From Sulfurimonas crateris (GTDB taxonomy: Bacteria; Campylobacterota; Campylobacteria; Campylobacterales; Sulfurimonadaceae), in NCBI RefSeq assembly GCF_005217605.1, contig NZ_SZPX01000002.1, forward strand, positions 62,001-126,000: a stretch of 64,000 nt of DNA, read 5' to 3'. The notes beneath the pieces are model-generated. The model ran no database searches. It was not told the DNA's origin and worked only from the letters and a program-made list of their open reading frames with translations. A program made the translations under genes and the position numbers. This document shows, piece by piece, positions 1 through 64,000 of the stretch. Each line of letters starts with the position of its first letter. The first letter of the stretch is position 1.

Positions 1-763
1 ATGGCGGAAGAGGCACATCAACATAGACAAGACCGTGATACGAGTGATCAGGCTCGTTAAAGTGTGCATAACGAGGGTTTGCCTTTAGTTTTTCAACAAG
101 CCCTTTTCTCTCAACCAAAATACCTCCGATAGCAAGACCTTGACCGGTTGTGTATTTACTCGCACTATGAACCGTAACATCAACTCCATGCTCAAACGGA
201 CGGCATAAAACAGGGGTTGCAACTGTGTTGTCCACTACCGTCAAAATGCCATACTTGTTTGCGATCTTAGTTATTGCTTCGATGTCTGCTACGTCAATGC
301 TCGGGTTTGTCAGAGACTCAAAAAATATCACTTTTGTCTTGTCATCTATGAGTGCTTCCATAGCATCAGTGTCATGAACATTAAAAAATCTAGCCTCAAT
401 GCCAAATCTCTTAAGGGTATGCGCGGTCTGAGTCAGAGTTCCGCCGTAAAGCTGTTTAGCACAAACAATGTTATCTCCTGCCTCTGCTGCATTGGCAATA
501 GCAAAGAAGATAGCGCTCATTCCGCTTGATGTTGCAAGAGCAGCCTCGCCGCCTTCAAGAGAAGCAAATCTCTTCTCAAATACATCTGTAGTAGGATTGT
601 TTAAACGAGTATAGATATACCCAAGTTCTTTTAGGGAAAATAGATTTCCTGCATGCTCGGCATCTCTAAATTCATAAGCCGTTGTCTGATAAATAGGAAC
701 TGCCATAGCCCCCTCAGCCCCTTTTTCATAACCCTCGTGAAGTGCTCTAGTCTGTAAATCCAT
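1..763 (-). CDS. metY: O-acetylhomoserine sulfhydrylase-type PLP enzyme, C-terminus beyond window edge
   Basis: Reading leftwards from the ATG at 761-763 gives an open frame of 254 codons that runs off the window start, so the N-terminal part is complete and the C-terminal part is missing (the family is usually about 420 residues). It is a Cys/Met-metabolism PLP enzyme: N-terminal YQTTAYEF and YTRLNNPT, then SSGMSAIFFA, VVDNTVATP and the PLP-lysine motif SASKYTTGQG near residue 205. Family knowledge: this group makes homocysteine from O-acetylhomoserine and sulfide in the cytoplasm. O-acetylhomoserine versus O-succinylhomoserine or cystathionine chemistry cannot be separated from half a protein, so the symbol is the best guess. 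Confidence 0.85.
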   Translation of the reverse strand, partial: MDLQTRALHEGYEKGAEGAMAVPIYQTTAYEFRDAEHAGNLFSLKELGYIYTRLNNPTTDVFEKRFASLEGGEAALATSSGMSAIFFAIANAAEAGDNIVCAKQLYGGTLTQTAHTLKRFGIEARFFNVHDTDAMEALIDDKTKVIFFESLTNPSIDVADIEAITKIANKYGILTVVDNTVATPVLCRPFEHGVDVTVHSASKYTTGQGLAIGGILVERKGLVEKLKANPRYAHFNEPDHSYHGLVYVDVPLPP

Positions 764-842
764 TTTATATATCCCCCGTTTTAAAAATAATTGTTGCTAT
801 TCTATCTAAAATGGTTTAATGTTAGTTTTAAACGGGCTCTAT

Positions 843-1229
843 TTACTTCTTTAATCCCTTTGCCCAGCCCTCCATAAGTGCGTGCAGCTCCTCTTTTGGA
901 GCCTCCATAAAGTCTATCACAATTCTATCGTTAAATTCACAAATTCCTATACTTCTAGGTCTTGCTGCGAGTATTTTTGTGTTTGGGATCGCTTGCCCGA
1001 AACAAAAAATAATATTTTTTGCATCAACTAGTCCATCGACCATCTCTCCGCCCAGTTTCTTTGTGTGGGAGTAGTGGTCAAACACAGCGATAAATTCAGC
1101 AATGGGATGTTTTAATATTTTTTCTTTAAAATACTCAATAGCTTCATTCGCAGATGAGACTTTTATCTCATTTTTTGATAACTCCAGACTGTAAACCGGA
1201 TACTTTTCCATAAAAATCGTTTTTTTCAT
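843..1229 (-). CDS. Conserved hypothetical protein, possibly DUF6858-like
   Basis: A 128-residue soluble protein with no signal peptide or membrane segment. It starts MKKTIFMEKYPVYSLEL and has a conserved-looking middle (VFDHYSHTKKLGG) followed by an alternating hydrophobic stretch containing IIFCFGQAIPN and an acidic end (FMEAPKEELHALMEG). I do not recognise the fold; a DUF6858 assignment is a weak memory-based suggestion. It lies 3 bp downstream of the SLAC1-type transporter gene on the same strand, so the two are probably co-transcribed. A small protein encoded with an anion channel could be an accessory, but that is inference. Confidence 0.6.
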   Translation of the reverse strand: MKKTIFMEKYPVYSLELSKNEIKVSSANEAIEYFKEKILKHPIAEFIAVFDHYSHTKKLGGEMVDGLVDAKNIIFCFGQAIPNTKILAARPRSIGICEFNDRIVIDFMEAPKEELHALMEGWAKGLKK

Positions 1230-1232
1230 TTT

Positions 1233-2198
1233 CTACTCCTTAATGCAGATCTCTTTTTTCTTCATGTGCAACAGCGTCTGATACGCAACTATAAGTATGA
1301 CAATTGTAACAACCCCGACCATAAAGTAAGAGAGAAGCAGCAGAGGCAAGCACTCCCTTTCATGGTACATCAGCATAGAGCTTATCGCCATGGCAGCGAG
1401 CGGAAAAACAAATGCCCACCATGAGATGAAAAACTTTAATTTTATAAAATTTTTATACATAAAAGCTACCAAAAGAGTAAAGAATACCGCCATATTAAAG
1501 AGCATAAGAGCAAATACGTCGATAACGCCAAACATCTTAAAGTAGGCTATAAAACCGACTGCCGGAGGAGCGATGAGTATAAAGAGCGTAGGTACGAATT
1601 TTACCGCCATCTGGTTATGAAAAATTATTCTGTTGAGAATAACGGCAAATAGGATGATCCAAAAGAACATCCCGACACTGAAGAAATACATAAGCAGACC
1701 CAAGTTTACAAAACCTACACCTGCAACCGGAACTAAAACATTACCGACAATAGGAATAAACCACGCAGGGTTTGAGTGGTCTAACTGCTGATTTTCATTT
1801 ATCCAAAAAGCTATAGTGTGCATTGTGAGATAAAAATGAAGCAGAGTTCCAGGATACCAAAAAACGGCACTTATAGCAGGATAGCTCTCTTTGTATATTA
1901 TGGCAAGCATAAGCATAGAGATAGAGATCGCTGCAAAAAAGTTTATGCGAACGGGATGGGAAAACTCATTTTTTACCGCTACTTTGTATTTAAAAAATTT
2001 CTTTAGGTAGATATATGAGACAGCTATAAAAACAGCTGTTGTAACATACATAAGAATCTCACCGATGATATGTGGAAAATTGAGCCAAATGGCAGCTTTT
2101 TGATATGTGATAGTAAGTCCGCTTAGACCCATTACAATAGCATACATCATTACGGGAAAGAATTTAAGTCTGTTCTTCTCTTCTATAATCATTTCCAT
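1233..2198 (-). CDS. SLAC1/TehA-type anion channel or transporter
   Basis: A 321-residue integral membrane protein with about ten hydrophobic helices spread over its whole length. The order of short helices, the IVGNVLVPVAG segment after residue 145 and the FWYPGTLLHFYLT segment are those of the voltage-dependent anion channel (SLAC1/TehA, TDT) superfamily. Family knowledge: these pass small anions (chloride, nitrate, dicarboxylates, sulfite) across the inner membrane. The substrate cannot be told from sequence. It ends 3 bp before a small hypothetical gene, suggesting a two-gene operon. The upstream 157 bp are AT-rich and shared with the divergent gene at 2356. Confidence 0.75.
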   Translation of the reverse strand: MEMIIEEKNRLKFFPVMMYAIVMGLSGLTITYQKAAIWLNFPHIIGEILMYVTTAVFIAVSYIYLKKFFKYKVAVKNEFSHPVRINFFAAISISMLMLAIIYKESYPAISAVFWYPGTLLHFYLTMHTIAFWINENQQLDHSNPAWFIPIVGNVLVPVAGVGFVNLGLLMYFFSVGMFFWIILFAVILNRIIFHNQMAVKFVPTLFILIAPPAVGFIAYFKMFGVIDVFALMLFNMAVFFTLLVAFMYKNFIKLKFFISWWAFVFPLAAMAISSMLMYHERECLPLLLLSYFMVGVVTIVILIVAYQTLLHMKKKEICIKE

Positions 2199-2355
2199 AA
2201 AAAACCTCTAATATTATTTAAAATTATAATTTTGATAAATTTTACTATAGTTTTGCATAAATGTCAATAAATTGTCAAGAAAAAGTCATAATAAAACTTC
2301 TTCTAAAAAGAGAATCAAAATTAGCCGATTTAGTCTCAACAATTAAGGAGACAAG

Positions 2356-3396
2356 ATGAAGATAGAACAATCAGATGTCTCGCTCTTCTCCTCATATCAA
2401 AAAAGTCATAAGATTGAGGAGAGTGAGAGTTTACATATCTGGAACAAAGAGGAAGATGCACCCGAGCGACTAAGAGGCGGTGACAGGCTGGAGCTTTCAA
2501 AAAACTTCAAAAAGATGGAGCAAAATGCGAAGCTGGGCATCTCCCAAGAGGAGTATTTTGAGGTCTCAATTGACCCTAAATTGATGGCTATTTTAAGAGT
2601 TATTGAGGCTTTAACGGGGAAGAAAATAAACTTATCTCTATACCGTCATGACAACTCTTCCAACAGAAGCGAAGTAGCCGATCTGCATTCAAAAAACAGT
2701 GCAAAAGAGGGCGGGGCACCTCAGAGAGTCGGGTGGGGAGTTGATTACAGTTACAGCCGCAGTGAAGTTCGCAGCGAAGAGCTAAAGTTCTCTGCAAGCG
2801 GGAGCGTGAGCACTGAAGATGGAAGAGAGATAGACTTTAAAGTGGCGTTTAGTATGAACAGAACTACGGCAACGCATGAGAGCCTCTCGTTCAAAGCGGG
2901 AGACGCTTTGATAGACCCGCTTGTGCTTAATTTTGGCGGTAACACTGTTACCATGAGCACTGTAAAGCACATTTTTGATCTTGACCTTGACGGCAAAGAT
3001 GACGAGTTCTCATTTGTGGGCGAGGGGAGCGGTTTTTTAGCACTTGACAAAAACGGTGACTGTAAGGTCAACGACGGAAGCGAACTCTTTGGACCGACTT
3101 TGGGCAACGGATTTGATGAACTCTCTGCGTATGATGAAGATGGCAATATGTGGATAGACGAGAGTGATTCCATCTTTGAAAAACTGCTTATCTGGACAAA
3201 AGATGAAGATGGCAATGAAGAGCTACACTCACTAAAAGCCAAAGATGTGGGTGCGCTTTATCTAGGTTCGGCAATGACCACTTTTGATCTCGCAGATGCT
3301 CAAAACGAAATGGTGGCAAAGATGCGTGAGAGCTCAATATTTTTAAAAGAGAACGGCGGAGCAGGGTTGCTCCAAGAGGTTGATCTAAGAGTTTAA
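2356..3396 (+). CDS. Hypothetical protein with Ca-binding (EF-hand/dockerin-like) repeats
   Basis: A 346-residue protein without a recognisable signal peptide or membrane helix. Residues about 200-280 carry repeated acidic loops of the D-x-D-x-D/N-G type (FDLDLDGKDDEFSF, ALDKNGDCKVNDGSELFG, YDEDGNMWIDESD), typical of EF-hand-like calcium loops and VCBS-type proteins. The first half is polar and low in complexity (many S, E, K). An AAGGAGA ribosome-binding site lies 5 bp before the ATG. It is transcribed divergently from the SLAC1-type gene. Similar calcium-loop proteins are widespread in proteobacteria with no agreed function, so no role is proposed. Confidence 0.7.
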   Translation: MKIEQSDVSLFSSYQKSHKIEESESLHIWNKEEDAPERLRGGDRLELSKNFKKMEQNAKLGISQEEYFEVSIDPKLMAILRVIEALTGKKINLSLYRHDNSSNRSEVADLHSKNSAKEGGAPQRVGWGVDYSYSRSEVRSEELKFSASGSVSTEDGREIDFKVAFSMNRTTATHESLSFKAGDALIDPLVLNFGGNTVTMSTVKHIFDLDLDGKDDEFSFVGEGSGFLALDKNGDCKVNDGSELFGPTLGNGFDELSAYDEDGNMWIDESDSIFEKLLIWTKDEDGNEELHSLKAKDVGALYLGSAMTTFDLADAQNEMVAKMRESSIFLKENGGAGLLQEVDLRV

Positions 3397-3410
3397 CAGG
3401 GTATGCGCTG

Positions 3411-3896
3411 CTACGAATCGTAGATAACTGCGGTTCCTGCAAGGAGGTCATGCAGACCTCTTTTGTCATCTCTAAAAGCGACCATAAAAAAACCGATCAG
3501 TAGAATAAGTGTAGATGCGATATAGCCTAATGAGCGGGTGATCGCCTGCTTGTTGTCAATATCTTCAAAGCTGTTTGCGTCCACGATCTTGACACGGAAA
3601 AATTTCTTCCCCGGAGTCGCACCCTGCCATCTTCTCCAAAACATCAGCGTGACAATAAGAACAGAAAACTCAAAAAGAAGCTCCCATCTGAGTGATTTGG
3701 GCGGTTGATTTGCTAATGCTTTTTCGGCGTTGCCGCTCATTGCGTAAGCCATATTTTGTTGAAACTGTGAGAAGTCGAACCAGTCGCCTCCGCTTAAAAA
3801 ATAGATGATTATTCCAACGGGAAGTGCAAGAAAAAGAGTGTCTAAGAATGAGGCAAAAAAGCGAATCCAAAAACCCGCATATTTCACTTCATTCAT
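3411..3896 (-). CDS. RDD family membrane protein
   Basis: A 161-residue protein that begins YAGFWIRFFASFLDTLFLALP, the R-x(n)-D-x-x-D signature that names the RDD family, followed by a hydrophobic helix, a loop rich in polar residues, a second helix with WRRWQGATPGKKFFRVKIVD, and a last helix near residues 125-145. Family knowledge: small inner-membrane proteins with two or more transmembrane segments, functions mostly unknown, some linked to Na+/H+ exchange. It lies 15 bp downstream of guaB on the same strand and may be read from the same transcript. Confidence 0.8.
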   Translation of the reverse strand: MNEVKYAGFWIRFFASFLDTLFLALPVGIIIYFLSGGDWFDFSQFQQNMAYAMSGNAEKALANQPPKSLRWELLFEFSVLIVTLMFWRRWQGATPGKKFFRVKIVDANSFEDIDNKQAITRSLGYIASTLILLIGFFMVAFRDDKRGLHDLLAGTAVIYDS

Positions 3897-3911
3897 AAAT
3901 CTCCCTTTGCT

Positions 3912-5393
<1,482 letters not shown>

Positions 5394-5453
5394 CTATAAA
5401 ATTCTCTGGATTATAGCTTTTTTGTGGTTAAAAAGAGGTAAAGCGGGTTTTGA

Positions 5454-5738
5454 TTACTCTTGATTTATCTTTCCAATTGCACATGAGAGGAAACTTTTAG
5501 CTTTAAGTCCGCCTTTTGTGAACGCTCTTAGATCTTCGTCTTCTAGTGGGTAGCCGAGTGATCTCATCTTTTTGCGAAAACTAAGCTCCGCTTCTTCATC
5601 TTTTATGTAGAGTGTTACGACTCTTGGCTCTTGCGTCAGATCTACGTCAGTTTCGCCAAACTCAGCTTTGAGTGCTTTTTTCACGGTGTTTGCACAGCCG
5701 TCGCATTTGATGTTCAGCGCTTTGAAACTTTTTTGCAT
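5454..5738 (-). CDS. Heavy-metal-associated (HMA) domain protein
   Basis: A 94-residue cytoplasmic protein made of one HMA-like ferredoxin fold. It opens with MQKSFKALNIKCDGCANTV, giving a CDGC metal-binding pair at residues 12-15, a variant of the usual MxCxxC. Family knowledge: such domains ferry Cu+ or similar soft metals to P-type ATPases. No ATPase gene is adjacent; the neighbours are gatA (11 bp upstream on the same strand) and guaB downstream. The last third, from EEAELSFRKKM on, extends the standard 65-70 residue domain. The metal cannot be deduced. Confidence 0.75.
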   Translation of the reverse strand: MQKSFKALNIKCDGCANTVKKALKAEFGETDVDLTQEPRVVTLYIKDEEAELSFRKKMRSLGYPLEDEDLRAFTKGGLKAKSFLSCAIGKINQE

Positions 5739-5748
5739 AATATCTCCT

Positions 5749-7092
5749 TTAAGAGTTATATTTTATCTGCTCTTCTAAGCTTAACGCTCCATCAAAGAGT
5801 GTCTGCTCCTCATAAGCATTTGCAATGAGCTGAAGACCTATCGGCATACCCTCAGAGCTTTTTGCAACAGGAACAGAGATGGCAGGAAGCCCTGCAAGGT
5901 TTACGCTGATGGTGTAGAGGTCGCTTAAATACATCTCCATCGGAGTTGAGAGCTCTCCAAACTTGTTTGCTGTTGTCGGTGCAACTGGCGAGAGTATCAG
6001 GTCGACATTCTCAAATATTTTAGAGTATTGCTCTTTTATGAGGTGTCTTGTTTTTTGCGCTTTTACGTAGTAAGCTTCATAGTATCCGCTTGATAGAACG
6101 AAGTTTCCAAGCAAGATACGGCGTTTTACTTCATCTCCAAAACCTTGGCTTCTAGTCTGGATAAATGTGTCGTTTAGGTCTTTTCCGACAACTCTGTTTC
6201 CATAGCGGATGCCGTCATAACGAGCTAGGTTCGTAGTAGCTTCTGCTGTTGCCGTAATGTAGTAAGCGGAGATGTCAAATTTCGCGTCCATTAACTCAGC
6301 TTCTACTATCTCATGCCCTGCATTTTTAAGAGCGGTTATTGCTAACTCATAAGCTTTTTTTACATCATCGCTTGCGTTTTGGATATGCTTTGGCAAAACT
6401 GCAATTTTGAGTTTTCTTGAAGCGTTTAGTTTGTCGCTTACTTTGTCGTTTTTATTCGCACTTGTTGAGTCTTTTTCGTCATGTCCGCTGATGATGTCAT
6501 ACAAAATCGCCGCATCTTCAACATTTTGAGTCATAGGTCCTATCTGGTCTAGTGATGAAGCGTAAGCTCCCAAACCGTAACGGCTAACTCTGCCGTAAGT
6601 CGGTTTCATCCCGACGATTCCGCAAAAAGAGGCAGGCTGGCGGATACTTCCTCCCGTGTCACTTCCAAGAGCAGCAATGGCAAGACCTGCTGCAACAGCC
6701 GCCGCACTTCCGCCTGAGCTTCCACCCGGAACGCAATCTTTGTTGTGAGGGTTCAGGGTTTTGCCGTAAAAGCTTGACTCGGTTGTACTGCCCATAGCGA
6801 ACTCATCCATATTTGTTCTCCCAAACGGACTAAGCCCAGCAACAAGCATCTTCTCTATGACCGTTGCATTGTATGGAGCTATATAGCCTTGAAGGATCTT
6901 TGAGCCTGATGTCACAGACCAATCTTTTACCTGAATGTTGTCCTTTATAGCTATCGGCACCCCTTCGCCGACATTGTGAATATCGATGTATGCGTTAATA
7001 TCTGCATTTTTTTCTATATTTGTTTTTAGCTCTTCTTTAAATTTTGCAAGTTCGTCTTTGTTTAGTTTTAATGCTTCTTTTAACGTGATCAC
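5749..7092 (-). CDS. gatA: Asp-tRNA(Asn)/Glu-tRNA(Gln) amidotransferase subunit A
   Basis: Amidase subunit of the GatCAB transamidosome, which converts misacylated Glu-tRNA(Gln) and Asp-tRNA(Asn) to the correct amide forms. It shows the amidase-signature triad: AIKDNI (Lys), [14 protein letters not shown] (cis-Ser) and [16 protein letters not shown] (catalytic Ser) at about residues 68-165. At 447 residues it is slightly short of the common 470-485 but is complete from [11 protein letters not shown] to the C-terminus. gatB and gatC are not next to it in this window. It is followed 11 bp later by the small HMA gene on the same strand. Confidence 0.95.
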
Positions 7093-7167
7093 TGATTTTT
7101 CCTATCTTTATAAATTATTGGGTGTATTATAGCAAAATGCGTCTGTTTTTTCTTTAGCGGGGTTTTG

Positions 7168-7779
7168 TCAGGCGCATTTAGCTGATTCACGCGTTTGTTT
7201 TGCATCTTTGAGTATATTGATTCCTCCGCGGATGACTATAAGTGAAATGATTGTTCCAACTATTAGATCGGGAAAGCGACTGCCCATCACGGCGACAAGC
7301 ACACCCGAGAGTATTACTCCCAGATTTGCTATAACATCATTTGTTGAAAATATCCAAGAGGCTCTCATATGTACGCCTCCGTCTCTGTGCTTGGAGATCA
7401 ATACGAGGCAGATAATATTAGCCACTAAAGCGACAGCCCCGATGGAGATGATCAATGCGCTTTGAGGCTCGCTGCCAAACAGTAACAGCCTAACGACTTC
7501 AAATAAAACGCCAAGACCCAGTATGACTTGAAGGTAACCGCTGATTTGAGCCGCTTTTGCCTGATGCAATACTCCTTTGCCGACAGCATAGAACGAAAGA
7601 CCGTATACCGCCGCATCTGCGAGCATATCGAGTGAATCGGCAATCAATCCTGTAGATTGCGCCAGCAACCCTGCGATCAACTCAGTGACAAACATAAACG
7701 CATTTATATATAGAAGTGCTAGGAGCGTTTTTCTCTCTAGTTTATCTGCTTGTTCAGTTCCGCAATTACAACCTGACAT
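7168..7779 (-). CDS. CDF-like cation transporter lacking the C-terminal cytoplasmic domain
   Basis: A 203-residue membrane protein with about six helices. LIADSLDMLADAAVYGLSF carries the acidic helix-II metal site of cation diffusion facilitators, and STNDVIANLGVILSG matches the helix-V site. The usual 90-residue cytoplasmic domain is absent, so the protein stops soon after helix VI. An N-terminal MSGCNCG could bind a soft metal. Family knowledge: proton-coupled export of Zn, Co, Cd or Mn. This gene marks the left boundary of the integron: its ATG is only about 24 bp from the last attC remnant, so array activity could have affected its upstream region. Confidence 0.8.
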   Translation of the reverse strand: MSGCNCGTEQADKLERKTLLALLYINAFMFVTELIAGLLAQSTGLIADSLDMLADAAVYGLSFYAVGKGVLHQAKAAQISGYLQVILGLGVLFEVVRLLLFGSEPQSALIISIGAVALVANIICLVLISKHRDGGVHMRASWIFSTNDVIANLGVILSGVLVAVMGSRFPDLIVGTIISLIVIRGGINILKDAKQTRESAKCA

Positions 7780-7802
7780 CTATTCTCCTATCTTTAGTTT
7801 GT

Positions 7803-7840
7803 GTTTAACGTTTGAATTGAGAAATGATTTTCCTAGCATC
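7803..7840 (-). other. Half-deleted attC closing the cassette array
   Basis: GTTTAAC at 7803-7809 followed by GTTTGAATTGAGAAAT matches the left half of the other attC sites (compare 12855 onwards). The matching right half, with its inverted GAGAAAT arm and the GTTA core, is missing, and the toxin stop codon follows at 7840-7842. The site is probably inactive, which would freeze the end of the array. Confidence 0.6.
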
Positions 7841-8169
7841 TAGCTTTTTAAAAGCTTTTGTAATAACAATTCTTCAACATTTTGTCTTGAATCCAAAATT
7901 GCCATGATATAGACAGTGTCATTTCCAACTTTATATATAATTCTCCATGGTGTTGCCACTACTTCCCTATAAAAAGTGATTCCCTCTTTTTGAAGTTCAG
8001 GAACAACTCTGCCTTTTAGAGGAAAAAAGTTGCTTGAATGGGCTTTTTTTCTTATTTTTTGATATATATCATTTGCAATACTAGGACTATCTTGTTTTAT
8101 ATATGCAACAATATTTAAAAGGTCATCTTTTGCGTTTGAAGTCCATTTTAGCTTATATGTCTCACTCAT
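7840..8169 (-). CDS. RelE/ParE-family toxin (integron cassette)
   Basis: A 109-residue protein of the RelE/ParE superfamily. It starts YKLKWTSNAKDDLLNIVAYI and has a basic middle (KIRKKAHSSNF), RVVPELQKEGITFYREVV and a C-terminal strand DTVYIMAILDSRQN. The WRIIYKVGND stretch and the terminal HxxR-like region replaced by DSRQN are usual in this family. The start overlaps the antitoxin stop by 4 bp, so the two are translationally coupled. Family knowledge: ribosome-dependent mRNase or gyrase poison; which one cannot be judged here. It is the last cassette of the array, a usual place for stabilising toxin-antitoxin pairs. Confidence 0.88.
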   Translation of the reverse strand: MSETYKLKWTSNAKDDLLNIVAYIKQDSPSIANDIYQKIRKKAHSSNFFPLKGRVVPELQKEGITFYREVVATPWRIIYKVGNDTVYIMAILDSRQNVEELLLQKLLKS

Positions 8170-8438
8170 TTTTTAAGTAGTTCTTCTACAGAGTTAAATA
8201 CATCTTCTTCATTATGTGTATTTCCATTTTTAATCTCTTCTTCTGCAAAAGAAAGTAGCTTTAAAAGTGAAATGGCATTTTTCATATCCTCATAGCTTTT
8301 TGGATCTTGAATAACTGCCTTTGCTTCACCATTTTGTGTGATAATCATAGGTCTATGGGTTTCATTAATATGTTTTAGTACATCAGCTGCTCTACTTTTT
8401 AAGTAAGTAACTGGTTTTATATCGTTTATAATTTGCAT
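8166..8438 (-). CDS. Phd/YefM-family antitoxin (integron cassette)
   Basis: A 90-residue protein starting with the Phd/YefM DNA-binding fold: DIKPVTYLKSRAADVLKHIN, then RPMIITQNGEAKAVIQDPKSYED, the strand-turn that typifies the family. The C-terminal part (FAEEEIKNGNTHNEEDVFN) is the acidic tail that wraps the toxin. It precedes and overlaps the toxin gene by 4 bp. Its own promoter is probably in the 85 bp upstream, because antitoxins of this type repress their own operon. That would make the pair independent of the distant integron promoter. Confidence 0.9.
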   Translation of the reverse strand: MQIINDIKPVTYLKSRAADVLKHINETHRPMIITQNGEAKAVIQDPKSYEDMKNAISLLKLLSFAEEEIKNGNTHNEEDVFNSVEELLKK

Positions 8439-8495
8439 GACAAACTCCTTCGGTCTTTAAATGGTACCATATTAAGACTGAATTTTCAAGTGTAA

Positions 8496-8530
8496 TACTA
8501 ACAGGAGTTCAGCCAACTGATTTGCTATGC
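8496..8530 (-). other. Degenerate short attC-like site
   Basis: TACTAAC at 8496-8502 and GCTATGC at 8524-8530 flank a short AGTT/AACT stem, and GCCAACTGATTTGCTATG resembles the right half of the attC at 15087-15155. At 35 bp it is shorter than functional attC sites (usually more than 55 bp), and GCTA replaces GTTA. It separates the DUF3995 cassette from the toxin-antitoxin cassette and is probably inactive. Confidence 0.45.
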
Positions 8531-8947
8531 CTTGTATATCAATACAGCAAACATAATACCTAATATCAAACACAGTGGTGAAAAATATTTTGTATCGTAA
8601 ATTGCAAACTCTGTGTCTTTTATTTTTTTGAAAAACCCAACAGCATTGAACTCACCTATTGCTCTTAAGGTAAAAATAGTAGATAAAAATATTCCACTAT
8701 ATAAATAAAAGTTTCGATTTTCATTGATTGTAAAATCATAAAACTGCAAAGCATATGCAATATATGCAAACAGTACCAAAATAATGCCGACAAAAAATGT
8801 TAATGTTTTACTTGGATTTAATAATAGTTTTCCATCTTTAGTCGGTAAAGCTTTGTCTAATCCAATTTTTCCACCAAAAGCCCAATAAAAATGAAACAGT
8901 CCCATAATGATTAATGTAAAAATTGTAATGATTGCTATAAAATCCAT
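8525..8947 (-). CDS. DUF3995-type membrane protein (integron cassette)
   Basis: A 140-residue protein with four hydrophobic helices. The N-terminal helix runs into LFHFYWAFGGKIGLDKALPT, which is the DUF3995 signature (a GG-x-hydrophobic stretch after helix I). Helix II sits near residues 45-70, helix III includes YSGIFLSTIFTLRAIGEFNAVGFF and helix IV ends the protein. Function unknown. DUF3995 proteins are known to me as common cassette-array passengers. The start is the ATG at 8945-8947, and the stop lies inside the degenerate attC. Confidence 0.75.
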   Translation of the reverse strand: MDFIAIITIFTLIIMGLFHFYWAFGGKIGLDKALPTKDGKLLLNPSKTLTFFVGIILVLFAYIAYALQFYDFTINENRNFYLYSGIFLSTIFTLRAIGEFNAVGFFKKIKDTEFAIYDTKYFSPLCLILGIMFAVLIYKA

Positions 8948-8962
8948 CGTGTTCCTTTGTGG

Positions 8963-8995
8963 GTATAACTATTGCACTTCTCGTAATTGTTAGAT
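8963..8995 (-). other. Short attC-like site after GNAT cassette
   Basis: GTATAAC at 8963-8969 and a consensus GTTAGAT core at 8989-8995 flank only about 19 bp. The arms TAACTATT and AATTGTTA are nearly complementary. Both core sites are good, but the central stem of a normal attC is missing, so this looks like an attC with an internal deletion. Confidence 0.5.
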
Positions 8996-8999
8996 ATCT

Positions 9000-9419
9000 T
9001 CAAATTTTTTTTTGAAAGTGTAGAGCAATGACTTCATACCCTTCCTTTTTCCAGAATTTATGCGCTTGTTCATTACCGATGTAGCAATTTAACTCACTTG
9101 CAATACAGTTATTTTGTTTGGCATAGTCATAGATCCATGACATTAGTTTTGTGCCGATTTTTTGATTTTGATATTTGGGCAAGATGATTATATTGTCAGG
9201 TTCTATATGTTTGCCTACATAGTATTTTGTCAATATCCAAATACCACATATCCCAATGAGTTTATCCTCATCAAAAATGCCGATGCATCGATAGCCTTGT
9301 GTAAGCATTTCATCAAGCCGTTGTTTTAAAATATCATCGGAGATAGTGTTATTCAATATTTTAAGGAAGGGAATAATTGAATAGATTTTACTGTCTTCAA
9401 TAAATTTAAATTGCACCAT
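9000..9419 (-). CDS. GNAT-family N-acetyltransferase (integron cassette)
   Basis: A 139-residue single-domain GNAT enzyme. Acetyl-CoA motif A is visible as IEPDNIIILPKYQNQKIGTKLMSW, with the Q-x-x-K-I-G-T-K loop near residues 86-94. It is followed by ASELNCYIGNEQAHKFWKKEGYEV, the family's closing beta-alpha motif. Family knowledge: transfer of acetyl from acetyl-CoA to an amine of a small molecule or protein. The substrate is unknown; some cassette GNATs modify aminoglycosides but nothing here points to that. It is flanked by attC-like sites at 8963 and 9441. Confidence 0.85.
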   Translation of the reverse strand: MVQFKFIEDSKIYSIIPFLKILNNTISDDILKQRLDEMLTQGYRCIGIFDEDKLIGICGIWILTKYYVGKHIEPDNIIILPKYQNQKIGTKLMSWIYDYAKQNNCIASELNCYIGNEQAHKFWKKEGYEVIALHFQKKI

Positions 9420-9440
9420 TTATTGTTCTCCTCTATTAAT

Positions 9441-9495
9441 GTCTAACGGTTGACTTCACCGACAGTTCACTGTTCGGTGCTAGGTGTTGTTAGAT
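9441..9495 (-). other. attC site after restriction-modification cassette
   Basis: GTCTAAC (9441-9447) and GTTAGAT (9489-9495) are consensus core sites, 55 bp overall. The stem pairs CACCGA with TCGGTG around a short loop. The methyltransferase gene reads into this site and stops at 9467, so the last codons of the protein are attC-derived. Confidence 0.75.
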
Positions 9496-11002
9496 ATTTA
9501 GGTTGTTGTTCAAATACAAAAGAAGCTTGACCTCGTGTTTCCATCCCTGAAAACTTTAAGTATTTATTGGCAATTTCAGATTCAGCAAACTTTTTTGATA
9601 ATGAAGCCATGTTTATACGCTTTAGAATATCAACTGTAACAGGTCGTTTCGCATCAATAAATATTAAAGAGTGTAGAAATTTTTTCATCTCATCAGAATT
9701 TAAAAGCTTAGTCCAATACTTTGCTTCTTCTTCCGAATTACAGGGAATAAAATAACAAGTATCGTCTAACATTATTGGCTTATCTTGATAGGGAGGGATT
9801 GTACAAAATGTAATATTTTTATATAAGCCAGAAATACCTACCTTCCAATTAGAAAAACTGTATTTTCCAATTCCAAAAATAGAAAACAATGGTTTGTTTT
9901 TATAGATTGAACTTTTACGATTATTTAACTTAGAAATATGCTGATTTAAATATTCCCATGTTTTTGGTGCAATAGTTTCAATAATACTTGTGTCTTCACC
10001 AACTTTTCTTTGAGTCACAATAACAAATCTTCTAGGTACTAGGCGACTATTTCCAATATCTGAAGATTTTAATAATGGATAGATATAAGTATCTTCAATA
10101 TCAACAACTTCGCCAAAACCATTGACTAGTTCATCGTTTTTTAAAGTTAATTCCATAACTTTTGATGCGTCATGTTTTATACCAGAACGCCATGTGTAGC
10201 TAGAAAAACCATCTAAATATTCATATTGTTTATAATCTGTTAAGTTTGATATTAATTGTTCTTTATACATACCAAACTTGTAAAGTAATTTTTTATCACT
10301 TACTAATGATGAATAAACAGATGCATATTTGTTTTCATCTTTTGTTGAAAAGTTCACAACAAATAAGCAAGCATCTACTGAGACATTAAAATCTTTTTTT
10401 GCATTAATAAGGTAAAGATTAGCTTCGCCAATATTTATATTTTTTTTCCAAAAGTAAGTAAGGATTTTTCTAGCTGTAGCAGTTTTACATAGAAATGCTA
10501 AGTACCCTGTGCATAATTTTGTGGATTCTATTAACTCTATTATTATCCATTCTGCAATATCAAAATTAGATTTTCCAGTTTTTGCATCAAAACCTTTCAG
10601 CTTTTGAAAGTTAGATTTTTTTGGTAAGTTGTTTCCATCTAAGTTACCCATTGTTGAATTACTTACCCACGGTGGATTACCTATAATAGCTATCTCTTTA
10701 TTAGCTAAATTTTTAAAAAAAGAGTTCCAATCGAATGAAAAGAAATTTTGTGATTTTATTTTAATATTATCAGTATATGCAAATTTATTTTTTGTAAGTT
10801 CATAATATTCACTATTTATTTCAAAGCCAAAATATTTACACTTATCATTCCATTCATTGTAAGCTTCTTCTATAAAATTACCTAAACCACATGTTGGTTC
10901 AATAACAATGTTAGGTGTGGGCAATTCATTAGAAAGAAGCTGTATGACTTGTTCTGTTAATATATTTGGAGTTTGAAAATCACCAAATTCTATTTGTTTC
11001 AT
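9467..11002 (-). CDS. N6-adenine DNA methyltransferase of a type II R-M pair (integron cassette)
   Basis: A 511-residue class I methyltransferase. AdoMet motif I is IEPTCGLGNFIEEAY near residue 35, and the catalytic motif IV NPPW, which marks N6-adenine methylation, is in IAIIGNPPWVSNS near residue 110. A long C-terminal target-recognition region follows. The start is placed at ATG 11002, one base after the endonuclease stop and behind an AAAGG ribosome site; a further upstream start inside the endonuclease gene is less likely. Its C-terminal residues are encoded within the attC. Together with the preceding gene it protects host DNA by methylation. The recognition sequence is not deducible. 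Confidence 0.88.
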   Translation of the reverse strand: MKQIEFGDFQTPNILTEQVIQLLSNELPTPNIVIEPTCGLGNFIEEAYNEWNDKCKYFGFEINSEYYELTKNKFAYTDNIKIKSQNFFSFDWNSFFKNLANKEIAIIGNPPWVSNSTMGNLDGNNLPKKSNFQKLKGFDAKTGKSNFDIAEWIIIELIESTKLCTGYLAFLCKTATARKILTYFWKKNINIGEANLYLINAKKDFNVSVDACLFVVNFSTKDENKYASVYSSLVSDKKLLYKFGMYKEQLISNLTDYKQYEYLDGFSSYTWRSGIKHDASKVMELTLKNDELVNGFGEVVDIEDTYIYPLLKSSDIGNSRLVPRRFVIVTQRKVGEDTSIIETIAPKTWEYLNQHISKLNNRKSSIYKNKPLFSIFGIGKYSFSNWKVGISGLYKNITFCTIPPYQDKPIMLDDTCYFIPCNSEEEAKYWTKLLNSDEMKKFLHSLIFIDAKRPVTVDILKRINMASLSKKFAESEIANKYLKFSGMETRGQASFVFEQQPKYLTTPSTEQ

Positions 11003-11003
11003 A

Positions 11004-11660
11004 TTATAGGACCTTTTGAATTCCTGTAATTTCACCTGCTTTTTGAATTACTCTACTGTATTGTAATCGCCATTGAAGAGCATTTGAAATTGTCAAGTAA
11101 CCAATTTCAGGTGGATTTCCAATAACTTCTTCAGCTAAAGTTTGTGCTTGTATTTCATCTAAAGGTAGCATTCTTTCTCCAAAAAATGCTAAAACATCGT
11201 CAATATTGCCATCATTTTCAAGTATTTTTTTTAATCCTGTTGTGGTTTGAAAATCACCCGTTCTATAATCTTCAACATATACAGTATGGAGAATTTTTAA
11301 GCGACCTGTTTTCTCTTCTTGATTATCAGTTTTATCATATACAAAAATCAACAGGGCATAACCTAAGCCATAAATTTTTTGTCGTGCTGATTTGAAAGGA
11401 GATGAAGATTGAGGTTGCTTAATGCTTGTTACTTTCATATCAATATATAGCTCTGGGAAATCCATTCCTTTAGCTGATGACCCTTCTACATAATCATACT
11501 TTTCATGAAGAAAGGCTTGAAACTTGTGTTCAAGATATGTTCCTACTGCTTTGCCATCTGTTACACCATATAGCTCTGGGTCATTATGAATTGACTCTAC
11601 TTCTGCAAATTCTTTTGCTTCTTTTTGTAACTGCTCGATAGTTAATTTTACTTTAGACAT
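11004..11660 (-). CDS. Type II restriction endonuclease candidate (integron cassette)
   Basis: A 218-residue protein directly upstream of the methyltransferase. It contains KGMDFPELYIDMKVTSIKQP, in which D..(x8)..D-x-K fits a PD-(D/E)XK nuclease core near residues 68-80, preceded by YLEHKFQAFLHEKYDYVEG (a helix with Glu, as in that fold). Size and position are right for a type II endonuclease. The identification rests mostly on the adjacent methylase and this motif; no specific isoschizomer is recognised. The stop is at 11004, 1 bp from the methylase ATG, so expression is coupled. Confidence 0.72.
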   Translation of the reverse strand: MSKVKLTIEQLQKEAKEFAEVESIHNDPELYGVTDGKAVGTYLEHKFQAFLHEKYDYVEGSSAKGMDFPELYIDMKVTSIKQPQSSSPFKSARQKIYGLGYALLIFVYDKTDNQEEKTGRLKILHTVYVEDYRTGDFQTTTGLKKILENDGNIDDVLAFFGERMLPLDEIQAQTLAEEVIGNPPEIGYLTISNALQWRLQYSRVIQKAGEITGIQKVL

Positions 11661-11751
11661 TTTATTCCTTATTTTTTATTATATACATTTTTTCGTTAAG
11701 AGCATATATTGTTTCAATTAATATTTCTAATTGAAGTGAATTTTTTTGTAT
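11661..11751. other. AT-rich leader of the R-M cassette
   Basis: The 91 bp between the endonuclease start and the next attC are strongly AT-rich and hold no open frame of note. They could carry a private promoter for the restriction-modification pair, but no clear -35/-10 pair can be named. Confidence 0.3.
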
Positions 11752-11819
11752 ATCTAACGTTTAAATAGAGCTAATAAGTGACCATTAGGTAACTTATTAG
11801 CTCCTATGTTTTGTTATGC
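11752..11819 (-). other. attC site after DUF4160/DUF2442 cassette
   Basis: ATCTAAC (11752-11758) and GTTATGC (11813-11819) flank a strong stem in which GAGCTAATAAGT pairs with ACTTATTAGCTC, giving 68 bp in total. The DUF2442 stop codon at 11814 overlaps the right core site. Confidence 0.8.
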
Positions 11820-12050
11820 TAAGTGGCTGTCTAAGTACAAAGTGTCAGGAGATAAGTCTTGCCCATTTGCCCATTGAATAGAGTCAAAATGAGGTTTGAC
11901 TGTTTTAAAGTAAGTTTTATCTTGAAGTTGTTTAAAAAAGCCTTTATCAATATACGGCTTCATATCAAAAATTTTCTTTTCTCCATTTTCAAAAGAAAGT
12001 AAAATTTTATAATCATCTTGTGCTTTCACATCTACTATATTTGGTGTCAT
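11814..12050 (-). CDS. DUF2442 protein (integron cassette)
   Basis: A 78-residue protein, MTPNIVDVKAQDDYKILLSF onward. The pattern of a strand with a D-Y-K-I-L-L-x-F core, ENGEKKIFDMKPYIDKGFFKQL and FDSIQWANGQDLSPDTLYLD is the DUF2442 family. It follows a DUF4160 gene with 9 bp between them. Family knowledge: DUF4160 and DUF2442 are commonly encoded together and have been considered a possible toxin-antitoxin-like pair; this is not established. The stop codon lies in the attC. Confidence 0.85.
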   Translation of the reverse strand: MTPNIVDVKAQDDYKILLSFENGEKKIFDMKPYIDKGFFKQLQDKTYFKTVKPHFDSIQWANGQDLSPDTLYLDSHLA

Positions 12051-12059
12051 TTGTAACTC

Positions 12060-12329
12060 CTATTTTAAAGGCTCAATTTTAAAAATTTCTTCACCGTTGA
12101 TAGCTAATTCCCAATCAGCCATTAACTCATCTTGGTGAATTTCAATCCATGCTTCTAGAAGCTTTCTTTTACTTGTTTTCATATCTCCCTCAAGTAATTC
12201 ACCTTCTGGAATAGTAAATATCGCTTGTTCACCTTGATATTTTACATGGATATGTGGAAGCTTGTGTTTTCTGTTGTCAAAATAGTACATTGAGATGATA
12301 ATCCCATAAAACATCGAAATAATTGCCAT
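12060..12329 (-). CDS. DUF4160 protein (integron cassette)
   Basis: An 89-residue protein. The N-terminal ISMFYGIIISMYYFDN and KLPHIHVKYQGEQAIF, with the HxH pair, then GELLEGDMKTSKRKLLEAWI and a C-terminal helix with DELMADWELAINGE, are the DUF4160 consensus. It is the first gene of the two-gene cassette with DUF2442. Biochemical function is unknown. The close spacing and the recurrent pairing of the two families suggest that they act together. Confidence 0.87.
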   Translation of the reverse strand: MAIISMFYGIIISMYYFDNRKHKLPHIHVKYQGEQAIFTIPEGELLEGDMKTSKRKLLEAWIEIHQDELMADWELAINGEEIFKIEPLK

Positions 12330-12337
12330 TGTTAAAC

Positions 12338-12381
12338 CTCTAACTTATTTAGTGAATTATAACATTTTTAAATTGCTAAGT
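12338..12381 (-). other. Possible decayed attC between cassettes
   Basis: CTCTAAC at 12338-12344 and GCTAAG near 12375 are imperfect core sites with little stem between them. Some junction must exist between the DUF4160 cassette and the small-gene cassette to the right, and this is the only candidate seen. Confidence 0.3.
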
Positions 12382-12397
12382 GTAGAATTTCTGAAAA

Positions 12398-12424
12398 GTA
12401 TCTAAGCTTTAAGCTTAGATACTA
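12398..12424 (-). terminator. Hairpin terminator at the end of the small-gene cassette
   Basis: A 13-bp perfect inverted repeat (arms AGTATCTAAGCTT and its complement) with a one-base loop, followed on the minus strand by TTTT. It begins within the stop codon of the gene ending at 12422. It fits an intrinsic terminator for leftward transcription, which would weaken read-through into the distal cassettes. Confidence 0.65.
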
Positions 12425-12652
12425 TAGTTTTTTAACCAAAACTTTATCGTTCATACTATCAACTTGAATATAATAGTTTCCAAGTTCTTCAATTATTTTA
12501 GCCTTAGGCATAAACGCATAATGATAGTTATATTTATATTCAGCTTGTTGCCATTTTGAACCACTCTGCATTTCAAAGATTGTTTTCTCATCTTTAAAAC
12601 CGTTAAACTCACCTTTAATTTGTCGCAGGACAAATTCCGCCAGAACCAGCAT
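12422..12652 (-). CDS. Small conserved cassette protein (overlaps preceding gene)
   Basis: A 76-residue protein whose core IKGEFNGFKDEKTIFEM, then SKWQQAEYKYNYHYAFMPKA, belongs to a short family I know from many bacterial genomes and cassette arrays (the WxQ..Y.Y.YHYAY.P pattern); its function is unknown. The ATG at 12652 lies inside the previous gene in another frame, 38 bp before that gene's stop, and has GGAG 8 bases upstream, so overlapping translation is plausible. The alternative is a frameshift that split one longer gene, or a later start near the conserved core. Confidence 0.6.
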   Translation of the reverse strand: MLVLAEFVLRQIKGEFNGFKDEKTIFEMQSGSKWQQAEYKYNYHYAFMPKAKIIEELGNYYIQVDSMNDKVLVKKL

Positions 12653-12782
12653 TTATAACTCCACCATCACTATAATAACAAATAGTGTTGATACCATTTT
12701 GACTTTGACCAGTTAATACACCAGCATAAAGTGATATTGCTAACGCAGTAACTGCTACAATTCCAAATAATACTTTTTTCAT
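12615..12782 (-). CDS. Small secreted protein, signal peptide plus CYYSDG motif
   Basis: A 55-residue protein from the ATG at 12782, which has GGGAGGA four bases upstream. MKKVLFGIVAVTALAISLYA is a clear signal peptide; the mature part is only about 35 residues and carries two cysteines in TICYYSDGGVINAGSGGICP, which could form a disulfide. Short exported CYY..G..CP proteins occur elsewhere in cassette arrays as far as I recall, with no known role. It overlaps the next gene (12422-12652) by 38 bp. Confidence 0.7.
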   Translation of the reverse strand: MKKVLFGIVAVTALAISLYAGVLTGQSQNGINTICYYSDGGVINAGSGGICPATN

Positions 12783-12854
12783 GACTTCCTCCCATTTTGA
12801 ACTCACTATAATAAATATAGCTGTGTTCAACTTTCAGTAAAGCTTGAAAACTGA

Positions 12855-12923
12855 GCATAACGTTTGAGTTGAGAAATAAATTAACCGCAGGGTAATTTAT
12901 TTCTCTCCAATGATTTGTTATAT
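12855..12923 (-). other. attC site after four-helix membrane cassette
   Basis: GCATAAC (12855-12861) and GTTATAT (12917-12923) flank a perfect stem: GAGAAATAAATTA pairs with TAATTTATTTCTC around a CCGCAGGG loop. The same GAGAAATAA arm and CCGCAGGG loop recur in the attC at 13639-13708. Confidence 0.85.
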
Positions 12924-12929
12924 CATCTT

Positions 12930-13463
12930 CTAATGTGTTAAAAAACAATATAAATATCCTATGCTTACTACTGCTAAAACTATGGGTGTAATATAATTAA
13001 ATATAATTTCAATTATATTATAAAAAGTAAGGTGATTTTTATCAAATCTCTCTTCTAAAGCTTTTATTTTTCTTTGTATATCTTGTGCTTCATCATTTAA
13101 TGAACCTCTTGGTTCGTCATCTGAATATTGTTCTTCTCTATCATACATTTCTCCAATTTCTTCATAGGTTAAACCTATAGTATCTCCAGTTAATGTTTTC
13201 ACTTTTTTACTTATAAAGTAATCTTTGAAATATCTAACAACATTTAAACTAGCAATCGTTGAAAAATAAATAAGTAAAAATACTGTTATTGAAAATAAAA
13301 ACCAACCTAATATTTTTTCATTTTGTTCAAAATTTAAACCTATTACAGACAATTCTGTTGGTAAAACTTCTGCCAGTCCTATAAATAATGAAACTCCAGA
13401 AAAAACAAAAAGTTTAGTTTTTATTTTATTTGTATCTTCTGACAATATATTTTGATGATTCAC
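12930..13463 (-). CDS. Hypothetical membrane protein (integron cassette)
   Basis: A 177-residue protein with helices at about residues 18-38 and 52-75, a polar central part (residues 80-145, including YDREEQYSDDEPRGSLNDEA), and a last helix at about 150-173. It has no signal peptide and no recognised domain. The central charged segment should be cytoplasmic if the first two helices form a hairpin. It starts just left of the third ORF-less cassette (13494-13644) and ends at the attC at 12855. Very AT-rich codon use agrees with the neighbouring cassettes. Confidence 0.7.
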   Translation of the reverse strand: MNHQNILSEDTNKIKTKLFVFSGVSLFIGLAEVLPTELSVIGLNFEQNEKILGWFLFSITVFLLIYFSTIASLNVVRYFKDYFISKKVKTLTGDTIGLTYEEIGEMYDREEQYSDDEPRGSLNDEAQDIQRKIKALEERFDKNHLTFYNIIEIIFNYITPIVLAVVSIGYLYCFLTH

Positions 13464-13493
13464 GATAAATATGCCTTTTAATTTAAGATATAA

Positions 13494-13644
13494 CGGGGGC
13501 GCGGGTCACCGACTCCCGAATAAAAAATTTTAATTTTTTGTTTGGGTGCTCGGTGCAACCGCTTGTTATCTGGCGCTATGCGACAGATGACTAGCGGGTG
13601 TTCAGCCCGCGCCCCCGTTATCCGGTCGCGTAGCGAGCGGATAA
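13494..13644 (-). repeat. ORF-less 151-bp cassette, copy 1
   Basis: This block is base-for-base identical to 14382-14532 and 14942-15092. Its ends fall exactly at the predicted AA|C cut points of two core sites. It holds an attC-like structure (TAACGGGGGCGCGGG at one end and its exact complement ending CCCCCGTTA 1617 of the same copy's inner side, i.e. near 13606-13620), an inner stem CACCGA/TCGGTG, and a 31-bp hairpin with CGTTATCCG/CGGATAACG arms. No open frame of useful length is present. GC-rich arms contrast with the AT-rich cassette genes. Confidence 0.88.
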
Positions 13645-13708
13645 CGACTGTCTTGAGAAATAAGTTTGCCCGCAGGGTAACTTATTTCTCTCCAAGTACT
13701 TGTTAGAA
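13639..13708 (-). other. attC site after membrane-anchored cassette
   Basis: GGATAAC (13639-13645) and GTTAGAA (13702-13708) flank a stem with GAGAAATAAGTT pairing with AACTTATTTCTC around a CCCGCAGGG loop. The left core is shared with the end of the 151-bp cassette. Confidence 0.82.
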
Positions 13709-13723
13709 GTGTAGTTAAAAGCA

Positions 13724-14353
13724 TTATAAATTCAACTTTCTATTAAATAATGTAATTGATACAATTGTAAAATATCCTGCAAAAATTACAAAGAGTATGC
13801 CTCCAATAATTTTGAAAAAGGTTGGGACTCTTGAATTAATATGGTCTTCTTTCGACTTATATTGCTCATATGTATATTGTTCATTTTGAAAAAGGTTTGA
13901 ACCAGTTATTAGTATTGAATCAAAAATTGGGAGTGAAGTTAGACAATATACATATAATTTATCTTTTTTATTTATACTTTGCACATCAAATGAAATAATA
14001 CTACTGTCATAATTTTGATTTTCTTGAAATATATTAATAGGTTGTGTTTCACATTTTACAATTTCGGCTTCACCAAAATTTATTTTTACATTTAAATTTT
14101 TAGCATCATTTAGTGAATTGTTTGATATTTTCATAAAAAAAGATGATTCTATTTTTGTATTTATCTCAGGCATAAAAACATTTGAAATAGTTAAGTTTGC
14201 TGTGTCTTTTGATTTATTGGCTTTTTTTTCTATTTCTGCAATTTTTTGTTGTTCTGACTTTGTATCGTTATGAATATATAATGCTATTGCACCTGCAATA
14301 ATTGCAGCGATGATTGTTCCAATAAGTCCATATTTTGCTGATTTTTCTTCCAC
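13724..14353 (-). CDS. Hypothetical protein anchored by N- and C-terminal helices (integron cassette)
   Basis: A 209-residue protein. An N-terminal helix (YGLIGTIIAAIIAGAIALYI) is followed by a short basic/acidic coiled segment, a roughly 115-residue domain rich in beta strands and Asn (residues 50-165), and a C-terminal helix at about 180-203. The arrangement places the middle domain on one side of the membrane with both termini on the other. No family recognised. Codon use is very AT-rich. It lies between two copies of the 151-bp ORF-less cassette. Confidence 0.68.
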   Translation of the reverse strand: MEEKSAKYGLIGTIIAAIIAGAIALYIHNDTKSEQQKIAEIEKKANKSKDTANLTISNVFMPEINTKIESSFFMKISNNSLNDAKNLNVKINFGEAEIVKCETQPINIFQENQNYDSSIISFDVQSINKKDKLYVYCLTSLPIFDSILITGSNLFQNEQYTYEQYKSKEDHINSRVPTFFKIIGGILFVIFAGYFTIVSITLFNRKLNL

Positions 14354-14381
14354 TTTGTGCTTAACTCCTTTTATCTTCTAA

Positions 14382-14532
14382 CGGGGGCGCGGGTCACCGA
14401 CTCCCGAATAAAAAATTTTAATTTTTTGTTTGGGTGCTCGGTGCAACCGCTTGTTATCTGGCGCTATGCGACAGATGACTAGCGGGTGTTCAGCCCGCGC
14501 CCCCGTTATCCGGTCGCGTAGCGAGCGGATAA
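14382..14532 (-). repeat. ORF-less 151-bp cassette, copy 2
   Basis: Identical to the copies at 13494-13644 and 14942-15092 over all 151 bases. The flanks differ immediately outside (TCTAAC before, CGTTTAAAA after), so the unit moved as a discrete cassette. It holds the same internal attC-like palindrome and the CGTTATCCG/CGGATAACG hairpin. Confidence 0.88.
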
Positions 14533-14598
14533 CGTTTAAAATGAGCAATCAAAAAGCCGCTCGCGGGTTTTTGATTGGTCTCCTTTGGTTTGTTAGAC
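14527..14598 (-). other. attC site after 108-residue hypothetical cassette
   Basis: GGATAAC (14527-14533) and a perfect-consensus GTTAGAC (14592-14598) flank a stem in which CAATCAAAAA pairs with TTTTTGATTG. The CDS at 14593 ends within the right core. Confidence 0.82.
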
Positions 14599-14919
14599 AT
14601 CGTCCATATCAAACCAAGAAGCAAGTTCGTCAATGATATGTGAAATTTCTCGTTGTTCATCTACTGAAAAACTACGTGCTTTTACCATCCACGTACCTTC
14701 ACCTGAATCATCAATTACGTCATTAGTATCCATAAACTCTTTGAGTTTACGAATCCAGTTCCTAGCAGTTTCATCTAGCTGACTTTCATCAAATTGATTA
14801 AATGCAAGAGAACATTCATGAAATGCATCTACAATTGATTGTGCTTCACCTCCATAATGGGGAAGCATCAAAGCAGCACGTGCAGCAGATAGTTTTTCAG
14901 CTTGGTATGAATATCTCAT
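14593..14919 (-). CDS. Hypothetical cassette protein (KLSAARAALMLPH family)
   Basis: A 108-residue soluble protein, all-helical by pattern. The N-terminal YQAEKLSAARAALMLPHYGG, then ECSLAFNQFDESQLDE, and the end GTWMVKARSFSVDEQREISH with IIDELASWFDMDDV, match a family I recall from cassette arrays of gammaproteobacteria and Xanthomonas; its function is unknown. Codon use is less AT-rich than the neighbouring cassettes, in keeping with a separate origin. It is flanked by identical 151-bp ORF-less cassettes on both sides. Confidence 0.75.
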   Translation of the reverse strand: MRYSYQAEKLSAARAALMLPHYGGEAQSIVDAFHECSLAFNQFDESQLDETARNWIRKLKEFMDTNDVIDDSGEGTWMVKARSFSVDEQREISHIIDELASWFDMDDV

Positions 14920-14941
14920 TATTTCTCCTAGTATAGTCTAA

Positions 14942-15092
14942 CGGGGGCGCGGGTCACCGACTCCCGAATAAAAAATTTTAATTTTTTGTTTGGGTGCTCG
15001 GTGCAACCGCTTGTTATCTGGCGCTATGCGACAGATGACTAGCGGGTGTTCAGCCCGCGCCCCCGTTATCCGGTCGCGTAGCGAGCGGATAA
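14942..15092 (-). repeat. ORF-less 151-bp cassette, copy 3 (closest to attI)
   Basis: Identical to the copies at 13494-13644 and 14382-14532. It is bounded by TCTAAC on the left and GGATAAC on the right, i.e. by the core sites at which IntI would cut. It separates the PD-(D/E)XK-like cassette from the 108-residue hypothetical cassette. Confidence 0.88.
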
Positions 15093-15155
15093 CGTTTGAA
15101 ATGAGCCAATAAATTTCCCGCAGGGTAATTTATTGGCTCCACTGATTTGTTATCA
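15087..15155 (-). other. attC site after PD-(D/E)XK-like cassette
   Basis: GGATAAC (15087-15093) and GTTATCA (15149-15155) flank a stem with GAGCCAATAAAT pairing with ATTTATTGGCTC around a CCCGCAGGG loop. The CDS stop at 15153 lies in the right core. Confidence 0.82.
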
Positions 15156-15761
15156 TTTGGCTTTAAATAAAATGACTACCGAAGACCACGCATCAGTATC
15201 ATCACCAATAATTTTATTTTTACGAAAATATAATTCACAAGTCATTTTTGGATATTTTTCTTTTGTTTCTTCAAAAATTTTATAGACATTTTCTTCTACT
15301 TTTTGATTCGCATTACCTTTTTCATAATGTCTATCCATGTAAAATGCAATAAGACAAAATTGCAAAGTGAATTTTTCTAATACATCTTGTATTCTTTCAA
15401 TATCTTCTAAAATATTATTAAGTCCAAAAACAGCATTTTTTACTTCGATAATAGCTCTTGGTTTTTCGTTGCCATACCAAAGAACAATGTCACTTCGTCC
15501 ATTTGCTCTAGCTTTTTCCGAAGCTTGAGCTTTTCCTTTCAGTTGTGCAAGGTCTAATATGTACTTTACATTATCTTCTAATGTAATATATTTCGCTCCA
15601 TTAATTTTGGCTATGTTTTCTGCAATTTTTACCGTAATGAAATATTCAGGTGCATTCCATAGCCATTCCCCTCCACTCCATTCTTGATAAAATTCAAATG
15701 ATTCATCAATACCGTCTAAAGTGGATTCGATGATTGTCTCTATGGAAATTGCTCGTGACAC
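15153..15761 (-). CDS. PD-(D/E)XK nuclease-like cassette protein
   Basis: A 202-residue soluble protein. GRSDIVLWYGNEKPRAIIEV followed by KNA gives D-x(n)-E-x-K spacing typical of PD-(D/E)XK nucleases, at about residues 88-112. An upstream conserved-looking helix, SGGEWLWNAPEYFITVKIAE (residues 29-48), would supply the family's first acidic helix. Inference: a DNA- or RNA-cleaving enzyme, perhaps defensive, given the R-M cassette further along. No partner methylase is adjacent. It is the second cassette from attI, where expression from the integron promoter should be strong. Confidence 0.6.
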   Translation of the reverse strand: MSRAISIETIIESTLDGIDESFEFYQEWSGGEWLWNAPEYFITVKIAENIAKINGAKYITLEDNVKYILDLAQLKGKAQASEKARANGRSDIVLWYGNEKPRAIIEVKNAVFGLNNILEDIERIQDVLEKFTLQFCLIAFYMDRHYEKGNANQKVEENVYKIFEETKEKYPKMTCELYFRKNKIIGDDTDAWSSVVILFKAK

Positions 15762-15777
15762 TTTGTCCCCTTATGAA

Positions 15778-15911
15778 TGATAACGGTTGACTTGAGAAAT
15801 AAATGCCTTTTTAGTAGTTCTTCAAGTCTTGTAAATTTCTTTTTTAAGTATATTTCATAAGTTTAAAAAAATCGCCGAGGGCATTTATTTCTCTCCAAAG
15901 TTTTGTTAGAT
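15778..15911 (-). other. Long attC site after first cassette
   Basis: TGATAAC (15778-15784) and consensus GTTAGAT (15905-15911) flank 120 bp. The outer stem pairs GAGAAATAAATGCC with GGCATTTATTTCTC; about 70 AT-rich bases form the end loop. At 134 bp it is about twice the length of the other attC sites here. Confidence 0.8.
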
Positions 15912-15934
15912 ATTTCACTACTTAAAAGTTAAAA

Positions 15935-16747
15935 TCAAACCAATGTAGTTCCACATTCTGCACAGAATTTTGCATTTGTTTCATTCGAGGTTTCGCACTT
16001 TGGACATTTATTATGTGAAGCTTCATATAATTTAGCTTGTCTTAATGATGCAATATATATTGTTGATGGAATTGTTACTCTAAATGCTGGACCTGCAATA
16101 TCAAAAAGTGTCCAAGCAGTTGTTAAGGCTAGACCTACCGGTCCGGCAAAAGCACCTAGCCATTTTGTTGAAGTTTGATAAACAACAAAAGGAACAGTTT
16201 TGCCTAAAATTTTTGTTCCGATAATATAAATTAATTTTGTTAATAATTTATATGCAGTAAAACCTGCTTGTTTTATAGCTACTCTAGCGATAATCAAAAC
16301 TGCTTGTTTTGAAAAGTCTGTTGCTTTAGGGTTAATACCTTTTGCAAATTCTTCTAACTCTTCTGGAGTCATTTTCTCAATGGCTTCTTCTGTCATTTTT
16401 GTAACTAATGATAGTTCCATTGTGTTTAATGAAGCACCATCTGGCATATTAACTTTCATTTGTTTACATACATCTTCTAGTATTTCACTATATCCAACAC
16501 CATACCCTCTCCACATATTGGCGAATGTATTGCCTCCAAATTTTTCATAGTCATCTATAATTTCATGTACATATTTTTGATGATTTGGATAATGTTCTTT
16601 ATATTCATCTTTACTATCTAATTTTGATGTAGAACTATCTGTTAATATTTTAACCAATGGTGCTAACTCTTCATTTGTGCAATGTTCTAAGAATTTTATA
16701 CTTGAATAAAGTCCATCTTCAAAAACTATTTCTTTTTTTTCACTCAT
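15935..16747 (-). CDS. YaaW/UPF0174-like protein with C-terminal zinc ribbon (first integron cassette)
   Basis: A 270-residue protein. FLEHCTNEELAPLVKIL at the start, FGGNTFANMWRGYGVGYSEI near residue 70, and AFAGPVGLALTTAWTLFDIA with GPAFRVTIPSTIYIASLRQA towards the end align by eye with E. coli YaaW (UPF0174), whose function is unknown. Hydrophobic stretches at about 147-185 and 195-220 could be membrane-inserting. The tail CPKCETSNETNAKFCAECG is a four-Cys zinc ribbon not found in YaaW, so this is a fusion. As the attI-proximal cassette it is probably the newest or best-expressed one. Confidence 0.8.
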   Translation of the reverse strand: MSEKKEIVFEDGLYSSIKFLEHCTNEELAPLVKILTDSSTSKLDSKDEYKEHYPNHQKYVHEIIDDYEKFGGNTFANMWRGYGVGYSEILEDVCKQMKVNMPDGASLNTMELSLVTKMTEEAIEKMTPEELEEFAKGINPKATDFSKQAVLIIARVAIKQAGFTAYKLLTKLIYIIGTKILGKTVPFVVYQTSTKWLGAFAGPVGLALTTAWTLFDIAGPAFRVTIPSTIYIASLRQAKLYEASHNKCPKCETSNETNAKFCAECGTTLV

Positions 16748-16816
16748 TTCTAATCTCCAGTTATTTAATTTGTGCTGAATAAATAGTTACATTTTAAATT
16801 TTAAGTAAAATCTGTC

Positions 16817-17095
16817 ATCTAACTATTTATTGTATGAATACTTTAACATATATATACTGAATAGAAACATTATCTAATACAAAAAATATTCGAATAATAA
16901 TTTTTTATTTAAAAGTTTTCAAAAAAATATGACAAATTGTCATAAAATTAAAAATTTAGACTGAAAGTGACTATACTTTTTAAAACTTAAGAAAAACTTT
17001 TAGCAAGAAATTGTGCGTTATTTGAGCATCTTGTTAGATAATTGTTAAAAAATCCATTATTCGCACATTGTGTAAGATAATTATTGGAGACTTAT
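16817..17095. promoter_or_regulatory. attI and integrase/cassette promoter region
   Basis: These 279 bp lie between the first cassette and intI. ATCTAAC at 16817-16823 (GTTAGAT on the cassette strand) is the attI core site where cassettes enter. The rest is AT-rich, with no open frame. It must hold the leftward cassette promoter (Pc) and the rightward intI promoter. A TATACT box at about 16972-16977 could serve intI, but no convincing -35 pair is visible. A 17-bp palindrome lies at 16928-16944. Confidence 0.7.
16928..16944. promoter_or_regulatory. Perfect 17-bp palindrome, candidate operator for intI/Pc
   Basis: TATGACAAATTGTCATA is an exact palindrome with a single central base. It lies between attI and intI, about 30 bp upstream of a TATACT box. 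It is not a LexA-type CTGT-N8-ACAG box. Its length and symmetry suit a dimeric repressor; the protein is unknown. Confidence 0.4.
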
Positions 17096-18064
17096 ATGGT
17101 TGTTAAAAAGAAATTGCTTGATATTGTTAGAGATAAAATCAGATTTAAGCACTATAGTTATTCTACGGAAAAAACTTATATCGGTTGGATAAAACAGTAT
17201 ATTTTTTTTCATGATAAAAAACATCCATTAGAGATGGGCAAAATTGAGATAGAAAAGTTTTTAACATACCTTGCTGTAGAGAGAAATGTCTCTCCAACAA
17301 CTCAGAACCAAGCTTTCAGTGCGCTACTATTTTTATACAAAGAAGTCCTTGGTATGGATATGAGCAATGAAAACATTCAAGCATTAAGAGCACAGGAGAG
17401 AAAGCATATTCCGGTTGTACTTACAAAAGAAGAGGTGCAAAATATTTTAGAAAATGTGACCGGTGTTTATCAGTTGCTTGTGTCACTTATGTATGGTTGC
17501 GGACTAAGAATGAATGAAGCACTTAATTTAAGAATCAAAGATATAGATTTTGGATTTGATAAAGTATATATTTGGGACAGTAAGTCTCTTAAAGATAGAA
17601 CCGTTCCTTTACCTTTAAAATTAAAACAGAGATTATTAGCACAAGTTGATTATGTTGAGACTATTCATAAAAAAGACTTAAAAGATGGTTATGGCTCCGT
17701 ATTTTTACCATTTGCGCTAGAAAAGAAAAATCCTCAAGCCAAGCATGAAACAAAATGGCAGTTCCTGTTTCCTATGAATAATGTTTCTAAAGATCCAAGA
17801 AGTGAAACTGTAAGAAGACATCATATACATCCCGCCACTTTAGGTAGAAATATTAAAATTGCTTCTCAAAAAGCAGGTATACATAAACGAGTGACCTCTC
17901 ACATATTTAGACATAGTTATGCCACTCATTTGTTACAAGCTGGAATAGATTTACGTTCAATTCAAGAACTTTTAGGGCACAAAAGTGTTGAAACAACTAT
18001 GATATATACTCATGTAGTTTCTGAAATGAATAAGAGTAAAGTTATAAGCCCTCTGGATTTATAG
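17096..18064 (+). CDS. intI: Integron integrase (tyrosine recombinase)
   Basis: A 322-residue tyrosine recombinase. The core-binding domain starts with KHYSYSTEKTYIGWIKQYI. The catalytic domain shows the first Arg in GCGLRMNEALNLRIKDIDFG, then HIFRHSYATHLLQAGIDLRS (H-x-x-R) and TTMIYTHV (Tyr). The segment FLPFALEKKNPQAKHETKWQ followed by DPRSETVRRHHIHPATLGR is the extra helix region that separates integron integrases from other recombinases. The start is the ATG at 17096, behind GGAG; a TTG four codons upstream is unlikely. It recombines attC hairpins with attI. Its 3' end overlaps a small gene of the ileS operon on the other strand. Confidence 0.96.
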   Translation: MVVKKKLLDIVRDKIRFKHYSYSTEKTYIGWIKQYIFFHDKKHPLEMGKIEIEKFLTYLAVERNVSPTTQNQAFSALLFLYKEVLGMDMSNENIQALRAQERKHIPVVLTKEEVQNILENVTGVYQLLVSLMYGCGLRMNEALNLRIKDIDFGFDKVYIWDSKSLKDRTVPLPLKLKQRLLAQVDYVETIHKKDLKDGYGSVFLPFALEKKNPQAKHETKWQFLFPMNNVSKDPRSETVRRHHIHPATLGRNIKIASQKAGIHKRVTSHIFRHSYATHLLQAGIDLRSIQELLGHKSVETTMIYTHVVSEMNKSKVISPLDL

Positions 18065-18173
18065 ACTTCTTCCCCAGTTTGATGAGGGCTATTCCGATGC
18101 CAACCATGACAAATATCACAGCTATGGTAGCTGCAATAAATGTAAAAGTTACAGGTTCTGCAAAGTTAGGCAT
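18042..18173 (-). CDS. Small single-helix membrane protein downstream of ileS
   Basis: An unlisted short frame: 43 residues beginning [20 protein letters not shown] and continuing with a hydrophobic helix to [11 protein letters not shown]. The ATG overlaps the ileS stop (AATGCCTAA), so it should be translated by coupling. The helix and following positive residues fit an inner-membrane miniprotein with the C-terminus in the cytoplasm. The last codons run 23 bp into the 3' end of intI on the other strand, so the original C-terminus may have been altered when the integron arrived. Function unknown. Confidence 0.6.
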
Positions 18174-20925
18174 TTAAAACCTTTAAACATCTCGGGCAAG
18201 TGCTCTCTTCGTTCTGGGACTGATATTTCCAACATCTTGGGCATTTTGCTTTTGTAGCTTTTGCTATGATGAACGTATCGCCCTCTACTATGAATGTTCC
18301 AAGCTCCACAGATGTTTCGCCCTCTATAACGCCAGAGACCACGAACCAGTCTTCAGCCTCTGTTTTGTCCATTTTAAGAACACTTTGCGACTCTGTGTAG
18401 AGTACAAGTTCAAGAGTGTTTTTTATGACTTTCTCTTTTTTAAGAGCATCTACTTTTTCGTAAAAACTCTCTCTTGCAGCAAACATATAATCAACATTGA
18501 ACTCAGATTTTACGTCTTCTATGCTCTCATATACAAAATCAAAGATGTCTTCTTTGTCGCCTTTGATGATCGCAGGAGCGTTCTCTACGATCTCATCTGC
18601 CGTGTAAGTAAGTATTGGTGCGATCAGCCCAAGAAGCGACTTGACGATAATAGCCATCGCGCTCTGGCTTGCGTTTCTCTTAGCGTCATCTTTGCCATCG
18701 CAGTAGAGAGAATCTTTTGTGATGTCGATGTAAATTCCGCTTAATTCATTTACGATAAAGTTGTTAAGAAGGCTCATACCGTGAACGAAGTTATAGCCGC
18801 TAAATGATTTGTGAACCGCGTCAAATACCTCTTTTGCTTCGCCGAGTATCCACTTGTCAAGCTCGCCCATCTCTTCATAAGGAGTTATCGCTTTTAGGTC
18901 GTTTATGTTTGCAAGCATAATTCTAAAAGTGTTTCTCAGTTTACGGTAGTTCTCCGCCGTCTGTTTTAGAATGCCTTGAGATATTTTTAGGTCTCCCTGA
19001 TAGTCGCTTGAAGCAACCCAAAGACGTAAAATCTCACTTCCGTACTCTTTTAAGACCTTCTCAGGTGCGACAACGTTGCCTTTTGACTTGGACATCTTCT
19101 CACCTTTTTCATCAACAGTGAAACCGTGAGTAAGGACTCCTTTGTATGGCGCTTTATGCTCGACAGCTGCACTTAAGAACATAGATGACTGGAACCAGCC
19201 GCGGTGCTGATCGCTTCCCTCGACATAGAGGTCGGCAGGGTATTCGCCTGCATCGTAGTTGCGTGATTTCAGAACGCTATACCAAGTAGAGCCGCTGTCA
19301 AACCAGACATCTAAAATGTCAGTTACCTTTTCAAGTTCGTCCGCACAGTATCCTGCACCCGGGTAGAGCAGCTGCTCTGTCGGCATAGAGTACCACGCAT
19401 CGCTTCCGTGCATCTCAAATATCATTGCCGTAAAGTTCAAGACCTTCTCATCAAGAAGAACTTCGCCTGTCGCTTTTACTCTAAAAAACGCTATCGGAAC
19501 ACCCCAGTCTCTTTGGCGTGAGATACACCAGTCCGGACGGTTCTCGACCATTGACTTGAGTCTGTTCTTACCGCTTTGAGGGTAAAAAAGAGTCTTTTCA
19601 ACTTCATCAAGAGCGATCTCTCTGAGCGTTTTGCTCTCACCCTTTGGGGTGCCGTCTACGCTGATAAACCACTGTTTTGTAGCTCTGAAGATAAGAGGCG
19701 TGTGGCTTCTCCAGCAGTGCGGGTATGAGTGCTTAAACTTTGAGACGTGTATAACGCTGCTACCCATAAGATCAATCAGGTCTTCGTTTGCTTTGAAGAT
19801 ATGACGCCCAACAAACTCCTCTGCATTCGGGATAAGGCTGTCTCTGACAATAGTATTGTCATAGCATCCAGTCTCATCTACGGGCATAACGACTTCAAGG
19901 TCATAAACAAGACCTATGCGGTAGTCATCTTCACCGTGCCCAGGAGCCGTGTGAACACACCCTGTACCGTTTTCAACAAGAACGTGCTCCCCTAAAACTA
20001 CGCGAGAAGTTCTGCCGTTTAGAGGATTGAGTGCAAGAAGATTTTCAAACTCTTTTGCATGAAAAGTCTTAGCTACTTCGCCGCTTAAGATGCCTTGCTC
20101 TTTTAGAGACTCCAGAAGTTTTTTAGCAACGATGTAACCAGTTGTTGTTAGAACATACTCCTCCTCAGGATTGAGCGATATTCCAGTATTTGCAGGTATC
20201 GTCCATGGAGTTGTTGTCCAGATGACAAGAGCCGCTTTTGAGTCTATAGAGAGTTTTGCTTTTGCCTCAGGCTCAAGTTCAAATGCGATAAAGATCGAGT
20301 AATCCTCTTTGTCCTCATACTCTACTTCGGCTTCTGCAAGAGCGGTTCTCTCAGCCCACGACCAAAAAACAGGCTTGCTTCGCTCTATTAAAAGACCTTT
20401 TTTTGCAACATTGCAAAGTGTGCGGTAGATGTTTGCTTCAAATTTATAATCCATCGTGACATAAGGGTTTTCCCAGTCCGCGATGATGCCCAGTTTTTTA
20501 AACTCTTCTCTTTGGATATCGACAAACTCAGATGCGTGAGCACGGCAAAGTTCTCTTACTTTTGCAGCACCAAGAAGCTCTTTTTTCTGTTTGCCGCCTA
20601 CTTTTTTCTCTACCTGCTGCTCGATCGGAAGACCGTGACAATCCCAGCCCGGAGTAAAACGCACTGATCTGCCGTTAAAATAGTTATGTTTTATGATTAT
20701 ATCTTTTAAGATCTTATTGAGTGCATGACCGATGTGCGTATTGCCGTTTGCGTATGGAGGACCGTCGTGAAGAGTAAAGCTTTTAGCATCCTTGCGGTTG
20801 GCTTTCATCTTCTCGTATACTCTCTTCTCATCCCAAGAAGCGTATCTTTTTGGTTCGTTGTTGATAAGATTGCCTCTCATCTCAAATTTAGTAGTCGGTA
20901 AAAGTAGCGTATCTTTGTAATCCAT
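18166..20925 (-). CDS. ileS: Isoleucyl-tRNA synthetase
   Basis: A 919-residue class I synthetase that charges tRNA(Ile) and edits valine. The HIGH motif is [11 protein letters not shown] near residue 63, KMSKS is [10 protein letters not shown] near residue 612, and a C-terminal zinc finger reads [10 protein letters not shown]...CPRCLKV. The editing domain occupies roughly residues 190-400. The length fits the bacterial type. It is transcribed divergently from the CinA-like gene, with about 120 bp between them; no T-box-like leader is visible. A 43-residue membrane protein follows with overlapping stop and start. Confidence 0.98.
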
Positions 20926-21047
20926 GTATGTCCCAAATCGTGTAAAAATTTTTGCATTATATCCTTGAAGCCTTTAAAAGCTACTTTAAATGGCAAAAAC
21001 AGTGTTATAATGGAGGGAATTATTTTTGCAAAAAGGCTATTTACGCG

Positions 21048-22136
21048 ATGAAACTCCATCTTTTGTTAATCGGAAATAAATTTATATACAACACTCCTCT
21101 AAGAGAGTATATAATCAGAAAAATTGAGCAAAAAACAGATTTTATAGACTCGATAACTTTTTTTAAAGAGAGCGATAATTCACTTTTTTTATATTTGGAA
21201 AAAGAGCTTCATCAGGCAAACAGATATATTATAGTTACATCAAAACAGCACTTCTCAACGGTTGGAAAACTGCTCTGCACTGTAACAAGCGATAACCAGA
21301 TACTAAAAGATGAGATGCTTATACCCTCAAACAGTTCGGTTTTTGAAGAGGGAAGCTACCTTTTGGAGTACAAAAACTCTGCTACAAATGTTATGCATGT
21401 AGACGAGATGCAAAAACTCCCCGAAATACTATTTGATTTTGAAGAGTCAAGTGCGACCATACATCTTTTTGAAGAGGATAGGGATAGCGCGGTAGTAATG
21501 CTCGCTCCTATTGCACAGATGTATGATCTAAAAATTGATATAGTAAACCTTATAGATGGATGGTTGAGAATTGAGATAAGAAGTAAGAAGTATGGAAATA
21601 TATCCAAATTTATAGGCTCGGCAAAGCAGCTTCTGCCAAACAGAATAATCGCCGCAACAAATATAATCACTTACATTATAGAGAAACTCTCATCCAGCAA
21701 CAAAAAGATAACTTTTGCCGAAAGTTGTACGGGCGGGCTTCTGAGCTACTACTTTACAAAGAACAACGGTGCGTCAAAAATAGTCGAAGGCTCTTTGGTT
21801 ACATACGCAAACAGGATCAAAGAGAGCTGGCTAGGCGTAAATATAAAAACGCTTGAAGAGTACGGTGCTGTTAGCAGTGAAGTCGTAGAGGAGATGAGCG
21901 AGGGTGCGCTGAGTGTCAGTGAAGCAGACTACTCCATATCTATAAGCGGGGTTGCGGGTGATAGCGGCGGAACAAAATATAAACCCGTAGGAACCGTATA
22001 TGTCGGCATAAGAACTAAAACAAAACATCAAGAGAGCCGTTTGAATTTAAACGGAGATAGAAACTATATTCAGCATCAAAGTGTGCTTTATGCAATCAAG
22101 ATGTTGCTATTGATAGACAAAGAGATGTTTTTTTAA
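21048..22136 (+). CDS. CinA-like protein with C-terminal nicotinamide-nucleotide amidase domain
   Basis: A 362-residue protein. The C-terminal 160 residues are a CinA/PncC amidase domain: ITFAESCTGGLLSYYFTKNN, then VEGSLVTYANRIKESWLGV, VSSEVVEEMSEGAL and ISGVAGDSGGTKYKPVGTVY, the last including the catalytic GxxGPxGG-like loop. The first half begins MKLHLLLIGNKFIYNTPLRE but lacks a convincing MoaB-like CinA domain and may be a diverged version. Family knowledge: deamidates NMN to nicotinate mononucleotide in NAD salvage. The start at 21048 is chosen because the upstream in-frame extension is cysteine- and aromatic-rich and overlaps the ileS promoter. Confidence 0.8.
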   Translation: MKLHLLLIGNKFIYNTPLREYIIRKIEQKTDFIDSITFFKESDNSLFLYLEKELHQANRYIIVTSKQHFSTVGKLLCTVTSDNQILKDEMLIPSNSSVFEEGSYLLEYKNSATNVMHVDEMQKLPEILFDFEESSATIHLFEEDRDSAVVMLAPIAQMYDLKIDIVNLIDGWLRIEIRSKKYGNISKFIGSAKQLLPNRIIAATNIITYIIEKLSSSNKKITFAESCTGGLLSYYFTKNNGASKIVEGSLVTYANRIKESWLGVNIKTLEEYGAVSSEVVEEMSEGALSVSEADYSISISGVAGDSGGTKYKPVGTVYVGIRTKTKHQESRLNLNGDRNYIQHQSVLYAIKMLLLIDKEMFF

Positions 22137-22154
22137 AATTTACCTCTTTTTATC

Positions 22155-22183
22155 TTGACAATTAAAACCTATTTGCCTATAAT
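22155..22183 (+). promoter_or_regulatory. Consensus sigma-70 promoter of the tRNA cluster
   Basis: TTGACA (22155-22160) and TATAAT (22178-22183) are separated by exactly 17 bp and lie 27 bp upstream of the first tRNA. Full consensus hexamers are unusual in this genome type and fit a strongly expressed stable-RNA operon. Confidence 0.85.
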
Positions 22184-22210
22184 TTCGACCTCTTAACAAA
22201 TAGAGGAAAA

Positions 22211-22287
22211 TGTCTTGTTAGCTCAGCTGGTAGAGCACGTCACTTTTAATGATGTGGCCGATGGTTCGAATCCATCACAGGACACCA
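22211..22287 (+). tRNA. tRNA-Lys(TTT)
   Basis: Cloverleaf with acceptor TGTCTTG/CAGGACA, a D-loop AGCTCAGCTGG, anticodon loop CTTTTAA and T-loop GGTTCGAATCC; CCA is encoded. First gene of the cluster, 27 bp after the promoter's -10 box. Confidence 0.95.
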
Positions 22288-22301
22288 TATATACTAAAAA
22301 A

Positions 22302-22378
22302 GCGGTGGTAGTTCAGTTGGTTAGAATACCTGCCTGTCACGCAGGGGGTCGCGGGTTCGAGTCCCGTCCACCGCGCCA
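22302..22378 (+). tRNA. tRNA-Asp(GTC), copy 1
   Basis: Acceptor GCGGTGG/CCACCGC, anticodon stem CCTGC/GCAGG with loop CTGTCAC, T-arm GGGTTCGAGTCCC, encoded CCA. Identical in sequence to the copy at 22891. Confidence 0.95.
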
Positions 22379-22386
22379 CTTTTTTA

Positions 22387-22462
22387 GGGCGCTTAGCTCA
22401 GTTGGTAGAGCGCTACCCTTACAAGGTAGATGTCACTGGTTCGAGTCCAGTAGTGCCCACCA
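22387..22462 (+). tRNA. tRNA-Val(TAC), copy 1
   Basis: Acceptor GGGCGCT with AGTGCCC, anticodon stem CTACC/GGTAG with loop CTTACAA, T-loop TTCGAGT, encoded CCA. Identical to the copy at 22693. Confidence 0.95.
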
Positions 22463-22485
22463 TTTTTTGTTTTATATGCACAAAG

Positions 22486-22523
22486 CTTTTGACTCACGTA
22501 CTTTAGTACGCTTCGCCAAAACC
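22486..22523. repeat. Imperfect hairpin in tRNA spacer
   Basis: Within the 122-bp spacer between tRNA-Val and tRNA-Glu, CGTAC-TTTA-GTACG is flanked by TTTTG and CAAAA, making a longer imperfect stem. It is similar in layout to the hairpin at 22789-22830. Confidence 0.5.
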
Positions 22524-22584
22524 TTAGCACATCTAAAATCAAAAAATCCAAGTTATTTTACAAAACCTTTTGTTTAATGAAAGT

Positions 22585-22660
22585 GACCCTTTCGTCTAGT
22601 GGCCAAGGACACTATCACTTCATGGTAGGGACAGAGGTTCAAATCCTTTAGGGGTCGCCA
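22585..22660 (+). tRNA. tRNA-Glu(TTC)
   Basis: Acceptor GACCCTT/AGGGGTC, Glu-type D-arm CGTCTAGTGGCC, anticodon loop CTTCATG region with TTC, T-loop GGTTCAAATCC, encoded CCA. Confidence 0.93.
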
Positions 22661-22692
22661 CAAAACATGGTGTTATATATAAGTTAAAAAAT

Positions 22693-22768
22693 GGGCGCTT
22701 AGCTCAGTTGGTAGAGCGCTACCCTTACAAGGTAGATGTCACTGGTTCGAGTCCAGTAGTGCCCACCA
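22693..22768 (+). tRNA. tRNA-Val(TAC), copy 2
   Basis: Exact duplicate of the tRNA-Val at 22387-22462, including the CCA end and the first bases after it. Confidence 0.95.
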
Positions 22769-22788
22769 TTTTTTTGATTATACTGCGT

Positions 22789-22830
22789 TAAATTTCAATT
22801 CGCATAGTTCACTATGCTTCATTAAAATTT
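22789..22830. repeat. Second spacer hairpin
   Basis: GCATAGT and ACTATGC form a perfect 7-bp stem with a two-base loop; outer arms AAATTT pair further. The core is followed by CTTC, as in the other spacer hairpin. It lies in the 122-bp spacer between the second tRNA-Val and second tRNA-Asp. Confidence 0.5.
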
Positions 22831-22890
22831 GCCTTGTCTAATACAAAAAACAAGTTTTTAAAAACTCTTTTAGAAACAACTCTTCAATGC

Positions 22891-22967
22891 GCGGTGGTAG
22901 TTCAGTTGGTTAGAATACCTGCCTGTCACGCAGGGGGTCGCGGGTTCGAGTCCCGTCCACCGCGCCA
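22891..22967 (+). tRNA. tRNA-Asp(GTC), copy 2
   Basis: Exact duplicate of the tRNA-Asp at 22302-22378. Last gene of the cluster, facing rodA on the other strand 19 bp away. Confidence 0.95.
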
Positions 22968-22986
22968 CTACCTTTTTAAAAATCAC

Positions 22987-24135
22987 TTATAAAAAGCTTT
23001 TTGTCCCACGTCCGTCATACATATCTTTGTATCTGAACGTTATCAGGTTCTGCATTATCGCAAATAGAATAATAAAGTTAAGAAAACTGCTTCCACCGTA
23101 ACTAAACATGGGCAGAGGAACACCAACGACAGGTGCATAACCTATGGTCATCGAGATGTTTACCCCCATATAGATAAAGATCATAAACGAGATTCCTATC
23201 GTGACAACCTTTATGTAGTAGTCGTTGTAAAAAATGCTAAGACTAAAGAGATGCAAAATAAGCATAACATATATAAGAATAATCCCCAAAGCTCCTAAAA
23301 ACCCGCTTCTCTCAACAAGAAAAGCAAAGATGAAATCACTCGTAGATATCGGCAGAAAGCGCATCTGTGTCTGTGTTGCCTCATCTTTTGACTTGCCTGT
23401 AAATCCCCCAGAACCTATTGCAATCATAGACTGCTGAACATGATATGACGGCTTTTCGCTGACAAAATCTTTGATCCTTGTTTTTTGATAATCATGAAGC
23501 AGAAATTTGTAAGCGATAGGAGAAAGAAGAAGAATTGCACCGAGAATGACTGCCCATATTTTCCAGTGAACACCAACAAAAAAAAGTATGCCGTACCCTA
23601 TAAGAAGAAGAACAAGAGCTGTTCCCAGATCCGGCTCTTTTGCGATCAGGACAAATGGAAGCAGTATGAAAAAACTGAGTTTTAAAAAATCTTTTATTCT
23701 GTATCCGTCTATTTGCGGAGGATTTTTGTGAATCAGGTATGCAAGCATTAATATAAGGGCAGGTTTTACAAACTCCGATGGCTGAATGGTGGCATTAATA
23801 AAGGGTATCTCTATCCATCTCTGCGCTCCAAGTCTTGCGTGACCGAAAAATTCAACCGCTAAAAGGAGCGTTATGTTTATCCAGTATACAAGCGGGATAA
23901 CCCAGCTCATCCTTCGAATAGGGAGCAAAAATACTCCTAAAAATACCAAAGCAGAGACTCCGACGTATGCTATCTGTTTTTGTGCAAGAGCCGGAACGAC
24001 TTCATCAATAAGCCAGTGAGAGGTGATTACAAGCGGAATTATGAGGATAATAGAAAAAAAATCAAATTGTGCTAAAATACGTTTATCAATTCTCCACAAA
24101 TTTGAAACTCCATAAAATTTTAGAAATTGTATCAT
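22987..24135 (-). CDS. rodA: Rod shape-determining peptidoglycan polymerase RodA
   Basis: A 382-residue SEDS-family protein with about ten transmembrane helices. Signatures include GHARLGAQRWIEIPFINATI with the following QPSEFVKP, the catalytic-site region KEPDLGTALVLLLIG, FAFLVERSGFLGALGI, and the C-terminal GVPLPMFSYGGSSFL. Family knowledge: glycan-strand polymerase of the elongasome, working with a class B PBP. QPSEFVKP and LPMFSYGGSS identify SEDS proteins; the rodA rather than ftsW call rests on the overall pattern. It is divergent from rluD, with only 15 bp between starts, so their promoters must overlap the coding ends. Confidence 0.92.
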   Translation of the reverse strand: MIQFLKFYGVSNLWRIDKRILAQFDFFSIILIIPLVITSHWLIDEVVPALAQKQIAYVGVSALVFLGVFLLPIRRMSWVIPLVYWINITLLLAVEFFGHARLGAQRWIEIPFINATIQPSEFVKPALILMLAYLIHKNPPQIDGYRIKDFLKLSFFILLPFVLIAKEPDLGTALVLLLIGYGILFFVGVHWKIWAVILGAILLLSPIAYKFLLHDYQKTRIKDFVSEKPSYHVQQSMIAIGSGGFTGKSKDEATQTQMRFLPISTSDFIFAFLVERSGFLGALGIILIYVMLILHLFSLSIFYNDYYIKVVTIGISFMIFIYMGVNISMTIGYAPVVGVPLPMFSYGGSSFLNFIILFAIMQNLITFRYKDMYDGRGTKSFL

Positions 24136-24150
24136 AAAGGTTAATAATAT

Positions 24151-25122
24151 ATGAATAATACACAGAGTTATGTTTGCGAGAATCCTGAGCGTCTTGATAC
24201 GTTTTTGACCTCTTACATAGGGCAGAGCCGCTCACAAATAGCCAATTTAATTAAAAAAGAGTGCGTAGAGGTAGACGGTAAAGTAGTCTCTCGAAGCGGT
24301 GTTAAGTTAAAAGAGAACCAAGTTGTCAAGGTCACCTTCCCTGAGCCTGAAGTAAAAGAGGCACTGGATATTGACTTTAATGTAGAGATACTTTACGAAG
24401 ATGATGACGTTCTGGTCATAAACAAGCCAAGCGGTCTTACCGTTCATCCTGCACCGAGCGTAAAAGAGGCGACTCTGGTCGATTGGCTGAAACACAAAGG
24501 GATCAGACTCTCTACTATAAGCGGGGAAGAGCGCCACGGTATTGTTCACAGACTCGATAAAGGGACAAGCGGAACGATGGTTATAGCGAAGAACAACGCT
24601 TCGCATGAGTTTTTGTCCGAGCAGCTTCAAGACAAAAGCATGGGAAGATACTATCTTGCAGTCATTAATCCTCCTCTAAAAGATGATATTACGGAGATAG
24701 AGCTTCCGATCGCCAGAAGTGTTCATAACAGGCTAAAGATGGCATGTCTGGAGCATGGAAAATATGCAAAGACTCAGTTTAAGAACCTGGCACTTAGCAG
24801 TGATGAGAAAAATCAGCTTGTCGCATGTAAGCTCTCTACGGGAAGAACGCATCAGATACGTGTTCATTTAGAGAGTATGAACCGCCATATTATAGGCGAT
24901 CATATCTATGCACAAAGCCCAAAACAAGAGAAATCGGAACGCATTTTGCTACATGCGTATATAATATACTTTATTCATCCTACGAGTAAAGAGATGGTCA
25001 CATTTTCCGTACTGCCTGATGCACAGATGATGGACTACATAAACAAAAAATTCAATACGGAGCAAATAAATGAAGTTATGGACACTAGTTACATTATGCA
25101 CGGCTTCTCTACTAATTCTTAG
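24151..25122 (+). CDS. rluD: RluD-type 23S rRNA pseudouridine synthase
   Basis: A 323-residue pseudouridine synthase of the RluA/RluD family. An S4 RNA-binding domain covers about residues 10-70 (ERLDTFLTSYIGQSRSQIAN). The catalytic motif is HGIVHRLDKGTSGTMVIAKN, with Asp near residue 137. TGRTHQIRVHLESMNRHIIG near residue 230 is the conserved third motif. Whether it acts at the RluD or the RluC positions is not certain. Its 3' end overlaps the following lipoprotein gene by 53 bp. Confidence 0.88.
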   Translation: MNNTQSYVCENPERLDTFLTSYIGQSRSQIANLIKKECVEVDGKVVSRSGVKLKENQVVKVTFPEPEVKEALDIDFNVEILYEDDDVLVINKPSGLTVHPAPSVKEATLVDWLKHKGIRLSTISGEERHGIVHRLDKGTSGTMVIAKNNASHEFLSEQLQDKSMGRYYLAVINPPLKDDITEIELPIARSVHNRLKMACLEHGKYAKTQFKNLALSSDEKNQLVACKLSTGRTHQIRVHLESMNRHIIGDHIYAQSPKQEKSERILLHAYIIYFIHPTSKEMVTFSVLPDAQMMDYINKKFNTEQINEVMDTSYIMHGFSTNS

Positions 25123-26434
25123 CGGTTGTGCCTTAAAGCCTACACCCAAGAAAGATGCGGTCATAGATGAATCGCTGCCAACGGTAAAGCTTACAAAAAA
25201 TGGAACTATTGTTGATATTAATGCCATAGCACTTGAGTGGGAACGCATAGAAGACCCGCGTGTGCAAGGTATTTATATCTATAAAATAAATCTTGACGAT
25301 GTAAAAGAGAACCAAAACGAGTACTATGATACGGTTGATAACCGTTTTTCTACCCACTATCTGGATAATAATATAAAAGCAAGCTCAAAGTACGGCTACT
25401 ACTTTAAAACATACAGCGAAAAAGCAGAGTCGCCAAAGAGCAATGTAACAACAATAGCATCTCTTCCTCCTTTAGAGTCGGTGAGCTGGATACACAGTAT
25501 TGAGAGTATGCCAAGAAGTGCGAAGATCATCTGGAGACCGCATGTCAATCAAAAGGTAAAGTCCTATATTATTCAGAGAAAAACTCTTGAAGAGGATAGT
25601 TGGAGAGATATAGCGACCGTAGAGGGAAGACTGAATGCAGAGTACATAGACAAAAACCTAAAAGATAACTTTACATACAAGTACCGCATCCGCGCACTTA
25701 CTTTTGATAATCTTCTATCAAACCCTAGCCAAGAGGTAAAGGTAGTTACAAAAGAGCTTCCAAAAGAGATAACGCGTATTACCGCTTCAACGGATCTTCC
25801 AAGAAGAATAGAGATCAAGTGGGAGAAGAGTGAGACTCCCGACTTTCTGGTTTACAGAGTCTATAGATCTTCTGCAATTAACGGAAGCTATAAGATGATA
25901 ATAGATACTAAAAACAACTCATACGTAGATATTGTAGAAGAGGATGGAAAAGAGTATTTCTACAGAGTGAGTGTCTTTGACAAAGATAAGCTTGAAAGCG
26001 TTCATAGCAATCACTCGGCTCTTGGAAAGACGCTAAATAAGCCAAGCACGCCATCTATGGTAGAGGCAAAACTTATTGAGGGCAAAGTGGTTCTCTCATG
26101 GAACAATTCTGATGAAAGAGTTAAGAGCTACAGCGTACAAAAAAGATACAAAAAAAGCCTTATAGAGAGCTCTATTGAAGATTTTGAAAACATCAAAGGG
26201 TCGCAGTTTATAGACTCTGAGATAGAGGCAGGCAAAACTTACTACTACAGAGTCTTCTCAGTCGATACAAACGGTATAAAATCAGAACCGAGCATCGAGA
26301 TCGAGCTTAGAATCGAAGAGAAAACGATCATAAACTCAATAAACTCTAAAGAGAAGATCCCTGCGCAGAAAAGTTACGAGAATACAGCAGAAGAAAAACA
26401 AGACATAATAGTACCAGTACAAGATTTTAATTAA
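25070..26434 (+). CDS. Fibronectin type III-repeat lipoprotein
   Basis: A 454-residue exported protein. The signal MKLWTLVTLCTASLLILSGC ends in a lipobox, so Cys20 should be lipidated. Four FN3-like modules of about 95 residues follow (roughly 30-115, 120-215, 220-315, 320-410), each with the late YYYRV or YKYRI strand seen in FN3 domains (EFYRVSVFD-like, TYYYRVFSVD). The C-terminal 40 residues are polar. Family knowledge: FN3 modules mediate protein or polysaccharide binding at the surface. It starts inside rluD with CGGAGC as ribosome site and is followed 11 bp later by trmB. Confidence 0.85.
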   Translation: MKLWTLVTLCTASLLILSGCALKPTPKKDAVIDESLPTVKLTKNGTIVDINAIALEWERIEDPRVQGIYIYKINLDDVKENQNEYYDTVDNRFSTHYLDNNIKASSKYGYYFKTYSEKAESPKSNVTTIASLPPLESVSWIHSIESMPRSAKIIWRPHVNQKVKSYIIQRKTLEEDSWRDIATVEGRLNAEYIDKNLKDNFTYKYRIRALTFDNLLSNPSQEVKVVTKELPKEITRITASTDLPRRIEIKWEKSETPDFLVYRVYRSSAINGSYKMIIDTKNNSYVDIVEEDGKEYFYRVSVFDKDKLESVHSNHSALGKTLNKPSTPSMVEAKLIEGKVVLSWNNSDERVKSYSVQKRYKKSLIESSIEDFENIKGSQFIDSEIEAGKTYYYRVFSVDTNGIKSEPSIEIELRIEEKTIINSINSKEKIPAQKSYENTAEEKQDIIVPVQDFN

Positions 26435-26445
26435 AACGAGAATGA

Positions 26446-27618
26446 ATGCCGCATCTACATATAAAAGAGTTTAAGGAGATAGAGTTTCCATCAGTTAGTG
26501 ATGGAGTCTCTTTTAATTTTATAGCAGACAATGCTAACCACAAAGAGGAGAAACTTATCTCCGTAACCGTAGAAGATGATGAGTTCTTTCTGCTCTTAAA
26601 AGAGGAGGAGGGGAGAAATCTTTTAAAGGTAGACAAGCTCACAAAACCCGCTTCTATATATAATGTTCACAAGGCGCTTTTAACATACGCCAAAGAGGCA
26701 GGTTTGGAAGTACTCTCTTCCAATGTGCCTCAAAATCAAAAAAATGTACATCTTCAAGAGGTAACTGCGCTCAAAGATATAAACTACTTTGCCCACAATT
26801 TTCCAAAAGACAAAGAGATAAGAATAGAAGTCGGTTTCGGCTCGGGACGACACCTTCTTCACCAAGCTATAAGCAACCCCGAAGTACTTTTTATAGGCAT
26901 CGAGATACATCATCCCTCAATTGAGCAGGTTCTAAAGCAGATAGCTATCAAAAAACTGGACAATATCCTTCTTCTTAGTTACGACGCAAGACTTTTTATG
27001 GAGCTTGTCCCATCAAATATTGTGGGCAAGATATATGTCCATTTCCCTGTTCCGTGGGATAAAAAACCTCACAGAAGAGTGATCTCCACAACTTTTATAG
27101 AGGAGGCAAGACGTATACTTAAAGTCGGTGGAACGCTTGAGCTTCGCACAGACAGCGAGAACTATTATGCCTACTCATACGAGACCTTTATCGCATTTAA
27201 CAGAACTACTCTTCATATAAATAAGAACAGAGATATCGCAGTAACTAGCAAGTACGAGGACAGATGGAGAAAGATGGAGAAGAACATCTATGATCTGACC
27301 ATGATAAATGATGAAGAGTCGCCGGAGTTGGAGCTGGATGGAGATTTTGATCTGCTTGATGTAAACCTCTCAAGCGAAGAGATTTTAGAGCTTCATAAAA
27401 AAGTGCAAAAGTTTGAAGGCGGATTTATACATTTTGAGAGAACATACAGCTTAAAAGATGGGGCTATGGTGCGCATCTCAATGGGAAGTTTTGACAAGCC
27501 TGAACATCTCTATATCGTTAGTAGAGGCAAAGAAGCCAGCTACTATCCTGCGCTTCCTCTAAGATCAAAAAGCAATCTGATCGCTCATCAATTCCTAAAC
27601 AAGGTGCTTCATGGATAA
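26446..27618 (+). CDS. trmB: tRNA (guanine-N7-)-methyltransferase, long campylobacterial form
   Basis: A 390-residue protein. The AdoMet-binding site is [18 protein letters not shown] near residue 128, then [33 protein letters not shown] and [19 protein letters not shown], the TrmB consensus. The usual TrmB is about 220-240 residues. Here an N-terminal extension of about 110 residues and a C-terminal one of about 90 are present, as in the long epsilonproteobacterial versions. It makes m7G46 in tRNA. Its last 8 bp overlap ftsE, linking it to the division operon. Confidence 0.93.
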
Positions 27619-28282
27619 AGTTATAGTAGCCAAAGATCTGTCACTGGCATACTCTAGCAGTGATACAATTATCAACAAGGTCAATTTTTCAATTGACTCT
27701 GGAAATTTTGTATTTATAACAGGGGCGAGCGGAAGCGGCAAATCTACTCTTCTAAAGTCGCTTTACGGAGCGCTAAAGCCCAAAAACGGCTCTCTTATAG
27801 TAGGAGGAGTCGAGATCAGAGGCGTATCTCGCTCAAGACTCAATTTTTTAAGACGCCACATAGGGATAGTGTTTCAAGACTATAAACTCGTAAAAGAGTG
27901 GACAATTGACAAGAACATTATGCTTCCTCTTCTTATCAACGGCTACGTAAAGAGCGTTGCAAACAATCAGGTGGATAAGCTTCTAAAACATGTAAGACTG
28001 AACCATCAATCGGGCAAATTTCCGCTGGAGTTAAGCGGTGGAGAGCAGCAGAGAGTTGCAATGGCAAGAGCGCTTGCGCACAACCCCGTTTTGATCTTGG
28101 CAGATGAGCCGACAGGCAACCTTGATGAGTACTCTTCGCAGCTTATCTGGAACCTCTTAGAGGGCGCGAACACTCAGTTAAACACTACCGTTATTGTCGT
28201 GACGCACAATATTCCAAAAACACTTAATGTCGACTACAAACATTTTCATATAGAGTATGGGAGTATTCATGAAGTCTGTTAA
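27611..28282 (+). CDS. ftsE: Cell-division ABC transporter ATPase FtsE
   Basis: A 223-residue ABC ATPase with Walker [16 protein letters not shown]-loop [10 protein letters not shown], signature [15 protein letters not shown], Walker [15 protein letters not shown] and switch His in VVTHN. Family knowledge: FtsE couples ATP hydrolysis to FtsX, which in turn activates periplasmic peptidoglycan hydrolases at the septum. The next gene is ftsX, whose likely start overlaps its end, and an EnvC-like gene follows, so the whole module is present. Confidence 0.94.
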
Positions 28283-29081
28283 AAATCACTTCTCACTTGT
28301 AATAGCGCTGCTTAGCATACTTTTTTCGATGCAGGCATATCTTATAGCCGAACGCTCCATAGAGGCTTATAAAGTAAATCTTGCAGAGAACTACTCCGTT
28401 ATAGCAGTAAGTAAAAAGGAGCTTCAAAACAGTGAGATACTGGCAATAAACAGCATAATAGCAGATGCCAAAGAGCTCTCGCCTGATTCTGTCATAGATA
28501 GACTAAGCAGCGATATGAAGAGTGCAAATGTGGAGCTTTTAAAACTGACTCTGCCTAAATTTTATAAACTGAGCTTAACCCGTTATCCGACTCCTGCCGA
28601 GGTAAAAGAGCTAAGAAGCGACCTGCTTAAAAACAGTTCGATAAAAAAGGTAGAAGATTTTTCGCACACGCACGATACGACATACAAACTTCTTACACTC
28701 TTTAAGAACGTTGTCGCTCTTTTTGCCATCGTAGTCCTTGTGGTTACGGTATTATTGATTATTAAAGAGCTTAGAATATGGCAGTATAAACATAATGAGA
28801 GAATGAGCATTATGGGACTCTTCGGCGCGGCTTTATGGCTTCGTTCGGCAGTTTTGTTCAGACTTGCCATCGTTGATGCGCTAATTGCAAGTTTTCTTGC
28901 TTTTGGGGTCTTTATGTATCTCTCATCCTCACCGCTGGTCTTAGAGCAGCTTAATAACATCGGAATAAGCATAGTGATATTTGATCAGGTGGATGATTTT
29001 ATGCTAATTTTGGGAGTCGCTATGTCCATATCGATCCTGCTTGCCTCTCTAATAGTTTTGGGGCATAAAGAAGAGGCATGA
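28269..29081 (+). CDS. ftsX: Cell-division permease FtsX
   Basis: A 270-residue membrane protein. One helix lies at about residues 8-28, a periplasmic domain covers 30-155, and three helices follow (about 158-185, 200-225, 240-262), the FtsX plan. The start is set at [10 protein letters not shown] (28269), which overlaps the ftsE end by 14 bp; a GTG or ATG four codons earlier is possible. The downstream gene overlaps by 4 bp. Sequence conservation is low, as is usual for FtsX, so the name relies partly on the ftsE neighbour. Confidence 0.85.
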   Translation: MKSVKNHFSLVIALLSILFSMQAYLIAERSIEAYKVNLAENYSVIAVSKKELQNSEILAINSIIADAKELSPDSVIDRLSSDMKSANVELLKLTLPKFYKLSLTRYPTPAEVKELRSDLLKNSSIKKVEDFSHTHDTTYKLLTLFKNVVALFAIVVLVVTVLLIIKELRIWQYKHNERMSIMGLFGAALWLRSAVLFRLAIVDALIASFLAFGVFMYLSSSPLVLEQLNNIGISIVIFDQVDDFMLILGVAMSISILLASLIVLGHKEEA

Positions 29082-30301
29082 TCCGTTTACTTTTACTCTT
29101 TTCATTGGCATATCTCTACCTAGAAGCAAAGACTAGCGTCGATGCTAAAATAGCAAAGACAAGTTCTGAAATAAGCTCTTTTACAAAAACGCAGCAAGAG
29201 ATAAACAAAAAGATGAACGAAACCGCTCAGGCGATAATAAAGCAGAGAAGAGAGATCACTCGGCAGCAGGAGCGTCTAAAGCAGTTAAAAGAGGAGCTTT
29301 TAGAGAAAGAGGGAAGCTACGGTGAGAATACAAAAGAGCTTGAAGAGCTAAAGAGTTCTCAGCAGGCTCTCAAAAAAGAGACACAGGAGCTTGAAGAGGA
29401 GCTTGTCTTTACCATCGCGCAAAGCGTCTCCCTCTCTATTATACTTGAAGAGGAGTATAGTGCGAGTGCTGAGTCTATGATGGAGTATGAGGTCTTGGAG
29501 CTTATGCTTAAAGCGGCAAAAGAGAAGATAAAAGAGCTTAACGAAAAATTTTACAACAACTCAAAAAACATTGAGATTCTAGACTCCAAAGTCAGCTCGC
29601 TCGAAGCTGCCATAAAAAATATTGATGACAAAAGAAAAGAGCTGCTGCAAACCCAAAGAGAGAATGAATCTTCGCTTAAAAAGCTTGAGGTCGCAAAGGC
29701 ATCTTATAAAAAGAAGCTACAAGAGGTGTTCAATAAGCAGGATATGCTGAAGAAAACTCTCTCGCAGTTAAATATTATAAAGATAGATGAGATAAAAAAG
29801 GCGCAGGAAGAGGCTGCAAGAAAAGAGGCTTTTGATGCGAAAGATATTGTTGGCGATAAAGATCTTCCAAAGGTTAAAAATCACGGAAGCAGCTACCAAG
29901 CGGCAAAGACAAAAAAATATACCGGCAAAAAAACAATTCCGCCGTTTGAGCCTTACAAAATTACAAAAGAGTATGGAACATACACCGACCCGATCTACGG
30001 CATAAAAGTCTTTAACGAGTCTATATCGCTGCAGCCAAGCGAGAAAAATGCAAAAGTAAAGACGGTCTTTAACGGTAAAATTATATTTGCGGACAAGACT
30101 CCGATCCTTGATAACATTGTGATCATCGAGCATGATGACGGTCTGCATACGATATATGCAAACCTCTCTCAGATAGCTCCCGATATTCAAAAAGGCAAAA
30201 AGATCAAAAAGGGCTATACGATCGGGCGCGTAAATGATGAGCTGATATTTGAGGTTACGCAAAAATCGTTTCATATAAATCCAATTAGGCTTTTTCAGTA
30301 A
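29078..30301 (+). CDS. EnvC-like coiled-coil protein with degenerate LytM (M23) domain
   Basis: A 407-residue exported protein: a short N-terminal hydrophobic segment (LLLLFSLAYLYLEAKT), a long coiled coil at about residues 18-255 (many E, K, L heptads), a linker, and a C-terminal LytM-like domain from about 285. In the last domain HDDGLHTIYANLSQI and GYTIGRVNDELIFEV match the M23 fold, but the HxH zinc ligand pair is replaced by ELIFE, so it should not cut peptidoglycan. Family knowledge: EnvC-type proteins activate amidases under FtsEX control. Position right after ftsEX agrees. Confidence 0.85.
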   Translation: MIRLLLLFSLAYLYLEAKTSVDAKIAKTSSEISSFTKTQQEINKKMNETAQAIIKQRREITRQQERLKQLKEELLEKEGSYGENTKELEELKSSQQALKKETQELEEELVFTIAQSVSLSIILEEEYSASAESMMEYEVLELMLKAAKEKIKELNEKFYNNSKNIEILDSKVSSLEAAIKNIDDKRKELLQTQRENESSLKKLEVAKASYKKKLQEVFNKQDMLKKTLSQLNIIKIDEIKKAQEEAARKEAFDAKDIVGDKDLPKVKNHGSSYQAAKTKKYTGKKTIPPFEPYKITKEYGTYTDPIYGIKVFNESISLQPSEKNAKVKTVFNGKIIFADKTPILDNIVIIEHDDGLHTIYANLSQIAPDIQKGKKIKKGYTIGRVNDELIFEVTQKSFHINPIRLFQ

Positions 30302-30408
30302 GGATTTAAACAGATTTAAAAATAATTCCTGTTATTATGTTTAGTTATAAAATATTGATTTGCTTCCGTGAATTTTAATTTTAATCTTATGTGCAAAAAG
30401 AGCCGACA

Positions 30409-30831
30409 ATGGATACGAAAAGAGACCCTGATAACCATAGAAACAACCAGATGTACTATAACCAGATAGTAAGAGAAAAGAGTCACAGACAGGTTCGACC
30501 TCAAAATCATGAACTCCAACCAAAGCCCTCCTTTACTTCGCAAAAAGTTGAGCTAAGCGATCATCTCTTTGTTATAGAGGGATATGAGGGGATATTTTAT
30601 ACTCTCTATTTTTTCGCTGTTCCTTATATAACAGGAGCGATATTTCTTTTCTTTTTTATAGCGGGCGGAAATTACGATAATTTTATGCTCTTGGATATGA
30701 ACGCTTTTTTGATCGTTTGGCTTATAGGCTATGAGATAGCAGCAACATTAATCTTGATCGCTATATTTATCTCCTTTTTTAGGTATGACAGAGCTCCTAA
30801 GAAAAAGAACAGGCATCCCAATCGATATTAA
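30409..30831 (+). CDS. Hypothetical two-helix membrane protein
   Basis: A 140-residue protein starting MDTKRDPDNHRNNQMYYNQI. The first 60 residues are polar and basic, followed by helices at about 72-92 and 102-128 and a very basic tail (RAPKKKNRHPNRY). Both ends should be cytoplasmic. A GTG six codons upstream is an alternative start. No family recognised. It stands alone between the envC-like gene and thrC, on the same strand as both. Confidence 0.6.
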   Translation: MDTKRDPDNHRNNQMYYNQIVREKSHRQVRPQNHELQPKPSFTSQKVELSDHLFVIEGYEGIFYTLYFFAVPYITGAIFLFFFIAGGNYDNFMLLDMNAFLIVWLIGYEIAATLILIAIFISFFRYDRAPKKKNRHPNRY

Positions 30832-30871
30832 TTTAGGTATAATTGCAAAAAAATTTTAGGTATGTGAAATT

Positions 30872-32344
30872 ATGAATTTTATTCAAACTCGCGGATGCGA
30901 TGAAAACAGTCCCAAAAGTGTTACATTCTCAGAGGCGATCTTAAGCCCGATAGCTTCATTCGGCGGTCTTTATGTCCCAGAAGAACTGCCTGAGCTCGGA
31001 GAGAGTTTTTTAACTAAACACCTTAGCTCTTCATACAAAGAGCTGGCATTTGACATGCTGGAGCATTTTGATATAGATATAGAGAGAGGCGTTATCAAAG
31101 ATGCGCTTGATCTCTACGACAAATTTGACGATCCAAAAAATCCCGTTCCTGTAGTAAAGGTAAAAGAGAATCTCTATATCAGCGAGCTCTACCATGGACC
31201 GACCCGCGCATTTAAAGATATGGCGCTTCAGCCATTTGGTATAGTTCTCTCATCAATCGCTCAAAAAAGAGGCGAGAACTATCTTATTCTCGCAGCTACA
31301 AGCGGTGATACAGGTCCTGCTGCACTAGAGACTTTTAAAAATAGAGCAAATGTTCAAGTGGCATGTCTCTACCCTGAGGGTGGAACAAGTGACGTTCAGA
31401 GACTTCAGATGGTGACTGAAGATGCAAAAAACTTAAAGGTAATAGGTATTAACGGTGTTTTTGATGATGCACAAAATGCGCTCAAAAGACTGCTTGCTTC
31501 AGTAGAGTTCAAAAAGGCGCTAAAAGAGAAAAACATACTTCTCTCTGCCGCTAACTCGGTAAATTTCGGGCGTATTATTTTTCAGATCATCTATCATATT
31601 CACAGCTATTTAGAGCTTGTTCGTCAAAGTGCTATAACTATGGGAGAGAAAGTTTACCTAAACGTTCCAAGCGGAAATTTTGGAAATGCTCTGGGCGCGT
31701 ACTATGCGTGGAAGATGGGACTGCCTGTAGAGAAGATCATTATCTCCTCAAACGAGAACAATGTTTTGACAAAGCTTATAAAAACAGGAAAGTATGATCT
31801 AAGAGACTCTCATGTAGTAAATACTACATCTCCTGCTATGGATATACTAAAGTCATCTAATGTTGAGAGAATTTTGTATGATATGTTCGGATACAAAAGA
31901 ACAAAAGAGTTGATGCAGAGCCTTGAAGAGAGTAGCTTTTACGAGTTGACGTCTGAGGAGCTTGCATATCTTCAAAAGAGTTTCGATGCGGATTTCTGCA
32001 ACGGGGATGAAGGTAAAAAGTATATCAAAGAGACCTTCTACAAAAACTCTTACCTGATGGACCCGCATACCGCGACTTGTATGAAATCTTACGAGACATG
32101 CTCAAGAGATGGCATAAAAACGATAGCGTACTCAACGGCTGAGTGGACAAAATTCTCTCCTGTCATCGCAAATGCTCTTACTGGAGAGATAGACGGCGAA
32201 GACCTCAAAGCTCTTGTCTCCATATCTAAAGAGGCAAACCTGAAAATACCGGATATGATAAAAGAGCTCTTTACAAAAGAGATTGTTCAAAACACGGTCA
32301 TAGAAAAAGAGGATATAGAAAAAGAGATATTAAAGTTTCTCTAA
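30872..32344 (+). CDS. thrC: Threonine synthase
   Basis: A 490-residue PLP enzyme that turns O-phosphohomoserine into threonine. LYHGPTRAFKDMALQPFGIV carries the PLP lysine near residue 112, AATSGDTGPAALE is the phosphate-binding loop, and VNFGRIIFQIIYHIHSYLEL and VPSGNFGNALGAYYAWKMG are the conserved second half. The length suits the longer (class II, E. coli or yeast-like) type. The region after the stop contains a weak hairpin that could terminate transcription. Confidence 0.96.
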   Translation: MNFIQTRGCDENSPKSVTFSEAILSPIASFGGLYVPEELPELGESFLTKHLSSSYKELAFDMLEHFDIDIERGVIKDALDLYDKFDDPKNPVPVVKVKENLYISELYHGPTRAFKDMALQPFGIVLSSIAQKRGENYLILAATSGDTGPAALETFKNRANVQVACLYPEGGTSDVQRLQMVTEDAKNLKVIGINGVFDDAQNALKRLLASVEFKKALKEKNILLSAANSVNFGRIIFQIIYHIHSYLELVRQSAITMGEKVYLNVPSGNFGNALGAYYAWKMGLPVEKIIISSNENNVLTKLIKTGKYDLRDSHVVNTTSPAMDILKSSNVERILYDMFGYKRTKELMQSLEESSFYELTSEELAYLQKSFDADFCNGDEGKKYIKETFYKNSYLMDPHTATCMKSYETCSRDGIKTIAYSTAEWTKFSPVIANALTGEIDGEDLKALVSISKEANLKIPDMIKELFTKEIVQNTVIEKEDIEKEILKFL

Positions 32345-32434
32345 AGAACCATCCTCATAAATCTGCATCTTTTAGATTGGTGCAGGTTTAAAATTTCAAT
32401 CTGATTATTTAGCAAAATAAAATAACTACAAAAT

Positions 32435-32449
32435 TGATACCACTTATCA
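32435..32449. promoter_or_regulatory. Fur-box-like palindrome upstream of the rhodanese gene
   Basis: TGATACCACTTATCA has TGATA/TATCA arms and matches 12 of 15 positions of the 7-1-7 Fur consensus. It lies 50 bp before the ATG at 32499. Function is only suggested. Confidence 0.3.
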
Positions 32450-32498
32450 TTAAGCTTCAATCATCTACAATACGCACAGATTTTAAAAAGGATTTTTT

Positions 32499-33383
32499 AT
32501 GAAAAAATTAGTTGTATTGTTACTCTTTTCTATGGGTGCATTTGCCATAGAGCCTGTTGTAAACGCCGAGTGGTTGAATAAAAATTTGACAGATAAAAAT
32601 TTGAGAGTTGTTCATGTCTCAGAGCCTGACGATTATCTGCTTGAGCATATTCCTAGCGCACAAAATAGTTCAATAGGAAAGTGGAGAGAGTCAAAAGAGA
32701 GTTATCTGCTTGTACGATCAAGTCAAGAGATTCAAGATGAGATACAGAGACTTGGAATTGATGAGAAGAGCAGAGTAGTGCTTTATGCTAATATATCTTC
32801 ACCGATGGATCTATTAAAGAGCACATATATCTACTGGGCACTTAATTATCACGGCATAAAAGATGTAGCTATCTTAAACGGCGGGATGAACAGCTGGATG
32901 GAGAGCGGTTATGAACTAAGCGATAAGGTTGCGGGTGTCAAAAAGTCAGACTACAAAGTAAAAATAGACAGCAAGCTTGTTGCAGACAAAGCGTACGTTA
33001 TGCAAAATCTCAATAAGCTGCCGATGATCGATGCAAGACCGGCTGACAAATATCTTGGAATAACTCCGACAGACACAGTTGAGAGAGATGGGCATATTAG
33101 CGGAGCAATGAGCTACTCTTGGAACTACTCAATAGACAACAGCTATATGTTAAAAGATATCAAAAAACTTGAAGCACTTTTTAGAGACGGATATAAGCTT
33201 GATAAAGAGAGCGAGGTTTTAGTCTACTGTACGGGAGGATTGGAGACGTCGTTTAACTATTTTGTCCTTAGCGGAGTTCTAGGTTATAAACATGTAAGAC
33301 TTTACGATGCATCTATGAAAGAGTGGGGCAACTACGGCGATACTCCTATGACAAAATACAGATACGAGATGTTTAAGAGATAG
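32499..33383 (+). CDS. Periplasmic thiosulfate sulfurtransferase (two rhodanese domains)
   Basis: A 294-residue protein with a signal peptide (MKKLVVLLLFSMGAFA). Two rhodanese domains follow, at about residues 20-135 and 150-290. The active Cys is in VYCTGGLETSFNY of the second domain, and the first domain lacks a Cys at that place, as is normal for SseA-type proteins. Family knowledge: transfers sulfane sulfur from thiosulfate or mercaptopyruvate to an acceptor. A periplasmic location fits a sulfur-oxidising lifestyle. Single gene with its own upstream region of about 150 bp. Confidence 0.9.
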   Translation: MKKLVVLLLFSMGAFAIEPVVNAEWLNKNLTDKNLRVVHVSEPDDYLLEHIPSAQNSSIGKWRESKESYLLVRSSQEIQDEIQRLGIDEKSRVVLYANISSPMDLLKSTYIYWALNYHGIKDVAILNGGMNSWMESGYELSDKVAGVKKSDYKVKIDSKLVADKAYVMQNLNKLPMIDARPADKYLGITPTDTVERDGHISGAMSYSWNYSIDNSYMLKDIKKLEALFRDGYKLDKESEVLVYCTGGLETSFNYFVLSGVLGYKHVRLYDASMKEWGNYGDTPMTKYRYEMFKR

Positions 33384-33401
33384 AGTTCTCTGTTTAGAGT
33401 T

Positions 33402-35426
33402 TTACTCCAAAGGCTTCGGTTCACCGAAGTAGTACCCTTGGCAGAAATCAATATCAAGTGAATCTATTGTTTTATAGATAGATTCACTGCTGACAAACTC
33501 TGCTACGACTGAGAGTTTTTTGATCTTAGCGAACATAACTATAGTCTTTACGATGTCATACTTGTCTTGATTGGTGTCTATATCTTTTATGAGAGAGCCG
33601 TCGATCTTAACCGTGTCGGCATTTAGCTTTAAAAGATACTCAAAGTTGCTGTAGCCGGTTCCAAAATCATCAATTGAGAGTGAACAGCCGTACGATTTTA
33701 CTTTTTTTACAAACTCTTCTACCTCTTCAAAATTTTCTATCCCTTCAGATTCGACAAGTTCAAAAGATATGTTTTGCGGATTTTTACACTTTTTGAGGCT
33801 CTCAAATATAAACTCTTTTGTTGCTTCTGACTCAATATCTTCGAGTGTTATATTTATACCGCAGCTGATCCCTCTCTCATTTACGGCACGAAACGCTTTT
33901 TCTATTACTATTTTTGTTATTTGAATATACTGGTTCGATTTTTTAGCTTTGTCTAAAAAGAAGAATGGTGAAATGATTTTTTCATCTTCGTCAATCATTC
34001 TCACAAGTGCCTCATATTTAAAGATCTCTTTTGTTTTAGTATCTATAATAGGCTGGAAAAATATAGTAAACCTATCTTTGCTTAGAGCTTTTTTGATCTT
34101 ATAGGTCCACTCTATATTTGATTTGTACTCATCCTCAAATGATGTTTGCGGGGTATATATGTTATATGACAACCCTTTGTGTTTTGCATATCTGCTAGCC
34201 AAGCTTACGGTTGAGAGCAGATGATGAGGTTTTTCAAACGATAATGCCAGAGTCGTGTCGATATTAAACGTTTTATTGTCTATTATCAACTCTTGGCTGC
34301 TAAGAGTATTGTTTAGTTTTAGCATTTTCTCCATAAAGTTCTCTTTTGGCAAGCTAATATTTAAAATAATAAATTCATCTCCCTGCAGATGGAAGATCTT
34401 GTACTCCTCATCAAGACACTCCTGTATCTTTTTTGCAAATTTCTTGATAACTTTGTCGCCGATGTTTTCACCGTAAAAATCGTTTATCTCATGAAATCTG
34501 TTTATATCGATCAGAGCTATATTTATCTTCTCTTTTTTGCATGATATAAGCGTTTTATTGAGGCTAAGCCTGTTGTTTGTTCCCGTTAAAATATCAGTGT
34601 GGGCTAGCTCTTGAATCTTTTTTTGCTTTTTTACTATCTGAGTTACGTCGTATCTTATTGAGAGATACTCTTTAATGTTTGAGTCGGAGTCTAGTATAGG
34701 AGCGATAACCGTGTCGACAATATAGTAGTCTGAATTTTTCTTTCTGTTTTTTATTCTTCCTCTCCAGACCTTTTTACTGCTTATAGTATCCCACAGATTT
34801 TTAAAAACTTCACTCGGGGTCTCTTCGTGGCGAACTATATTGTGGGGTTTTCCAAGAACTTCCTCTTTTGAATATCCGGAGAGTTTACAGAAGTTGTCGT
34901 TTGCGTATGTAATAATTCCGCTTTTATCGGAACGAGTAAGTATGGAACTGGCATCTATGGCGTCTTGATAACTCTTTAAAACAGAGATGTTCTCTCGTAG
35001 AAGCTTTGTCTTTTTATTAAGCTCTATTTTTAGTCTCTTCTCGTACTCCGCCCTTTCACTGATGTCTCTGACTACGGCGATATTGTATATGGAGTCTTCT
35101 GTTTTGACTATTTTTACGTTTGCTTCTACGGGTATCTCTCGTTTATCTTTTGTCACAATAACTGCATAGTCGAACATAGAGCCCTTCTCTTTAAGCTCTT
35201 TTATATGCTCTTTAAACTCTTTTGACTCTTCAGTCGGTCTTCTAAAGTTTTCAATCCCCACCTCGTTCATCTCATCAAGCGTATAGCCGCTTGTTTCAAC
35301 AGCCGCTTTATTGGCATACATGATCTTTGTGCTCTCACCCTTGACGTCAAATATGAAAAGCATATCGTTTGAGTTCTCTAGTAGATCCGAAAAAAGAGTC
35401 TTGCAGTTTTTCTGAAACTTTTGCAT
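33402..35426 (-). CDS. PAS-PAS-GGDEF-EAL signalling protein
   Basis: A 674-residue cytoplasmic protein with two PAS domains (about 10-130 and 150-275), a GGDEF domain (about 285-420) and an EAL domain (430-670). The GGDEF signature is changed to LQGDEFIIL and some inhibitory-site residues differ, so cyclase activity is doubtful. The EAL part keeps YEALVR, GINIT, FELVESEG, SIDDFGTGYSNFEYL, TVKIDGSLIKD and QGYYFGEP, the usual phosphodiesterase set. Inference: a c-di-GMP phosphodiesterase controlled by PAS-sensed signals. No membrane segment or signal peptide is visible. Confidence 0.9.
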   Translation of the reverse strand: MQKFQKNCKTLFSDLLENSNDMLFIFDVKGESTKIMYANKAAVETSGYTLDEMNEVGIENFRRPTEESKEFKEHIKELKEKGSMFDYAVIVTKDKREIPVEANVKIVKTEDSIYNIAVVRDISERAEYEKRLKIELNKKTKLLRENISVLKSYQDAIDASSILTRSDKSGIITYANDNFCKLSGYSKEEVLGKPHNIVRHEETPSEVFKNLWDTISSKKVWRGRIKNRKKNSDYYIVDTVIAPILDSDSNIKEYLSIRYDVTQIVKKQKKIQELAHTDILTGTNNRLSLNKTLISCKKEKINIALIDINRFHEINDFYGENIGDKVIKKFAKKIQECLDEEYKIFHLQGDEFIILNISLPKENFMEKMLKLNNTLSSQELIIDNKTFNIDTTLALSFEKPHHLLSTVSLASRYAKHKGLSYNIYTPQTSFEDEYKSNIEWTYKIKKALSKDRFTIFFQPIIDTKTKEIFKYEALVRMIDEDEKIISPFFFLDKAKKSNQYIQITKIVIEKAFRAVNERGISCGINITLEDIESEATKEFIFESLKKCKNPQNISFELVESEGIENFEEVEEFVKKVKSYGCSLSIDDFGTGYSNFEYLLKLNADTVKIDGSLIKDIDTNQDKYDIVKTIVMFAKIKKLSVVAEFVSSESIYKTIDSLDIDFCQGYYFGEPKPLE

Positions 35427-35446
35427 AAATTATGCTGCCTTTTTTG

Positions 35447-36211
35447 TTATTTTGATAGTTCGATAGCTTTTTTGTATGCCTGCTCGATAGCGTTCATACA
35501 AGAAGCTCTTACGTTTCCGTCCTCAAGAGCGCCGTAACCCGCTGCAGTCGTTCCGCCGGGGCTCATTACGCCATCTTTCAAGAGTGCCGGATGGATCTCT
35601 TGTATAAGCTCGCCAAAACCTGCAAAAAGACCGCGCATAGTAGCCATTGCATCGGCTCTTTTCATTCCCTGTTTTACGGCTCCATCAGCCAGTGCTTCTG
35701 CAATAAGCGTGAGGTATGCAGGACCGCTTCCCGCAAGTCCCGTAGCAATGTCAAGCTCCTTTTCGCTTCCAAGCCAAAGAGTACTGCCGATGGCTCCAAG
35801 AAGCTCTTTTGCCTCATCTTTGTATGAGTCGTCTCCTGTAAGTGTTGTCATAGATCTGCCCACGCTTGCGGCAAGGTTTGGCATACTTCTGACAACGGCG
35901 TAAGGGTTGAGGTTGTGTTTGATTTTTTGTACCGTTGTTCCTGCAAGAACCGAGTAGATCACTTTTGCTCTGCCTTTTACTCTAGCTGCGATCTCCTCTA
36001 CATTTGCAGGTTTAACGCATAGCATTACCGTCTTACCCTCTATATCCGAGTCCTCTAGTAGAATCTTCTCTATTTCAACGCCTACTTCATCTTCAAATTT
36101 GTTTAACTTCTCTAGGTCTCTTCCTATAACTTCCAGTTTGTATCTCTCTTTTAGTCCCTTTGCAATGCTTAGAGCCATATTTCCGTTACCGATGAAAGTA
36201 ATAGTCTTCAT
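35447..36211 (-). CDS. proC: Pyrroline-5-carboxylate reductase
   Basis: A 254-residue enzyme for the last step of proline synthesis, NAD(P)H-dependent. The Rossmann start ITFIGNGNMALSIAKGL, VRSMPNLAASVGRSMTTL, and the C-terminal LSGSGPAYLTLIAEALADGA and SPGGTTAAGYGALEDGNVRA are the family marks. It is divergent from proA, with 68 bp between the starts, so the two proline genes share a regulatory region; proB is not in the window. Confidence 0.96.
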   Translation of the reverse strand: MKTITFIGNGNMALSIAKGLKERYKLEVIGRDLEKLNKFEDEVGVEIEKILLEDSDIEGKTVMLCVKPANVEEIAARVKGRAKVIYSVLAGTTVQKIKHNLNPYAVVRSMPNLAASVGRSMTTLTGDDSYKDEAKELLGAIGSTLWLGSEKELDIATGLAGSGPAYLTLIAEALADGAVKQGMKRADAMATMRGLFAGFGELIQEIHPALLKDGVMSPGGTTAAGYGALEDGNVRASCMNAIEQAYKKAIELSK

Positions 36212-36279
36212 AAAAGTGCCTTTATTTTTTTATGGTAGTATAGCATTAACATATAAAATTTAAAAATAAGGATTAGATA

Positions 36280-37512
36280 ATGGAACAATTTTTAGCAGAG
36301 GCAAAACAAGCGAGCAGGGTGCTAAGTACTCTAAGCGGCTCAGATAAGAACAGAATTTTAAGAGAGATGGCTTCGGCACTAAGAGCAAATACTATGGATC
36401 TTATCGAAGCAAACGCAAAAGATATGTCTGATGGCAAAAAGAACGATCTCTCATCCGCTTTGATGGACAGACTCTATCTGGATGAGAAGCGCATTGACGC
36501 GATGGCAGTGGCAATAGAGGAGATAGCGGCACTAAAAGAGCCTGTAGGGCGCGTTCTTGATGGTTGGGTGACAGAAGACGGATTAAAGATAGAGAAGGTC
36601 TCTATTCCTATCGGTGTTATAGGTATCATCTACGAATCTCGCCCAAACGTAACAAGCGATACTGCGGCTCTGTGCTTTAAAAGCTCAAACGTCTGTGTAT
36701 TAAAAGGGGGCAAAGAGGCAGAGCACTCAAACAATGCGATCGCAAAGATACTTCAGAGCGTTTTAGAGAAGAACAAGCTTCCAAAATCTCTTGTCTCCCT
36801 TATTCCAGACTCTTCAAGAGAGGGAGTTGCAAAACTTATTAAGATGGACAAATATGTTGATCTGATCATCCCTCGCGGCGGTGCAGGGCTTATAAAGTAC
36901 GTAAGCGAAAATGCGACGGTCAGCGTTGTAAAGCACGATAAAGGTCAGTGTCACACATATATTGACAAAGATGCGATCATTAATGATGCAATAAAAATTG
37001 CAATAAACGCAAAAGTCCAAAGACCTGGAGTCTGTAATGCTATGGAGACTCTTCTAGTCGATAGCGCTATAGCAAAAGAGACTCTGCCGCTCTTAAAAGT
37101 AGAGTTTGACAAAGCTCATACCGAGTTAAAAGGGTGTAAGCGTACTCAGGCGATTATAGATGTTGCAAATGCGACTGATGAGGATTACGACACCGAGTAT
37201 CTTGCAAATATACTAAACATCAAAGTGGTAGATGGAGTCGAGGGTGCAATTGAGCATATTGTAAGATTTAGCTCAGGTCACTCTGAGGCGATCATCACTC
37301 AAAACGTAACAGCCGCAGAGACCTTTTTAAATGCAATAGATGCGGCAGCCGTCTATCTCAATGCTTCAACAAGATTTACGGATGGCGGAGCATTTGGTTT
37401 CGGTGCTGAGGTAGGTATCAGTACAAATAAACTTCATGCTAGAGGTCCGATGGGAATAGAGGGACTGACAACATACAAGTTTAAAATATATGGAAGCGGA
37501 CAAACAAGATAA
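36280..37512 (+). CDS. proA: Glutamate-5-semialdehyde dehydrogenase (gamma-glutamyl phosphate reductase)
   Basis: A 410-residue aldehyde-dehydrogenase-fold enzyme that reduces gamma-glutamyl phosphate to glutamate semialdehyde. Visible marks are GVIGIIYESRPNVTSDTAAL, VLKGGKEAEHSN, LIIPRGGAGLI and VQRPGVCNAMETLLV with the catalytic Cys near residue 250, then RFTDGGAFGFGAEVGIST. An AAGGA ribosome site precedes the start. Divergently arranged with proC. Confidence 0.97.
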   Translation: MEQFLAEAKQASRVLSTLSGSDKNRILREMASALRANTMDLIEANAKDMSDGKKNDLSSALMDRLYLDEKRIDAMAVAIEEIAALKEPVGRVLDGWVTEDGLKIEKVSIPIGVIGIIYESRPNVTSDTAALCFKSSNVCVLKGGKEAEHSNNAIAKILQSVLEKNKLPKSLVSLIPDSSREGVAKLIKMDKYVDLIIPRGGAGLIKYVSENATVSVVKHDKGQCHTYIDKDAIINDAIKIAINAKVQRPGVCNAMETLLVDSAIAKETLPLLKVEFDKAHTELKGCKRTQAIIDVANATDEDYDTEYLANILNIKVVDGVEGAIEHIVRFSSGHSEAIITQNVTAAETFLNAIDAAAVYLNASTRFTDGGAFGFGAEVGISTNKLHARGPMGIEGLTTYKFKIYGSGQTR

Positions 37513-37597
37513 ATATATCTCCATTGTTGATACAAGTCAACGCTCTTTATTTATATATTAAATATAATTTAACTATATGAATTTTAAAGGAGTTTTG

Positions 37598-37939
37598 ATG
37601 TCACTTATTCCAGATGAGGCTTCAAAAATAGAAGTTACCGGTGCAACGGTAGATTTTTATAAACTAGAAAAAGACGCAGAGAGCACTTACTACTTTGATA
37701 CGTCTAAATGTGGTCCGCCGGATCCTATGGTAAATGCCGTATGCGGATTGAAGCTTATAAAAGGAACTAGTGACAAGTTGGTTATGATAAACCATAAAAC
37801 ACCTGGAGGACTCTTCGCAAAACTGGGAGATGATATCTCTTATGAAACCCAGCAGACACCTGAGGGCTTGGTAAAAGTACTCTTTTCAAGCAACAGCTCA
37901 TCCGACTCGGCAACAGATCTTGAAAATATAAGTCACTAA
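37598..37939 (+). CDS. Hypothetical protein with a DxxKCGPPDPMVNAVCG motif
   Basis: A 113-residue soluble protein. AAAGGAG lies 5 bp before the ATG at 37598, which I prefer to the ATG seven codons upstream. Its most striking segment is YFDTSKCGPPDPMVNAVCGL, with two Cys ten residues apart and a Gly-Pro-Pro, suggesting a metal or cofactor site or a disulfide. The following lysine-rich strand and a Ser-rich tail show no known domain. It is followed 7 bp later by a large membrane-protein gene, so the two are probably one operon. Confidence 0.65.
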   Translation: MSLIPDEASKIEVTGATVDFYKLEKDAESTYYFDTSKCGPPDPMVNAVCGLKLIKGTSDKLVMINHKTPGGLFAKLGDDISYETQQTPEGLVKVLFSSNSSSDSATDLENISH

Positions 37940-37946
37940 CAGCTAT

Positions 37947-39182
37947 ATGTTCTCAGTATCACAAGACTTTGCCCCTCCATTTAAACTTATCTCCCCATTT
38001 TTTATATTGGGGAGTCTGTTTTATCTGCTATCGGTAATATTTCTCTTTTTTTTCTCTGCAGATAATCTATTAATGTTGGACACAAAAGTCTTAAGCTTTG
38101 TTCATCTCTTTTTACTCGGCTTTGTAATGATGACAATTTTTGGTGCAATGGCGCAGTTGGTGCCAGTTGTGCTTGAAGTAGGACATTTCGGGGTTGAACT
38201 CTTTTATGCAATATGGCCGCTGCTTGCCATCGGGACAATAATGATGGCATTTGGATTTACAAGTTATCCGACATTTCTGCCTTTTGGCGGAACAATTGTT
38301 TTAGTAGCTATGATGATATTTGTTATGGAGATATTTCTGACTATAAAAAAGGTCAAGAAGTTTAATCTGGTCATCAGCAGTATACTCATAGCAAATATAT
38401 TTCTACTTTTTGGAATTATATTTGGTCTTGTTATGGCTCTTGGATATGCGGGAATGGTGGATGTTGATATAAATGCACTCCTGAAGGGGCATGTGTTTTT
38501 AGTGGTTATAGGCTATATAGTAGTTATCATAATGGGGCTCTCAGTAGTTCTGCTTCCTATGTTTGGACTCTCACACGGCTTTAGTAAAAAACCTCTTGAA
38601 ATAGCCATATTTCTTGTAAGTATCTCTGTCATCATGGTTGTACTCTCCTCTTTAAGCGCTTCTGCTTTGCTTGCTTATGGAGGCTATATATTGGCATCTG
38701 CAGGATTGCTGATATATTTTTACTTTATATATACGATACACAAGACCAGAGCAAGAAAGGAGATAGATATTTATGCAAAATCGCTTCTGTTTGCATATTT
38801 CTCTCTGATCGCTTCACTATCTCTGGCTTTAATTTATTTTGCAGTAGGTTATGAACCGCTCTTGCTGGCATCTGCGTGGATGATGTTCTTTGGTTTTTTT
38901 GCCTTTGTCATCACAGGTCATATATATAAGATCATCCCGTTTCTTGTCTGGTTTGAGAGATTCTCTCCGCTTGTGGGAAAACAGAAAGTTCCGATGCTTG
39001 CAGATATGCTTCCTGCTAGGAGCTCTTCGGCTCAGCTTCTTTTTTGCGCTTTGGGTGTTGTTGTAGTAGCAACGGCAATTTTGCTTCAAGATGGACTCGT
39101 TTTAAAGGCGGGAGCCTCATTTTTATTGATGGGTGCTTTAGCACTGCTTAGAAGCGTGTTTTATATGATAAATTATAAATAA
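37947..39182 (+). CDS. Multi-helix membrane protein, heme-copper oxidase-subunit-I-like
   Basis: A 411-residue protein with about 11-12 transmembrane helices. Three histidines sit in conserved-looking helix contexts: SFVHLFLLGFVMM, LLKGHVFLVVIGYI and ITGHIYKIIPFLVWFERF. GHIYKIIPFLVW in particular recalls NorB/CcoN-like single-subunit proteins that are annotated only as membrane proteins in Campylobacterota. Catalytic metal binding or electron transfer is possible but not proven by three His. It follows a small Cys-containing protein by 7 bp. Confidence 0.6.
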   Translation: MFSVSQDFAPPFKLISPFFILGSLFYLLSVIFLFFFSADNLLMLDTKVLSFVHLFLLGFVMMTIFGAMAQLVPVVLEVGHFGVELFYAIWPLLAIGTIMMAFGFTSYPTFLPFGGTIVLVAMMIFVMEIFLTIKKVKKFNLVISSILIANIFLLFGIIFGLVMALGYAGMVDVDINALLKGHVFLVVIGYIVVIIMGLSVVLLPMFGLSHGFSKKPLEIAIFLVSISVIMVVLSSLSASALLAYGGYILASAGLLIYFYFIYTIHKTRARKEIDIYAKSLLFAYFSLIASLSLALIYFAVGYEPLLLASAWMMFFGFFAFVITGHIYKIIPFLVWFERFSPLVGKQKVPMLADMLPARSSSAQLLFCALGVVVVATAILLQDGLVLKAGASFLLMGALALLRSVFYMINYK

Positions 39183-39203
39183 AATAAAATTTAAGGATAA
39201 AAA

Positions 39204-39503
39204 ATGTACACAAAAGAGGAACTGTTTTTAGCTATTTCAACGGTAATAGATCCGGAGGTCGGTTTTAACCTTGTAGAGATGGGGCTTATTTATGACGCTT
39301 CGTGCGACGAAGATGGAAATGCATATGTAAAGATGACACTCTCAACAAAAGCCTGTCCTATGCATCAGCTTATTCAGCAGTGGGTAAAAGAGGCCGTGCA
39401 GAAGATGGCAGGGATTAAGAGCGTAGAGATAGATCTGGTCTGGGAGCCTGAGTGGAATATCACTATGGCTGACGAGCATGTAAAAAAGGCTCTTAGCCGC
39501 TAA
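39204..39503 (+). CDS. MIP18/DUF59 family iron-sulfur assembly protein
   Basis: A 99-residue protein: the start LAISTVIDPEVGFNLVEMGL with a DPEVG motif, then VKMTLSTKACPMHQLIQQWV and VEIDLVWEPEWN, which define the MIP18/SufT-like (DUF59) family. The Cys in TKACPM is the conserved one. Family knowledge: helps load Fe-S clusters onto targets. It follows the membrane protein by 21 bp and may be transcribed with it. Confidence 0.88.
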   Translation: MYTKEELFLAISTVIDPEVGFNLVEMGLIYDASCDEDGNAYVKMTLSTKACPMHQLIQQWVKEAVQKMAGIKSVEIDLVWEPEWNITMADEHVKKALSR

Positions 39504-39507
39504 AATA

Positions 39508-40593
39508 TTAAGCGGTCATATACTCTTTGATAGCCTCGCAAACTCTCTCAAGCGATCTTTTGTATTTCTTTAGATCGCTGACATAGCTTAGGTCTGAAGG
39601 GTTAGCTATGCTCTTTTTTAGCTCAAGCGCTGCATCGTGCAGATTGTCTGCACCGATATTTGCTGCTACACCTGATATATCTAGGAGCAGTTTATCGGCA
39701 TCTATGCCGTTTGTTCCGTTTATATGCTCTTGAAGCGTCTCTTCAGAGACTGAGTATTTTGATAGAAAATCATTCAATATCTCAAGATAGAACTCTCTGT
39801 CTCCTCCGCATATCTCCAAGCCTTTGTTGATGTCAAACTCAACACTCTCTTGAGGTGCCGCAGGAGCTGTTGTTTGCGACTCCTCCCCCGTAGTATAGAT
39901 ATACAAAATGTCATAGAGAGCATCCATTTTCAGAGGTTTTTCAAGATGCGCCTCCATCCCTACATTTAACATATTCCTAACGTCATCCGCCGCCGTATCA
40001 CCGCTTAACGCTACAATCGGAATATGTTCGTAGTTTGGATTTTTCCTGATAAGTCTGGTCGCCTGAAAACCATCAACTACAGGCATATGGGCATCCATAA
40101 ATATCACTGCAAAATTTGTGTCGCTCTCTAGAATATTTAGCGCCTCTTGACCGTCGTTTGCAATAGTTATTTCTATGCCTGAAGTAGATAAAAGCCCAGC
40201 GATAACTTTTTGGTTTATAATATTGTCTTCGGCTATAAGCACTCTTGTACCTTTAAAATCCGCAAAGTCATCTTTAGTTATTTTGCTATGTGGAATAAGT
40301 TCGCGCTTTTTTCTGTTTGTCGGTGTAGCAGGAACGCTTTTAGCCTGAGTACTCGGTGTCTCTTGGGCTTCTTGTGGCTCTTCTTTTAGCTCTGGTTCTT
40401 CTTGTCTCTCTATGACCTCCACCAAAGCTTCAGGCTCTTTTTTCTCGCTTTTTGGAGCTTCTAGCTTCTCCTCTTTTGCTAAGGGAGCCTTTTTTCCTTT
40501 TGAACTTTTTAACAGTACAACGATCGTAATGAGAGTTACTGCGACAATTAATCCTATTAATTCTATATAATATTGACTTATTATTGTTTGCAT
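39508..40593 (-). CDS. Membrane-anchored response regulator with HPt-like C-terminal domain
   Basis: A 361-residue protein. A helix at about residues 10-28 anchors it, a Glu/Pro-rich linker (about 30-110) follows, and a receiver domain (about 118-235) holds the phosphorylatable Asp in IFMDAHMPVVDG and Lys in LEKPLK. The C-terminal domain (about 255-360) looks like HPt by pattern (DISGVAANIGADNLHDAALE), but the usual His-x-x-Lys-Gly is replaced by Leu-x-x-Ser-Gly, so it probably cannot be phosphorylated. No kinase gene is adjacent. Confidence 0.82.
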   Translation of the reverse strand: MQTIISQYYIELIGLIVAVTLITIVVLLKSSKGKKAPLAKEEKLEAPKSEKKEPEALVEVIERQEEPELKEEPQEAQETPSTQAKSVPATPTNRKKRELIPHSKITKDDFADFKGTRVLIAEDNIINQKVIAGLLSTSGIEITIANDGQEALNILESDTNFAVIFMDAHMPVVDGFQATRLIRKNPNYEHIPIVALSGDTAADDVRNMLNVGMEAHLEKPLKMDALYDILYIYTTGEESQTTAPAAPQESVEFDINKGLEICGGDREFYLEILNDFLSKYSVSEETLQEHINGTNGIDADKLLLDISGVAANIGADNLHDAALELKKSIANPSDLSYVSDLKKYKRSLERVCEAIKEYMTA

Positions 40594-40685
40594 GCCAGAG
40601 CTCTTTTTTTCTTTATCATACTGTAATAAAAATTAAACTTTACAAAGTTGATGTATAATTGTACGAAAATTATATTAGGCTTTAA

Positions 40686-41615
40686 ATGCAAATTATTCCA
40701 CACGTTGCGGTTTTATACTCTCAGGTTCTCGATACATTCAGTGATATTGAAGATGGGATTATCATAGACTGTACGATGGGATACGGCGGACACTCCTCAA
40801 TAATACTTGAAGCCAATCCGAACATCAAGCTTATTGCAATAGACCAAGATCAGACGGCGATAGATTTTTCTACCCAAAGATTAGAGCCATATAAAGATAG
40901 AGTCGAGATAAAAAAAGGGCGTTTTTCATCTGTTATCAAAGAGATTTTAAAAGAGTATGACATTAAAGATATCAGAGGTATTTTGGCGGATATCGGGGTC
41001 TCGTCGCTTCAGCTTGACCAAAAAGAGAGAGGCTTCTCTTTTGCAAGCGAGAACCTTGATATGAGAATGGACAGGGATGCTCTGCTAAGTGCGGCAGAGG
41101 TTGTAAATGAGTACTCTGCAGCTGATCTTGAGAGAATTTTGCTTGAGTACGGCGAGCTTAGAAACTATAAAAAGATAGCCTCTTTTATAGTGAGTAACCG
41201 TCCGTTTTCATCAGCTCAAGAGTTAAGCGAAGCCGTGACTCACCTTATGCCAAAAGGCAAAAAGATTCATCCTGCAACGCTTCTAATGCAGGCTATCCGC
41301 ATAGAGGTGAACAATGAGCTTGGCGAGTTGAGCTCACTTTTAGATACCATTGAAGAGGCAAGATTTCCAAATGCAAAAATAGCGATAATCTCTTTTCATT
41401 CGCTTGAGGACAGAATAGTAAAAAACAGGTTTGTGCGCTGGAGCAAGAGCTGTATCTGTCCTCAAGAGGCTATGAGATGCACGTGCGGCAATAACCACTC
41501 ATACGGAAGAGTTCTGACAAAAAAACCGCTTACTGCCGAAGATGAGGAGCTAAAAGCAAATCCTAGAAGCAGAAGCGCAAAACTGAGAGTGTTTGAGACG
41601 GATATAGAAGAATGA
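40686..41615 (+). CDS. rsmH: 16S rRNA (cytosine-1402-N4)-methyltransferase
   Basis: A 309-residue MraW family enzyme: HVAVLYSQVLDTF, DCTMGYGGHSSIILE (AdoMet motif), IRGILADIGVSSLQLDQKER followed by GFSF, DMRMDRDALLSA, TLLMQAIRIEVNNEL and IISFHSLEDRIVKNRF. It methylates C1402 of 16S rRNA. As in many bacteria it opens a cell-division region, the next gene being a small FtsL-like protein that starts 4 bp before its stop. Confidence 0.96.
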   Translation: MQIIPHVAVLYSQVLDTFSDIEDGIIIDCTMGYGGHSSIILEANPNIKLIAIDQDQTAIDFSTQRLEPYKDRVEIKKGRFSSVIKEILKEYDIKDIRGILADIGVSSLQLDQKERGFSFASENLDMRMDRDALLSAAEVVNEYSAADLERILLEYGELRNYKKIASFIVSNRPFSSAQELSEAVTHLMPKGKKIHPATLLMQAIRIEVNNELGELSSLLDTIEEARFPNAKIAIISFHSLEDRIVKNRFVRWSKSCICPQEAMRCTCGNNHSYGRVLTKKPLTAEDEELKANPRSRSAKLRVFETDIEE

Positions 41616-41890
41616 GTGATAAAACAGAACTTTTAAGTGAACTAGACTTAGTCCTAAATCCAAAAAAAGATGTGGACGTAAACCATCTTCTGTATGTTCT
41701 GCTCGGTATAGTATTTGTCTCGATTGTTCTCTTTCCTAAAATATATATTCAACAACAGATCTACTTTAAAAGCAGGGATATATCAAAACTAAAAAGCGAG
41801 TATGATACGCTAAAAGAGGAGAACAGGCTTATAAAAGGCTCTGTTGAATCTATTAGATTTAAAAACCAAGTACTTGATACAATATTTTAA
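41612..41890 (+). CDS. FtsL-like division protein
   Basis: A 92-residue protein: about 20 polar residues, a transmembrane helix (about 25-44, LLYVLLGIVFVSIVLFP) and a coiled coil with heptad Leu/Ile (residues 50-90). The size, topology and position right behind rsmH (overlap ATGA) are those of FtsL, although sequence conservation in FtsL is too low for certainty. Family knowledge: stabilises the FtsQBL septal complex. The RND-type pump gene follows 9 bp later. Confidence 0.75.
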   Translation: MSDKTELLSELDLVLNPKKDVDVNHLLYVLLGIVFVSIVLFPKIYIQQQIYFKSRDISKLKSEYDTLKEENRLIKGSVESIRFKNQVLDTIF

Positions 41891-41899
41891 AGAGGTTTG

Positions 41900-44800
41900 A
41901 TGATTCGTCGTTTTTTAGAGTTTGCCATAGATAAACCGCTGCTCAACCATATTTTACTTACATTTATATTTGTTCTCTCAATATTTGCATACGTTAATAT
42001 CCCAAAAGAGATATTTCCTCCTATGAATATGGACAAGGTCACCATCTCAGGCGGCTACGTTGGAACTTCCGCAGATGTCCTTGATAAGATGGTGGTAAAA
42101 ACCATAGAGGATGACCTTCAAAACATCAGCGAACTTGACATTATGAAAACGACCATTAAAAACGGCTCTTTTTCGATCATAGCCGACATAAAACCGGGTT
42201 CTGACAACGCTAATGTCTTAAATGACGTAAAAGATATAGTAAGTAGTGTAAAAAAAGATCTGCCTGCAGATATGGCAGAGCCGATCGCAAAGATACAGCT
42301 GCACAACTTTCCTCTCGCACTTGTAGCCCTCGCAGGCGACAGACCAAAAGAGGAGCTTCTCTTAAGAGCGGAGGAGCTAAAGAGCAAACTTAGCAAACTT
42401 AAAGAGCTTAGCGAGATCACCATTCGCGGTGATGCCGAAGAAGAGCTTGTTATAAAGATAAACGAGCAGAAGGTTCAGGCGTTTGGACTGCAGCCGGCTA
42501 TGGCTGTGGAGGCACTAAGAAATATAAGCTCAGTCTTTCCCATAGGAACTATTAAAGATAGAGGTTCGCATCTCTACATCTCTACCTATAACGGAGAGAA
42601 AAACAAGATAGATATTGAGAGCACCGTCATTAACGTAGGCGGTTCTAGAGTCAGAGTCGGCGACATTGCAGATGTCTCTTTTAAGCTTAGTGATGAGACG
42701 GAACTTTCTCACTACAACGGTGTTAGAAACATATCTATAAACGTTGCAAAAGCAAAAGAGGGAAATGCGATAGAGCTTGTAAAACAGGTAAGAGCTCTTT
42801 TAAAAGAGAGTGAAAAACTTCATCCTGAGCTTCGTTACGAGATATATGCAGATACTTCTGTGTGGATAAAAAACCGTCTAAATACCGTATTTGCAAATAT
42901 AACCTTTGGACTTATGCTTGTCTTTTTGGCGATGCTTATATTTATTAACCGCGGTATAGCCCTTGTCGTAGCTATCGGGATTCCTTTGAGCTTTATGATA
43001 GGCTTGATCGCCACCGAGATAATGGGAGATTCTCTAAATATGCTCTCGCTTCTAGGAGCGCTCATAGCTCTTGGTATGCTTGTTGATGAGGCGATAGTCG
43101 TTGCCGAGAACATCTACAGGCACTTGGAGAATGGGATGGAGAGAAGAGAAGCGGCTATTGTAGGAGCGCAGGAGATGTTTCCTGCAGTTCTGACCGCTAC
43201 TCTGACGACCGTTTTTGCATTTTTGCCTATGCTTCTTCTAAGCGGCGAGATGGGGATGTTTATAAAGATCATCCCTATCATGATAACCGTTCTTCTCCTC
43301 TCATCGCTTTTTGAGGCGTTTTACTTCCTGCCGCTTCATGCGCATGACTTTTTAAAAGTATCGCACAGCGATAGCTCTACAAGAAAGATATGGAAAAAAC
43401 TAACCTCTTGGCACAGCGCCGTTTTACACTTTGTTTTCAAGAAGAGATGGGTCTCGCTTATAGTTATGGTCGTTACTATCTTATCTTTAACTGCCGTTAT
43501 GATAAAAAACTCCAAATTTCAACTCTTTCCTGATTTTGACACGACGCAGGTATATGTCTACGGAAAGGTAAATGTCAATAATGAGCTTGAAGACACAGAG
43601 GCAATTGTTACCGAGCTTGAGAGGGAACTTTTAAAGCATATAAAAGGGGATGATATCTCCTCAATCACTTCCGTTATCGGATTTAAGCTGGATGCTAAAA
43701 ATATGGTCGAGACGGGAGAGCATCTCTTTCATATATTTATTGACCTGAGCGAGCGTGCAGCAGACAATGCTTTTGATGAGTACATTAGCCCATATCTTTC
43801 AATAGAGTATGATGCAGAGATACTCAAAAGAGAGAGAGACGCAAGAGAGATCGCAAAAGATGTCGAGAGAGTTGTAGAGCCGTTTAGAACTCTTCAAGAG
43901 AGCGGAAATATCATCTTTGAAGAGCTTGTCGTAAAGGTTCCGGGAGCGGGTGTTGTTGCTTCTGACATTGAGATAAGCCTAAGTGCGGCTGATGAGAAAA
44001 AAACTATGCAGGGTATCAAAGAGCTTGAAGATGCTCTAAGAGCCGTTGAGGGTGTAAGCAATATATCAAACGATGCAACGCTCGGCGAAAAAGAGCTAAA
44101 ACTGCGCGTAAATGAGTATGGACAGCAGCTTGGCTTTAACGAGGAGCTGATATCAAAAGAGCTTAGAGCGTACTATCTCAAAGGCGAATACGGCAAGATG
44201 TTTAACGATAGCGGTCTTGTCCGCATCAAAATAGAGAGCGGTGTAAATGAGCAGATAAACTCTATAGAGCGCGTAGAGGTGCAGGTTCCTTCTAGCGACA
44301 CTTTTGTTTTGCTAAAAGATGTTTGCGACTTTATCATAACCCAAGGCTTCGTAGCTCTTCAAAAAGAGAACGGTGAGAGGATAAGAACCGTAGTCGCTTC
44401 CATAGATAAGAAGATCATCACCTCTGCTGAGGTTATGAAAAAACTTGACCCCGCATTTGCAAAGTTAGAGAGTGACGGCTATAAACTTGAGATAAAGGGT
44501 GAAGAGAAAGAGAACGCCAAAAACAAAAGAGAGCTGATGCAGTCCGCACTAATAGCTATCTTTTTGATCTTTATAACGCTTGTCTGGCTCTTTGACTCTA
44601 TAAAAAAATCTCTTATCGTCATAAGTACTATACCGCTTGTTCTGCTTGGCGTATTCTTTGGACATATGGTAATGGGCATAAACCTTACAATGCCGGGAAT
44701 GATAGGAGTTGTGGGACTTGCGGGCGTTGTGGTTAATGACGGTCTTATAGTGGTTAACTTTATAAAAAGCGCAAGAAATGTAGAGGAGCTGATGAAGCAG

Positions 44801-45034
44801 GCACAAACAAGGTTAAGACCTATTTTGCTGACTTCGCTTACTACCGTGCTCGGATTGTCTACGCTGATATTCTTCGCTTCAGGGCAGGCTATGATACTTC
44901 AGCCTATGGCAATTTCACTCGGATTTGGAATAGCTTGGGCAACCGTATTAAACCTAGTCTACGTGCCGCTTCTCTACGCAGTAGTATTTAGGGTTAAAGA
45001 TGTCCAAATATCAGAAAATTCTAAGGTGGTCTAA
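41900..45034 (+). CDS. RND-superfamily efflux transporter (AcrB/HAE1-like)
   Basis: A 1044-residue inner-membrane pump. N-terminal IRRFLEFAIDKPLLNHILLT, the helix-IV charged motif GALIALGMLVDEAIVVAENI with the Asp-Glu residues of proton translocation, and the second repeat GVVGLAGVVVNDGLIVVNFI, with about twelve transmembrane helices and two large periplasmic loops, define an RND protein. No membrane-fusion or outer-membrane partner gene lies next to it, so it may use partners encoded elsewhere. Substrate unknown. It is downstream of the rsmH-ftsL pair, possibly in the same operon. The ATG at 41900 is preferred to a TTG one codon upstream. Confidence 0.92.
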   Translation: MIRRFLEFAIDKPLLNHILLTFIFVLSIFAYVNIPKEIFPPMNMDKVTISGGYVGTSADVLDKMVVKTIEDDLQNISELDIMKTTIKNGSFSIIADIKPGSDNANVLNDVKDIVSSVKKDLPADMAEPIAKIQLHNFPLALVALAGDRPKEELLLRAEELKSKLSKLKELSEITIRGDAEEELVIKINEQKVQAFGLQPAMAVEALRNISSVFPIGTIKDRGSHLYISTYNGEKNKIDIESTVINVGGSRVRVGDIADVSFKLSDETELSHYNGVRNISINVAKAKEGNAIELVKQVRALLKESEKLHPELRYEIYADTSVWIKNRLNTVFANITFGLMLVFLAMLIFINRGIALVVAIGIPLSFMIGLIATEIMGDSLNMLSLLGALIALGMLVDEAIVVAENIYRHLENGMERREAAIVGAQEMFPAVLTATLTTVFAFLPMLLLSGEMGMFIKIIPIMITVLLLSSLFEAFYFLPLHAHDFLKVSHSDSSTRKIWKKLTSWHSAVLHFVFKKRWVSLIVMVVTILSLTAVMIKNSKFQLFPDFDTTQVYVYGKVNVNNELEDTEAIVTELERELLKHIKGDDISSITSVIGFKLDAKNMVETGEHLFHIFIDLSERAADNAFDEYISPYLSIEYDAEILKRERDAREIAKDVERVVEPFRTLQESGNIIFEELVVKVPGAGVVASDIEISLSAADEKKTMQGIKELEDALRAVEGVSNISNDATLGEKELKLRVNEYGQQLGFNEELISKELRAYYLKGEYGKMFNDSGLVRIKIESGVNEQINSIERVEVQVPSSDTFVLLKDVCDFIITQGFVALQKENGERIRTVVASIDKKIITSAEVMKKLDPAFAKLESDGYKLEIKGEEKENAKNKRELMQSALIAIFLIFITLVWLFDSIKKSLIVISTIPLVLLGVFFGHMVMGINLTMPGMIGVVGLAGVVVNDGLIVVNFIKSARNVEELMKQAQTRLRPILLTSLTTVLGLSTLIFFASGQAMILQPMAISLGFGIAWATVLNLVYVPLLYAVVFRVKDVQISENSKVV

Positions 45035-45036
45035 AG

Positions 45037-45042
45037 TATAAT
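45037..45042 (+). promoter_or_regulatory. TATAAT box upstream of the CAT tRNA
   Basis: TATAAT at 45037-45042 is followed by TCCGACC, almost identical to the discriminator after the -10 of the tRNA cluster (TATAATTTCGACC). The -35 is not recognisable. It lies 37 bp before the tRNA start. Confidence 0.5.
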
Positions 45043-45078
45043 TCCGACCTACTAAGCGATAGCTTCGATAGAAACAGT

Positions 45079-45155
45079 GGGTTCTTAGCTCAGTTGGTTA
45101 GAGCCCTCCGCTCATAACGGAGTGGTCGAGTGTTCGAGTCACTCAGAACCCACCA
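45079..45155 (+). tRNA. tRNA with CAT anticodon (Met elongator or Ile2)
   Basis: Complete cloverleaf: acceptor GGGTTCT/AGAACCC, D-arm AGCTCAGTTGGTT, anticodon loop CTCATAA, T-loop TTCGAGT, encoded CCA. CAT can be elongator Met or lysidine-modified Ile2; the two cannot be told apart with confidence here. Its 3' part is duplicated at 46703-46747. Confidence 0.92.
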
Positions 45156-45224
45156 CTGTCAAATTCCCTTAACAACGAACTTTCAAAGACTTTTTAAAGA
45201 AAAATAAAACAATCAAAAAACACC

Positions 45225-45248
45225 TTGCCCCACTTTTTGCCCCACTTT
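45225..45248 (+). repeat. 12-bp tandem direct repeat
   Basis: TTGCCCCACTTT occurs twice head to tail (45225-45236, 45237-45248) just inside the left att repeat. It could be an integrase arm-binding site. Confidence 0.5.
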
Positions 45249-45273
45249 TGATAATTGTCTATGTATTTTAATT

Positions 45274-45312
45274 ATTGTATTAAAGTTCCTTTAAAGGGAA
45301 TTTTAATACAAT
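45274..45312. promoter_or_regulatory. Candidate HigA operator (inverted repeat)
   Basis: ATTGTATTAAAGTTCC and GGAATTTTAATACAAT are inverted 16-bp arms with one mismatch around TTTAAAG. The repeat ends 6 bp before the higB ATG and overlaps where the promoter should be, as expected for autorepression by the antitoxin. Confidence 0.6.
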
Positions 45313-45318
45313 AACAAC

Positions 45319-45612
45319 ATGAATATTATCAGTAAAAGAACTTTAGTAATGTTTTATGAGAAACATTCTAATGCTAAGACTGCATTAGAGGTTTGGTATT
45401 CGGACGCAAAAAAGTCCACATGGAGCACACCTGATGATATTAAAAAAATATATGCAAGCGCATCTTTTTTAAAAGATAACCGTGTAGTTTTTAACATCAA
45501 GGGCAATGATTATAGGCTGGTAGTCCATATTGACTACCCTCGTAAAATCATTAGGGTTAAGTTCATAGGAACTCATAGCCAGTATGATAAAATAAATGCA
45601 GAGGAGATATAA
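45319..45612 (+). CDS. higB: HigB-like toxin
   Basis: A 97-residue HigB_toxin-family protein: MNIISKRTLVMFYEKHSNAK, then VWYSDAKKSTWSTPDDIKK, ASFLKDNRVVFNIKGNDYRL and a final RVKFIGTHSQYDKINAE. Family knowledge: mRNA interferase of the RelE fold. The antitoxin gene begins 2 bp after its stop, in the reversed toxin-first order typical of hig loci. It lies on a tRNA-bounded remnant, so it was probably acquired and may stabilise it. Confidence 0.9.
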   Translation: MNIISKRTLVMFYEKHSNAKTALEVWYSDAKKSTWSTPDDIKKIYASASFLKDNRVVFNIKGNDYRLVVHIDYPRKIIRVKFIGTHSQYDKINAEEI

Positions 45613-45613
45613 A

Positions 45614-45985
45614 ATGTTATTAAAACCAATTAGAGACGAACAAGAGTATGACATGGCTCTACAAGAAGTCGATAGACTTATGGAACTAAATCCGCCGATT
45701 GGAAGTAAAGAGAGTGATGAACTAGAAGTTTTAGTATTGTTGATTGAAAAATACGAAGAAGAAAATTGGGCTATATCTGAACCAGACCCAATAGAGGCTA
45801 TAAAAATTAGAATGCAGCAAATGAACTTAAAGCAAAAAGATTTAGTGCCGTATATCGGAAATAGAAGCAAGGTCTCTGAACTTTTAAATAGAAAAATTTC
45901 ACTTTCACTTTCAATGATTACAAAACTTTCAAGCGGATTGCATCTGCCGCTTGAAACATTAATTCAACCGCCAAAGAGAGCTTAG
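45614..45985 (+). CDS. higA: HigA-like antitoxin (HTH)
   Basis: A 123-residue protein with a helix-turn-helix in its C-terminal half, IKIRMQQMNLKQKDLVPYIG, followed by NRSKVSELLNRKISLSLSM. The N-terminal half (residues 1-60) is the acidic toxin-binding part. The ATG at 45614 has GAGGAG 9 bp upstream; starts further upstream overlap higB. It should bind the inverted repeat at 45274-45312. Confidence 0.9.
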   Translation: MLLKPIRDEQEYDMALQEVDRLMELNPPIGSKESDELEVLVLLIEKYEEENWAISEPDPIEAIKIRMQQMNLKQKDLVPYIGNRSKVSELLNRKISLSLSMITKLSSGLHLPLETLIQPPKRA

Positions 45986-46702
45986 TTTTTATTTTTTAGA
46001 TTAAGCATTTTTCTTTCAATTTCTAACACTCCCAGATTTTGAAATTTTTTCGCTTGTAAATTTTAGCATTTAGAAATATAAACTTCGATTTTAATGTCCT
46101 GAGATGTAGTGATATTATGTCCAGCCGTTATGAACATTTTATTAGCATCTTAGATTTGTAGTATATTGTCTGTAACAAATGATTTATCTATGGATGAAAC
46201 AAACCTTTCTCAAGATTTAATATCTATTTAAGACGATGAAGCATAAAACCATCCTATAAAGAATAGCTTAAACCAATAGTTATTTTTTATAGACATAGAT
46301 AATGTGTTTCATTATTTGAGTATTTAAAAAGTATAAATGCTCAGATGATCAAATACAAAGATATAACCACTATTTTAAAGGTTATGTTTTTTGGTCAGTG
46401 TTCCTTAAAAACTAAAGATAACTAAGTAAGCTTTTGTTGATAAACCTAAATAGTTTAAACCAGTTACATATCTCACAAAGTGTAGGTTTTGGAGCTTTCC
46501 CTAAGTTTCAAACTAAATTGTTGAACTATGATATGATTTTAATGACTGTCGGTTACTGACACAAAACTCTGAACGGTATCCAAATTGGGTGTCGGCTTTG
46601 CAAATTTAATTGTACTTTTAAAAACTTTAAAATACTTTTTACACTTCGCAGAATAGGGCTATTTATTGTTAAATAGGTTAGCTTACCGCATAGTGCTTTT
46701 GT
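45986..46702. other. Gene-less, decayed stretch inside the tRNA-bounded remnant
   Basis: These 717 bp contain no open frame longer than about 50 codons on either strand and no recognised RNA. The composition is AT-rich with many stops. It may be the degraded interior of a former island, but no protein similarity could be identified by reading it. Confidence 0.6.
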
Positions 46703-46747
46703 CTCATAACGGAGTGGTCGAGTGTTCGAGTCACTCAGAACCCACCA
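46703..46747 (+). repeat. Partial tRNA copy (right att repeat)
   Basis: Exact copy of 45111-45155, holding the anticodon arm's CAT, variable loop, T-arm, acceptor 3' strand and CCA, but no 5' half. It cannot make a tRNA. Confidence 0.85.
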
Positions 46748-46779
46748 GTGTAAAACTCCATTAACAACGAACTTTAAGA

Positions 46780-48027
46780 CTAATTTAACAAAACAGACAT
46801 AGGCAGCGCTAAAAATTTGTACCCATCTTTTTGCATCGGTATAATATGCTCACCCATATAAAAAATAAATCCGCCTTTAAAATTATCACCACTATTCTGG
46901 GCAAGCTTTACAAGTCCTCTTAGTTCTGAACTCTTTATACTTGTAGATGCTTTTACCTCAATGGCGATGATGTTTGTATTGCTTTGCTCCAAAACAAAAT
47001 CTACTTCATAATCTGCATCTCTGTAGTGATATATTTTCGTCGTCTTTTTGGCATAGGTCGTATGCTTTAACAGCTCAGTATATACAAAGTTCTCTACAAG
47101 ATTTCCTAAATGTTCTCGCTCTTTTAGTATAAGCGCTTCTTTATCTATACCAAGCAGGTGAGAAGCTAAACCCGTGTCGATAAAGTGAATTTTAGGAGTT
47201 TTTACTTCTCTTTTGCCTCTATTTGTAAAGTATGGATTTACTCTTTTTACTATGTAGAGAGCTTCAAGAATCTCTATATCCGACTTTACCGTCATATCTT
47301 TAATAGCTAGATGTGATGCAAGCGAGTTGTACTTCAGCAAATTTGCGTTGTTGTGAGCTAAAAGCGAAAGCAGCTTAAATATTTCAGATTTGTTTTCTTG
47401 GCTCACTCGCTTTATAAGGCTTAAATCTTTTTCAATACGAGCTGTAATGTAGCTCTCAAACCATGTATGAGATACTCTTTGAGGCTTATTATACACACTG
47501 GCAAAACCGCCTTTTGTTATGATCTCAACCTGTTCTTCGACACTAATGGCTTTAAAGTTGATATCTGCTACTGCATTACCAAAGAGAATATCTATAAAGT
47601 TCTCTCTCTTTTTTTGTAGCTCATATTGAGAAAAAGGGAAAAGGTCGACGCTTACCATTCTCCCCGCCAGAGATTCCTTTATGGCACTCATTTTAAAAAG
47701 ATCTGCACTTCCAGTTAAGAGAAACATACCGTTTTTATTCTCTTCGTCTACAACCATCTTTAGAGCTTTTACAAGCTCTATTGCCATCTGCACTTCATCT
47801 ATTACGGAGGGTGTTTTTGCTAGTTGTTTGGCAAATGTTAGCGGATCGTCTTGTGCAGCTTTTAAAATTGTTTCATCGTCCATAGTATAGTATTTGAACC
47901 CAAGCTCTTTTGCTATCTTTTTACTGAGAGTTGTTTTGCCTGATTGCCGAGGTCCTGCGATGGTTACAATTTTAAAAGATTCTAATAACTCTAAAATATA
48001 GGGCTCTATATTTCTCTTTATAAACAT
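46780..48027 (-). CDS. AAA+ ATPase with DUF4143 C-terminal domain
   Basis: A 415-residue protein. Walker A is GPRQSGKTTLSKKIA near residue 28; Walker B and sensor are in TPSVIDEVQM and FLLTGSADLF. The DUF4143 half contains LASHLAIKDMTVKSDIEIL and ends in a nuclease-like VDFVLEQSNTNIIAIEVKAS. Family knowledge: widespread ATPases of unknown role, often sporadic and laterally moved. The start at MFIKRN (48027) is preferred over an ATG six codons earlier. It lies just outside the right att copy, so it may or may not belong to the former island. Confidence 0.88.
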   Translation of the reverse strand: MFIKRNIEPYILELLESFKIVTIAGPRQSGKTTLSKKIAKELGFKYYTMDDETILKAAQDDPLTFAKQLAKTPSVIDEVQMAIELVKALKMVVDEENKNGMFLLTGSADLFKMSAIKESLAGRMVSVDLFPFSQYELQKKRENFIDILFGNAVADINFKAISVEEQVEIITKGGFASVYNKPQRVSHTWFESYITARIEKDLSLIKRVSQENKSEIFKLLSLLAHNNANLLKYNSLASHLAIKDMTVKSDIEILEALYIVKRVNPYFTNRGKREVKTPKIHFIDTGLASHLLGIDKEALILKEREHLGNLVENFVYTELLKHTTYAKKTTKIYHYRDADYEVDFVLEQSNTNIIAIEVKASTSIKSSELRGLVKLAQNSGDNFKGGFIFYMGEHIIPMQKDGYKFLALPMSVLLN

Positions 48028-48111
48028 AGTCTCCTCCAATATCATGAGTTATTATAACGTATATTATGAATTATCAGAAAATAAACTATTAATTATCTTG
48101 GTTTCTTTCTA

Positions 48112-48402
48112 CTACTTCTTTTTATAATGCGACATAAAGTAGTTAAAAGAGTGTTTTAGTGCTTTGCTTGTTAACTCTGCAAACTCTTTTGCCTCTTTGA
48201 AGTTCTCTTCTGCCTTGCTTGAAAGAGCGTCAAATTTTTCGTGCGCATCTTTATAGAGAGATTCTAACTCTTTAGCGCCTATGTCAAACTTTTTTTTACC
48301 TTCTTGAGTTAGATGTGAACTTGCTTCTCTAAGCTCATCTATCTCTTTTTGGAACTTAACTAACTGTTTTTTTGCCTCTTCGATCATTTCATCTTTTTTC
48401 AT
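48112..48402 (-). CDS. Small helical hypothetical protein
   Basis: A 96-residue, highly charged, all-helical protein with coiled-coil periodicity (EEAKKQLVKFQKEIDELREA, then GAKELESLYKDAHEKFDAL) and no signal. It resembles small coiled-coil proteins found in many Campylobacterota but no family name can be given. It lies alone, with starts and stops in clear intergenic DNA. Confidence 0.6.
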   Translation of the reverse strand: MKKDEMIEEAKKQLVKFQKEIDELREASSHLTQEGKKKFDIGAKELESLYKDAHEKFDALSSKAEENFKEAKEFAELTSKALKHSFNYFMSHYKKK

Positions 48403-48516
48403 GACTTTTCATCTTTTTATTGAGTTACCTTAATTATATAGCAACTCTCTTAAAAAAAATATTTTATTACTACTATTTATATTAAGTTTTTTTATACAAG
48501 ATGTTACAATTGCATC

Positions 48517-49293
48517 ATGATTAGAGAAAAACTTATAAACATCGTTATGGAGTGTCGCGAGCTTTTTTTACAAGGTTATCACGCAGATAAAAATGTGCAG
48601 TACAAAGGCACTGTTGATCTTGTGACCGAGTATGACGTAGCTATAGAGAAGCGTTTGAGCAAAAGTTTGCAAGAGGCATTTCCTGACTTTGAGATAATCG
48701 GAGAAGAGAGCACAAAAGAGATCACGTATCCTAAAAAAGCGATATACATTGACCCGATTGACGGCACTACGAACTTCATTCACTCCTTGCCTTTTTGTGC
48801 TATTTCCGTCGGTGTCTGGGAAGAGGGCAGAGCTGTTGCGGGAGTTGTTTATAACCCTGTTTTAGATGAGTGTTTCAGCGCGGAGCGCGGCGGCGGTGCA
48901 TACTTGAACGATAAGCGGATCTTTGTCTCAAAACAGCATGATTTTCAGCAGTCGCTGATTGTCACGGGATTTCCTTATACTAAAGTTACAAAGGGAGAAG
49001 ATTACGAGTGGGTGCTTCGTACGATGGCAAATATGCTCCCCATAACAAGAGATATACGCAGAACCGGCTCTGCGGCAATAGACTTGTGCTATGTTGCATG
49101 CGGAAAGTTCGAGGCGTACTATGAATGCAATCTGAAACCGTGGGATGTGGCGGCAGGTGTGTTGATAGTAGAAGAGGCGCACGGAAAAGTGTCAAACGAA
49201 AAAGGTGAAGAGTATGCTCTTGGCGAGCATATTATCTTAAGCTCTAACGCCCTTGTTCATAACGAACTGCTGAAAAATATTAATATTGGGTAG
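48517..49293 (+). CDS. suhB: Inositol-1-monophosphatase family protein
   Basis: A 258-residue Mg2+-dependent phosphatase. The three metal motifs are visible: GEESTKE near residue 68, IDPIDGTTNFIHSLPFCAIS at 86-105, and WDVAAGVLIVEEAHGKV near 209. Family knowledge: dephosphorylates inositol monophosphate, and related members act on other sugar phosphates or have roles in rRNA processing (SuhB). Which activity applies is uncertain. Its 3' end overlaps the response-regulator gene on the other strand by 14 bp. Confidence 0.88.
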   Translation: MIREKLINIVMECRELFLQGYHADKNVQYKGTVDLVTEYDVAIEKRLSKSLQEAFPDFEIIGEESTKEITYPKKAIYIDPIDGTTNFIHSLPFCAISVGVWEEGRAVAGVVYNPVLDECFSAERGGGAYLNDKRIFVSKQHDFQQSLIVTGFPYTKVTKGEDYEWVLRTMANMLPITRDIRRTGSAAIDLCYVACGKFEAYYECNLKPWDVAAGVLIVEEAHGKVSNEKGEEYALGEHIILSSNALVHNELLKNINIG

Positions 49294-50029
49294 GCACCAT
49301 TCTGTAACCAACCGCGTATATGCTCTCAATAGAGTTTTCAGGAAGTTTCTTCCTAAGCTTTGATACAAGCTTTCTTATGTTTACAATATCCAGGTTTTCA
49401 TTAAGATCACTGTAGTGACTTGTTATATCTTCGTTTGAGTGTATCATACCTATCTTATCGCTAAGAAGCTGCAAAAATATGATCTCGTACTTTGTCAATG
49501 TTACCATTTCCCCGTTTACAAGAAGTATGTTTGTATCTTTGTTGAAAGTACATGAGCCATTTAGCTTTACGATTGATGGGTGTTTGTTCACAACCTCTTT
49601 TGTGTTTGCTGCGTTTAACTTTTTAGACGCGTTTAAAAGGACCTTCAACAGATCTTGGTAGTCTATAGGTTTTTTGATGAACTGCTCTATGCCGAGATTG
49701 ATTAAAGGGAGCAGATATTTAGTATCGTCATAAGCAGATACTATTATCACTATCTGATCTGGATTGATGTTGTAGATACTCTCTACAAGTTCAACACCGT
49801 TAACACGCGGCATCTGAATGTCTGAGAGAATGATGTCATAGTACTTAGACTCTTTTAGATAGAACTCTTTGTACTTTCTGATGGCTTCTTCACCATTTGT
49901 TGCGCTGTGCGCCTGACTGAAAAATGTCTTTAAAATCTCTCTCGTATTGTCTCTCAAATCATCATGATCCTCAGCGAAGAGGATAGACAAACCCTTTGTA
50001 TGTGTTAATAACTCTTTAGAATTTAGCAT
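49280..50029 (-). CDS. Response regulator with winged-helix output domain
   Basis: A 249-residue OmpR/PhoB-type regulator. Receiver: LSILFAEDHDDLRDNTREIL, phospho-Asp in IILSDIQMPRVNG, Thr/Ser in VSAYDD and Lys in FIKKPIDYQDLL. The output domain from about residue 160 shows a winged helix, VNGEMVTLTKYEIIFLQLLS, ending in IYAVGYRMVPTQY. There is no histidine kinase nearby. The start at 50029 is chosen over a GTG three codons upstream. Confidence 0.9.
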   Translation of the reverse strand: MLNSKELLTHTKGLSILFAEDHDDLRDNTREILKTFFSQAHSATNGEEAIRKYKEFYLKESKYYDIILSDIQMPRVNGVELVESIYNINPDQIVIIVSAYDDTKYLLPLINLGIEQFIKKPIDYQDLLKVLLNASKKLNAANTKEVVNKHPSIVKLNGSCTFNKDTNILLVNGEMVTLTKYEIIFLQLLSDKIGMIHSNEDITSHYSDLNENLDIVNIRKLVSKLRKKLPENSIESIYAVGYRMVPTQY

Positions 50030-50126
50030 GTTAACCACTTTTTGCGTTTTTTTGATAAAATAATTATATCTTTTATTTTACAGAATGTTCAAGAAAATAA
50101 GATATTATTTTAAGAAAAGAGAATAA

Positions 50127-50327
50127 ATGAAACTTATAATTAACGGTGACACAAAAGAGTTCGGCCAAAACGTAACTTTAAAGAGAGTTATTGAAGAGCT
50201 GAATCTAGACGGTAAGGTTATGGCTGCAGCCGTAAATATGGAGATAGTGAAGCAAAATGAGTGGGATAGCCGCGTTTTAAAAGATATGGATAAGCTGGAG
50301 TTGCTAGACTTTGTCGGTGGGGGCTGA
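50127..50327 (+). CDS. thiS: Sulfur carrier protein ThiS
   Basis: A 66-residue ubiquitin-like protein: MKLIINGDTKEF, LNLDGKVMAAAVNMEIV and the essential C-terminal Gly-Gly (ends FVGGG). Family knowledge: activated by ThiF and carries sulfur for the thiazole of thiamine. It stands alone, and no thiamine riboswitch is visible. Its 3' end overlaps acpS on the opposite strand by 24 bp. Confidence 0.92.
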   Translation: MKLIINGDTKEFGQNVTLKRVIEELNLDGKVMAAAVNMEIVKQNEWDSRVLKDMDKLELLDFVGGG

Positions 50328-50669
50328 TTCTATAGCTACTACTGCAATGGCATACTCCCCGTCGTGAGTTATGGAGAGACTAACATCATTTATATTAAAG
50401 TTCTTTAAAAGTTTTTCCGAGAGCTTCAGGCTTGGAGCTCCGTTTTTAGTTTTGTATATAATCATATCGTGAAAACCGCACTCTGAACCTATTCCGACAC
50501 CAAGAGCTTTTGAACAAGCCTCTTTAGCAGCCCAAAAGCCCGATGCGGTCTTGTAGTTCTTTACAAGTCCGATCTCTTCTTCGCAGAGAAACCTCTTTAG
50601 AGCCTTATTGTTAAAACGCTCCATCAACTCTCTCATGCGAGATGTTTTTATGAGGTCTATGCCTATCAT
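50304..50669 (-). CDS. acpS: Holo-[acyl-carrier-protein] synthase
   Basis: A 121-residue phosphopantetheinyl transferase. IGIDLIKTSRMRELM is the N-terminal metal-binding motif, FWAAKEACSKALGVGIGSEC the second conserved motif, and SLSITHDGEYAIAVVAIE the C-terminal strand. It transfers 4'-phosphopantetheine from CoA to apo-ACP. It abuts fliL, ending in the reading direction after it; the two genes are separated by no bases (fliL stop at 50670). Confidence 0.93.
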   Translation of the reverse strand: MIGIDLIKTSRMRELMERFNNKALKRFLCEEEIGLVKNYKTASGFWAAKEACSKALGVGIGSECGFHDMIIYKTKNGAPSLKLSEKLLKNFNINDVSLSITHDGEYAIAVVAIESAPTDKV

Positions 50670-51221
50670 CTACTGTATGACGAACTCTGTAAAATATACG
50701 CTTTTTACGCTTCCGTCTGTTATCATCGAGTTTAGTGTGTCTACGATTTGCTCGGAGACCTTCTGCTTCCCTTTTTTAGAAGATATCTCTTCTAGTGTCT
50801 TGGATGTTAAGATTCTGATAATTCTGTCTCTAATAACTGGAGACTTGTTATCAAGCTCAATGCTCAGCTGTTTTCCATCAAGCTCTAGTGAAATAGTAGC
50901 TTTTAAGTAGCGGCGGCCTGCATCGCTCTTTAGGTTTACGGTAAAAGTATCAAGCGGATACAAGATGCCGATCTCGCTTAGTTTTCTAGAAACCCCTTCA
51001 TCAGAGTCTCTAACTGCTCTGTATGAAGTGTTTTGCTGCTGAACTTGAGGAGCGGCTTGTTGTACATTTTGTGATTTATCGTCATCACTTAACAAAAGAA
51101 CGGTTACTATTGCACCGCCGATAATAATAAGCACCAAAACAGCAATGATTATTATCATTAACAGTTTATTGGACTTCTTCTTTTCCTCTCTGCTATCTTC
51201 TCTGCTCTCTTCATCAGCCAT
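50670..51221 (-). CDS. fliL: Flagellar basal-body protein FliL
   Basis: A 183-residue single-pass membrane protein: acidic/basic N-terminus, helix KLLMIIIIAVLVLIIIGGAI at about 18-42, a Gln-rich linker, and a periplasmic domain from about 75 with YPLDTFTVNLKSDAGRRYLK, matching the FliL family, and a C-terminal VYFTEFVIQ. Family knowledge: associates with stator units and modulates motor torque. No other flagellar gene is adjacent. Confidence 0.9.
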   Translation of the reverse strand: MADEESREDSREEKKKSNKLLMIIIIAVLVLIIIGGAIVTVLLLSDDDKSQNVQQAAPQVQQQNTSYRAVRDSDEGVSRKLSEIGILYPLDTFTVNLKSDAGRRYLKATISLELDGKQLSIELDNKSPVIRDRIIRILTSKTLEEISSKKGKQKVSEQIVDTLNSMITDGSVKSVYFTEFVIQ

Positions 51222-51287
51222 AGTTCTTCCTTGATTTTTTATTTTGCTAGTATATCAAAAATAATATTATTTTATAAGCAACTGCTA

Positions 51288-51545
51288 TTAATCACAAATT
51301 GTTATATTCAGAGCTTTTATGATCTCTTCAAATATAGGTCCTGCCTGACGATCTATGTCATCATGGTATTCAATTACAACAACTTCTTTTTTGTTTGATA
51401 TGGTACATGTATATGTCTCAGGCTTTGTTTTGTATTTGGAAGTTATCTCATCAATCGTTGAACAGACCAGCTTTCCTTCATCTTTTCCCTCGTATGCGAT
51501 TGATAACTTTGCAAATTTCTCTTCACTTCTTACTTTAGCGTCCAT
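51288..51545 (-). CDS. Hypothetical protein with paired cysteines
   Basis: An 85-residue soluble protein. It has two Cys in the central region (GKLVCSTIDE, ETYTCTISNKKEV) and one near the end (NITICD). Strand-rich pattern. I do not recognise it; the family is perhaps restricted to close relatives. It stands between radA and fliL on the same strand as both. Confidence 0.6.
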   Translation of the reverse strand: MDAKVRSEEKFAKLSIAYEGKDEGKLVCSTIDEITSKYKTKPETYTCTISNKKEVVVIEYHDDIDRQAGPIFEEIIKALNITICD

Positions 51546-51620
51546 ATTTTAGTAGTTTCCTTATTTAATTTTTTAGATTATACAATGAATAGGTTAAAAC
51601 AGATTTTAATATATAAACAA

Positions 51621-52967
51621 TCAGTACCACTCAAGCAGTTTTGTAACTTCATCGACAACAAATGTTTTAATATTTGACTTCTCAAGTGGTTTTTTGGAGA
51701 CCAGCGCTTTTGAGATATTTTGCATACTTGCTTCTCTTAGTCTAACATCCATTCCGTAGACATCTCTGACATCTCCTACAAGAGAGACCTCACCAATGAA
51801 AACGGTCTGTTTTGAGATGGCGCGGTTTCTAAAACTGCTGATGATCGCCGCCAAAATTGCCAAATCAGCCGAAGTCTCGCTTATCTTTATGCCGCCCGTG
51901 ATATTTATAAATACGTCATAACCAGAGAGAGGGATTTCGAGTTTTCTCTCTAAGAGTGCTAGTAGCATATTGAGTCTATTTGTATCAAAACCTGTTGCCT
52001 GTCTTTTTGAGTTTGCCGTATGAGACTCTGAGACAAGTGCCTGAACTTCAAGTATGATAGGGCGTGATCCTTCCATGATGACCGTCAAAGCAGAGCCTGC
52101 CTGCTCTGAGTTACGGTTAAAAAAACGTGATGCCACGTCTGTGGCAGAAACAAGTCCGTCACCGCGCATCTCAAAGACTCCTATTTCGCTTGTCGGTCCG
52201 AAACGGTTTTTGAACCCCCTAAGGATTCTCAGCTCTTGCGACGAGTCGCCCTCAAAATAGAGAACCGTATCTACCATATGTTCTAAAACTCTCGGTCCTG
52301 CGATCGATCCCTCTTTTGTTATATGCCCTATGATAAAGATCGCTATATTTTTATCTTTTGCAATGCGCATCAGCTCAAAAGTTATTTGTCTTACCTGAGT
52401 GACAGAGCCGGGAGCTGATGATATATTTTCAGAGTAGAGCGTCTGAATGGAGTCGATTATCAAAAAGTCATAATCTCTATGCTCAAGCTCGACTAGTACC
52501 TGCTCAAGTCTTATCTCGCTTAGAAGATAGAGCGAGTCATGATTTGCGCTGAGCCTGTTCGCACGAAGTTTTATCTGTCCTGCAGACTCCTCTCCTGTTA
52601 CGTAAAGCACATTCTTCCCGCTTGAAGCTATATCTCCGCCCACTTTTAGAAGTAGAGTTGATTTTCCGACACCTGGACTTCCTCCGATAAGTGTGAGAGA
52701 ACCGGGAACAACGCCTCCTCCCAGAACCATGTCAAGCTCTGCATTTTTAGAGCTGAACCTGTATATCTCCTCCTCTTTTATCTCATTGATACTTTGCGCT
52801 TTTGCAGATGAGCCGGAAGCTGATTTTGTCTGTTTTGCGACCTCTTGCTGATGTTCATTAAGTTCTATAAATGAGTCCCAAGCTCCGCAGTTCGTGCATT
52901 TGCCCATCCATCTTGGAGTTGTAAGTCCGCAGTGCTGGCACTCAAAGAGAATCTTTTTTTTGGACAT
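51621..52967 (-). CDS. radA: DNA repair protein RadA
   Basis: A 448-residue RecA-like ATPase. An N-terminal zinc finger CQHCGLTTPRWMGKCTNCGA opens it, Walker A is GGSPGVGKSTLLLKV, the RadA-specific KNRFGPTSEIGVFEM near residue 250 is present, and the C-terminal Lon-like domain (KISETSADLAILAAI) completes the protein. It processes recombination intermediates. The start at MSKKKILFEC (52967) is preferred to an earlier ATG 13 codons upstream that would add a tail not found in the family. Confidence 0.96.
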   Translation of the reverse strand: MSKKKILFECQHCGLTTPRWMGKCTNCGAWDSFIELNEHQQEVAKQTKSASGSSAKAQSINEIKEEEIYRFSSKNAELDMVLGGGVVPGSLTLIGGSPGVGKSTLLLKVGGDIASSGKNVLYVTGEESAGQIKLRANRLSANHDSLYLLSEIRLEQVLVELEHRDYDFLIIDSIQTLYSENISSAPGSVTQVRQITFELMRIAKDKNIAIFIIGHITKEGSIAGPRVLEHMVDTVLYFEGDSSQELRILRGFKNRFGPTSEIGVFEMRGDGLVSATDVASRFFNRNSEQAGSALTVIMEGSRPIILEVQALVSESHTANSKRQATGFDTNRLNMLLALLERKLEIPLSGYDVFINITGGIKISETSADLAILAAIISSFRNRAISKQTVFIGEVSLVGDVRDVYGMDVRLREASMQNISKALVSKKPLEKSNIKTFVVDEVTKLLEWY

Positions 52968-53069
52968 ATTTTTTAGCCTTATTGAGGTATTTGAGGAATT
53001 ATACACTTCAAATTATAAGAGAGAGTAAAATATTGCAAATTGTCATATTGTGCGTAATCTAAGATAATC

Positions 53070-53561
53070 TCAGACATTGCAGACCAGACAAACCTGCTTG
53101 CACTCAATGCCGCTATAGAAGCAGCACGTGCAGGTGAACATGGAAGAGGATTTGCGGTTGTGGCAGATGAAGTAAGAAAACTTGCAGAGAGAACTCAAAG
53201 AAGCTTGACTGAGATAAATGCGACAATAAATGTCATTGTCCAATCTATTGTGGATGTAAGTACACAGATGAACTCTAACTCTGAAGATATTCAAAAGCTC
53301 TCTGAAAATGCAACCGATGTTGAAGTTAAGATCAATGAGAGTGTAGGAATTGTAAAAGATGCGGTAAGAGCAAGTGATAAAACAGTAAACGACTTTGAGA
53401 AGACGGGAAGAGATGTTGAGTTTATAGTATCTCAAGTCTCAGAGATAAATGAGATATCATCTAAAAATGCAAGAAATGTCGAAGAGATAGCAGCTGCTGC
53501 TGAGCATCTAAACTCTATGACAGATGAGCTTCATGCTAAGTTGGAGACGTTTAGGACGTAA
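53070..53561 (+). pseudogene. 5'-deleted methyl-accepting chemotaxis protein fragment
   Basis: An open frame on the + strand begins in the middle of the chemoreceptor signalling domain: [20 protein letters not shown] then [20 protein letters not shown], the highly conserved MCP hairpin tip, and runs about 165 codons through the descending arm to the stop. There is no start, ligand-binding domain or membrane segment, and a stop codon lies just upstream at about 53063. An internal ATG at 53160 gives a 133-residue frame, but that would be a partial receptor. This looks like the residue of a deletion or an old duplication. Confidence 0.85.
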
Positions 53562-53563
53562 GA

Positions 53564-54445
53564 TTAACTCTCTTCTTCAACGAAGATAGCATCTAAGAGT
53601 CCGTCTACGAACTCATACTTGTCAAACGGAGTAAGATTTTCGGGCTGCTCGCCTGTTCCAACGTATAGTATAGGGAGCTCGAGCGCGTAAGCGATGCTGA
53701 AGATGCTTCCGCCTTTTGCGGTTCCGTCAAGCTTAGTAATTATTATGCCGTCAATCCCTATCATCTCGTTAAAAGCTTTTGCTTGAGCTATCGCTGAGTT
53801 GCCTTGCGTGCCGTCGATGATAAGAACAGTTCTGTGAGGTGCGCCGCTGTGTGCTTTGTCACATATCCTAGCTATTTTTTTGAGTTCGTTTGCAAGATTT
53901 GTCTGGGTGTGAAGTCTTCCAGCAGTATCTATGATGACGTTGTCAAGCTCTCTTGATTTTGCAGAGTCTATCGTGTCGTAAGCAACCGCAGAGCTGTCAT
54001 GTCCTTGTTTTGAGGCGATGATAGGAATGTCTAGTTTTTTTGCCCAGAGAGTAAGCTGCTCTATTGCAGCGGCTCTAAAAGTATCTCCCGCTCCGAGGAT
54101 CACTTTTTTGCCCTCACTCTTATAGCGAGCCGCAAGTTTAGAGATTGTGGTCGTTTTTCCCGCACCGTTTACACCGACTATCAGCTCGACAAAAGGAGGA
54201 GTGAACTTTGGCTCCTCGTAAGATGTGTAGGCTAGGGTAGCAAGCAGTTTTGAGCGCAGAATGTCGCGTGTGACTTTATCTTGATATATCTCGCGAAGTA
54301 TTATCTCTACAAGTTCATACTCGATATCTGCTTCGAGTAAAATATCCTCAAGCTCATCTTTGCTAAAGGATACTTTCTTCTTTGGAACTACGGATTTTAA
54401 TGCATCTGCAGTTTTAGAGAGAGATTTTTTTATAAAGCCGAACAT
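53564..54445 (-). CDS. ftsY: Signal recognition particle receptor FtsY
   Basis: A 293-residue SRP GTPase with the N-domain [17 protein letters not shown] and [18 protein letters not shown], the G1 loop [34 protein letters not shown] (G3), [15 protein letters not shown] (G4-like) and [13 protein letters not shown] (G5). It lacks the long acidic A-domain found in E. coli FtsY, as usual in this phylum. It delivers ribosome-nascent chains to the SecYEG translocon. The next gene starts right before it, with the stop of the TlpA-like gene adjacent. Confidence 0.96.
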
Positions 54446-55009
54446 TTAGTTGCCTAAAGCATTTCTTATGTCGCTGTCAATAAACTCTTCCTCCGTCGCA
54501 CCGACATAGTAGTTGATAAGTTTTGCATCTTTATACATCGCCATCGTAGGGATTGGGAATCTCTCTCCAAGCTCCAGCTCCAGCACAAGTTCGTTTACAA
54601 GACGGCGGTTTTGATCGGAATTGACCAAAAGATACTTAGCTCCGTAGGTCTGTGCAAACTCTTGAAGTTTTGCATCTGCAATATTATCCTCAATAGTTAT
54701 GCCTATAATAATCAGATCATCTTTGTATTTTTCCTGAAGTGAACTTAGGTGAGAAGCGGCAGCACGGCATGGAGGACACCAGGTTGCAAATATATCAAAT
54801 ATGACTATTTTGCTTTCAGCTCCATCGAGCCTAAAGCCTTTTCCATCTTTTTTAACGATGTACTGTTTTTTATCCAGACCGGTTAGAACATACTCTTTTG
54901 CCGCTATCATCTCATTTGCACTGCTTTTTTTATCTTCGTTGCCTGAACAGCCTTGAAAAAGTATTGCTGCTGAAATAACTGAAATAACTAAAATATATTT
55001 TTTAAACAT
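54446..55009 (-). CDS. TlpA-like thioredoxin-fold lipoprotein
   Basis: A 187-residue protein. The signal MFKKYILVISVISAAILFQG ends with Cys21 in a lipobox (FQGC), so it is probably tethered in the periplasm. The thioredoxin domain has the redox motif FATWCPPCRAAASHLSSLQ near residue 74. Family knowledge: TlpA/ResA-type proteins reduce apocytochrome or other periplasmic disulfides. It is the first gene of an operon with ftsY, both on the minus strand and adjacent. Confidence 0.9.
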   Translation of the reverse strand: MFKKYILVISVISAAILFQGCSGNEDKKSSANEMIAAKEYVLTGLDKKQYIVKKDGKGFRLDGAESKIVIFDIFATWCPPCRAAASHLSSLQEKYKDDLIIIGITIEDNIADAKLQEFAQTYGAKYLLVNSDQNRRLVNELVLELELGERFPIPTMAMYKDAKLINYYVGATEEEFIDSDIRNALGN

Positions 55010-55063
55010 TTGCTTACCTTGTTTTTAGTAAAATGAGCGAAATTATAGCCATAAAGATTTTAT

Positions 55064-55645
55064 ATGCCTCTTACAAAAGCAATTTTTAGACGAAATTGTC
55101 TAGAAAAAATTAAAAGCTCTCCTTTTCACAACAGATTTTATAAAAATGCAAAAATAGATGCAAAGTTGCTTAAAGAGCTCGGCAGGTTTAAAAATTTAAA
55201 AAATTTAAAGATACTTTTTTATACTTCTCTTCCCTTTGAGGCGAACACAGCTAAATCAATTGAAAAATTGAGAAAAAAATGTGATATTTTTGTTCCATTT
55301 ATGGAAGGCGAAAGTTTTAAGATGGTACCATTTAGATTACCGCTGAAGAAAAAAAAGTTTGGTATTTATGAAGCGGGAAAAAGTTTAAGAGATATTAAAA
55401 AAGTTGATATAGCCATAGTGCCCGTTGTTGGCGTAGATGGAAATTTACAAAGAGTTGGTTTTGGAAAAGGGATGTATGATCGTTTCTTTGCAAAGTTAAA
55501 AAAGAGACCGTACACAATTTTTATACAATCAGAATTTTGTTACACAAAAGAGTTGATCTGTGATGAGTACGACATCACATGTGATTTAATCATCACGCCA
55601 AATATTACCGTGCAAAATAAAAATATGGCTATAAATAGGAAATAA
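55064..55645 (+). CDS. 5-formyltetrahydrofolate cyclo-ligase
   Basis: A 193-residue enzyme: IFRRNCLEKIKSSPFHNRFY start, IAIVPVVGVDGNLQRVGFGK followed by GMYDRFF, the ATP/folate-binding motif of the YgfA/MTHFS family. It makes 5,10-methenyl-THF from 5-formyl-THF using ATP. The next gene, rny, starts 1 bp after its stop, a common Campylobacterota arrangement. Divergent from the TlpA-like gene. Confidence 0.92.
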   Translation: MPLTKAIFRRNCLEKIKSSPFHNRFYKNAKIDAKLLKELGRFKNLKNLKILFYTSLPFEANTAKSIEKLRKKCDIFVPFMEGESFKMVPFRLPLKKKKFGIYEAGKSLRDIKKVDIAIVPVVGVDGNLQRVGFGKGMYDRFFAKLKKRPYTIFIQSEFCYTKELICDEYDITCDLIITPNITVQNKNMAINRK

Positions 55646-55646
55646 A

Positions 55647-57215
55647 ATGTTAAATGAGATACTAATTGGAGGTTCAATCGCCTCTGTTAGTGGGCTTATT
55701 GGATTTTTCATCTCTAAAAAAATTACTAATGCTAATTTTGACATATATGTCGAAAAAGCTAAAGCTCAAGCAGGCGCGATCGAGAATGAGGCGCAGATGC
55801 TTTTATACAAAGCCAATATAAAATCTCAAGAGATAGAGCTCGAAGCTACAAAGCTTTATGAGAGTGCCAAAGAGAAGGCAAAAGCCGACCTCTATCAAAG
55901 AGAAGAGGATATTGTAAAAAAAGAGCAGAATTTTAAACGCTACAAACATAACGAAGAGAGAAGACTTCAGGATGAAGTGGCTATTTTAAAATCTAAGCAA
56001 GTTGATTTAAAAAGAAATGAAAAATCTCTAAACTCACTAAAAAAAAGATACGAAGAGAAGATAGACGAGGCGCTAAATGCCATAGAGCATTGTGCAGGAA
56101 TGACAAAAGATGAAGCAAAAGCGGTTTTGCTTGAAAAAGTTGAAGAGAAGTCGCGAGCCGAGATAGCCCACATCGTAAGACGTTATGAAAATGAGGCAAA
56201 AACCGAGGCTAAGAAAAGAGCAAACTATATATTGGCTCAGGCTACAAGCAGGTATGCCGGCGAGTTTGCCGCAGAGAGACTTACAAATATTGTCCACCTC
56301 TCAGATGATGAGCTAAAAGGGCGCATTATAGGAAAAGAGGGCAGAAATATTAAAACCCTTGAGACTCTTTTGGGTGTTGATATTATTATCGATGATACTC
56401 CAAACGCGATCATGCTTAGCAGTTTTAATCTCTACAGACGTGCTATTGCTACAAAAACCATAGAACTTCTCATAGAAGATGGGCGTATACAGCCGGCTCG
56501 CATAGAGGAGATATTCACTAAAGTTTGCGATGATTTTGAGTCAGAGATCTTAAACGAGGGCGAGGAGATACTGGCAGAGCTAGATATCGGTGTAATGCAT
56601 CCAGAACTTGTAAAACTGATAGGCAAGCTTCGTTATCGTGCAAGTTACGGACAAAATGCGTTGGCACATACTCTTGAAGTGGCACATCTCGCAGGAATTA
56701 TGACGGCTGAGATGGGCGGAGACGTAAAACTTGCAAAAAGAGCGGGACTACTGCATGACATAGGAAAGGCTCTTACGCATGACAATGACGGAAATCATGT
56801 CGATCTTGGAGTTGCTATCTGTAACCGCTACAGCGAGCACAGTGTAGTTATAAATGCTATTTATGCTCATCACGGCTATGAAGAGATAAACTCCATAGAG
56901 TGCGGTGCGGTCTGTGCAGCTGATGCCCTATCGGCAGCAAGACCCGGCGCTAGAAGAGAGGTTTTAGAGAGCTTCTTAAAGAGAGTGACTGAGATAGAGG
57001 AGATAGCATCCGAGCATACGGGTGTAAAACAGGCTTACGCTATCAATGCAGGGCGTGAGGTAAGAGTCATAGTCAATGCCTCTTTGGTAAATGACGACGA
57101 ATCTGTTTTGATGGCAAAAGAGATCGCCAAAGAGATAGAGGAGAAGGTTCAGTATCCGGGTGAGATAAAAGTCAATGTAATCAGAGAGAGCAGGGCTGTA
57201 GAGTTTGCAAAATAG
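55647..57215 (+). CDS. rny: Ribonuclease Y
   Basis: A 522-residue membrane-bound endoribonuclease. An N-terminal helix (about 8-24, GSIASVSGLIGFFIS) is followed by a long coiled coil (30-190), a KH domain with GRIIGKEGRNIKTLETLLGV near 230, and an HD domain with LLHDIGKALTH. Family knowledge: initiates mRNA decay. The gene starts 1 bp after the folate enzyme and overlaps the 5' end of the small lipoprotein gene by 11 bp, which suggests coupled translation. Confidence 0.96.
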   Translation: MLNEILIGGSIASVSGLIGFFISKKITNANFDIYVEKAKAQAGAIENEAQMLLYKANIKSQEIELEATKLYESAKEKAKADLYQREEDIVKKEQNFKRYKHNEERRLQDEVAILKSKQVDLKRNEKSLNSLKKRYEEKIDEALNAIEHCAGMTKDEAKAVLLEKVEEKSRAEIAHIVRRYENEAKTEAKKRANYILAQATSRYAGEFAAERLTNIVHLSDDELKGRIIGKEGRNIKTLETLLGVDIIIDDTPNAIMLSSFNLYRRAIATKTIELLIEDGRIQPARIEEIFTKVCDDFESEILNEGEEILAELDIGVMHPELVKLIGKLRYRASYGQNALAHTLEVAHLAGIMTAEMGGDVKLAKRAGLLHDIGKALTHDNDGNHVDLGVAICNRYSEHSVVINAIYAHHGYEEINSIECGAVCAADALSAARPGARREVLESFLKRVTEIEEIASEHTGVKQAYAINAGREVRVIVNASLVNDDESVLMAKEIAKEIEEKVQYPGEIKVNVIRESRAVEFAK

Positions 57216-57675
57216 AAAGTTTTACGCTTTTGGAGCTATGATCTGCTGTGCTATAGCACTTTTTCTCTTCAGCGGATGTTCTCTAAAAGAGCAGAGTAGC
57301 AAACCTGCTCTAAAACATATGATACAGAGCGAAAAACTTCGCATCTTGATGAGAGAACTTGACTTAGTGGTTTATGAGCGCCAAAAAAGCGAGCTTGAGA
57401 GAGACAAGATGCGTAAGAGGTATGTTTTTACCCTTGCAGATACGCTCAAAAAACTTTCGGCAGAAATTGAAAATATGCCAAAAGGTGATTTGGGCAGCGA
57501 TTTGACACCTGGTGATTTTGATGATTATAAAAGATATGCAAAGAACCTCAATCAAGATGCAAATGAGTTGTACCTCTTGGCTCAAAATTATGAGTTTGAA
57601 CTATTAACGAAAAAGATGGAAGATATAAAGACCTCATGTAACTCTTGTCATAAGCAGTTTAGGAAAAATCCCTAA
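57205..57675 (+). CDS. Class II-type cytochrome c lipoprotein
   Basis: A 156-residue protein. A TTG start gives the lipoprotein signal QNRKFYAFGAMICCAIALFL followed by FSGC. An alternative ATG (57238) would also keep most of it, but its ribosome site is too close. The mature part is helical and ends with SCNSCHKQFRKNP, a single CxxCH heme site near the C-terminus, the cytochrome c' plan. Family knowledge: small periplasmic electron carriers or NO-binding proteins. Placed after rny and before a porin gene. Confidence 0.8.
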   Translation: MQNRKFYAFGAMICCAIALFLFSGCSLKEQSSKPALKHMIQSEKLRILMRELDLVVYERQKSELERDKMRKRYVFTLADTLKKLSAEIENMPKGDLGSDLTPGDFDDYKRYAKNLNQDANELYLLAQNYEFELLTKKMEDIKTSCNSCHKQFRKNP

Positions 57676-57681
57676 TTTATT

Positions 57682-58827
57682 ATGACTATTTTACGTCTTT
57701 TTTGCTCTCTTCTTCTGTTTACTACGCTTCTCCTTGGAGATATTGAAGATAAAAACACGACATCCGGTAACATACTATCCAAGACGATTTTCAGCGTTGG
57801 CGGAAGAGCCCATCTAAGTACCATTTTTACCTCTGATCAATCAACATATTTTGCAGGAAAAATAGCCCTTGATAGTAAAGAAAAGGGCAAAGATATCTAT
57901 GCAAATGCCCGCGAGAGCAGACTCTGGACAAAAACGAGAACTCCGACAGAGCAGGGCATACTGCGCACCACGCTGGAGATAGATTTTCTGGGCACGAAAG
58001 ACGGCAAAGCCGATAAAAACGACTACTATCCCCGTCTAAGACACGCCTTTGTAGAGCTTGGGAGTTTTGGATTTGGTCAGACAAACTCTACTTTTAACTC
58101 CGTTTCGGCACTCGATACCATCTCCTACCCGATGGATGACACTTTTGTGCGTCAATTTCTTCTCCGATACACCTACGATAAAGACATGTTTGCATTTGAC
58201 ATCTCTCTGGAGGACCCTAAAACAACGCTTTTAGATAGTAGCAGCTCAAAGATCATAACAAAAGATGAGCTGCTTTTTGATCTAATTTTGCGTTCAAGAT
58301 ACTACCCAGTGTGGGGAGAGGTAGGCATTGCATTTTTATCGCGCAAGATTACCCATAACTCATCAATATATGATACCAAAGATTCCAAATACGGCTATGG
58401 AATCAACCTGTCAGGGCGACTTAAGACATTCGCAATGGATGATATCCGCTTTAATCTGCATTACGGAGAGGGGAGCGGGCGTTATGTAGCATACGGCGCT
58501 TTTAGCGAAGGAGTAATAGACTCAGAGGGAAAGATATCCCTTACCCCTGTTTATGGAGGACATCTTGGATATCGTCACTGGTGGAGCCATGATCTTCGCT
58601 CTACGATCGCTTTTTCTTACATCGGTGCCGATAACAACTTAGATGTTTTGCAAACGGGGCTTGATAAGGTCACAAAAGAGAGTTACGGCACACAGATAAA
58701 TCTTCTTTGGGTACCTGTTAAAAATCTCTTAACTGGCATAGAGTACGCTTGGGCAAAGAGAGAGGTAGAGAGTAGGGAGAGCGGCAGTACAAACTTTTTT
58801 AATCTTGTATTGCGCTATGATTTTTAG
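57682..58827 (+). CDS. Outer-membrane porin, DcaP-like
   Basis: A 381-residue protein with a signal peptide (MTILRLFCSLLLFTTLLLGD), beta-strand-rich sequence throughout, a RHAFVELGSFGFGQTNSTF stretch characteristic of the DcaP/OprP-like group, and a final aromatic strand NFFNLVLRYDF with the terminal Phe required for OM assembly. Family knowledge: trimeric channel for anionic or small hydrophilic solutes. It starts 6 bp after the cytochrome gene, on the same strand, and its end overlaps the convergent CDF gene by 4 bp. Confidence 0.85.
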   Translation: MTILRLFCSLLLFTTLLLGDIEDKNTTSGNILSKTIFSVGGRAHLSTIFTSDQSTYFAGKIALDSKEKGKDIYANARESRLWTKTRTPTEQGILRTTLEIDFLGTKDGKADKNDYYPRLRHAFVELGSFGFGQTNSTFNSVSALDTISYPMDDTFVRQFLLRYTYDKDMFAFDISLEDPKTTLLDSSSSKIITKDELLFDLILRSRYYPVWGEVGIAFLSRKITHNSSIYDTKDSKYGYGINLSGRLKTFAMDDIRFNLHYGEGSGRYVAYGAFSEGVIDSEGKISLTPVYGGHLGYRHWWSHDLRSTIAFSYIGADNNLDVLQTGLDKVTKESYGTQINLLWVPVKNLLTGIEYAWAKREVESRESGSTNFFNLVLRYDF

Positions 58828-59717
58828 TAACCGTCCTCGATAACATTCATCTCCGAATCGTCATAAGGGTCCATATGTATAAGAATATGTACATGTTTGT
58901 CATTAAATAGTTCACGAAGCTTGGCTTCAAGTCTATCTGAGATAAGATGTGCGTCGTAGAGCGATATGCTGACATTAAAGACTACGTGAACAGAGATAAA
59001 TATATGGGAACCCGACTCTCTTGTTTTTAGGTCATGGTAGCCGTTTATATCTTTTTGAACATCTAAAAGCGCTTCTATTTTTGCCACATCTTCGGGTGCG
59101 GGAGCAGCATCGAGCAGCATTAACATCCCCTCTTTTATGATCGGAGCAGCCGAGTAGATCATGTAAATAGCTATACCCATACCAAGTATCGGGTCTATAA
59201 GATGCTCGCCTGTATATGATATAAGCAGCAGTGCCAGCAGGATGGCACCGTTTGAGAAGAGGTCTGTTTTGTAGTGAAGCGCATCCGCTTTGATGACCAT
59301 ATTTTTCGTTTTTTTTGCGACATAGTTTAAAAAAGCGACAAGAAATGCAGTTATAACAAAGGATGCGACCATAACGGTAACACTCGTTCCAATGTACTCC
59401 ATAGGTTTGTAGCTTACAATTTTTGAAATCGCTTCATAAAATATAAAGAGTGCCGAAAAGGAGATGACAAACCCCTCTATAACTGCGGCTAAAGGCTCTA
59501 TCTTACTGCGCCCGAAATGAAACTTGTCGTCAGGGTCTTTCTCCGCACTATTTAGGGCAAAGTAGTTAAAAAGCGATACTATCAGGTCAAGAAGCGAATC
59601 AATTGCAGATGCTAACACAGCAATAGAACCGCTAAATATTCCCACAGTCATCTTCATTAGTACAAGCACGGCCGCTACACTTGTCGAGACGACCGTAGCT
59701 TTCTTTTCGAGTCTCAT
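58824..59717 (-). CDS. Cation diffusion facilitator (FieF-like)
   Basis: A 297-residue CDF transporter: six helices with the metal-site motif LASAIDSLLDLIVSLFNYFA near residue 45 and KADALHYKTDLFSNGAILLA near 145, and a C-terminal cytoplasmic domain from about 205 with the IFISVHVVFNVSISLYDAHL strand. Family knowledge: proton-driven export of Fe, Zn or related ions. AAGGAA before the ATG at 59717 supports that start; an upstream TTG would add ten residues. Divergent from cmoB. Confidence 0.93.
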   Translation of the reverse strand: MRLEKKATVVSTSVAAVLVLMKMTVGIFSGSIAVLASAIDSLLDLIVSLFNYFALNSAEKDPDDKFHFGRSKIEPLAAVIEGFVISFSALFIFYEAISKIVSYKPMEYIGTSVTVMVASFVITAFLVAFLNYVAKKTKNMVIKADALHYKTDLFSNGAILLALLLISYTGEHLIDPILGMGIAIYMIYSAAPIIKEGMLMLLDAAPAPEDVAKIEALLDVQKDINGYHDLKTRESGSHIFISVHVVFNVSISLYDAHLISDRLEAKLRELFNDKHVHILIHMDPYDDSEMNVIEDGY

Positions 59718-59780
59718 AAAATTCCTTATAGCTATCTTTTGATACAATTATAATTAAATTTTTTTAAGATAAAGTATAAG

Positions 59781-60677
59781 ATGAACATAGATGTATTAAG
59801 AGAAGAGCGACAGAAGTGGATGCTCTGGAAAAATATAGCACCGCTTCGCGAAGCTCTTGATAGTTTAGAGGATGGCTCATGGAGTGTAGAGCTGGGAGAT
59901 GCGGTGAAAATAAGCGGCAATTACTCAGACCTCTCAGGGATAGAGAGAGTGGCACGAATGATGATGCCATGGAGAAAGGGACCGTTTGAAATATTTGACA
60001 CATATATAGACTCCGAGTGGAGAAGCAACCTGAAATACAATCTGCTGCGCAAACATTTTAATTTAAAAGATAAGAGAGTTGCCGATATAGGGTGTAACAA
60101 TGGATATTATCTTTTTAGGATGCAGGAGGACTCTCCAAAATCGCTTGTAGGCTTTGATCCTTCGCCGCTTTATAAGACGCAGTTCGATTTTATAAATCAC
60201 TTTGTTAAAAGCGCTATTGTCTACGAACTTTTAGGGGTTGAACACCTAGAGTTTTATGAAGAGAAGTTTGATACTATTTTTTGTTTAGGGGTTCTTTATC
60301 ACAGAAGCGATCCAATTGCTATGTTAAAGTCCCTCTACAGGGGGCTTGATAAGCAGGGTGAGGTGATACTTGATACCTTTTATATAGAGGGGGATGATGA
60401 TATGTGCCTGTGTCCAGAGTCCTCATACTCCAAGATACCAAATATCTATTTCGTGCCTACTGTAAAAGCATTAAAAAACTGGTGCACAAGAGCTGGATTT
60501 AGCGGTTTTGAAGTGTTGGAGAAAACCGTGACAGGCAGTGATGAACAGAGAAAGACCTCATGGATAGAGGGGCAGTCGCTGGAAGATTTTTTAGATAAAG
60601 ATGACAGCACAAAGACCATAGAGGGGTATCCCGCTCCTGCTAGAGTATATGTAAAATTAACCAAGGATTGCAAATGA
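59781..60677 (+). CDS. cmoB: tRNA U34 carboxymethyltransferase
   Basis: A 298-residue AdoMet-like enzyme: the early [20 protein letters not shown] and the substrate-binding [20 protein letters not shown], AdoMet motif [20 protein letters not shown], then [20 protein letters not shown] and [20 protein letters not shown]. It carboxymethylates ho5U34 to cmo5U using carboxy-AdoMet. The partner cmoA is not seen in this window. Its stop overlaps the next gene's ATG. Confidence 0.96.
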
Positions 60678-61186
60678 GCGATAGAGAAGATAAAGATTTT
60701 GAAGATAACGAAGAGCTTGAAGTAGAAGATTACAGAGCCAAAGATGACGTGATGCTAAAGACTCACGAGGAGATCAACCGTGATCTCTGCGGAGAGATCG
60801 AGAAGATGGATATAGGGTATGTAAAATTAAAACTTGTAACCACTCATGATATGATTGCAGACTCTAAGGGATTGATACACGGCGGATTTATTTTCGGTGC
60901 TGCGGATTATGCCGCTATGGCAGCGGTTAATGAGAGAAACGTTGTTTTAGTGGCAAGCAACTGCCAGTTTCTCTCTCCCGTAAAATTTGGCGATATAGTT
61001 AATTTTACTGCTAAAGTACGCCATAAAGAGGGCAGAAAAAGAAACGTACGTGTTACAGGCAATGTTTTGGACATCAAGGTCTTTGACGGTGAGTTTAAGA
61101 CAGTTGTGACGGATAGACACGTGCTAAAGCTAAAACTTACAGAAGAAGATGCAGAAGAGGAGGAGTACCACAACGAGCACAACTAG
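60674..61186 (+). CDS. Hotdog-fold (PaaI/acyl-CoA thioesterase-like) protein
   Basis: A 170-residue protein. The hotdog fold is visible: [20 protein letters not shown] (HGG-F-x-x-AD) near residue 65 and [20 protein letters not shown]. An acidic 40-residue N-terminal segment precedes it. Family knowledge: thioesterase acting on acyl- or hydroxyphenylacyl-CoA. The substrate is unknown. It overlaps the cmoB stop by 4 bp (ATGA) with AAGGA upstream, so it is coupled to cmoB. Confidence 0.85.
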
Positions 61187-61194
61187 AGTGCCGT

Positions 61195-61788
61195 TTATAG
61201 ATTGGCTATCCAGTAGTCACTGTATTGCTGCTCCTGTTTTATCGTAGTCGTGTTTCCGTGTCCCGGATATATGGTTTTGTCATAAGGGATCTTTTTAAAT
61301 TCTCCAAGAGACTCTCTCATCTGCTGAGGTGAGGAGTATGGAAAATCTGTTCGCCCGATAGAGCGTTCAAATATAAAGTCACCGCTAAACATAGCATCTC
61401 CAATCTCAATCGTAGAACATCCAGGTGTATGCCCGGGAAAGTGACGAAACTTTACTTTAACTCCGTTAAAACCAAACTCCTGATTCGGCTCTACCTCTAC
61501 ATCCGGTTTTGAGGGCGGCAGGTCGGGACTCCAGCTGGAGCCTTGAAGAAGCATCACATCCTCTTTTGGAGTATATAGCGGAACTTTTAATCTCTTTTGC
61601 AGCTCTTCATTGCTCCAGACATGGTCAAAATGTCCGTGAGTATTTAAAATTGCTACAGGATTGGTCACATTCTGCATAACCCACTCTACGGCACCGATGC
61701 CCGGGTCGATTATAAAGTCCATCTCATCAACGGTGACTATGTAGCAGTTTGTCTGGTACTCTCCCATTGCTTTTGCTTTTATCTTCAT
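61195..61788 (-). CDS. Metallo-beta-lactamase-fold hydrolase (glyoxalase II-like)
   Basis: A 197-residue MBL enzyme: INTHGHFDHVWSNEELQ is the HxHxDH metal site, FRHFPGHTPGCSTIEIG supplies the next His and AMFSGDFIFERSIGRTDFPY the Asp, with the final His in IYPGHGNTTTI. Family knowledge: hydroxyacylglutathione hydrolase or related thioester hydrolases; the small size fits the YcbL-type group. It faces the thioesterase gene on the other strand. Confidence 0.9.
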   Translation of the reverse strand: MKIKAKAMGEYQTNCYIVTVDEMDFIIDPGIGAVEWVMQNVTNPVAILNTHGHFDHVWSNEELQKRLKVPLYTPKEDVMLLQGSSWSPDLPPSKPDVEVEPNQEFGFNGVKVKFRHFPGHTPGCSTIEIGDAMFSGDFIFERSIGRTDFPYSSPQQMRESLGEFKKIPYDKTIYPGHGNTTTIKQEQQYSDYWIANL

Positions 61789-61914
61789 TACACAACTCTT
61801 TTTTTAGGGCAATTGTAACCTAGTAAATATAAATATATCTATAGAGTGTTTTTGCACATATAGTTACTAAAGTTTGATATAATATTTTTTGTTAAACTTC
61901 TTTAAAGGTTGGTG

Positions 61915-62721
61915 ATGGGAAAGTATGATCTCATATCGGAGTATCTGCAATATTTTTTGGACGATGAAGTTCGTAAGACAGGGATGCAAAACGTTGTTTT
62001 AGGACTTAGCGGCGGTATAGACTCAGCAGTCGTTGCCGTTCTTGCCCAGAGAGTATTCGGTGATAATCTTTTATGCGTAAAAATGCCTTCTCACTACTCT
62101 TCACAAAGCTCTTTAGACGATGCCGATGAACTCTGTCGTGATTTTAAACTAAACTCCATAACAGTCTCGATAGAGCCGATGTTAAAGGCGTATGAAGAGT
62201 TAAATCTAGATATGGACAATCTAAGACGCGGAAATCTCTCCGCAAGGCTTAGAATGAGCACCCTTTTTGATATCTCTGCAAAGCATAATGCATTGGTCTT
62301 AGGAACTAGCAATAAAAGTGAGCTTATGCTTGGATATGGAACGCTGTACGGCGATTTGGCAAGCGCGCTAAATCCTATAGGTGATCTTTATAAGAGCGAG
62401 ATATATGAGCTTGCAGAGCATCTGGGCGTAACTAGAAGTATCATACAAAAAGCTCCCTCAGCCGATCTATGGGACGGACAGAGTGATGAAGCCGATCTGG
62501 GTTACAGTTACGCTAAGCTTGATGAGGCGCTTAAGTATTACGTTGAAGATAGATTAAGCAAAGAAGAGATTGTCAAAAGAGGGTGTGACGAGAGTATGTT
62601 CGATATGATCGTTGGGCGTATCTTTAGAAACCAGTTTAAGAGAAAAATGCCCCTTATTGCCAAGTTGACATCTAGAACAATAAACCATGATTTTAATTAC
62701 CCAAGAGATATAACACTATGA
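61915..62721 (+). CDS. nadE: NAD+ synthase (ammonia-dependent)
   Basis: A 268-residue enzyme that amidates nicotinate adenine dinucleotide. The PP-loop VLGLSGGIDSAVVAVLAQRV lies near residue 28, and ALVLGTSNKSELMLGYGT, then APSADLWDGQSDEADLGYSY, are the NaAD- and ATP-binding parts. Lacks the glutaminase domain, hence ammonia-dependent. The start at 61915 sits 6 bp after AAAGG; GTG and TTG one and two codons upstream are possible. Its 3' end overlaps the next gene by 4 bp. Confidence 0.96.
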   Translation: MGKYDLISEYLQYFLDDEVRKTGMQNVVLGLSGGIDSAVVAVLAQRVFGDNLLCVKMPSHYSSQSSLDDADELCRDFKLNSITVSIEPMLKAYEELNLDMDNLRRGNLSARLRMSTLFDISAKHNALVLGTSNKSELMLGYGTLYGDLASALNPIGDLYKSEIYELAEHLGVTRSIIQKAPSADLWDGQSDEADLGYSYAKLDEALKYYVEDRLSKEEIVKRGCDESMFDMIVGRIFRNQFKRKMPLIAKLTSRTINHDFNYPRDITL

Positions 62722-63854
62722 AGGATGAGAGAATGAAAGTCGCATTTTGTAGATATGAGAGCAGTAGAGAAGCACACTCAAACGTGAGTGATGTTTTGGA
62801 CCAAGAGGATATAAGTCAGGTAGAGGAGCTTGAGAGTGAATTTGCTTCATATGTAGGCGTTGATTATGCATTGGCGACCTCACACGGTACCTCGGCTCTG
62901 CACCTGGCTATGCTGGCGCTCGATTTAAAAAGAGGCGACAAGATAGTATGTTCCGTAAATGCACACCCTAACGTTCCGGAAGTCGTGCGTCATTTTGATG
63001 CAGAACCTATTTTTATAGATATTGACCCTGAGAGTTATAATATTAATCTTGACAAATTAGAGAAATATCTAGAAGATAACAGCGCGAAAAAATTAAAAGC
63101 CGTTATTGTCACGCATATTGCAGGACAGTGTGTCGATCTGGAGAGACTTTACGCAATGGCAAAGAGATTTGACGTAAAGATAGTAGAGGATGCCTGCGAG
63201 GCTTTAGGAGCTACTTACAAAGGTGAGAGGATCGGCTCAACGGGAGCTGATATTACCTGCTTTAACTTCTCTTCTCATCTAAAAAGAGATATCTGTAACG
63301 GCGGTATGCTTGTTTCAAACTCTTCTGAGATCATAGAGCGCGCAAAACTGCTTCGCTCACACGCTATGAAGAGAGATGAGGACTCTTTAGAGTATATCTA
63401 TGACGTTGTGGACATCGGGTTTGACTACTCTATGAGTCAGCTTAGTGCCGCATATATTAGAGCACAGATAAAAGAGCAGGATAAGAACCTTCAAAGGATT
63501 CAAGAGATAGCTCAGATGTACAATAAGGCTCTTGATGGAGTGGAGCATGTCACTATTCCTAAGCCTAAAAGCGATGACCACCCTTACTCTTTATATATCA
63601 TCAAAGTAGATAAAAACAGGGATTCATTCGCGCTTGAACTTAAAAAGCAGGGCGTTGAGGTCGGACTTCACTACATTCCGCTTCACTTTTTGACATACTA
63701 CAAGAACAAATACTCGCTAAAAGTGAATAATTTTCCCGTAGCACTCACAACTTATCAGCAGGTTATGTCACTTCCTATCTATGCAAGTATGGAAAATAAA
63801 GAGGTGCAGTACGTGATCGAGAAGATAAAAGCGGTAGCATCGACAAGAGTTTAA
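62718..63854 (+). CDS. DegT/DnrJ/EryC1-family aminotransferase
   Basis: A 378-residue sugar-aminotransferase-like PLP enzyme. ATSHGTSALHLAMLALDLKR (PLP phosphate site), IVEDACEALGATYKGERIGS and FNFSSHLKRDICNGGMLVSN with the probable PLP lysine in HLK; the end is LTTYQQVMSLPIYASM. The HLKRDICNGG segment departs from the usual K-x4-GEGG. Family knowledge: makes amino sugars for LPS, O-antigens or glycosylated flagellins. It is placed between nadE (4-bp overlap) and lpxK, so an envelope role is likely. A second ATG five codons in is an alternative start. Confidence 0.9.
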   Translation: MKDERMKVAFCRYESSREAHSNVSDVLDQEDISQVEELESEFASYVGVDYALATSHGTSALHLAMLALDLKRGDKIVCSVNAHPNVPEVVRHFDAEPIFIDIDPESYNINLDKLEKYLEDNSAKKLKAVIVTHIAGQCVDLERLYAMAKRFDVKIVEDACEALGATYKGERIGSTGADITCFNFSSHLKRDICNGGMLVSNSSEIIERAKLLRSHAMKRDEDSLEYIYDVVDIGFDYSMSQLSAAYIRAQIKEQDKNLQRIQEIAQMYNKALDGVEHVTIPKPKSDDHPYSLYIIKVDKNRDSFALELKKQGVEVGLHYIPLHFLTYYKNKYSLKVNNFPVALTTYQQVMSLPIYASMENKEVQYVIEKIKAVASTRV

Positions 63855-63864
63855 AAGCAAAAAA

Positions 63865-64000
63865 TTGAAAAAAAAGATAATCTTTTGGGTTGAGGAGTAC
63901 TTCTACAACCCAAACCCCTCTCAAAGAGTTCTCTCTCTTTTACTTCTTCCGCTTAGCTGGGTCTACTGTTTTGTTATGTTCTTGTGCTTTAAAAGCAAAA
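63865..64000 (+). CDS. lpxK: Tetraacyldisaccharide 4'-kinase, N-terminal part only
   Basis: An open frame beginning TTG at 63865 encodes KKKIIFWVEEYFYNPNPSQR then VLSLLLLPLSWVYCFVMFLC and runs off the window. The W-x-E-x-x-x-Y-N-P start with a following hydrophobic helix is typical of LpxK, which phosphorylates the lipid A disaccharide at the membrane. Only 45 residues are present, so the call is tentative. It follows the DegT aminotransferase by 10 bp. Confidence 0.6.
   Translation, partial: MKKKIIFWVEEYFYNPNPSQRVLSLLLLPLSWVYCFVMFLCFKSK

Follow-up and report, generated by a model that had tools for sequence, protein, structure and literature searches.

A family of gene-less cassettes with a conserved, predicted self-pairing fold in the integrons of Campylobacterales

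The stretch of Sulfurimonas crateris DNA analysed here (the window, 64,000 nucleotides) contains an integron in which three identical 151-bp units lie between gene cassettes. Judging from the sequences, we find that this unit is probably a gene-less integron cassette moved by the integron integrase. The features that point to this are its boundaries, the complementarity of its R' and R'' boxes, an order-wide family of relatives, identity of copies within genomes, exact presence or absence, and a fold that is conserved and favours the bottom strand. The initial annotation had proposed recent copying and re-insertion or strong selection, and copying of the ORF-less cassettes within the array is well supported by the boundaries, the box complementarity, the within-genome identity, and the presence or absence of the unit. 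Among the roles listed there, that of a mobile or selfish unit fits best.

Sequence comparison confirmed that positions 13494-13644, 14382-14532, and 14942-15092 are identical base for base, and that genes and blanks alternate in the order gene, blank, gene, blank, gene, blank, gene, as had been described. The identical run is really 156 bp rather than 151 bp, with 3 additional bases (TTA) on one side and 2 (CG) on the other, because these extra bases are those of the integrase core site. The 151-mer matches the genome three times, always within the array of the window. All three units lie on the minus strand, which is the strand of the cassette genes. Read on this strand, each is flanked by ...CG↓TT and ...CCCCCG↓TT (the arrow marks the cut point) and runs from G↓TTATCCG to CCCCCG↓TT; the claim that the units end at the integrase cut point is thereby borne out, from G↓TT to G↓TT. 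Each unit directly follows an ordinary attC (15093-15152, 14533-14595, and 13645-13705) and directly precedes the next gene cassette. The G+C content is 56% in the unit and 39% in the window. Over any of the units, the ORF list holds a single frame of at least 60 aa, a 68-aa TTG frame (14430-14636, plus strand) that extends beyond copy 2, and the longest closed ORF inside any of 68 distinct family members is 54 aa, in agreement with the earlier description as ORF-less. With no internal ORF above 70 aa, the units are ORF-less cassettes by the definition given in the accessible text of PMC11014356. The integron is laid out as follows.

17084-18064, plus strand: integron integrase (TIGR02249, 414 bits against a cut-off of 265; no internal stops)
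16814-16860, minus strand: attI region, AATAAATAG↓TT, junction at about 16822; a similar motif is found at the attI of relatives
15935-16747, minus strand: gene A, first cassette, JukA-like (E 4e-57)
15784-15908, minus strand: attC of gene A, the first cassette (from the array layout)
15153-15761, minus strand: gene B, weak match to a Tin defence model (E 6e-6)
15093-15152, minus strand: ordinary attC of gene B (from the array layout)
14942-15092, minus strand: ORF-less cassette copy 3, between the attC of gene B and gene C (identical 151-mer; covariance model)
14593-14919, minus strand: gene C (from the ORF list; no match in protein-model searches)
14533-14595, minus strand: ordinary attC of gene C (from the array layout)
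14382-14532, minus strand: ORF-less cassette copy 2, between the attC of gene C and gene D (identical 151-mer; covariance model)
13724-14353, minus strand: gene D (from the ORF list; no match in protein-model searches)
13645-13705, minus strand: ordinary attC of gene D (from the array layout)
13494-13644, minus strand: ORF-less cassette copy 1, between the attC of gene D and gene E (identical 151-mer; covariance model, 167.7 bits)
12930-13463, minus strand: gene E (from the ORF list; no match in protein-model searches)
12861-12920, minus strand: ordinary attC of gene E (from the array layout)

The cassettes between 9467 and 16747 resemble a defence collection: the JukA-like first cassette and the weakly Tin-like gene B are accompanied by a type II restriction enzyme and methyltransferase and by a DhiT/DhiA-like toxin-antitoxin pair that falls short of the curated cut-offs. 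Within the leader of the first cassette, at 16764-16800 on the plus strand, there is a second, inverted attI-like core, TGAATAAATAG↓TTACA. A promoter-plus-attI module (TATAATGT...TTGAATAAATAG↓TT, at most 2 mismatches) was observed in 108 of the order's 398 genomes, often in several copies, and 57 of the 78 attI-like sites listed (e.g. L162-L199) have no integrase match in the fetched stretch.

In a circular cassette, the attC is completed by the cassette start (R'), which is accordingly expected to be complementary to the R'' of the same cassette. The ordinary cassettes of the array display this complementarity in gene C (GTTAGAC/GTCTAAC), gene D (GTTAGAA/TTCTAAC), and gene E (GTTATAT/ATATAAC). 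The start of the unit is complementary twice, to an outer R'' that follows the start box at a distance of 13 bases and to an inner R'', GATAAC, in mid-unit. Of the 66 members compared, 60 have a start complementary to the inner R'', versus a mean of 29.8 for shuffles, none of 5000 of which reached that number; an outer R'' complementary to the start is present in 64. The unit reads as a short canonical-looking attC of 77 nt joined to a 74-nt body that is in effect an inverted copy of the two arms of that attC. In copy 3, the parts are these.

15065-15092, minus strand: hairpin P1, made of the R' box TTATCCG and the outer R'' box CGGATAAC, 13 bases apart (from the fold)
15019-15092, minus strand: body, 74 nt, with segments that pair with both arms of the inner attC (from folds)
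14942-15018, minus strand: inner attC, with R'' GATAAC, spacer, L stem with unpaired bases, AT-rich terminal stem, spacer, and R' G↓TT

The whole unit is predicted to fold into a three-way junction plus a hairpin. In this fold, the body pairs with the R' side and its spacer (P2) and with the inner R'' and its spacer (P3), the L stem of the attC itself forms the third arm (P4), and the cassette start pairs with the outer R'' (P1). The unpaired central spacer of a canonical attC is absent from the minimum-energy fold of the whole unit, in which the arms are paired with the body. The inner 77 nt are predicted to form R''-spacer-L''...L'-spacer-R' with an unpaired base on the R''-L'' arm, as in a canonical attC; consensus columns 60 and 62 are unpaired, and four spacer bases are paired in this predicted inner fold, whose layout was judged by eye against the ordinary attCs of the same array. 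In 59 of 64 members, the body pairs with 70% or more of each attC arm, and the junction is favoured over the inner attC plus body in all 64 members tested, by a median of 16.8 kcal/mol (range 5.7-28.8). The inner attC, the pairing of the body with its arms, and the family go beyond the initial annotation, which had described a GC-rich palindrome and a terminal hairpin with CGTTATCCG arms. Both of these are present, but the hairpin is not a separate terminal feature: it is formed by the R' box of the cassette itself and the neighbouring outer R'' box.

The fold is stronger on the bottom strand. For 14379-14535, the plus (bottom) strand folds at -61.4 kcal/mol (z -13.8) and the minus strand at -48.5 kcal/mol (z -8.7), and 0 of 200 shuffles fold as well on either strand. 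The bottom strand folds better in each of 81 distinct members, by a median of 9.5 kcal/mol, and the consensus fold is -91.4 kcal/mol on the bottom strand versus -55.7 on the top. Ordinary attCs show the same tendency: their bottom strand folds better in 42 of 56, with one tie and a median difference of 1.1 kcal/mol. By these predicted energies, the better bottom-strand fold would be as expected for a site recombined through its folded bottom strand, and it is the bottom strand of attC that recombines according to the text seen of PMC2727003.

The RNAalifold consensus places P2 as the helix closing a junction with arms P4 and P3, plus P1, and two-sided changes are seen in 28 of its 61 pairs. 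Five covariation measures exceed those of all 500 shuffles, which keep the relatedness of these related members, and those of all slid versions; sliding the pairing partners destroys the covariation signal. The junction sequence GTTCA is invariant in 17 of 17 aligned members. Among the non-Watson-Crick cells of the bottom strand, we count 267 G-T versus 14 A-C in 61 distinct rows of the model-fitted alignment and 75 versus 5 in the unfitted alignment, a count that leans to the bottom strand because the pairs were defined by the bottom-strand fold. When the top-strand fold defines them instead, the count is 14 versus 5, which points the same way but weakly (P about 0.06). Split by helix, G-T to A-C is 1:1 in P1, 41:2 in P2, 111:5 in P3, and 114:6 in P4, and P1 across the family has 479 Watson-Crick, 1 G-T, and 1 A-C among 481 cells. 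From these helix-wise counts, P2-P4 therefore appear to be maintained for the bottom strand and P1 on both strands.

With BLAST, 27 of 99 related genomes, that of the window among them, gave a match; the weakest matches are short and AT-rich and were read as chance. A covariance model built from an alignment of 17 distinct full-length members, whose lengths are mostly 149-158 bp, then recovered family members from 34 of the order's 398 genomes, again counting that of the window (three, G237, G275, and G295, with weak matches only), and from 14 of 87 genera, so that the search of Campylobacterota proposed at the outset did yield relatives. In one genome each of 84,980 species, a conserved-core pattern, which is exact and misses diverged members, matched 39 stretches. 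Campylobacterota names attach to 35 of these (Sulfurimonas, Sulfurovum, Nitratifractor, Helicobacteraceae, Campylobacteraceae, and the like), and the other 4 lie in three odd bins, namely Gracilibacteria (L053), Peptostreptococcaceae (L055, L078), and Moraniibacteriota (L074). From their Campylobacterota-type attCs, we judged these contigs to be probably misbinned. Plasmid and phage collections gave no match at E 0.01, and viral contigs no exact match to two patterns. We also observed further blank types of 174-189 bp with weak model matches and a different sequence laid out on the same plan of start hairpin, outer palindrome, and inner arms (L114:12076-12258, L038:5274-5453, L111:2001-2187, L121, L127:8498-8689, and L128:6799-6977). 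In L081:14-126, a near-perfect inverted copy of the body takes the place of the attC half, and the resulting palindrome is about 82 nt long; a recurrent odd attC-like end, GGTAACATATTTTTGTACTC(A/G)ACCG, precedes blanks in the upstream flanks of L029:8122, L043:3842, and L114:12076.

Identical copies within a genome account for 3 of 3 units here, 9 of 13 in G409, 2 of 5 in G010 (about 1.1 Mb apart), and 3 of 3 in one MAG; G026, G029, G182, and others have differing copies only. G409 and G010 are single-contig relatives, so that the repetition of copies is no peculiarity of the present assembly. The best unit seen in another genome (G386) is 97% identical to that of the window. A script sorted 107 distinct contexts of the family into 57 at attC (two of them degenerate copies, L047 and L129), 35 at attI, 2 cut off, and 13 other; by eye, these 13 comprise 8 that are attC-like or the end of another blank, 2 at attI, and 3 unassigned. 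Many copies at non-integron loci with target duplications, the case that the initial annotation had set against its own reading, were not found among these contexts. Additionally, among the matches listed, gene cassettes that are 76-88% identical occur with and without the blank and switch exactly at G↓TT (L028 vs L051 and L117; L114:10447 vs L023; L117:9691 vs L221; L023:6430 vs L046; L113:3544 vs L033), evidence that comes from genomes of relatives rather than the window's own neighbours. Gene B has distant homologues (69-71%) in G477 and G171 among the matches listed, and genes C, D, and E have none there; in L220 and L208, sought as empty sites for the window's genes, no attC was recognised.

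An integron integrase was found in 18 of the 34 genomes with the unit vs 52 of 364 without it (Fisher P 8e-7), where family members are related and the counts are not independent events. The remaining 16 unit-bearing genomes have no integron integrase at E 1e-60, and a search of 10 of these with the window's own integrase gave no full match. One of the relatives, G409 (one contig; loci L112-L114), has 12 type-A copies, 9 of them identical, with partial integrase matches only, at E 1e-12 or weaker; recent integrase loss, gene conversion, or another enzyme could account for its copies. In G064, a stop-ridden integrase fragment lies on the contig of its unit (C68), as if the integrase had been lost. 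Two further ideas about the placement of the unit were not upheld. A preference for the first position was suggested by 37 of 107 contexts at attI, but these loci were chosen for holding blanks, and a blank follows 1 of the 55 attI-like sites listed from L132 on, a count that leaves out sites already present in earlier loci (e.g. L144, which coincides with a site of L121). Capture of a gene by insertion into a blank was considered for L036, where a deletion appears to have joined the start of a blank to a gene cassette.

Retention of the unit as a promoter that drives the gene cassette behind it is, in our assessment, unlikely. Promoter action has reportedly been shown for ORF-less Treponema cassettes. 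The flanks shown here keep one orientation relative to attC or attI, and in five arrays a type-A unit never follows a type-A unit (0 observed versus 5.06 expected by shuffling, P 0.0008, with array orders hand-coded and short forms counted as units). This lack of type-A neighbours may reflect selection or the loss of tandem repeats by deletion between them. Most of 29 Vibrio gene-less cassettes have sense-strand promoter activity as reported in the portion of PMC11014356 consulted. In the present family, a TATAAT with one mismatch occurs in 32 of 72 distinct units, but an exact one in 0 of 72, versus 22 of 34 attI upstream regions; of the promoter role suggested initially, a conserved promoter is thus not seen and a weaker one is possible. 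The -35/-10 score of the units is no higher than that of shuffled units, although this score also failed in its positive control and so carries no weight here. The AT-rich arm able to hold a -10 is among the least conserved parts, and the conserved fold is better on the opposite strand. Between 11.7 and 17.2 kb, there are 2 terminator-like sites (2.4 in shuffles), none inside a unit. The small RNA suggested earlier is disfavoured as a sense-strand product because the opposite strand folds better. A structured small RNA transcribed antisense to the cassette genes, for which the three-way junction would be maintained, accords with a G-U-tolerant structure on that strand, strong covariation, and invariant junction bases; we consider it improbable, as the same strand is also favoured by ordinary attCs (42 of 56) and P1 has 1 wobble in 481 cells versus 111 in 1098 for P3, so that P1 seems to be kept on both strands, as a DNA box would be. 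Within 8000-18500, every Rfam family stayed below its cut-off, and the sole match at E<1 was a miRNA model with 20 bits.

REP/REPIN and PATE hairpins are short palindromic repeats spread in genomes, and the unit, also a short palindromic repeat, differs from them in that its site is attI or attC in all but a few contexts. A non-autonomous transposable hairpin of the REP or PATE kind, moved by a transposase and targeting the integron core site, could account for a small palindromic unit with identical copies that also occurs in genomes without a found integrase. We hold it to be very improbable, given that, with few exceptions, the 107 contexts have the unit inserted at the integrase cut point (three contexts stay unassigned by eye, and two degenerate copies were sorted to attC by the script) and that the start is complementary to the unit's own R'', as in cassette circles. 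Equally slight is the chance that the units are remnants of gene cassettes minus their genes, kept alike by gene conversion. Decayed and fused forms do exist (L036, L041), but the narrow lengths of the 17 distinct members, the compensatory changes across genomes, and the exact presence or absence of the unit argue against it.

For a gene-less cassette moved by the integron integrase, the enzyme would excise and re-insert the unit, and the copies would multiply because excision would act on one strand only, the unit persisting mainly as a mobile passenger. On a single bottom strand, the body would pair both attC arms to give a three-way junction without an unpaired central spacer; this junction would be at rest or recombine little, and the inner attC would be the active form. 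In the large attC of Vibrio cholerae, VCR, pairing the spacer lowers recombination 27-fold, and 8.5e4-fold when the extrahelical bases are also deleted (PMC2727003, as far as its text was available). As the spacers are largely paired in the junction, these losses in VCR lead us to infer that the junction would be a poor integrase substrate. It is possible, as a tentative proposal that goes further than cassette mobility, that the unit acts as a bistable device of single-stranded DNA and brings its own lock: in one fold, the body would bury both attC arms in duplex and leave the integrase without a proper site, and the other fold would yield the canonical attC. The longer types that share its plan (L038, L111, L114, L121, L127, L128) are expected if the plan itself is selected. 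The main puzzle for the lock is posed by short versions of 52-83 bp (L117, L025, L023:10297, L042) that keep P1 and the palindrome without the inner attC and are nevertheless flanked by intact boundaries; the inner attC may not be the sole site used, or these may be internal deletions. If true, the lock would set the recombination rate of the unit and of any adjoining junction, and the unit would then be a parasite that regulates itself or an element that stabilises cassette arrays.

Integron cassettes without an ORF are already known, and it is the conserved self-pairing folded architecture that appears new as far as our searches go: open-licence literature on gene-less integron cassettes and attC, covered by titles and the starts of abstracts, gave no report of such a conserved folded family. 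Like the ORF-less cassettes of Vibrio and Treponema, the unit is an attC without a gene that occurs several times per array. In Vibrio sp. DAT722, ORF-less cassettes occupy 25 of 116 positions, and some cassettes of that array are multiple (PMC2945992, in the sections available). The Vibrio and Treponema cassettes were studied as promoters (those of Vibrio in PMC11014356), and no conserved folded body is described for them in the text covered, whereas here one plan extends across the order with compensatory changes and a body that pairs with its own attC. The inner part of the unit shares with the ordinary attCs of its array the layout xxxAACAA, spacer, L stem, and R' G↓TT, and its bottom strand likewise tends to fold better; unlike those attCs, it has both spacers paired with the body in the predicted fold. 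The unit is long, as is VCR with its branched 65-nt terminal structure; in VCR, the central spacer stays unpaired and three bases near the R box are extrahelical, and the predicted P2 of the unit lacks both features (those of VCR from PMC2727003).

Gene-less cassettes have so far been interpreted as promoters or other regulatory elements. In this family, a single design without a gene and with a better bottom-strand fold appears to be conserved by compensatory change across a bacterial order. The family amounts to a natural series of attCs whose key parts, the spacer and the extrahelical bases, can be masked by a built-in partner, and the control that folding exerts on cassette movement is therefore directly testable. 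It would also show that integrons carry minimal passengers of their own.
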